Below, one piece after another: positions 1 to 29,262 of a DNA stretch of 29,262 nt. Source of the DNA: Chromera velia. Taxonomy: Eukaryota; Sar; Chromeraceae. The notes under the pieces were generated by a model, which had not been told where the DNA came from, ran no database searches, and saw only the letters and a list, made by a program, of their open reading frames with translations. The position numbers and the translations under genes were made by a program. Positions within the stretch are counted from its first letter, which is position 1. Each line of letters starts with the position of its first letter. The stretch covers positions 1-29,262 of the forward strand of contig JAHBMJ010001554.1 in NCBI GenBank assembly GCA_018398765.1, in the 5' to 3' direction.

Positions 1-242
1 CCTCCGTGCGTGTCCTTGTAGGGGAGCTCGCACTTCCATGGAGCGAATTTCCCCGTGTCAGTGGTGGGGGTGGGAGTCGGAGACGGAACAGAAGCCGACT
101 GAGAAAGAAATATTTGCGCCAATTTGGTGACATTGGCGGTAAGAATATCCAAGTCAGAGGGGCTAGGGCTTTGATCAGACGAGTCTTTCGAGATGAAACG
201 ACCGTCAGCCCCACGAGGTTGGTCTTCGTCCGAAGTTGGCAT
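1..242 (-). CDS. Partial N-terminus of an LTR-retrotransposon gag-like ORF, cut by the window edge
   Basis: Read on the minus strand, an ATG at 242-240 opens a frame that runs 80 codons to the window edge without a stop. The start is MPTSDEDQPRGADGRF, followed by a Ser/Pro/Thr-rich stretch and then KFAPWKCELPYKDTHG. It lies about 70 nt downstream of a primer-binding-site-like sequence and an LTR, which is where gag starts in Ty1/copia and Ty3/gypsy elements. I do not recognise a conserved gag domain in these 80 residues. The gag call rests on position, and the remainder is outside the window. Confidence 0.45.
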   Translation of the reverse strand, partial: MPTSDEDQPRGADGRFISKDSSDQSPSPSDLDILTANVTKLAQIFLSQSASVPSPTPTPTTDTGKFAPWKCELPYKDTHG

Positions 243-310
243 CAGAGAGGGAAAGAGACACTCTGATGGAGACCAACAGACCCTGAGGAGGAGAAGGAGG
301 AAAGAACCAA

Positions 311-319
311 CTGCTACCA
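311..319 (-). other. Primer binding site, tRNA-iMet type
   Basis: The minus strand reads TGGTAGCAG directly after the LTR end. This is complementary to the 3' end of many eukaryotic initiator-Met tRNAs (...CUGCUACCA), nine nucleotides matching. Position and sequence together fit a minus-strand priming site. Confidence 0.6.
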
Positions 320-640
320 TGTAATGAACTAGAGAGTCCAGTCAAGGACAGTCCAGTTAATCTTATGGTTCTCTATACAGGAATAATACTGCACGACTTC
401 TGTCCGGCTTCTGCTCTCATCTATTGAGAGTTGCTTTATCAAATCTCTCGAAGTATTGCGCGAATCAACTTCACAACATGGATCAATACATGCATGCTCT
501 CCGTATGGATCAATACATGCATGCTCTCCGTCATGCCTCCAGCCGCGCTGCCCCGATAAGCAACGCCGCGGCTCGGGACCGGCCGAGTCGGGCCGACCAC
601 TGCACGCCCGCCGCCGCCTCTCTATAAGTGGCTGATTACA
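320..640 (-). mobile_element. 5' LTR of a minus-strand LTR retrotransposon
   Basis: The 321-bp segment begins TGTAAT and ends ATTACA, a perfect 6-bp terminal inverted repeat of the TG...CA type. Its internal side abuts a tRNA-iMet-like primer binding site at 311-319, so the element body extends leftward. On the minus strand a TATA-like CTTATAGAG lies near the start of the LTR (about 614-625), followed by a GC-rich stretch (540-615). The LTR carries a 27-bp direct duplication at 478-531. The second LTR and the target-site duplication would lie outside the window, so the LTR call rests on the ends plus the PBS. Confidence 0.65.
478..531. repeat. 27-bp tandem duplication inside the LTR
   Basis: The unit atggatcaatacatgcatgc + tctccgt occurs twice in exact tandem (478-504 and 505-531). 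Each copy contains the palindrome GCATGC. Duplicated enhancer-like blocks are common in LTR U3 regions; function here is inference. Confidence 0.9.
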
Positions 641-1780
641 ATAGTAGTATATATATAAGCATTGTTGAAATGAATTACTGTAAGAAATAAATGGTTAATG
701 GTCAAAACACAAATAAATGTAGCGCACAATCTAGCCAAACACATCAATGATTGTCAGTAAAAACCAGATGACAGTGATCATGACACATACAAATACACCT
801 ATCCGTCCCGTTTTTTTTTTTGTTTGCTACCGCGGATTTTCTTGCAGTTATCTTGACAGCTGGTGTGTTTTTCTCATCGATCTGGGGTCCACCAACGGAC
901 GAAAGAAGAACGCCACAGAGCTGCTTTAAATGCGCATCGAATCTGGAGGTGAATAAAAGTCACCATGCATGCACCAAAACACAAGGACGTCGGACGCATG
1001 CAGTCAGCATTGAACTCGAATGAAAAACGAACAAGCATATCGGCTCAAAAGACATTGACGGAAGAGAAAAGAAAAAACCACGGTGATCCCCCGAACCGAC
1101 CAGTCGACGAAGGACCCCCCAAATCAACAAACGAAACTGCTTTTATGATCCCGCCCACGCAATTAGGCAGCAAGAGAAACGGAACAGAATCACGCCGAAA
1201 GAAAATACGCGAGCCAACTGACTCGACAATCCCGACACAAACAGCCAGACGGAAAGATGAATATAGTAAGTGCTGGCAGACGCAGTCGCGTTTCCATAGT
1301 GGCAGTCAAACAGACGGAGCTAAGAAGCACAGTGCATATAAACAAGCATCTCCTCGCTTACCACGCTTGGAAACTGAAAAAAAACGAGAAAAAGCCTCGC
1401 CCCTTTAAGAGAGACCGAATTCCATCAATTCAGGTTGAAAGAAAGGTTTCTTTTTCCCTTCGTCGTCTTCTTGTTGCCTTTCTGCAGCTGCCTCTGCCCA
1501 TCTGCTGTCGTTCTTTCTTGTCAACAAGAAGGACAGCAGGCGCATCGACAAAGCAAAGAATGAAAAAGACCAAGAGGGAGAATCAAAATCCTTGCAGACA
1601 GTCCGCTCCCCCGTCTTGTCTCTTTCCTTTCCATCCCCTCTTCCTTGCCACCCGCACAAAACCTGTTCCCGTTTGATGACCAACATCTACCACACACACG
1701 CAATTCCGAACGCAACCAAGGAATGAAACGAAACGGCAGACAGACGTGGATGCTACAAAGAAGAGCCAATACAGTTCGCC

Positions 1781-1809
1781 CTGTCTGTCTGTCTGTCTGT
1801 CTGTCCGTG
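1781..1809. repeat. (CTGT)n microsatellite
   Basis: About seven copies of CTGT, one ending as CTGTCCGT. It is the same tetranucleotide that forms the large array at 13433-15920. Confidence 0.9.
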
Positions 1810-2309
1810 ACACACTCATCAAGCCGAGAATTTCTACAGTTGGTTTCTCGCTTTTAAAGAATCAAATCAATAAATGCCGTCCAGCCCACACGCTCTGGCA
1901 GGGGCCCTTGAAGGACGAAAGAAAGTCCGCGCCCCAGCCCAAAATCAGGCGGTGGAGGGAAATAAAACCATTCATAAAGACACAGAGAAAATGAAGAGAC
2001 TAATTCACAGCAAGGTGCAAAGTGATTCGGTGTCTTTTTGTTCCCCACACACTTTCCTTTCACTTCCAGGCATTGTATGGAAAGAGGAACGCATCGGTAA
2101 GACATCTGCTGATTCAGAAGCCAAGAAGGAAGGAAAAGGAAGAAAGCGCTGTGCCAGCTTGAAAGGGAGAAAAGAAGAGAGAGCCGCTCCACCGACCCCT
2201 TCAATGCACGAGGCAACGGTGACGGCGTGAGAAACAAAGAGAGGAAGAAGTGAAGATCATGCAAGCAAAGACACACAGAAAGAGGGGCAGAAAGAAAGAA
2301 TGGGCAGGC

Positions 2310-2346
2310 GCACACAGACACACACACACACACACACACACACGCA
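2310..2346. repeat. (CA)n microsatellite
   Basis: A CACACA tract with two interruptions (CAGACA, CACGCACG). Confidence 0.9.
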
Positions 2347-2710
2347 CGAGGGAGGAGCACTTCAACAGGACTCATTCACTCTCTTTGCACTCCTTCGTTC
2401 GTGCTTCGCAATTGTCTGAAGGCCTGCCCACCTACAGAAGAGAAGGGAGAGAGAGAGAAAGAGGACAAGCATACATACTGAACTGTCGTTCTCCGCCAAT
2501 CAACCATGCAATCATTCATACATACAATGGCACACGCAAATCTTCTCCGACCCCTTTGGGAAATTTGCGATGCCTTTTTTTTGGCGTCTCGTCTGCGTGA
2601 ATCAGGTCCAGTTCGTTCATTTCAGCACGGCGCAGCGTGTTAAGAAACAAAGCATCTTGATTGCAAATTCGACTTATTAAGCTGCTTCTGCGCTCATTGC
2701 CACAGTTGAA

Positions 2711-2733
2711 CACACACACACGCACACACGCAC

Positions 2734-2769
<36 letters not shown>
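2711..2769. repeat. (CA)n followed directly by (GA)n
   Basis: An interrupted CACACACGCACA tract (2711-2737) runs into a pure GAGAGA tract of about 31 nt (2738-2769). Confidence 0.9.
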
Positions 2770-2770
<1 letters not shown>

Positions 2771-3671
2771 CAGAGGCAGGCAGGGAGGGAGAAAGAGAAA
2801 CACATTCATTCACGCCTTTGACCAAAAGCCAATGAAACGAACACAGTCCGAGAACAGAAGGCATTCTATGGTTGCCACTCGACAAGCCAACCCGCCTGCC
2901 TCCGTTCCTGTATCGCCCTTTTCTTTTCTCTTTCTCTTGCCTGCTGAGCTCAGCAGGCGGAAAGTGGGAACATCCCCGGGCAGCCTCCCTTCATCCCCTC
3001 TTTTCTCGTCTGTCCCCCACTTGCAGAGAGAGAGCAAGAGAAAGAGGGAGGGAAGGAGGGAGGGAGCAGATGTCCTTGCCCTGTATGAATGCTGCCTCTA
3101 TCGATGATGAGTCGAGACAGTTGTCTGAATCATCTTTTCGCCTTTGCTTTCCAGCTTTTGTCTCTTCTCCGTTTCTGTCCAGTTCCCGCAAATCCATGAA
3201 ACCATGTAGAACTCCACAAGGAGTCAGATCACCAGAAACGCAGAAAAGAAGTCAAGAACACACATGTACGGCACCGCAGCAGAAAAAGAAAAACGATAAG
3301 AAATTCCTCTCGGTCGTCTTTCATCGCAGCACCCGCTTCATCCATCCTCTCTTTCTTTCTCTCTTGCTTTGTTTCTGTGGGGCTTCCTTTGAATTCACTT
3401 TGAAAGAAGTTTCCGCTCATCCGAAGTGAATTCGATTTGTTTGTGAAATCTTCTTGTTCATCTCTGCTGTTCTTTCTCTTCTGTCTGCACAGCTATGGAC
3501 GGGTGGAGACAGGGAAGCATCAAGGTTTCGATTCATCTTTCTGCTCCCCCAGCCATGCACCCCCAATCCCTTGTTGCTTTGCACTCCCTCACAGTTCCTG
3601 ATCGCTCTACCGTGAGTCTTTCTTTTCTCTTCTCTTCTGTCTCTCTTCTGTTCCCTTCTCTCCTCCGCTTT

Positions 3672-6613
3672 CTAGTAGGCTTCCAGATGGTACCGGTGCT
3701 CGTCCCTCATTCTCTGAATGACGTCGTGGCCATCCGTCCTTCCCAGCATCTCTGCGCCCTGGAAGAGAGCTGCCTCCATCTGCTGGCAGACCTGCAAGAA
3801 GGCAGCATCGCAGGGACACAGGGGGGGATAATCATTCATGCAGACAATGGAAGGGAAGGGAACGAGACCTTCCACACCTGTACAGAATCTTGTGCCACAC
3901 AGTTAGAAAGGACCACAGCGAATAACCATGATCTCTCGTCCCCCCATCACATTTTACAACATCATTTCACTCCGCGTCCCCCTGCACTATCCCAACAAAC
4001 CAAATCATCCAAAGAAGCAAACAAGCAAGCAGGAACGCCGGCTAACCTTTCCAGCGGCCCCACAGTAGAAGAACTGGCAGTTGGGTTTTTCGAGAAGTTC
4101 CCAGATCGCAGCGCGGCCCTCCACGATCTTGTCGTGGATGTACACCTGCACACACACACACAGACACATAATCAGACCATGAATAAATCAAAGGTCAGAA
4201 CATGTCCGTAGGCACTCGAAGAGCTCCAAGACACACACACAAAGAAAGAAGAGTACAGAGGGAAACGTACAGAAAAGACAGAAAGACCCTCTCATGCACT
4301 CCCTGACAAGCAAACCTTCTTCTCGCCATCCCTTGAGAACGCCACGTATTCCTCTGCCCCTCCCGAGTGCAGGTCCTCAACGCACACGAAGTCCTTCGCC
4401 TTGTGCCGACACCCGTGGATCACCACACAGTTGCCCTGGATGCCCCTGCAGACACACCGCAGATTTGATAGAAGAGGTGAAAGATAAGAGAAGCACAAGC
4501 TAGTTGGTCACAACTTTGGAACGAGGCTGGCGGGAGAACAGCCACACATCCAGGAAACGTACCGGAACAGGACGAGGCTACAATTTAGACGAAGAAATGA
4601 CCATCAAGGCGCCAAATGAAGCGAAGCAAAAGCAAGATGGAAAAAAGAAAGGAGAAAAAAAGACTCGAGTCCATAGGCAGTGTCTGTGATTGATTGACCT
4701 GTCAGCTCTCTCCAGCATAAAGGACCGGACAGGAGCGAGGCCTGTACCGACAGAGACAGCCACCAGGGGCGTTGAGGGGTCCTCAGGGTAGTTGAACACA
4801 CCCCGTCGGAGACGCACAGCGATGGGCCTTCCCTGAATCATCTCATAGGGTCTGCACAAGGACGGAAAGAGGGGAAGGGAGGATGAACAGAGAGAAAAAA
4901 AGACAAAACGCAGTGCGTGAAAGATAACCGACAGTTCCTTCTGTGCTTTCAAACAGAACAGACGGATGCCGGGGAGCTCATTTGAATTTGAACTCTTTCG
5001 AGGAACGGGAAGGAAGGAAGAGAAACATTGACATTTAACCAAAAAGAGAAAGCAGCCTCCCCTCCCTTCCTCCCTCCCTCACGCACCCGCACATGAACGA
5101 GGTCGCCAGTCCTCCTGCGACCTTTGCGACAAGGAGTTCCAGCTCTCGGGGGTTCCTCGTGCTGGACGAGGCGATCGAGTAATATCTGCACGTGCACGCA
5201 TCAGGGAGGGAGGGAAGCAGGCAGACAGAGACGCAGGTATAGGGGAGGAAGCAAAAGTCAGGCTGAAACGACGCTAAAGGACGAGACAAACGCAGTACCA
5301 CAACTTTCTACGCCGCTTCATTTTTCATTACCTGACAATGCAATCATATCAAGCTTTTCTGTCTGACTCCTTCATGCCTGATTCAAATACTAAAAGATCA
5401 TCCTGCCTGCCTGCCTGCCTGAAAAAATCTCTGGCTGATATACATACCTCGGTTGAATAGGAGGTGAGAGCGAGACGATCTGGCTGATTGAGTAGACCCC
5501 CTTGGGGATCATCATCAACGCCTCCCCGTGAGTGCGCACTCCTGGAAGGAAACCGCTGTCAGGCTTCAGCAGACGTCGAACCCCGTACCCAACAGGACCC
5601 GAGAGGTCGACGAACTGGCTGAATAGACACCGGACCTGCATCATTTGGGAGAGAGAGAAAGGGACGGAGAGAGAGAGAATTGGTGATGTGATGAAAACAG
5701 AACGATTCAAAACACAGTGGTGTGGATTGGTGTCGAAGGCACAGGAAAGGACGAAAAGAAAAGGAGTGAATAGAGAAAGGCCATGAAAGATACACGCAGA
5801 AAGAAAACAGCAAAGAATTTTTCAGCCTTGATAATTGACGCGTCGAGAAGAGAGAGGAGGTCCGAGGAGCTTCGCTTCAAATCCATCCATCGAATACCGG
5901 CCTACCGTCATAGGTTCTGCAGGATATTGTCTGACGGGGTCTTGCGACTTCACCGTCACCAGCGCGTCTGCGTCCCACTCGAAGTGATTCAGGACAGCGT
6001 CGACTTCTGCAGGCACATTGCAGGGCGCAATTCCGATGTGGTCCCCTGTCCTGTAGTGGAAACCGTTCTCTTCTCCCTCCTTGGGTGGGGGGGGAAGGTC
6101 CTTGTTGCAGTGTGCGAAGTGGAGAAGTGAGGGGTTCATGGAAGGAAGGACCGGGTTGTGGGGGGCAGAGAAGCGCAGGAGGAACTGCTCGGGGGAGTAC
6201 CCCTCAGGGGTCAACTGGCGGGACTCCGAGATGAATGCCTCAGAGAAACCTGCAGGAAGGAGATAAGGGATGTGGAACGAGAGGGATAAGAAAGAGAGAC
6301 TGAAGATTTGAAAGAGGAATCTCGAATGAACCCAGAGACGGAAAGAAAAGGCCCAAGACAAGTCAAGTGCTCTGCCAAACGAAATACCCAATAAACTCAA
6401 AAACAAAAAAAAAAAAAAAAAAAGGAATGCAGACCTACCGAGAGGCAGACGGGCCCCGGACTCCTCCACAAGTCTGGCGGTCACGTTGTGGAATTCTGTG
6501 AAAGGCTGTACGTCCACTGGAGTGCGGGGGTGCCACTTCAGGTCCTCCCCCGAGACGGGGGAGTGGACAGGGGGGTGCTGCTCTGCGACTCCGTGGCCAT
6601 GCTCGGCAGGAAC
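3672..6613 (-). other. Reductase half: FAD and NADPH domains of CPR/sulfite-reductase type (exons 8-15)
   Basis: Exon 8 is a low-similarity linker. Exons 9-11 form the FAD domain: AFISESRQLTPEG start, YRTGDHIGIAPCNVP (607-621, the usual YxxGDhlgV.P.N motif), RYYSIASSS (719-727, FAD/isoalloxazine motif) and GLATSFM (about 744-750). Exons 12-15 form the NADPH domain: VGTGLAPVRSF (786-796), HGCRHKAKDF, AFSRDGEKKVYIHDKI, FFYCGAAGKV, ending in RYHLEAY with a terminal Tyr918, as in sulfite reductase flavoprotein and ferredoxin-NADP reductase, where the aromatic residue stacks on FAD. Only about 108 residues separate GDH from RYYS, fewer than in CPR, so the connecting domain is reduced. No flavodoxin sequence lies between the hydrogenase tail and this module. 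Best match by eye is the FAD_binding_1 family rather than plant-type FNR. Confidence 0.9.
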
Positions 6614-9600
6614 CTGTGACAGCATCATATGGAGTGAGGGAGGGGAGTCAGAACACAACAGACCGCCTTTGCTTGCATGTATTTTCCGGAGTGGGTGAAG
6701 CCATCGGAGCCAGATATGGAGAGAAAGGACGAGAGAAGAGGGGCAACAGAATCGAGCAGACAGAGACGACGAAAAAATTTCAAAAGAGGTTGGATACAAA
6801 TAACTCGGTGTGCACCATGCAGTCTATGAGGTATCCCTTTCTCTTGCCGTGTAGGAGTCAGGACAGACTCACCGAGAATTCCGGAGCTGCGTCTCTCGGG
6901 TGGTAGTGTGTGTGGAAGAGGTGGTGTCTTAGCTCGGCATCCTGGAGTTCCTTCTCGTATAGTTGGTGAATCTCAGGTGTCTGGTGTGAGGCAAAATACT
7001 TGGAGTGTTTGTCATTGTCGAACAGCTTCCCGTGCCGCCCCTTGATGGCCTTCCAGTCGAGACCCAGGGGCTGCCCCGGACCGTTCACACACCCACCCTC
7101 GCAATTCATCACCTGCAATCAGTGAGTGTGAAAGCGTACAGGAGAAGACAAGGTCAAAGAACACACGAACGAAAGAGACAGAGAAAGAAAGAAAGAAAGA
7201 AAGAAAGAGGTCCCCGAGGAGAAAAGAGAGGGGACACTCCCAGTAAGACGTCGATCAAGAGACACAATAAAAGCGCATAGATAATAGAGCCCTTATGCTC
7301 TGTTCACCCTGCCAAAGCGGAGTGACAGAAAGGGCAAAGTAAGGAGGAGTCGCGCTCCAACTGTTCGTCTTAATTTTTCACTATCACTATCCTGAACCTC
7401 TCGAGAAAGGAGAGAGAAAGAAAAGGACAGAGAACATAGAGAGCAAAAACGGAGAGAATAGAGAGGGAGAGGCAAAAAGACAGACTCACCTCAATCATAT
7501 GGTACTGGTTCATATTGGCGAGAAGTTCACCCAGGTTTTTGGTACCGTTCACGATAGCTGCTCTGACGGTTGTGTTCTCATCCAGGTCGATGGAGTATTC
7601 CCTTATGCCCTTCTCTGTCTCGAAGTCTGTGAACTGCACTCTGGGAGGCTCCTGCCCTGTGTACATCCAGTACGCAGTACGGATCTGCAATGCAAAATCA
7701 AGGAGCATCCATGGAGGCGACTATTCATCAGAGCACCTTATTAGAATAAAAAAGAAATGCAGCAATCAATTCCAGTCAGAAATGCATCTCTTTCCTGAGC
7801 CATACAACGGTAGCAAGAAAAGAAGCAGAACAAAGCCGACCGAGGACGAAGAACAACAATTACGAAATGGAGATAAACTCTCTCGTGCTCCCTGCTTTTT
7901 CCTTCAACCCAAACCCCTGCTTCCTTCTCCCTCAAAGAAATACCGAAGTTTCCACATCCAATCACCTCCACCCCTTCCCTTCCTTAATGCCCTCTGACTG
8001 ACTGACTGACTAACCGCTGCCTCCATCACTCCCCCCGTATTGCCGAATATCTTCCCAGCCCCCGATGCCTCATCGAGAGGCGTGTCGTATTTCAGATACT
8101 CGGGGGAGGTCGTCTCTCTGTCGAAGTTCAGAGGAGCCTGGGCCATCAGCTCCCGAGAAGTAATCACGTCATCTGCACAAACAATTAAGGAGAAGGAAGT
8201 TTTTGAAACATCAGTGTTGATTTGATTTCACACCTCCCGTGAACACATGAAGCGCTTTGCCTTCCTCGCACACAACACAGAGCAGGAACTGGCCGACAGG
8301 AGGCACTTTGAGAATTGGGAAGACACCTCTGTGCTTGTGGGCCCGCGGAAAGGAGTGCGTATTCTCGTGATCATCCATCTGATCTTCATCGATTGTTCCT
8401 TCATTCGCACATGCAGAGACAGACGTGCAGACGATCGACCCCATTCATGCACTCACCGATTGCCCCTCTGAGCTGCTTTCTCCGGACTTCGTCCTTCTTT
8501 GCCACGCAGGGCATCACGGAGGCGATGTAGATCTTCTCAGGAGGGATGCCTCTCTGGGTCTTGAACTGGTGCCTTACTGCAGAGAGGGAGGGAGGGAGGG
8601 AGGGAGCAACCAGAGAGACAAGAAAAGAGTCACACAGCGGGTGTTCGCGCCGAACAATTCCAGGAAGGAAATGGCTCACAGAGATAGAGAGACAAACCAC
8701 GCCGGAGGCAAAATCTGAAATGAAGTAGAGCAAAGGAAGGGGAGAGGAAGAGGGCGAAAGGGAGGGGGAAAGCGCAGAACTACAAAAAGAGAAAGAACAG
8801 CAGACCAATAAACGAATTATAGAGCTGAGCCGAAACACACCCGACAGACCAACCAATGAACCAACCAACTAACCGAGCTGTCCCAGCATCGCCTGAGGGG
8901 ACATGCACGTGGACAGGTGGGGGGCCAGGTGGGGGTATTGCTTCTCGACCTGCATGTAGAGACAAAGGAGGGATAATGGCATAATTGTCCTCAGCTGTTT
9001 TCTCCGTGGGTCTTTCCTGGACAAGAATACAACCCGACATGCGCAGCCCCAACGAGCACATGACGTTCACAGCCACACAAGCCGATTTCCTGAACCGTAG
9101 ACACCCAGATGAGAAAGGGAGGCCGACTGACTGACCATATTCACCCAAGCAGGGCAGCAGGAAGTGAACATCGGCAGTGGTGCCTCAGGTGAGGGTTTGG
9201 TGATCCTCTCGAGGAGCTCTCTGCTCTCCTCCATGATGGTGATGTCTGCCGCAACGTTGGTGTCAAACACCAAGTCGAACCCCAGTCTGCGCAGCCCAAA
9301 GCAGATCTCCTCGTCTGTCAGCACGGCTCTGATGGCAGGAGCCACCTGAGCCATGGTCAGCACGCCCTGTTTCTTCAGAGCGGCGATCTTTGCCTGCAAC
9401 GACACAGTCAAAGAGCAATGAGGGAAGGTGCATACTCAACTCAGACAGGCGCCAGGCACAGAACGTGTGTCACTCTTACAGAGGAGCAGTGTGCCTTTGA
9501 CTGAGGGAGGACGTTGAAAGGTGGAATTGAAGAGGAAGCCGAGACCGAAAAATCGGAAGAGAAGAAGCCACAGAAGAGGGACACACCTTGATGTCGAAGG

Positions 9601-9988
9601 AGGGAGTGAAGATTGCCCCTGTCGGGCACACTTGCAGACACCTCCCGCACTTGATGCACGTGTCGGCATCGAACCCGCTCGCAGGTGGGACTGTGCGACT
9701 AACAGGGCACACCAGTTCGCATGCCCTGCACTCGATGCAGACTTTGCCGTCGAATGCGATCGCCACATCTTCTTCCTTGTTGAATGGCGTCGGGGCTGAG
9801 TGCGCAAAGTCTTTGAACTCTCCCCTTGCCAGTGAGGCAGTGGACTGGTATCGCACCTGAGCGATCCTACTCACTGCAGGCAGGAGTCGATGGGCGGAAC
9901 CGCACACCATCGCAGCCAGGTGGCGTGTGGTTGGAAGAAGCGCCGGAAGCTGCCGAAGCGGCCCCCGACACGTAAATTGTCGAAGCAT
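3672..9988 (-). CDS. [FeFe]-hydrogenase fused to a CPR/CysJ-type FAD-NADPH reductase, 15 exons
   Basis: Exons in transcription order: 9988-9587, 9393-9136, 8949-8874, 8576-8457, 8172-8015, 7684-7490, 7112-6873, 6613-6439, 6249-5906, 5635-5448, 5185-5087, 4851-4699, 4445-4316, 4145-4047, 3791-3672. All 14 introns are GT-AG, most with GTGAGT/GTTAGT-like donors and pyrimidine-CAG acceptors. The 2757 spliced nucleotides give 918 residues plus TAG with no frame break. The ATG at 9988 is the first ATG after an in-frame upstream TGA. Domain order: presequence (1-50), 2x[4Fe-4S] ferredoxin domain (about 80-125), H-cluster domain (about 140-480), linker (about 484-544), FAD-binding domain (about 545-752), NADPH-binding domain (753-918). 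Inferred role: electron transfer between NADP(H) and protons/H2 in mitochondria or a derived organelle. Eukaryotic [FeFe]-hydrogenases fused to other redox modules are known (Blastocystis with flavodoxin, Nyctotherus with NuoE/NuoF-like parts). Fusion to a flavodoxin-less CPR module is the odd feature. Very sure of both halves; sure of the fusion from continuous frame and splice phases, but no transcript has been seen. Confidence 0.93.
6873..9988 (-). other. Hydrogenase half: presequence, ferredoxin domain and H-cluster domain (exons 1-7)
   Basis: The N-terminus (MLRQFTCRGPLRQL...) is rich in Arg, Leu, Ala and Ser with almost no acidic residues, and R46-Y-Q-S-T resembles a matrix-protease site. 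Ferredoxin motifs: CIECRACELVCP (Cys84, 87, 90, 94) and CIKCGRCLQVCP (Cys111, 114, 117, 121), two [4Fe-4S] clusters as in short M2-type enzymes. H-cluster signatures: L1 TSCCPAW (211-217; Cys213 the expected proton-relay Cys, Cys214 a ligand), STCMSPQ (233-239), L2 MPCVAKKDE (267-275; Cys269 ligand), the hallmark GAGKIFGNTGGVMEAA (323-338), and L3 VMNCEGGCVNGPGQP (404-418; Cys407 and Cys411 ligands). The small-subunit-like tail ending LFHTHYH closes the domain in exon 7. All four cluster-ligand Cys are present, so an active enzyme is expected if maturases HydE, HydF and HydG exist elsewhere. Minor oddities: Asn in place of the usual Ala in L3, and a short spacer between L2 and the TSREL segment. 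Confidence 0.95.
7184..7208. repeat. (GAAA)n tract in intron 6 of the hydrogenase-reductase gene
   Basis: About six copies of GAAA on the plus strand, TTTC on the coding strand. It adds to the pyrimidine-rich character of these introns. Confidence 0.85.
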
Positions 9989-11186
9989 AGTCTGAAAGTC
10001 AATCAAGGTTCTACTGATTCGATCAAAGTGTCACTTCTGAAAACTAGCGAAAGCTTAAGTGTTGTTTCAGGATAGAATTTTCAAACGGTCAGCGACTTTG
10101 TCGAAAAAAATTCCTTTTCCACAGCAGATTTTCACTTTGAATCTCGAAGTTCTTGTGTCTTTTTACTCTGTGACGCCGATCTGATGTTTTCTGAAGTCTG
10201 AGCGAACCTGTGTTTTGCTGAATCTCACACAGACGAGTATCAGACGAGTGCCTTCGCGTTTTCGTGCATGCAGTCGAACGGCTGTGACGTCTGGGGCGCG
10301 GAACGCGCGCGTGCCGCGTTCTCTTCCTGGAAGTGCCCCACCAGAAACAGGCAGTATAATTAAGTTGTGGAACTCCGTGCGAGTGCTCTTCAAAGCGTTA
10401 AGCTGCCAACTGCGGAAAGCCGCCGCGCGAACCGAGCGAAAAAGAAGAAACAAAAAGGAAAATAGTGCACGTTGCAAGCTGAGTTGCTTAGCAATTCTTA
10501 CATCGCCCCTGACATCGGTACGGAGAAGGGTACCGTGCGTATCCCTTCCTGGCCGACCCTCCACCACCACCGCCCCCCTATTTGAACGTGCGTCAGGGTA
10601 GTTGACCAACCTACCGCCACCACCGCCATGTCAGGGGACCCTTCATGACGCGGAGTCGATTTTCTCTAGTGGAAGATTTGTTGCATGCGTGTATGTGACT
10701 GACCTTCATCACTGCATATACATAGACATATATCTTTAAGGCGTAGGGAAAACCAACCTGGACAATTAAGCTCAACATCCAATCGAGCATCCATTCTGCT
10801 CCCGCTGTCGTTATCTTCCGGCTTGCTTCGCCAGCACCTACGCAAAGTGTTCATCCATAGACCCCGACGCGTGAAAGTCGAGGGTCGCCATATGAACCTT
10901 GAATTGACTCCATGGCAAACACGCTCGAATGCACAATTTGAAACCGACAAATAGAAAGAAAGGGGACGAGGCAAAGGAAAGTTGTGAGTAGTCATAAAGA
11001 GTTTTTGACAAATGGTGAGTACGTAGATCGGTCACTATCTTCTTTGATGCTTGTACATGTTTGGGTCGTACATACATATATATTTCCATAAATGGACTTT
11101 CTTCACCTTATGCATATAGCTTCAACTGAAATTCTGGACTGTGAAACTTCCCTCGTAGTGAGAACCAAGAGTCTTTAGCCTCAAAG
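9989..11186. other. Upstream region of the hydrogenase-reductase gene; no gene recognised
   Basis: The region holds the presumed promoter and 5' UTR of the minus-strand gene. A CpG-rich patch at about 10285-10325 contains the inverted repeat GAACGCG...CGCGTTC (7-bp stem). A second short inverted repeat, CGGTAC...GTACCG, lies near 10516-10535. Two long open frames overlap on opposite strands around 10165-10609, but neither shows a domain and their composition does not look coding. I cannot place a TATA box or start site. Confidence 0.5.
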
Positions 11187-11654
11187 ATGATCCCCACTTT
11201 GTGCTGTTCTCGACCATGCGTGTGCATGGATCAAGAGGTAAGGCCGAAAGGATGCCGAAAGGGCCAAATCCGCCTCTGTGTGCCTGTCCACCTCACTGTC
11301 TATCAGTCGGTCAGTCCGCCTGTCTATGTGTCTGCTCTGCATATGTATGTTTGCTTATCTTTTTGTTTGCTTGCTAACTTGCTTGCTTGCCTACCTGCCA
11401 CCCTCCCTTCCTCCCTTGAAGTTCCTCCCTTCCTCCCTTCCTCTGTGCTTCCCTGCCTGCATTACTCCTAGCTGGCTGCCATTGCTAGCAGCCATTGCTA
11501 GCATTACTCCTAGCAAATTGTGCAAGAACAAGAATGAACAGGCCTAAAATAAATGGCCCAGTCCCTCTAGATCGAGAGTGGCATCAGCATTTCTGCACAT
11601 TTTCACCTTCTGCCTGTAGGTGCCTGGTGGGGGGTTTAAGATGTCAGCCCTAGT
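11187..11654. other. Pyrimidine-rich, repeat-like spacer, no gene seen
   Basis: Degenerate CTGT/CTTG/CCTTCC tracts fill 11278-11460. A small GC-TAGC-rich motif (CCATTGCTAGCA) occurs twice near 11478-11505 and can pair with neighbouring bases. It forms the left approach to the satellite domain. Confidence 0.6.
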
Positions 11655-11846
11655 GTTAGCCAGTCAGTCAGCCAGTCAGTCCACTAGTCAGTTAGCTAGT
11701 CAGTCCACCAGTCAGTCACCCGGTTAGTCAGCCACTCAGCCAGTCGGTCAGCCACTCAGCCAGGCAGTCACTGACATAGTCAGGCAGTCAGTCAGCCACT
11801 CACTCAGCCAGCCAGTCAGTCAGCCAGTCAGTCAGTCAGTCAGGCG
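11655..11846. repeat. Degenerate (GTCA)n tetranucleotide array
   Basis: About 190 bp of GTCA/GCCA units such as cagtcagtcagccagtcagt, with many single-base variants. It directly precedes the first satellite unit. Confidence 0.9.
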
Positions 11847-11852
11847 CGTTTT

Positions 11853-12616
11853 GCAGGGAAAGGTTTAAGACCAGAGCAAGTAAGAGGGTTAAAGAGGTAC
11901 ACAATGAACGGCTTTGCAGCCCCAGTCGTACTCTCTCACTCGCTCTCGTTCAAGAGTTATGCCTGCATCTCTATATATTTTTTTCGTTCTCCGTGCAAGT
12001 GACTTGAGGGTGCATTGAGGTGCAAGCAGTGGGGAGGTTTGCAGGGAAAGGTTTAAGACTGGAGCAAGTGGCCCCCAGGGGGGGTTAAGGAGGTACACAA
12101 TGGATGGCTTTGCAGCCCCAGTCTCACTGTTTCACTCGCTCTCGTTCAAGAGCTATGCCTGCATCTCTATAGATTTTTTTAGTTCTCCGTGCAGGTGACT
12201 TGAGGCCCAAGTTGAAGGTGCATCGAGGTGCAAGCAGGGGAGGGGTTTGCAGGGAAAGGTTTAAGACCAGAGCAAGTGAGAGGGTTAAAAAGGTACACAA
12301 TGAACGGCTTTGCAGCCCCAGTCGCACTCTCTCACTCACTCTTGTTCAAGAGTTATGCCTGCATCTCTATACATTTTCTTCGTTCTCCATGCAAGTGACT
12401 TGAGGGTGCGTTGAGGTGCAAGCAGTGAGGAGGTTTGCAGGGAAAGGTTTAAGACCGGAGCAAGTGGGAGATTCAAGGAGGTACATAATGGACGGCTTTG
12501 CAGCCCTAGTCGCCCTCTCTCACTCGCTCTCATTCAAGAGTTATGCATGCATCTCTATAGATTTTCTTAGTTCTCTGTGCGAGGGTGCGTTGAGGTACAC
12601 GTAGTGGAGGCGTTTT
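11853..12616 (+). repeat. Satellite block A, four tandem units of about 190 bp
   Basis: Units start with GCAGGGAAAGGTTTAAGAC at 11853, 12041, 12249 and 12437, spacing 188, 208 and 188 bp; the last is about 180 bp. Each carries an internal core, AACGGCTTTGCAGCCCCAGT, and then GTTCAAGAGTTATGC. The 208-bp unit gains a GTTGAAGGTGC-type insertion and has a changed leading segment. Short open frames cross the units but repeat with them. Confidence 0.92.
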
Positions 12617-12630
12617 GCAGGAACTACACC

Positions 12631-13155
12631 GAATTAGAAGGTAAAATTAAGACAGTAAAGCCTTCTTACATGCATCTTTGATACTGCAAACAGGCGTTTC
12701 AATACTTTCATGCTAGAGAAAAAAAGTGTTAGAGGGCAATATCGTTCTGGAGGTTGAAAGTGAGGTCACTTTCACTATATGTAACTTATTTCACTTTGCA
12801 ACTAAAAAAGTAAATATCTATAACTTTTGAACCACAACGAGTTGGAAGCTGAAATTGCAGTTGTAAAGCCTTCTAATATAAATTAATTTGTCCCTTTAAT
12901 ATCTTTTTGATGCTAGAGAAAAAAAATGTTAGAGTGTAATATCGTTCTGGAGGTTGAAAGTGAGATCACTTTCACTATATGTAACTTATTTCACTTTGCA
13001 ACTAAAAAAGTAAATATCTATGACTATTGAACCATAACAAGTTAGAAGCTGAAATTATAGCTATAAAGCCTTCTAATATAAACTAATTTATCCTTTTAAT
13101 ATCTTTTTGATGCTAGAGAAAAAAAGTGTTAGAGTGTAATATATTGTTCGGGGGG
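12631..13155 (-). repeat. Satellite block B1, 200-bp tandem units in inverted orientation
   Basis: Copies begin at 12631, 12839 and 13039 (the last partial). The motif ATGCTAGAGAAAAAAA recurs at 12710, 12910 and 13110, exactly 200 bp apart. Read on the minus strand, each unit contains AGAAGGCTTTAC...GTGGTTCAAAAGTTAT, which aligns with the block A core. This is therefore a diverged, AT-richer subfamily of the same satellite in the opposite orientation. Confidence 0.85.
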
Positions 13156-13432
13156 GTAGTAGTAGGAGTGAGGGCACTGGATAAAGAAGGGGGCAAATGT
13201 GCAGACATGAACACATAACTGTTGAACCACAACGAATGGAATGCTGAGACTGGGGCTGAAAAGCCGTTCAACGTGTACCTGCGGAGTTCCCCTACTTGTG
13301 CTGATTCGTAAACCTTCCTTGCAGAACGCCCCCCCTGATTGCACCCCAATGGCTCCACAAGGCACCTGATCGGAGAAGGGAGGAAATGTGCAGACATGTA
13401 AGCAGAACTCTTGAATCACAAGAAGCAGAAAG
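13156..13432 (-). repeat. Satellite block B2, one full and one partial diverged unit, inverted
   Basis: On the minus strand from about 13330 the sequence reads GCAAGGAAGGTTTACGAATCAG, then AGGTACACGTTGAACGGCTTTTC and GTTCAACAGTTATG, matching block A at roughly two positions in three by eye. A second unit end (GATTCAAGAGTTCTGCTTAC) lies at about 13395-13420. It is closer to block A than B1 is, yet lies in the B orientation. Confidence 0.8.
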
Positions 13433-14030
13433 GTGAAGCATGTCTCTCTGTCCTTCCGCCTACTTTGTCTGTCTCTCGATCTATCAGTTTTCCTGTCTAT
13501 CTGTCTATCTGCCTATCTGTCTGTCTGTCTGTCTGTCTGTTTTCCTGTCTGTCTGGCTGTCTTTTTGTCTGTTGCCTGCCTGTCTGTCTACCTGCCTGTC
13601 TGTCTGTCTGTCTTTCTGTCTGTCTGTCTGTCTATCTGTCTGTCTGTTTTCCTATCTGTCTGGCTGTCTTCCTGTCTGTCTGGCTGTTGCCTGCCTGTCT
13701 GTCTGTCTGCCTGTCTGTCTGTCTGTCTGTCCGTCCGTCCGTCCGTCCATCCACCCCGTCCATCTGTCTCTCGATCTGTCTGTCTATCTGTCTGTCTATC
13801 TGTCTGTTTTTCTATCTTTCTGTCTGTTGCCTGCCTGTCTGTCTACCTGCCTGTCCGTCCGTCCACCCTGTCAGTCTGTCTCTCGATCTGTCTGTCTGTC
13901 TGTCTGTCTGTCTGGCTGGCTGGCTATCTATCTGTCTGTCTGGCTGTTGCCTGCCTGTCTGTCTGTCTGCCTGTCTGTCTATCTGTCTGTTTGTCCGTCC
14001 GTCCATCCACCCCGTCCATCTGTCTCTCGA

Positions 14031-14067
<37 letters not shown>

Positions 14068-14624
14068 TTTCCTATCTTTCTGTCTGTTGCCTGCCTGCCT
14101 GTCTGTCCGACTGTCTGTCTGTCTGCCTGCCTGTCTGTCTGTCCGTCCGTCCACCCCGTCAGTCTGTCTCTCGATCTGTCTGTCTGTCTGTCTGTCTGGC
14201 TGGCTATCTATCTGTCTGTCTGTCTGTCTGGCTGTGTTTCTGTCTGTCTGTCTGTCTGTCTTTCTGTCTGTTGCCTGCCTGCCTGTCTGTCCGACTGTCT
14301 GTCTGTCTGCCTGCCTGTCTGTCTGTCCGTCCGTCCATCCACCCCGTCAGTCTGTCTCTCGATCTGTCTGTCTGTCTGTCTCTCTGTCTGTCTGTCTGTT
14401 TTCCTATCTGTCTGGCTGTCTTCCTGTCTGTCTGGCTGTTGCCTGCCTGTCTGTCTGTCTGCCTGTCTGTCTGTCTGTCTGTCCGTCCGTCCATCTACCC
14501 CGTCCGTCTGTCTTTCGATCTGTCTGTCTGTCTGTCTGTCTGTNCTGTCTGTCCGACTGTCTGTCTGTCTGCCTGCCTGTCTGTCTGTCCGTCCGTCCAT
14601 CCACCCCGTCAGTCTGTCTTTCGA

Positions 14625-14655
<31 letters not shown>

Positions 14656-15925
14656 GGCTATGTTTCTGTCTATCTGTTTTCCTGTCTGTCTGTTTTCCTG
14701 TCTTTCTGTCTGTTGCCTGCCTGTCTGTCTGTCCGACTGTCTGTCTGTCTGCCTGCCTGTCTGTCTGTCCGTCCGTCCATCCACCCCGTCAGTCTGTCTC
14801 TCGATCTGTCTGTCTGTCTGTCTGTCTGTTTTCCTGTCCGTCTGGCTGTCTTTCTGTCTGTTGCCTGCCTGTCTGTCTATCCGACTGTTTGTCTGTCTGT
14901 CTGCCTGTCTGTCTGTCTGTCTGTCTGTTTTCCTGTCTGTCTAGTTGTCTTTCTGTCTGTTACCTGCCTGTCTGTCTGTCTGCCTGCCTGTCTGTCTGTC
15001 TGCCTGTCTGTCTGTCTGTCCATCTATCTACCCCGTCTGTCTGTCTGTTTTCCTGTCTGTCTAGTTGTCTTTCTGTCTGTTGCCTGCCTGCCTGTCTGTC
15101 TGACTGTCTGTCTGTCTGCCTGCCTGTCTGTCTGTCCGTCCGTCCGTCCATCCACCCCGTCAGTCTGTCTCTCGATCTGTCTGTCTGTCTGTCTGTCTGT
15201 CTGTTTTCCTGTCTGTCTAGTTGTCTTTCTGTCTGTTACCTGCCTGTCTGTCTGTCCGACTGTCTGTCTGTCTGCCTGCCTGTCTGTCTGTCCGTCTGTC
15301 CATCCACCCCGTCAGTCTGTCTCTCGATCTGTCTGTCTGTCTGTCTGTCTGTCTGTTTTCCTGTCCGTCTGGCTGTCTTTCTGTCTGTTGCCTTGTCTTT
15401 CTGTCTGTTGCCTGCCTGTCTGTCTATCCGACTGTTTGTCTGTCTGTCTGCCTGTCTGTCTGTTTTCCTGTCTGTCTAGTTGTCTTTCTGTCTGTTACCT
15501 GCCTGTCTGTCTGTCTGCCTGCCTGTCTGTCTGTCTGTCTGCCTGTCTGTCTGTCCGTCCGTCCATCTACCCCGTCTGTCTGTCTGTTTTCCTGTCTGTC
15601 TGACTGTCTTTCTGTCTATTTGTCTGTCTGTCTGGCTGGCTGTTTTCCTGTCTGTCTGGCTGTCTTTCTGTCTGTTGCCTGCCTGTCTGTCTGTCCGACT
15701 GTCTATCTGTCTGTTTGTCTGTCTGTTTTCCTGTCTGTCTGGCTGTCTTTCTGTCTGTTGCCTGCCTGTCTGTCTGTCTGCCTGTCTGTCTGTCTGTCTG
15801 TCTGCCTGTCTGTCTGTCCGTCCGTCCATCTACCCCGTCCGTCTGTCTCTCAATATGTCTGTCTGTCTGTCTGTTGCCTGCCTGTCTGTCTGTCTGTTTG
15901 TCTGTTTTTCTGTCTGTCTGGCAGC
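13433..15925. repeat. 2.5-kb degenerate (TGTC)n array with higher-order structure
   Basis: Nearly every base fits a TGTC/TGCC/TGGC/CGTC tetranucleotide phase. Landmark variants (CCACCCCGTC, CTCTCGATCTG, TTTTCCTGTC, GTTGCCTGCC, GTCCGACTG) recur in the same order at intervals of roughly 110-250 bp, so a higher-order unit has been amplified. Four-base periodicity makes all three plus frames (Cys-Leu-Ser-Val repeats) and parts of the minus strand (Asp-Arg-Gln-Thr repeats) open for hundreds of codons. These are not genes. One ambiguous base (N) sits at 14544, where the phase slips. Confidence 0.95.
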
Positions 15926-16960
15926 AAGAAAAGCAAGGCAGGCAAGCAAGGCAGGCAGGAGACAGCCACAGACAGCCAGGGACGGCCAGAGATGGCCGGA
16001 GACGGCATACAAGTTCCGTTAAGTGCCTCGTTATACTAAGCGAGAGGTGAGAGACGAGCAGCTTCAGCAGAAACGTCGTGGGTAAGCCACGGTGGGTTGA
16101 CGAGAGATGAGAACGGTCGACGGTGGGCGGGTGGATGGGGAGGACAAAGACCAGAAGGCGGGTGGGGGCACCATTTTTAGGGGGGCGATAGATTACCTTA
16201 CCTTGGGAGACGGCCCGCCACCACCGCCATGTTGTGGGATAGGGGGGGGGTCCTCTGCGGCGCGCCCCCTTTGCCACCACCACGAAGTTGGGGGACGCTA
16301 CATATAGGCTGTCAGGGGCAATATTCTTACAGCTTCTGTCACACTGTCAGAGTGCACTCAGTGCAGATTGTTCGCATCTTTAATTCCGAGTATGCCATTG
16401 GTCCACTGCCGCCATAAAAATTCGCTGGCGGTCCGTTTCTGAAGCAGCCTTGTAGGATTATCGTGGTATGCTCCTAGGATTCGAGATAGGATTGCAACAC
16501 AGTTGCTTTGTTACAACAATTGGAGTTGGCACACGCGTCTTGGCTTCTTCTGTTCATGTTTGAAACGGTAATGCTGGCTCTGAATATAAGTTTTTGATGT
16601 GTCTCTCAGCTCTATTGCATTTTCATGCGAGGTCCTCTTTCGTTTTACTTCTGCGCGTGATGAAAGACGTCTGCACATTTGTTGTGCAATGGTCGCGATC
16701 GAATCTTCTGAAAAAAAAAGTAATGCCTTCTATCGTAATATACTCGATAGACATCAATTGGGTACAGATCACATCATTTACATAGATCTTGAATACTTCT
16801 CGTTGTCTTCTTGTCCTTTTCTCCATGGTTAAAGTGAGATCCTGGACCCATGCTTAATGCAAGACTCAGGATTTTCACGGCGGGCTAAAAATCTTTTGTG
16901 TCTCTTTTTGTGCCAGTTGTTTCTCTCATCTTACCATCATCTTTGTGGTACAGATGCCCA
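15926..16960. other. About 1 kb without a recognisable gene
   Basis: 15926-16020 is a GGCAGGCAAG/GACAGCCA-type simple sequence. 16100-16300 is G-rich with runs of 8-9 G. From 16440 the sequence is ordinary mixed DNA with short open frames only. A CCACCACCGCCATG string at about 16216 also occurs near 10615, with unknown meaning. Confidence 0.5.
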
Positions 16961-16965
16961 TCTTC

Positions 16966-17028
16966 CTGCTCGACTACAGGAGCCCTAGCACTTCCAGGAC
17001 AACGACTCCAGGGGTGAGCCTTGTATTA
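16966..17028 (+). other. Weak candidate exon
   Basis: A pyrimidine-rich tract ending GTGGTACAG is followed by about 60 open nucleotides starting MPIFLLDYRSPSTSRTTTPG and then a good donor, GGG|GTGAGC. A possible partner follows the acceptor TACGCAG at about 17402 (VPDLTGDEGNLW in one frame), but the phases do not join cleanly. No homology recognised. It could be chance splice-like sequence. Confidence 0.2.
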
Positions 17029-19370
17029 TCGTGTGCCGCTAACAGTATTTGAATGAAACCCTCCCAAAATTTTGCCTTTTGGGTGCTGTTGCCCTGCAAC
17101 TTTCTTCAAAAAGCTCTTCTTGTCTGCAACGCAATTCTTTCCGAGCAGTAGGAGTTCTTGCAGGGGGCTTTCTGCTTTCTTCCACAAATCAACTCACTCT
17201 GCAGTCGACGGACCGCCATCTCTGTGTTCGGTCGTCTCTCTGTCTTTCTGTCTGTTTAATAGTCTCATCTCGACGCTGTCTGCCTGTCTGTCTGTATCAG
17301 AACTCATTGTTTTCTACCACCATGAGTGAACGTGAGCGTGCTTACCGAAAAAATCTCCGGTGACGTTAACTACTGAATCCTCTTGCTCTTTTACGTACGC
17401 AGTCCCAGACCTTACCGGAGACGAGGGGAATCTGTGGTCTTGCTTCACCTCTCGAAGCAAGCTCAGGAAAAACATGATCGACGCCCTCTCTTTACAGTTT
17501 TTTTCCTGGTTCTTGATTATATTTTGGAGGGTGTTGGAGGGAGGCGGTGTCCTTCTCTGTTGCTCTGTGTAGAGTCTCTGGGAGAGGTTTCTTTCTTGTC
17601 TGGTTCGCCGGCTCTTTTTTCTTTCCTCTTCAATCCACAAAAAAAGAACGAATCCACAGACGCAAAACATGGGACGAGAAAGAAACAGAAAGAAGAGAGA
17701 GTTGGACAAAATTGTGCACGGGAGTCCGTAACAGGTTCTGAAAAGAGAAGGAAGGACTGGGTTGGGGGGACAGGGATCGTCTGGGAGACTCTGAGGCATT
17801 CGCGAGTGACTTGCTGGTGAGTGTCACATGCAGTCAGGAATATGCCGACCCTTGGTCCCAGCTTTGGGAAAAGCAGTCACGTTCTTTTGTTTCTTTTATT
17901 AGTTCTCTCTCTCTCTTTCTCTCTCTGTTTCCTTTCTTTCGATTGCTTTTTTTTCTTTCCTCCCTTCATTTTTCTCTCCATCCCTCTCTCTCTCCCTCTA
18001 ACAGAGTGGACTCCAAAGTAGGACTTAGTGGAATTCAAAGTGACTTTTAAATTTACTATATTCTAGCTTCATTATAAAGTAAAACTAGGTTATTTACAGC
18101 AATCTAAAGTTTTTTAGAGCATTTAAAATCGTTACTTCTGTGCGAATCTGCTCAAATATGCTCAAAAGACTGGTTGATTAGCTAGGGAAAAATTACGATC
18201 ACCGCGGCACGTGGAAGTTAGTGAATGTTACCTGCAAAGAAATACACAGGCACAACACTAATAGATACGCTCAACAGCAACGTTTAGCGCCGCCAATCAA
18301 GTATAAAAAATTGCTTCTTCTGTAAGGGAAACAGTGCAGGAAGGAGGGCTTCACAGCTAGGCTGGTCAGACCGGACAGGAGATGGTCAGCAGGGGTCGGA
18401 GAGGATTCCAAAGAACAGAGCACAGAGACAACATAATTCTTTTTACAAAGAACTCACACTACACGGCGTAAAAGCTTGCAAATCGTTCTGCATGTGCCAA
18501 TGAGAAACTGTGAAAAAGAAGGACAGGTCTGTAGGTAGATCCAGATGTTCAGAGGGAGACCAGTATGGAGTGCCACAAATAAGAAAGGCTGAACGAGTAA
18601 ATAACACTTGCATCGGGATAGTATGGACCGTTTTAAAAGACTGACATACATAGAGCAAATGGAAGACATTCAAATGTATGAAAGCTGAGCGATTGGTCTG
18701 GGTGGAAAAATGTCTGGCACGACTGAGAGCTGTGCAAAGCTTCAGAAAAGGCGGTCAAAAAATGGAGGCTCCAGCACACTCTCCATCGACCCTCTCTCAG
18801 TGACTTCCCTTGTGCGTTTCTGACAAGCTTCTAGCAGAATAAAGAAGCTGGATGCTAAGCAAATCATCATACAAAGCGAGAAAGCAACTAGGAGAGCAAG
18901 CCGCGCTTCCTTAACTGACCTGCAGGTGTTCCTAAGTCTCCATCCACCAACACCTGCAAATACGGAAGAACAGGCGTTCACGCTTTGTGCAGTCAAGGAA
19001 GCACTTCTGTCCAGCTTATTCTGCATACACAAGGTCCCAAAGAAAAAACCAAGAGCCTAAGAAGCAGCGGGTCCGGACAGGCTAACCTGGGGGTTGACCC
19101 CGGGGCTCCCAAGACTGTGACCTGCAAGGAAAGAGTAAGGAGAGCGATGAGGGCAACAGTACTTTAATACCAAGATAAGGCTGGCAGCCCTTCCCCGCTT
19201 GAACAGGAGGAGAAGCAGCAAGCAGAAAGACGTTGAAAACAAGACTAAGACGGCTGGTGTCCACTGGACCCACCTCCAAGCTCCACTTCGTGCCGACCCG
19301 AGGGGACCCAGCAACACCCGTCTCCTCCAGAGCCCCGAAAGTGCACTCCCGAAAAAAAAGTCAAAACCAA
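17029..19370. other. About 2.3 kb with no firm gene
   Basis: 17040-18010 is pyrimidine-rich on the plus strand with CTGT and TCTC tracts, like introns of a plus-strand transcript. An open stretch near 17755-17880 contains LGDSEAFASDLL and EYADPWSQLWEKQ, which reads like protein but has no clean exon ends. 18010-18340 is AT-rich. 18340-19370 is mixed sequence with no frame I recognise. Confidence 0.45.
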
Positions 19371-19377
19371 GAAAACG

Positions 19378-19720
19378 CTCTGTCAGACATCTTTTAAAAC
19401 CGTCAGAAGACATCTGACAGGGCGCTTTTTGTAGCAACATTTCTGTGGGAAAAGTCCGTTTGCTCAGAGGTTCAGGACTCCGCAGTTTTGAACCTGTGGA
19501 GTCAGTGTGGACCTTCAAGATGGACAAGAGACTTCAGACCCGATTATTGGCCGACAAAGGCAAAGTCGGCTGCGTGCGTCGAAGGAACAGGGTGCCGCCA
19601 CCCCATCTGGCAACGTGGCGGCGCCTCCCGGACCCACGATTAGCCCATGTCTGGACCTGGCGGCGGGGGGGTTTGACCCCCCTTGCCCAAAGTTCAGAAG
19701 TGCGGACTTCTGAACCTCGG
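19378..19720. other. Cluster of strong inverted repeats (hairpins)
   Basis: Three stems lie within 340 bp. About 19380-19419: TGTCAGACATCT pairs with AGACATCTGACA, with two mismatches. 19476-19503: GACTCCGCAG with CTGTGGAGTC, loop of 8. 19692-19715: GTTCAGAAGT with ACTTCTGAAC, perfect 10-bp stem and a GCGG loop. A G7/C6 pair lies near 19665-19685. This could be a structured RNA or part of a mobile element; not recognised. Confidence 0.55.
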
Positions 19721-19809
19721 GAGGGGGGGGGTGTCCGACCCAACTCGAGGTTTCTGACCCAAAACAGTCTCAAAACACCTTCCCTGACCCTCTAATGCCT
19801 ACGTACAGG

Positions 19810-19873
19810 CGTAACAGCGCTCCTCCAAGACTAGCAGGACAAGGATACCACGCTCACGCCTCCTCAGGCTCAG
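19810..19873 (+). pseudogene. Possible exon of an unknown Gly/Ser/Pro-rich protein
   Basis: An acceptor-like GCCTACGTACAG is followed by an open stretch, RNSAPPRLAGQGYHAHASSG, then a possible donor CTCAG|GTTAGA. Composition resembles the Gly-Gln-Tyr-rich stretch at 20571. It stops just after if not spliced. Function unknown; assignment to the same gene is inference. Confidence 0.3.
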
Positions 19874-19904
19874 GTTAGAGTCTCAAACCACCCCAGTCAA
19901 GCGG

Positions 19905-20190
19905 CAGGCCTTACAATTTCATCGGTCAGTCCATCCCTCCTTCCCTCGATGCCCCATGCAGCCCCTTTTGGCACGCAGGTAGACATACAAACCTAGACAC
20001 ACGGGCAGAGGAATCCGTCGTCCTCCATACTGATTCACTGCCCAAGAAGAAGATCAGTCTAATTTCCTCTTGTGTTGACTTGCATTCATTTTGCAGCCTA
20101 ATTTTCTTTTTTAGTTCTGTAATGCTTCTACTTCACATGAAAGAAAAAGAACTGACACAGCTGTACATGTTTTTCTCTCATTCTTCCCCG
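19905..20190 (+). repeat. Direct repeat copy 1, about 285 bp
   Basis: It starts near CAATTTCATCGGTCAGTCCATC and runs through AGACATACAAACCTAGACA, TCCATACTGATTCACTG and GAAAAAGAACTGACACAGCT. It matches 20757-21050 at high identity except for a 14-nt gap (TGGCCTGGCAGTGA is missing here) and several substitutions. Confidence 0.85.
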
Positions 20191-20570
20191 AGCTCTCTCT
20201 TAATCAATTGCCTTTACTGTATGGCTTTCTGCCGGCATCCCTGCAGGTTATTCCCAGTACCATCCCAATGCTAATACCGCCCCGCCTCGTGGCTTTGGAA
20301 ATAGTCTGCTTCCACTGCCTCGTCAGTTCAGGAGATGGGGGTAGGGCTCGCTTAGCAAGCGCGTATTGATTTGAATATATGCCTCAATCACTCCGAATTA
20401 AGATGTTCGCTCTGACAGAGGATTCAATTGCTGAAGATTCAGTAAAGGGTCACTGAAGGCTATGGACTAAATGAGATCTGGAGGTTAGAGGCAAAGTTTT
20501 ACATGCAAAGGCTCGGAAAACGGCAGTTAAGATCAGTTAAACTTTAAATCTGGAGTGAACCTCTGGTCAG

Positions 20571-20858
20571 GGATTCGAAGGTTACGGCGGCTACGGCCAG
20601 CTGCAACCACCCAACACGACCCCCCATCCTGCTGTCTTCGAGTCGAGATTCACCAATCCATCATCTGCTGGGGTGACCCAAGGCCCGTACTCGAACTCTC
20701 ACGCAAGCTACGGATACTGCCCCATAGCTCCGACTCCCACTGGAACACAGACAGCGCCTTCCAATTCCATCGGTCAGTCCATCTCTCTTTCCCTCGATGC
20801 CCTATGCAGTCCCTTTTGGCATGGCCTGGCAGTGACGCAGGTAGACATACAAACCTAG
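20571..20858 (+). pseudogene. Exon-like segment encoding a Gly/Tyr/Gln/Pro-rich region
   Basis: After CTCTGGTCAG the frame reads GFEGYGGYGQLQPPNTTPHP, then about 75 more open codons rich in Ser, Thr, Pro, Asn and Tyr, ending at a TGA at 20856-20858 if unspliced. Possible donors are ATCG|GTCAGT (20773) and ACGCAG|GTAGAC (about 20841). Low-complexity G/Y/Q/N-rich stretches are typical of RNA-binding and condensate-forming proteins, but there is no folded domain to confirm a role. Likely the 5' part of the same decayed plus-strand gene as 21161-21736. Confidence 0.4.
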
Positions 20859-21050
20859 ACATACGGGCAAAGGAATCCGTTGTCCTCCATACTGATTCAC
20901 TGCTCAAGAAGAATATCAGCTGAATTTCCTCTTATGTTCACATACATTCATGTTCCAACTTTTTTTGGTTTTGCAACGCTTCTGCTTCACATAAAAGAAA
21001 AAGAATTGACTGACACAGCTATGCATGTTTTTCTCCTTCCTCCCTTCTTT
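20757..21050 (+). repeat. Direct repeat copy 2, about 295 bp
   Basis: Partner of 19905-20190, offset about 850 bp. It overlaps the end of the exon-like segment, so the duplication includes a potential splice donor (CGGTCAGT) and following intron-like sequence. The upstream flanks of the two copies differ. Confidence 0.85.
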
Positions 21051-21160
21051 GTCCTTCCATTGCTTCCCCTGCTCTATTTCCGAGATCGCTCCCTTTTGTC
21101 ATTCTACCCCAATATACCTCCTATGCCACAACCCCAAATGATCCCGTCCCCTTTATCTAG

Positions 21161-21736
21161 TTCGCCTTCCCTCACGATAATTTGCCGCCTTGGAATTCCG
21201 ACTTCATGTGGAGGCAAATGAATCAGTGACTCCGCCAGTTTGTGAGGGGATTCAACGAGAAGGCGCGTGAGTTCCGACTCGACCACTGGATCTTGAAGAC
21301 TCTGCCTGAGTGGAAGGGTCTACACACCCTTCTGGCACATCTGCAGAGGTATCAGAGAGAGAGGGGGGAACCGGGCAGAACAGGGACTGGTTCATGGTAG
21401 GGAGTTGGACCAGGTCATCGAGCAGGCGATGGCGTCCCTCGGTGCGATTCTTAAGCTTGCTGAGGACATTGAGAGAGAGGGAGATCAGGCAGAGAAAAAG
21501 AAAAAGAAAGAACAGGAGGCAGAGGAGGAAGAGTGAGCCTTGCTTGAGAGGAAACAGGAGCTAGATCGGGAGAGGGTCAAAGCTCAGAAGAAGAAGAAGA
21601 AGGCAAAGGGAGACTCCAGCAGTAACACCATGACATCGGATCCATGCAGATGCGACGACGGACCCCTTCTTAGCGTATGCCGAGCAGAGGCTGCGAGAAG
21701 ACGACAGCATCTGTGTGATGTGTGTAGTCGGAAAGG
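21161..21736 (+). pseudogene. Decayed coding segment: charged, coiled-coil protein with two in-frame TGA and frame shifts
   Basis: After an acceptor-like CCTTTATCTAG the frame reads FAFPHDNLPPWNSDFMWRQM, then a TGA at 21227, then FNEKAREFRLDHWILKTLPE. At the G6 run 21363-21368 the coding frame moves by +1 and continues as LVHGRELDQVIEQAMASLGA and a Glu/Lys-rich helix. A TGA at 21534 interrupts it, followed by LLERKQELDRERVKAQKK. A further +1 move before about 21649 leads to DPFLAYAEQRLREDDSICVM, ending at a possible donor AAG|GTGCTC (21736). Protein-like composition on both sides of each break argues for a real gene now broken, or for sequence errors. No family recognised. Confidence 0.45.
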
Positions 21737-21803
21737 TGCTCGGTCTTTTCCCGTCAAGTCAATCTGTGAGTTAGTCAGTCAGTGAGTCAGTCAGTCTATC
21801 TGA

Positions 21804-21836
<33 letters not shown>

Positions 21837-22266
21837 ATCTATCATATTCTGTGCAGACTTTTCATTTTTTCCTTCCTCTCTCTGTTTTTTTTTCCATTTT
21901 TGTCTCACTTTTTGCTTGGTGTTTTTGTCAGGCGGTTCATCCAAAACTTTTTACCTCCTCCCTGTACCAGTTCTTCCTTTCCTTTCAAGTTGCTTTTGAT
22001 GCACCAGGATGCACATGTCTGCATGTAAGGCTGCTCATCATTCCGTGCCCGGACATATGAATTACGATCAAGCTCATTGTGTGTGGATGTGCGTGGAAGT
22101 AAAGTCAGGTGCCGGTTGGATTAATATGTAAAACACAACTTTCGTGTACATCCATGCAAACGAGTGTGGCTGTGCTTGCTGCTGGGAGAGTTTATGATTT
22201 TAGAGGAAACGAAAGTGTCAATTTGAGTCTGCGAATCTGACATTTTCCTTCTTCTGTCTCTTGCAG

Positions 22267-22337
22267 AATATGCGATTAAGTACTCCCTCAACCCGGTTGA
22301 CGGGTCCCTGGAATCTGAATTTCAGGTCGACCTGTAG
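22267..22337 (+). pseudogene. Possible terminal exon of the unknown plus-strand gene
   Basis: CTTCTGTCTCTTGCAG is a strong acceptor. One frame then reads YAIKYSLNPVDGSLESEFQV followed by a stop at 22335-22337. A second frame stays open to about 22482 but becomes Gly/Arg-rich and less protein-like. The phase does not match the donor at 21736 without another shift. Unrecognised. Confidence 0.3.
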
Positions 22338-23034
22338 GACCATCAATCTGGTTGGGTTGGGGAAGGTTAGAGGGGAAGGGAAACGCTCTGGTGGGGGGGC
22401 AAGTGCGGGAGTGCCTCGTGTTGGAGTGGGTCGGAGGCGGGACAGTGCTCAAGAACATGAGTCAGTTGATGTACAGTCCTAATGTACAGTCGCACTTTCT
22501 TCTTGCATCTACTGATAGCTAGTGTATGCGTGAAGGGCGGTTGGGGGGATAGGGTGGAGGGTTATGTGTGTATGTGTGTGTGTATATGTGTGTGTGTGTG
22601 TATGTGTGTGTTCTGAGACTTGGATCTGAGCGACCATTTCTTCTAATTGGCTTTTGCTGTTTCTTTCCCCTGATCGCTTTCCCGTTCTTCTTCTCGATCC
22701 ATTCCTTCGATCTAAGACTTCTCCTTCCTATTTCTCTCCTGGCGTATAGGAACGTTGTCGCACCTTTGCAGACATTGGTGATTCAACCATTTAGCCATCC
22801 CACTAGCTTCAAACAGGCAGCCATATATGCAGGCAGGCAGACAGAGACATAAGTCAGCGATCCATGCATGTAGAGTGCGTGTGGTCATGCAGTAAAAGAT
22901 CCTTCACTTCCTTCCAGCAGTCTGCAAGATTGCCTGGAATCCGCTTTTGACAACACACGCACAAAATAATTAATTCTGAATCATGTTAATATGGTGAGCG
23001 ATGACCAAATAGTCTCCCTGTCTTCTACTTTTTA
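22338..23034. other. Spacer with a (TG)n tract, no gene seen
   Basis: A GTGTGT/TATGTG microsatellite fills 22562-22612. The rest is mixed sequence, pyrimidine-rich around 22630-22740 as in introns of a plus-strand transcript. 22800-22855 has a short GCAGGCAGACAGAGA tract. Confidence 0.55.
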
Positions 23035-23397
23035 GTGCATGCAGGCGACCTAACACCTTTGGCTTCGGCCAAAGTTCTACTAGGGGTGGCGAAGGGGGTG
23101 GACTGCGGATCGCCTGTGCACATGCTTGCGCTTTTTATTTTACGTGAAAGCAGGGACAGTTCCCTCAATAATAACGTCTTTTTGCACCATCAGGCATTGG
23201 CTAAACAGATACTTCTTGCGCACGAGCTGATGAGAAGACGTTTTGGACGAAGTCTTCAACTCTTTGTTGCATACGCAGTATTGACCGAGCTGCAGAAGAC
23301 GAAGAACAAAACAAAGAAGTTCATTGACATGCTATTTGCTGGAGCTAAAGGAACAAGAGAGTCGGTTTCAGTTCTGAGCAGACATCTTGTTAGTTAA
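23035..23397 (+). CDS. Hypothetical exon or small ORF, helical protein of unknown function
   Basis: A 120-codon frame follows TACTTTTTAG / GCATGCAG acceptor-like sequences and ends at TAA 23395-23397. Typical stretches are ASAKVLLGVAKGVDC, VFLHHQALAKQILLAHELM, LQLFVAYAVLTELQKT and KKFIDMLFAGAKGTRESVSV. Amphipathic, helix-rich composition is unlike the simple-repeat frames elsewhere in the window. The frame has no ATG near its 5' end (first Met is in VHMLALF), so it is more likely a spliced terminal exon than a free-standing gene. No family recognised. Confidence 0.4.
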   Translation: MHAGDLTPLASAKVLLGVAKGVDCGSPVHMLALFILRESRDSSLNNNVFLHHQALAKQILLAHELMRRRFGRSLQLFVAYAVLTELQKTKNKTKKFIDMLFAGAKGTRESVSVLSRHLVS

Positions 23398-23449
23398 AAT
23401 AGTGAAGGATTATTTTTCACTGTTCATTTTTCATGCCGTATGCATGCAG

Positions 23450-23847
23450 GCACCCTTCTTTCATCATCCTTCAGAGGATCGAGGATGTCAACTTGAAGGA
23501 GGCTCTTGCCCACCCGAAAAACAAAGCCACACAGAGAACCATTGACCGACTGCTGAAGGATCGAGTGGGAGGAGGAGAAGCAGGGATCGGAGAAGCGCTC
23601 TGACATCCCATCCCTGATTAGCGACCTCAAGCAGGTCGCTTCCCTGAATGACCATAGAATTACGACGGGCAGAGGAGTACAGGTCTTCAGTGAGGACAGG
23701 GATATGCAGGTGGAGGCAAAAGTTAGTGGTATTCCTCTCTGGAAGGCTGCCACGGTCCAGAGAAAAACAGACGGACTTCTTCGGTCAGTTCATCTCCCTG
23801 CAATGCCAATTTCAGTTTGTGCATGGATCCCATTGAGTATGGGATGA
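23450..23847 (+). pseudogene. Exon-like coding segment with one +1 frame shift, unknown protein
   Basis: After GTATGCATGCAG the frame reads HPSFIILQRIEDVNLKEALA and TQRTIDRLLKD, then would stop at the TGA at 23601. From about 23563 the next frame is coding-like (EWEEEKQGSEKRSDIPSLIS, then LKQVASLNDHRITTGRGVQV and MQVEAKVSGIPLWKAATVQ) to a TGA at 23845-23847. One surplus nucleotide near 23560 explains the break. Charged, protein-like composition; no family recognised. Probably part of the same decayed locus as 20571-22337, which is inference. Confidence 0.4.
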
Positions 23848-24430
23848 CTAGTCACCCTACCAGAATCTTATATGCCACATACTTGTCGCATGTTTGGTTG
23901 GGCTCCTGAAAGGAACACTTTGTCTGCATGTTTTTCGATGTAGTGAGGACTGCGCCAACAAGCCATAGATTAGTAGAGTCCCTCTCCAGCTTTTTCAGAA
24001 AGGTGTAAATGGTTTTTGACCTTTCCTCTTCGTCTGTTTCTCATCTCAATTCCCTTAGATTTTTGTTCTTATTTCCTCCCTCGATCCCACTCCTCTTTTT
24101 GCTCGTTTTGCTTAGATAGACTGTGTGGTACATCAATTTAAGCGTGTGTCTCCTCTTCATTTTTCTTCATCCATTTTTTTTGTTGGTGTTTTAGGATCCC
24201 AAGACTTTACCTACATGTGGTGCATGCCATTGGTTTTTGTTGCAGACAAACTCTAAGTTACTCTTCTCTAACAAGTCTTGTACACGGAGATGGACCAGGA
24301 TCTGACATCATCGTAAACCTCTTCCTCTAGTGCAACGTCTGCATATCTGTATCAAGAAAGCATCAAGTAACAGGAGCAGACTTTCTCTAGAAATTCTCAG
24401 TTGGCTTTCATAGGGTCAAATTAGATTTCA
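23848..24430. other. Non-coding, T-rich flank, no gene seen
   Basis: Only short frames; pyrimidine-rich from 24010 to 24190. It grades into the AT-rich island. Confidence 0.5.
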
Positions 24431-25450
24431 TTGTCGGAGATCTTCTGTCATACATCCATCTATCTGTCTACATACATATGTATTAATCTGTCTGTACATA
24501 TAGTAATAATAAAATTGATGAGAGATCTATACGGTTGCTCTCTAAGTCTTTTCTTAAAATAATGAAATTCAATTCAATCTGATCTATTGTTATCCATTTT
24601 CCTAAAATAGTGAAATTCACTTCAATCTGATCTATTGTTATCTATTGATGAGCTAGTTAATAATTCATAAAAAACCTAGTTTAAGCTAAATGCATTGGAT
24701 TAATATGAACTTATATAAGAACAATACTAATTACTGTAGCCCTCTACTCCGTACAAAGAAAGTGCAAACGTATTCTTATGAATAGAAATAAAAGTTAGAG
24801 TACTAGTATAATAAAACCTAAAATAAAACACTTTTGAAATAATTTAGCCTATATTATTTACGAAATAGTACTCTGCATCAGTGGGTTAACTCAAAGGGAT
24901 ACTTTCATAATAATTATAAATTTTTATAGTGACTCTGAATTTCATAATGATTATGGGGAGTTACCTAACTTTGGAAGCCGATTTCTCACCAAAAAATCAT
25001 TTTCTCAAAAAACGGTTTAAACGAGTTAATTTTTCTTATAAAGATGAATCTTTTCGGCTGTAAAACTCCTTCAAATTCTTATTTTTTTCATAAGACCATC
25101 CATAATGATTATGAAGATTTTATAGTCACTATAATGATGCCATAATGATTAACGAGTTAACTCACTAATATGTATTATGATATATACGGACGTACTTTTA
25201 AGAAGTAATACAACGTAATCTAAAATATATCATTATAACTAATATTATAAATATTAGTATAAATATATGATATTAATATAATCATTATTCTAATCTAGAT
25301 GTACAGTCATATACTATGATATGAATTTATCAATTAATAGATTTTTAAAAACTTCTAAAAACTAAGATTCCATAAAATCAGCTAGCAAGCATAAACATGT
25401 TTGTTTACTTTAGTGACTCAAGTATCACTTCGTTCAAGTTTTTCTCTACA
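24430..25450. other. AT-rich island with short repeats
   Basis: Composition falls abruptly to very AT-rich compared with both flanks. It contains a roughly 48-bp tandem duplication (AAATTCA.TTCAATCTGATCTATTGTTATC) at about 24555-24652, and repeated copies of the palindromic CATAATGATTATG (24943, 25101, with variants at 24906 and 25141). GAGTTAACTC-type palindromes also occur. No open frame of note. Origin (organellar, viral or repeat-derived) not recognised. Confidence 0.7.
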
Positions 25451-25690
25451 TATCTTTTTCGCTTCTTGCTTGTTTATCTATAAGATGGGTAATTTAGTGA
25501 ATTTAGTCAATGTAGAATGGGCACCGTCAGACGCATACGCCCTCAGGAAAGGCAACAAGACTGCATGCTTGATATATCTAGGTAGATCCCCACCCACCCA
25601 TGTTTCTGTATAAAGTTCTTTCCTGTTTTCCTTTAATCAATTGATCCTTCTCTTTCTCAACGCTCTTTCTCCTCGATACAAATTCATGAA
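25450..25690 (+). repeat. Direct repeat copy 1, about 240 bp
   Basis: Shares with 26030-26257 the strings AGTGAATT.AGTCAATGTAGAAT, CGCCCTCA, GATCCCCACCCACCCATGT, AAAGTTCTTTCCT.TTTTCCTTTAAT.AATTGATCC and TCTTTCTC.A.GCTCTTT. About 80-85% identical by eye. Confidence 0.85.
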
Positions 25691-26029
25691 AGAAACAACC
25701 CTTGACTCTGCCCCCCACCCACAACACCCCCACCCTCCCACCGGATGGGCGCCTGGACTTGCTGAACGTATAACAGGATACAGAGTGGTTCGAAAAGACA
25801 AAGCTACAATGACTTATCTGCATTTGTGTATGGAGAGAGACACATGCCTCTCTCAGAGCTTGCAGCGGACGATTGCTATATAAAAGAAAAACGAAAACGA
25901 GGAAGGTTACAGGAAGAGCACTGGTATGACTCTCCTGAACACTGGAGAAGGAACAGAGAAAGAAGAATTAAACGAGAGAGCAAAGCAGGGAATTCGATCT
26001 CTTTCTTTTGATGGTTCATCTCTACACAT

Positions 26030-26257
26030 TATTTTTGCTTCTCGCTTGCTTATGTACAGAGTGAGTAATTCAGTGAATTCAGTCAATGTAGAATGCGCAC
26101 CATCAGACGTATACGCCCTCAAGAGAGATGAAAAGACTGTATGTTTGATACACTTAGATAGATCCCCACCCACCCATGTCTCTGCATAAAGTTCTTTCCT
26201 ATTTTCCTTTAATTAATTGATCCTTCTCTTTCTCGATGCTCTTTGCCGTCGATATAA
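26030..26257 (+). repeat. Direct repeat copy 2, about 230 bp
   Basis: Second copy, about 576 bp downstream of the first and in the same orientation. It is cut at its right end by the inverted repeat of the transposon at 26258. The pair may be terminal repeats of an unknown element or a simple segmental duplication. Confidence 0.85.
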
Positions 26258-26897
26258 ATCATAGTTGCACTAGTACAGTACAGTATAGAAGCAAAACTAG
26301 TACAGTACAGTATAGTATAGTTCGAGCGGCCCGCCCTGCTTTACTTTACTAAGTTGGGTAAGCCGCCCACCGGTTGTCCCACTACCTTTTTATAAGCTTT
26401 TAAACTAAGTTTTAGCATGTTTTTCCTTATGTTTTTCGTGGGTTACTAACTCCCGGAGTGTGCTGCATGCACTCATGAACCATTAGTTCACGTTTTAGTC
26501 ATGAGCTGCCAAAAATTCATTTATAGGCAAAAAGTCTTCTTCTGAGGGGCGAAAACCCCCCTAAAAGCACGCTATAACCCCCTTTAAAAACCACAAAATT
26601 CACTTTTCAAAGAGGCTCTACCAAAACTTCAGGAGTGCGTGCAGCACATCCTGGAGAGTTCAGGGCCTAGGACCTAAAATTGGAGTATGTTTTGCGGACT
26701 GTGTCATTTTGGAGAGTTCACGAAGGCTAAAGGGACCTAAAAACCGAGAGTAATCACCATCATCGGTGTATCGCAGCCCGATGACCTAAATACGGAGTGT
26801 GTTAGAGACGTACACTGCAAGTTGTTGACCTACAGTGTTTTTAGTAACTTTTTACTAATATAAAGTTTGCATTCTAAAATATAAATTAGAGAAAAAG

Positions 26898-27032
26898 ATG
26901 GCTTCAAGTGAAGCTTTTCAACCGTTACCACGAGAATACAAGGTTTCTATTCTACCCCTTGGATTCTTAGACGACGTTTTGCATATTGAAGTCGAGGTGC
27001 AGAGGAAATCTAGGGCAACGATGTCCTTGTAG
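26898..27032 (+). pseudogene. Short ORF inside the transposon, possible transposase N-terminal remnant
   Basis: ATG GCT TCA opens a 44-codon frame, MASSEAFQPLPREYKVSILP and on to HIEVEVQRKSR, ending TAG. It is preceded by TACTAATATAAAG, a TATA-like sequence 40 nt upstream. A transposon gene start is plausible by position only; no domain seen. Confidence 0.35.
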
Positions 27033-27120
27033 ATGACGTTGAAGTGGTGCAAGGCAGTACAGGCTGCGACGCCCCCTCTTCAGCTTAACTGTATATCATC
27101 GGGGATGACAGCGCCGCACC

Positions 27121-27456
27121 TGCTTACACCCTAAGTTATAGGCCGCCAAGTTGAACATGGTGGAGGGCTTGGAGCGGGGGTTCTCTCTCTACGACTAGGT
27201 TTACTCTGAGAAGAGAAACCGTCTCACCCAGCCGCACCAGGACTTGCTGGTCACTACACACGCCAACCTCCACCTCCAGAGGGTTCATCAGAGGAACGCC
27301 GGGCACCACAGAAGAGAGATACAGATTTTGGGACTCCAATGACTTGATCTTGCATCGAATGAGTCTGCCGAGGCATTTAATGATGAGCTAGATGGAGAGA
27401 TGACGGTTGAATACCTGAAAAGCATCGGACTAGAGTTTAAAGAGGCTCCTTTCTGA
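27121..27456 (+). pseudogene. hAT-type transposase C-terminal (dimerisation) remnant with three in-frame stops
   Basis: One frame of 112 codons reads CLHPKL-stop-AAKLNMVEGLERGFSLYD-stop-VYSEKRNRLTQPHQDLLVTT, then HANLHL, a TGA at 27340, and LDLASNESAEAFNDELDGEM to a final TGA at 27454. The order HP-L ... ERxFS ... KRNRL ... L---NL is the signature of the hAT dimerisation region, here shortened. TAG at 27139 and 27196 and TGA at 27340 make it non-functional. Confidence 0.6.
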
Positions 27457-27668
27457 GTCACTGTAATTCATCATCACTATATCATAACTTAGCACACGTT
27501 GATAGAGCATTAACATAGGTTAAGAGACCTCCAAGGATGCTAAAAATAGAAGAATTTTTTTTTAAAGGTCTAGTACAGTAGTACAGTACAGTGTAGATGT
27601 CATAGTATAGTAGTACAGTACAGTACAGTGTAGTATAGTGTAGTATAGTGTACTTGTGCAACTATGAT

Positions 27669-28372
27669 CAGAACGAACAGAAACAAGATAAAAAGAAATG
27701 CAGATAAGACAGAAACGAGCATTGCTTTACACAGAAAAGAAAACTAGAAAGAAAAACTTACCGACTTAAGGCTAAATTTTGAGACGAGAGCAGAGTTCTC
27801 CGCAGAGTGCGAAATATCAGGGAGAGTTACCGGCGTTGAGCTCAAGATGCAGCCTTGAATGGAACGGAAGACCGAGGGCACTTTATCTATAGATACTGTA
27901 CTATACTTCTATATACAAGCTTTCATATATCATTGTATATGGAGAGACTGCATGCTGTTGTCGTAGACTTAATTAATTACAAGTCAGTTTGCGCGCCTTT
28001 GCGCACCTTGCGCACGAAAGTAAGTCTGGTGCGGATCTGAGTGGCATGTAGTGAGAAATTTCGGCTCTTTTACTCAAGTGCACGGCTTGCAGCTAAAAGT
28101 GCAATATTTTTTTTGAAAAATTCATATTGAAGGTGAGGTGGGGGACGGAAAATTCTGAATAAATTAGGAAAAAATAGAAAACTATCTTCTGACATTAAAG
28201 TTAAAGCACTGACCTTTGAGTGAAGCGACAAAAGGCACTCACCTTTTTAACTTCACCGGTCATTTCTCGGATGACCATGCAGTTGTATGACTGACTGACA
28301 GCTAGATTAATTATAATATATACCGTGTTCAGCTGAAATTTGCATAGCACACTTGATTTGGATTAATTTCAG
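27669..28372. other. Spacer between two transposable elements, no gene seen
   Basis: AT-leaning mixed sequence. A TTGCGC motif repeats at 27988-28013 (TTTGCGCGCCTTTGCGCACC). Open frames are short and unconvincing. Confidence 0.5.
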
Positions 28373-28680
28373 ACAAAAAAAAATGAGTTTTAAAATATAT
28401 GCTAGGGGCTCCCAACATGTTGAGGAAAGGGCTTCGGCACTCCATTTACATGCCCAACAACTTTCCGGGGCCCGATTCAATTTATTTGAAATTCAGATTC
28501 AGATCTGACAGACTGAATTTCGTCAGATCTAAATCTGAATTTCATCAGATCTGAATCTGAATTTCGAATCGGGCCCCGGAAAGTCGTTGGGCGTGGAAGT
28601 GGAGTGCCGGGGCCCCTTTTCGAACATGTTGGGGGCCGCCCCCAGCATAGATCTGAAATCTTTTTTTTTTTCAAAAAAAT
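28373..28680. mobile_element. Foldback (long palindrome) element, about 300 bp
   Basis: The left arm (about 28373-28500) contains TATGCTAGGGGCTCCCAACA, CGGCACTCCA, TGCCCAACAACTTTCCGGGG and GATTCAGATCTG. The right arm (about 28545-28680), reversed, contains TATGCTGGGGG, CCCAACATGTTC, CGGCACTCCACTTCC, GCCCAACGACTTTCCGGGGC and AGATTCAGATCT. The arms pair over about 100 bp with few mismatches. The short centre holds further TCAGATCTGAATCTGAATTT repeats. Typical of a non-autonomous foldback element or MITE; it has no coding capacity. Confidence 0.8.
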
Positions 28681-29262
28681 AAATCCTAAATCGCATCCTG
28701 TGACGAAATTGCAAAATTTAAGTGTATATACGTGGTATAGAAGCTTGCAAAAAAAAAAAAAGAAGAAAAAGAAGAATGCATGCATGTATGCATCATTTTA
28801 AAAATGAACAAGCTATAGCTATATAAGCCCTAGCCCTTGAATTATGACCATTCAACCACCCTTTGCATCGACTGATCTGTATGGATGAATCTGTATGGTT
28901 TTCTTTTTCATTTTTCAATTCTTTTTTTTTTTTATAAAAAAAAATGGTCAGCTTCAGGTGGGGCCCTATCTGAAAGCAGTATAAGCGCTCTCATCGCGCA
29001 CGTACGCGTCGACGACAGACGTGTAACAATGGCGCAAAATATAAGAGCAAAGGGTGACATGGTGTTTGTCTGTGTGCGAGTCAGTGGGTGTCGGCAGGTG
29101 TTTGTCTATAGGTACGTTAGGGTGGTATACGCCCATTTGGCTACAATTCAAGGGCCAGGGCATCGTGAGCTGTATGACTTTGATTTCTTTTTTCTCTTAA
29201 ATAAATGTCTTTGCCGTCTCTGCCGTCTCTGCAGGTTACTTGGAGCGACTGACTCTCTCTCT
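28681..29262. other. Right end of window, no firm gene
   Basis: Poly-A and poly-T tracts occur at 28749-28775 and 28922-28944. A 47-codon plus-strand frame starts at about 29029 (MAQNIRAKGDMVFVCVRVSG) and ends near 29172, but it has no recognisable domain. TCTCTGCAG at 29230 is acceptor-like and could precede an exon beyond the window. Confidence 0.4.

Follow-up and report, generated by a model that had tools for sequence, protein, structure and literature searches.

A predicted single-chain [FeFe]-hydrogenase and FAD/NADPH reductase lacking the flavodoxin domain in Chromera velia

Fusions of HydA to a reductase are not new, and are already in print for several protists. Excerpts of two papers describe 'long' hydrogenases of the form NuoG-HydA-CysJ from a number of anaerobic protists and propose NAD(P)H-dependent H2 formation for them (PMC10703272, PMC10579272), and excerpts of two others give the module of Nyctotherus-type hydrogenases as NuoE/NuoF, of complex I type (PMC4967309, PMC6993867). 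Here we analyzed a window of 29,262 nucleotides, the whole stretch of contig JAHBMJ010001554.1 that was read, and identified what appears to be a nuclear gene of Chromera velia joining a hydrogenase half to a reductase half. Judged from the predicted protein, what is new is a fusion without flavodoxin, without the NuoG-like N-terminus and with a shorter connecting domain. No description of this architecture was found in the parts of the literature searched, which take in few subscription papers. The locus comprises the following features.

9988..3672, minus strand: whole gene model, 15 exons, 918 aa, stop included
9988-9587, 9393-9136, 8949-8874, 8576-8457, 8172-8015, minus strand: exons 1-5
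7684-7490, 7112-6873, 6613-6439, 6249-5906, 5635-5448, minus strand: exons 6-10
5185-5087, 4851-4699, 4445-4316, 4145-4047, 3791-3672 (stop included), minus strand: exons 11-15
9824..9988, minus strand: putative mitochondrial presequence, residues 1-55 (8 Arg, 0 Lys, 0 Asp/Glu)
9611..9757, minus strand: two [4Fe-4S] ferredoxin motifs, residues about 78-126, CIECRACELVCP and CIKCGRCLQVCP, with Fer4-type Pfam matches
7077..9357, minus strand: Fe_hyd_lg_C H-cluster domain, residues 147-415, exons 2-7 (Pfam and structure match)
6894..7049, minus strand: Fe_hyd_SSU, residues 425-476, exon 7 (Pfam)
6614..6872, minus strand: intron 7, between the hydrogenase and reductase halves, with a strong donor and a weak CACAG acceptor
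6439..6613, minus strand: exon 8, residues 484-541, linker, where relatives carry the flavodoxin (FMN) domain
4758..6064, minus strand: FAD-binding half, residues about 604-783, exons 9-12, with YRTGDHIGIAPCN and RYYSIASS; connecting domain shortened
4053..4757, minus strand: NAD(P)-binding domain, residues 784-877, exons 12-14, with the NADPH motif AFSRDGEKKVY at 838-848
3672..3791, minus strand: last exon, ending RYHLEAY, the terminal residue aromatic

The first-pass annotation had joined fifteen exons in one continuous frame to a protein of 918 residues. Splicing confirmed this, yielding a single-frame coding sequence of 2757 nt (918 residues plus stop) with GT..AG at 14/14 introns. The product is 100% identical over its full length to UniRef A0A0G4GU65 (Chromera velia CCMP2878, 918 aa), an entry that carries only the name 'Uncharacterized protein'. 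The same exon model was thus reached by other annotators, which is agreement and not transcript proof.

A full H-cluster domain had been claimed for the first half, and the Pfam search bears this out: Fe_hyd_lg_C matches over profile positions 3-245 of 245 (E 1.3e-68; 231.7 bits, above the cut-off of 22.1), and Fe_hyd_SSU was also found. The H-cluster cysteines are retained in all three motifs (L1 FTSCCPAW, L2 SVMPCVAKKDE and L3 VMNCEGGCVNGPGQP). Structural matches were sought with the hydrogenase half alone. Against the NCBIfam model for [FeFe]-hydrogenase group A (TIGR02512) the protein scores 339.4 bits, below the curated cut-off of 405.95. The letters of L3 are unusual, CEGGC occurring in 3/121 proteins, the Chromera one included (the L3 pattern failed or mis-hit in 3/121); the altered motif was rejected as proof of inactivity, being shared by these proteins.

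The CPR/CysJ-type FAD and NADPH domains expected after the hydrogenase were likewise recovered by Pfam, as FAD_binding_1 (E 3.7e-19) and NAD_binding_1 (residues 784-877, E 1.3e-8). The AFSRDGEKKVYI stretch of the Chromera protein corresponds in alignment to AFSREQAHKVYV in CPR chains of solved structure, which we take to be the NADPH 2'-phosphate site, and a preference of the reductase half for NADPH is supported by such motifs. The flavodoxin (FMN) domain is absent from the fusion protein (Pfam) and from the contig. The reductase thus carries FAD only, and not FMN and FAD in one chain as in the diflavin reductases (CPR/CysJ). Its connecting domain is some 20 residues shorter than in relatives, and the linker region is predicted with pLDDT below 50 across residues 478-528 and 535-546. 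The flavodoxin domain is present in all 21 other HydA-reductase fusions listed, and no second FMN-less fusion was found among the best 120 of 270, of 263 and of 7995 matches.

Phylogenetic analyses of the reductase half separated a clade of hydrogenase- and PNO-fused members, including Chromera, from the CPR, CysJ-like and P450-fused reductases (100/100, two trees), so that the parallel with PNO drawn in the first-pass annotation is apt. In a still earlier tree the outgroups were CPR and P450-fused sequences only. The Chromera reductase nests with two FMN-bearing fusions in the earlier of the two trees, which used 18 of 80 bacterial loci (98/92), and in the later one (91/80), where the tree program warns of long branches meeting. 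When the two FMN-bearing rows are left out, Chromera falls at the base of the hydrogenase reductases (quick tree, support 62), and the data do not reject a clade that unites the 21 FMN-bearing reductases to the exclusion of Chromera (p 0.265). The later tree, which left out P0020, P0064, P0231, 8 bacterial rows and the masked C55 piece, recovers the hydrogenase-fused reductases including Chromera, without PNO, at 98/94. It also groups the reductase of the P0122 fusion with the Chromera PNO candidate (96/92). Neither a Chromera, PNO and P0122 reductase grouping (p 0.077) nor a clade of all 22 hydrogenase reductases without the C3423 row (p 0.383) is rejected. Alignment A1 held 45 sequences, P0064 being left out. 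No HydA match was found in the 80 bacterial loci searched by tblastn (the best 80 of at least 487, picked by reductase likeness).

In the HydA tree, built with 33/99 of the listed non-fusion hydrogenases (every third), the Chromera hydrogenase domain forms a very long branch (2.36) outside the other fusions, a placement that counts against the best explanation given below. A single clade of all fusions is not rejected (p 0.232), and neither is a sister relationship of the Chromera and P0122 HydA halves (p 0.133).

Candidates for HydE, HydF and HydG were found as separate pieces in the Chromera genome, no piece scoring above the NCBIfam cut-off. Searches of this piecewise kind are not specific: of 14 control genomes, 7, 12 and 14 also give matches to the HydG, HydE and HydF models, respectively, with one genome above the cut-off for each model. 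One Chromera HydF piece lies above the cut-off of Pfam PF18133, a model that matches in 1/14 control genomes. A second PF02906 gene (on C2174) was rejected as another hydrogenase on its letters SHCPGW and VMPCFDKKLEA, which are presumably NAR1/IOP1-like.

We propose, with a probability of roughly 0.58, that the Chromera gene yields one polypeptide made up of a mitochondrial-type presequence, two [4Fe-4S] clusters, H-cluster domain, flexible linker and FAD/NADPH reductase, in which FAD reduces the chain's own clusters directly. NADPH would donate a hydride to FAD, and FAD would pass single electrons straight to the N-terminal [4Fe-4S] clusters, which would stand in for FMN as in ferredoxin-NADP reductase. 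The clusters would pass the electrons on to the H-cluster, where protons would be reduced to H2, the reverse being expected when H2 is high. The protein may accordingly be read as a compact NADPH:H2 oxidoreductase. The architecture and an NADPH preference are supported, but the earlier description as a 'self-contained NADP(H):H2 oxidoreductase' claims more than the evidence carries, since this fusion is missing the FMN domain usual in its kind. Counting against direct transfer, FAD in diflavin enzymes is a poorer single-electron donor when FMN is lacking.

The weakest point of the gene model is the exon 7/exon 8 junction. The donor of intron 7 ties for best of the 14, whereas its acceptor scores lowest (-3.3 leave-one-out, against 1.5 to 14.3 for the other 13) and is the only one that is CACAG and not TGCAG. 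Read-through into the intron meets a stop after 4 codons (...EFSVSLS*), and two in-frame ATGs stand 5 and 4 codons upstream of exon 8 (MMLSQ); together with the weak acceptor, these features would suit two products, a 487-residue hydrogenase ending just past the SSU and a separate FMN-less reductase from the ATG pair, arising from two genes or alternative splicing. We regard this as unlikely, since the donor is strong, an ordinary 259-nt intron (the other 13 span 170-377 nt) leaves little promoter room, and the best-scoring alternative acceptor nearby (6544), 69 nt downstream, is in frame too; moreover, relatives are fused in the same domain order and the database model is identical. We infer a single transcript for both halves. 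An error of assembly or annotation is a highly improbable cause of the missing FMN domain: the genome is a draft of 4040 contigs, but the gene contains no N (the window has a single one, at 14544), a 140-residue domain would not fit into intron 7, the contig has no flavodoxin match, and the connecting domain is shortened too.

Given a fused chain, a separate flavodoxin or ferredoxin might still shuttle the electrons, or reduced ferredoxin might be the main donor. In the CPR/CysJ-type family single electrons are usually carried by FMN, which is missing here, nine flavodoxin-type pieces occur elsewhere in the genome, and the two N-terminal clusters offer a natural ferredoxin docking place. Nevertheless, ferredoxin-NADP reductases hand electrons from FAD directly to iron-sulfur clusters, and in its shortened form the connecting domain looks adapted to the lack of FMN, so we give this possibility a small share of the probability. 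There is little to be said for a hydrogenase half that has ceased to form H2 and serves as a sensor or another kind of redox enzyme: the long branch, the altered L3 and the group A score point that way, but the L1-L3 cysteines are kept, maturase candidates occur in the genome, and a NAR1-like protein is encoded by a separate gene.

Direct transfer from FAD to the tethered clusters, if true, would make the FMN relay of the reductase family dispensable once an iron-sulfur acceptor is tethered, and would offer a simple design for a hydrogenase driven by NADPH. The N-terminus (residues 1-55) resembles a mitochondrial presequence. C. velia is described, in excerpts of one study, as lacking complexes I and III and as having an NADP-linked isocitrate dehydrogenase in place of the NAD-linked one (PMC6668581). 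We tentatively suggest, while thinking it somewhat doubtful, that the protein works in the mitochondria of this oxygen-producing alga as an NADPH hydrogenase of one chain and without FMN, its FAD feeding its own [4Fe-4S] clusters, and that its two halves form a minimal redox valve for mitochondrial NADPH in a cell with neither complex I nor complex III.

The same order of HydA and reductase is found in relatives, both in published fusions and among the database matches listed. The long hydrogenases of Trichomonas, Pygsuia, Stygiella, Pelomyxa, Trimastix and Paratrimastix resemble the Chromera protein in placing HydA before a CysJ/CPR-type reductase in one chain. In contrast to them, it lacks the NuoG-like N-terminus (Pfam: only ferredoxin motifs) and flavodoxin, its connecting domain is shorter, its N-terminus is presequence-like, and it belongs to a photosynthetic alga. 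The P0122 fusion (1330 aa), which we take from its identifier style to be from Cyanophora paradoxa, shares HydA, FAD and NADPH domains and a near-identical NADPH motif (AFSRDGPKKVYI), but has flavodoxin and no Fer4 match listed. PNO also joins an iron-sulfur enzyme to the same reductase group, although it has flavodoxin and, instead of HydA, a PFO domain, whereas Pfam found no PFO domain in the Chromera fusion; a Chromera PNO candidate lies on contig C2141. Nyctotherus-type ciliate hydrogenases carry a fused pyridine-nucleotide module too, whereas Pfam found no NuoE/NuoF-type domains in the Chromera fusion itself; other genes of the genome could supply such subunits. Ferredoxin-NADP reductase is likewise an FAD and NADPH module that works without FMN and with an iron-sulfur partner, but it is a separate protein, and the Chromera module is of CPR/CysJ type in sequence.

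The C. velia genome assembly comprises 177.8 Mb in 4040 contigs, one of which, C1552 (29,262 bases), makes up the entire window. On its minus strand, 15 exons, separated by introns that are all GT..AG (14/14), join to 2757 nt in a single frame encoding 918 residues and a stop. UniRef A0A0G4GU65 ('Uncharacterized protein', Chromera velia CCMP2878) corresponds to the fusion protein with identity over the full length, and our gene model is thus the same as that of other annotators. The single N in the window (position 14544) lies outside the gene. Elsewhere in the window, a degenerate (CTGT)n array (13493-15920, ~608 copies) keeps three forward frames open across hundreds of codons, with no gene evident on inspection. 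Positions 11850-13142 are taken up by two tandem arrays, whose repeat units are 188 and 200 bases long, and a frame at 23005-23397 matches PIN_4 weakly, at 16.3 bits against a cut-off of 21.9.

The first-pass annotation suggested checking the translated model against Fe_hyd_lg_C, FAD_binding_1 and NAD_binding_1, and Pfam matched all three, among these features:

Residues 78-126, ferredoxin-type [4Fe-4S] motifs (Pfam)
Residues 147-415, Fe_hyd_lg_C (Pfam, E 1.3e-68)
Residues 425-476, Fe_hyd_SSU (Pfam)
Fusion protein, FAD_binding_1 (Pfam, E 3.7e-19)
Residues 784-877, NAD_binding_1 (Pfam, E 1.3e-8)

The Pfam search found no Flavodoxin_1 in the protein. By sequence, the top solved relatives are HydA subunits for the hydrogenase half (8a6t_A, E 8.4e-80) and cytochrome P450 reductase for the reductase half (5urh_A, E 9.1e-25). 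The H-cluster motif cysteines are retained (FTSCCPAW, SVMPCVAKKDE, VMNCEGGCVNGPGQP); the letters CEGGC occur in 3/121 proteins examined, this one included, in a count whose pattern failed or mis-hit in 3/121. The top-scoring NCBIfam model for the hydrogenase half is group A6 (370.5 bits, below the cut-off of 765), and group A scores 339.4 bits (below 405.95). The reductase stretch AFSRDGEKKVYI aligns to AFSREQAHKVYV of CPR, which we take to be the NADPH 2'-phosphate site; at the putative 2'-phosphate position, 21 aligned hydrogenase fusions have Arg (8, Chromera included), His (12) or neither (1). A second CysJ-type FAD/NADPH reductase lies on the plus strand of contig C3423 (L108/L109, ~76,680-79,900). 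A profile search found no flavodoxin match on that contig, the upstream gene seems unrelated, and the sequence may perhaps represent a stand-alone FMN-less reductase.

The two halves are joined across intron 7, whose donor ties for best among 14 and whose acceptor is the worst among 14 (-3.3 versus 1.5 to 14.3), reading CACAG against TGCAG in 13/13 other introns. Read-through of this intron meets a stop four codons further, and exon 8 is preceded, at distances of five and four codons, by ATGs in the reading frame. Among alternative acceptors in the vicinity, the one with the highest score (6544) would likewise preserve the frame. Given these junction features, and because relatives carry a fusion of the same order, a single fused product is likely but not proved.

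We identified candidates for all three hydrogenase maturases. HydG is represented on C2903 by four collinear pieces (147.5, 92.5, 83.7 and 69.6 bits; by our own addition 393.3, versus a cut-off of 312.15), HydF on C3543 (88.1 bits; the same strand also carries a piece that exceeds the PF18133 cut-off) and HydE on C2974 (80.9 and 40.0 bits), where 417 residues of the frame have HydE as their top NCBIfam match (120.3 bits; runner-up 44.0). In the profile search of the genome no piece singly exceeded its NCBIfam cut-off, as would be expected when each exon of a gene is matched separately. At this level the models discriminate loosely: control genomes gave matches in 7/14 (HydG), 12/14 (HydE) and 14/14 (HydF), with 1/14 over cut-off for each; PF18133 matched in 1/14.

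Complex plastids need a signal peptide on imported proteins. The N-termini of the fusion protein and the three maturase candidates each contain 5 Arg and at most 1 acidic residue per 40, and no strongly hydrophobic stretch was found in the four (best 12-residue mean 1.11), a composition that would suit a mitochondrial presequence better than a plastid signal peptide. According to excerpts of Gould and others (PMC6732389), which give no domain order, PNO and HydA/F/G are expressed by C. velia under aerobic growth. Excerpts of PMC6668581 describe the species as having neither complexes I and III nor the canonical pyruvate dehydrogenase of mitochondria, and a word search of its main text found no word beginning with 'hydrogenase'. 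A PNO candidate lies on the minus strand of C2141 (L116 and neighbours, 80,229 to ~66,100), where its pieces follow the order POR_N, flavodoxin, FAD/NADPH.

A 100/100 branch separates the fusion's reductase and other hydrogenase- or PNO-fused reductases from bacterial CysJ-like, CPR and P450-fused ones. On the hydrogenase and PNO side of that branch, 19/20 hydrogenase-fusion reductases, Chromera included, cluster at 98/94; that of P0122 (1330 aa, presumably Cyanophora paradoxa) groups instead with the PNO candidate of C. velia (96/92), a hint that fusion occurred a second time independently. The hydrogenase half falls on a very long branch outside other fusions in its own tree, where a single fusion clade was not rejected (p 0.232). 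Finer placing is unsure, since long branches meet and none of the five groupings tested, on either half, was rejected (p 0.232, 0.133, 0.265, 0.383, 0.077). We accordingly offer loss of FMN after fusion as a preferred reading, not a result. Another fusion, P0064 (1448 aa, EukProt), has hydrogenase, flavodoxin and FAD parts and additionally PF00211, presumably an adenylate/guanylate cyclase domain.

We propose that electrons would pass from NADPH to FAD, then singly to the N-terminal [4Fe-4S] clusters and on to the H-cluster; H2-driven NADP+ reduction, the reverse, would be equally possible. From redox potentials, NADPH-driven H2 formation requires low H2 pressure. A bacterial HydAB is a precedent for this reaction type: the abstract of PMC7311640 reports that at 2.2-40.2 Pa it forms H2 from NADH in the absence of ferredoxin.

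The hydrogenase/NADPH-reductase fusion of the first-pass annotation holds as a protein but not as a new kind, as NuoG-HydA-CysJ long hydrogenases are already described from Trimastix, Paratrimastix, Trichomonas, Pygsuia, Stygiella and Pelomyxa (PMC10703272, PMC10579272). By its sequence, the Chromera fusion is a variant related to these rather than a full member, since it was tested for two defining features and has neither. The novelty of the Chromera fusion is that it lacks the FMN and NuoG parts of long hydrogenases and has a presequence-like N-terminus.
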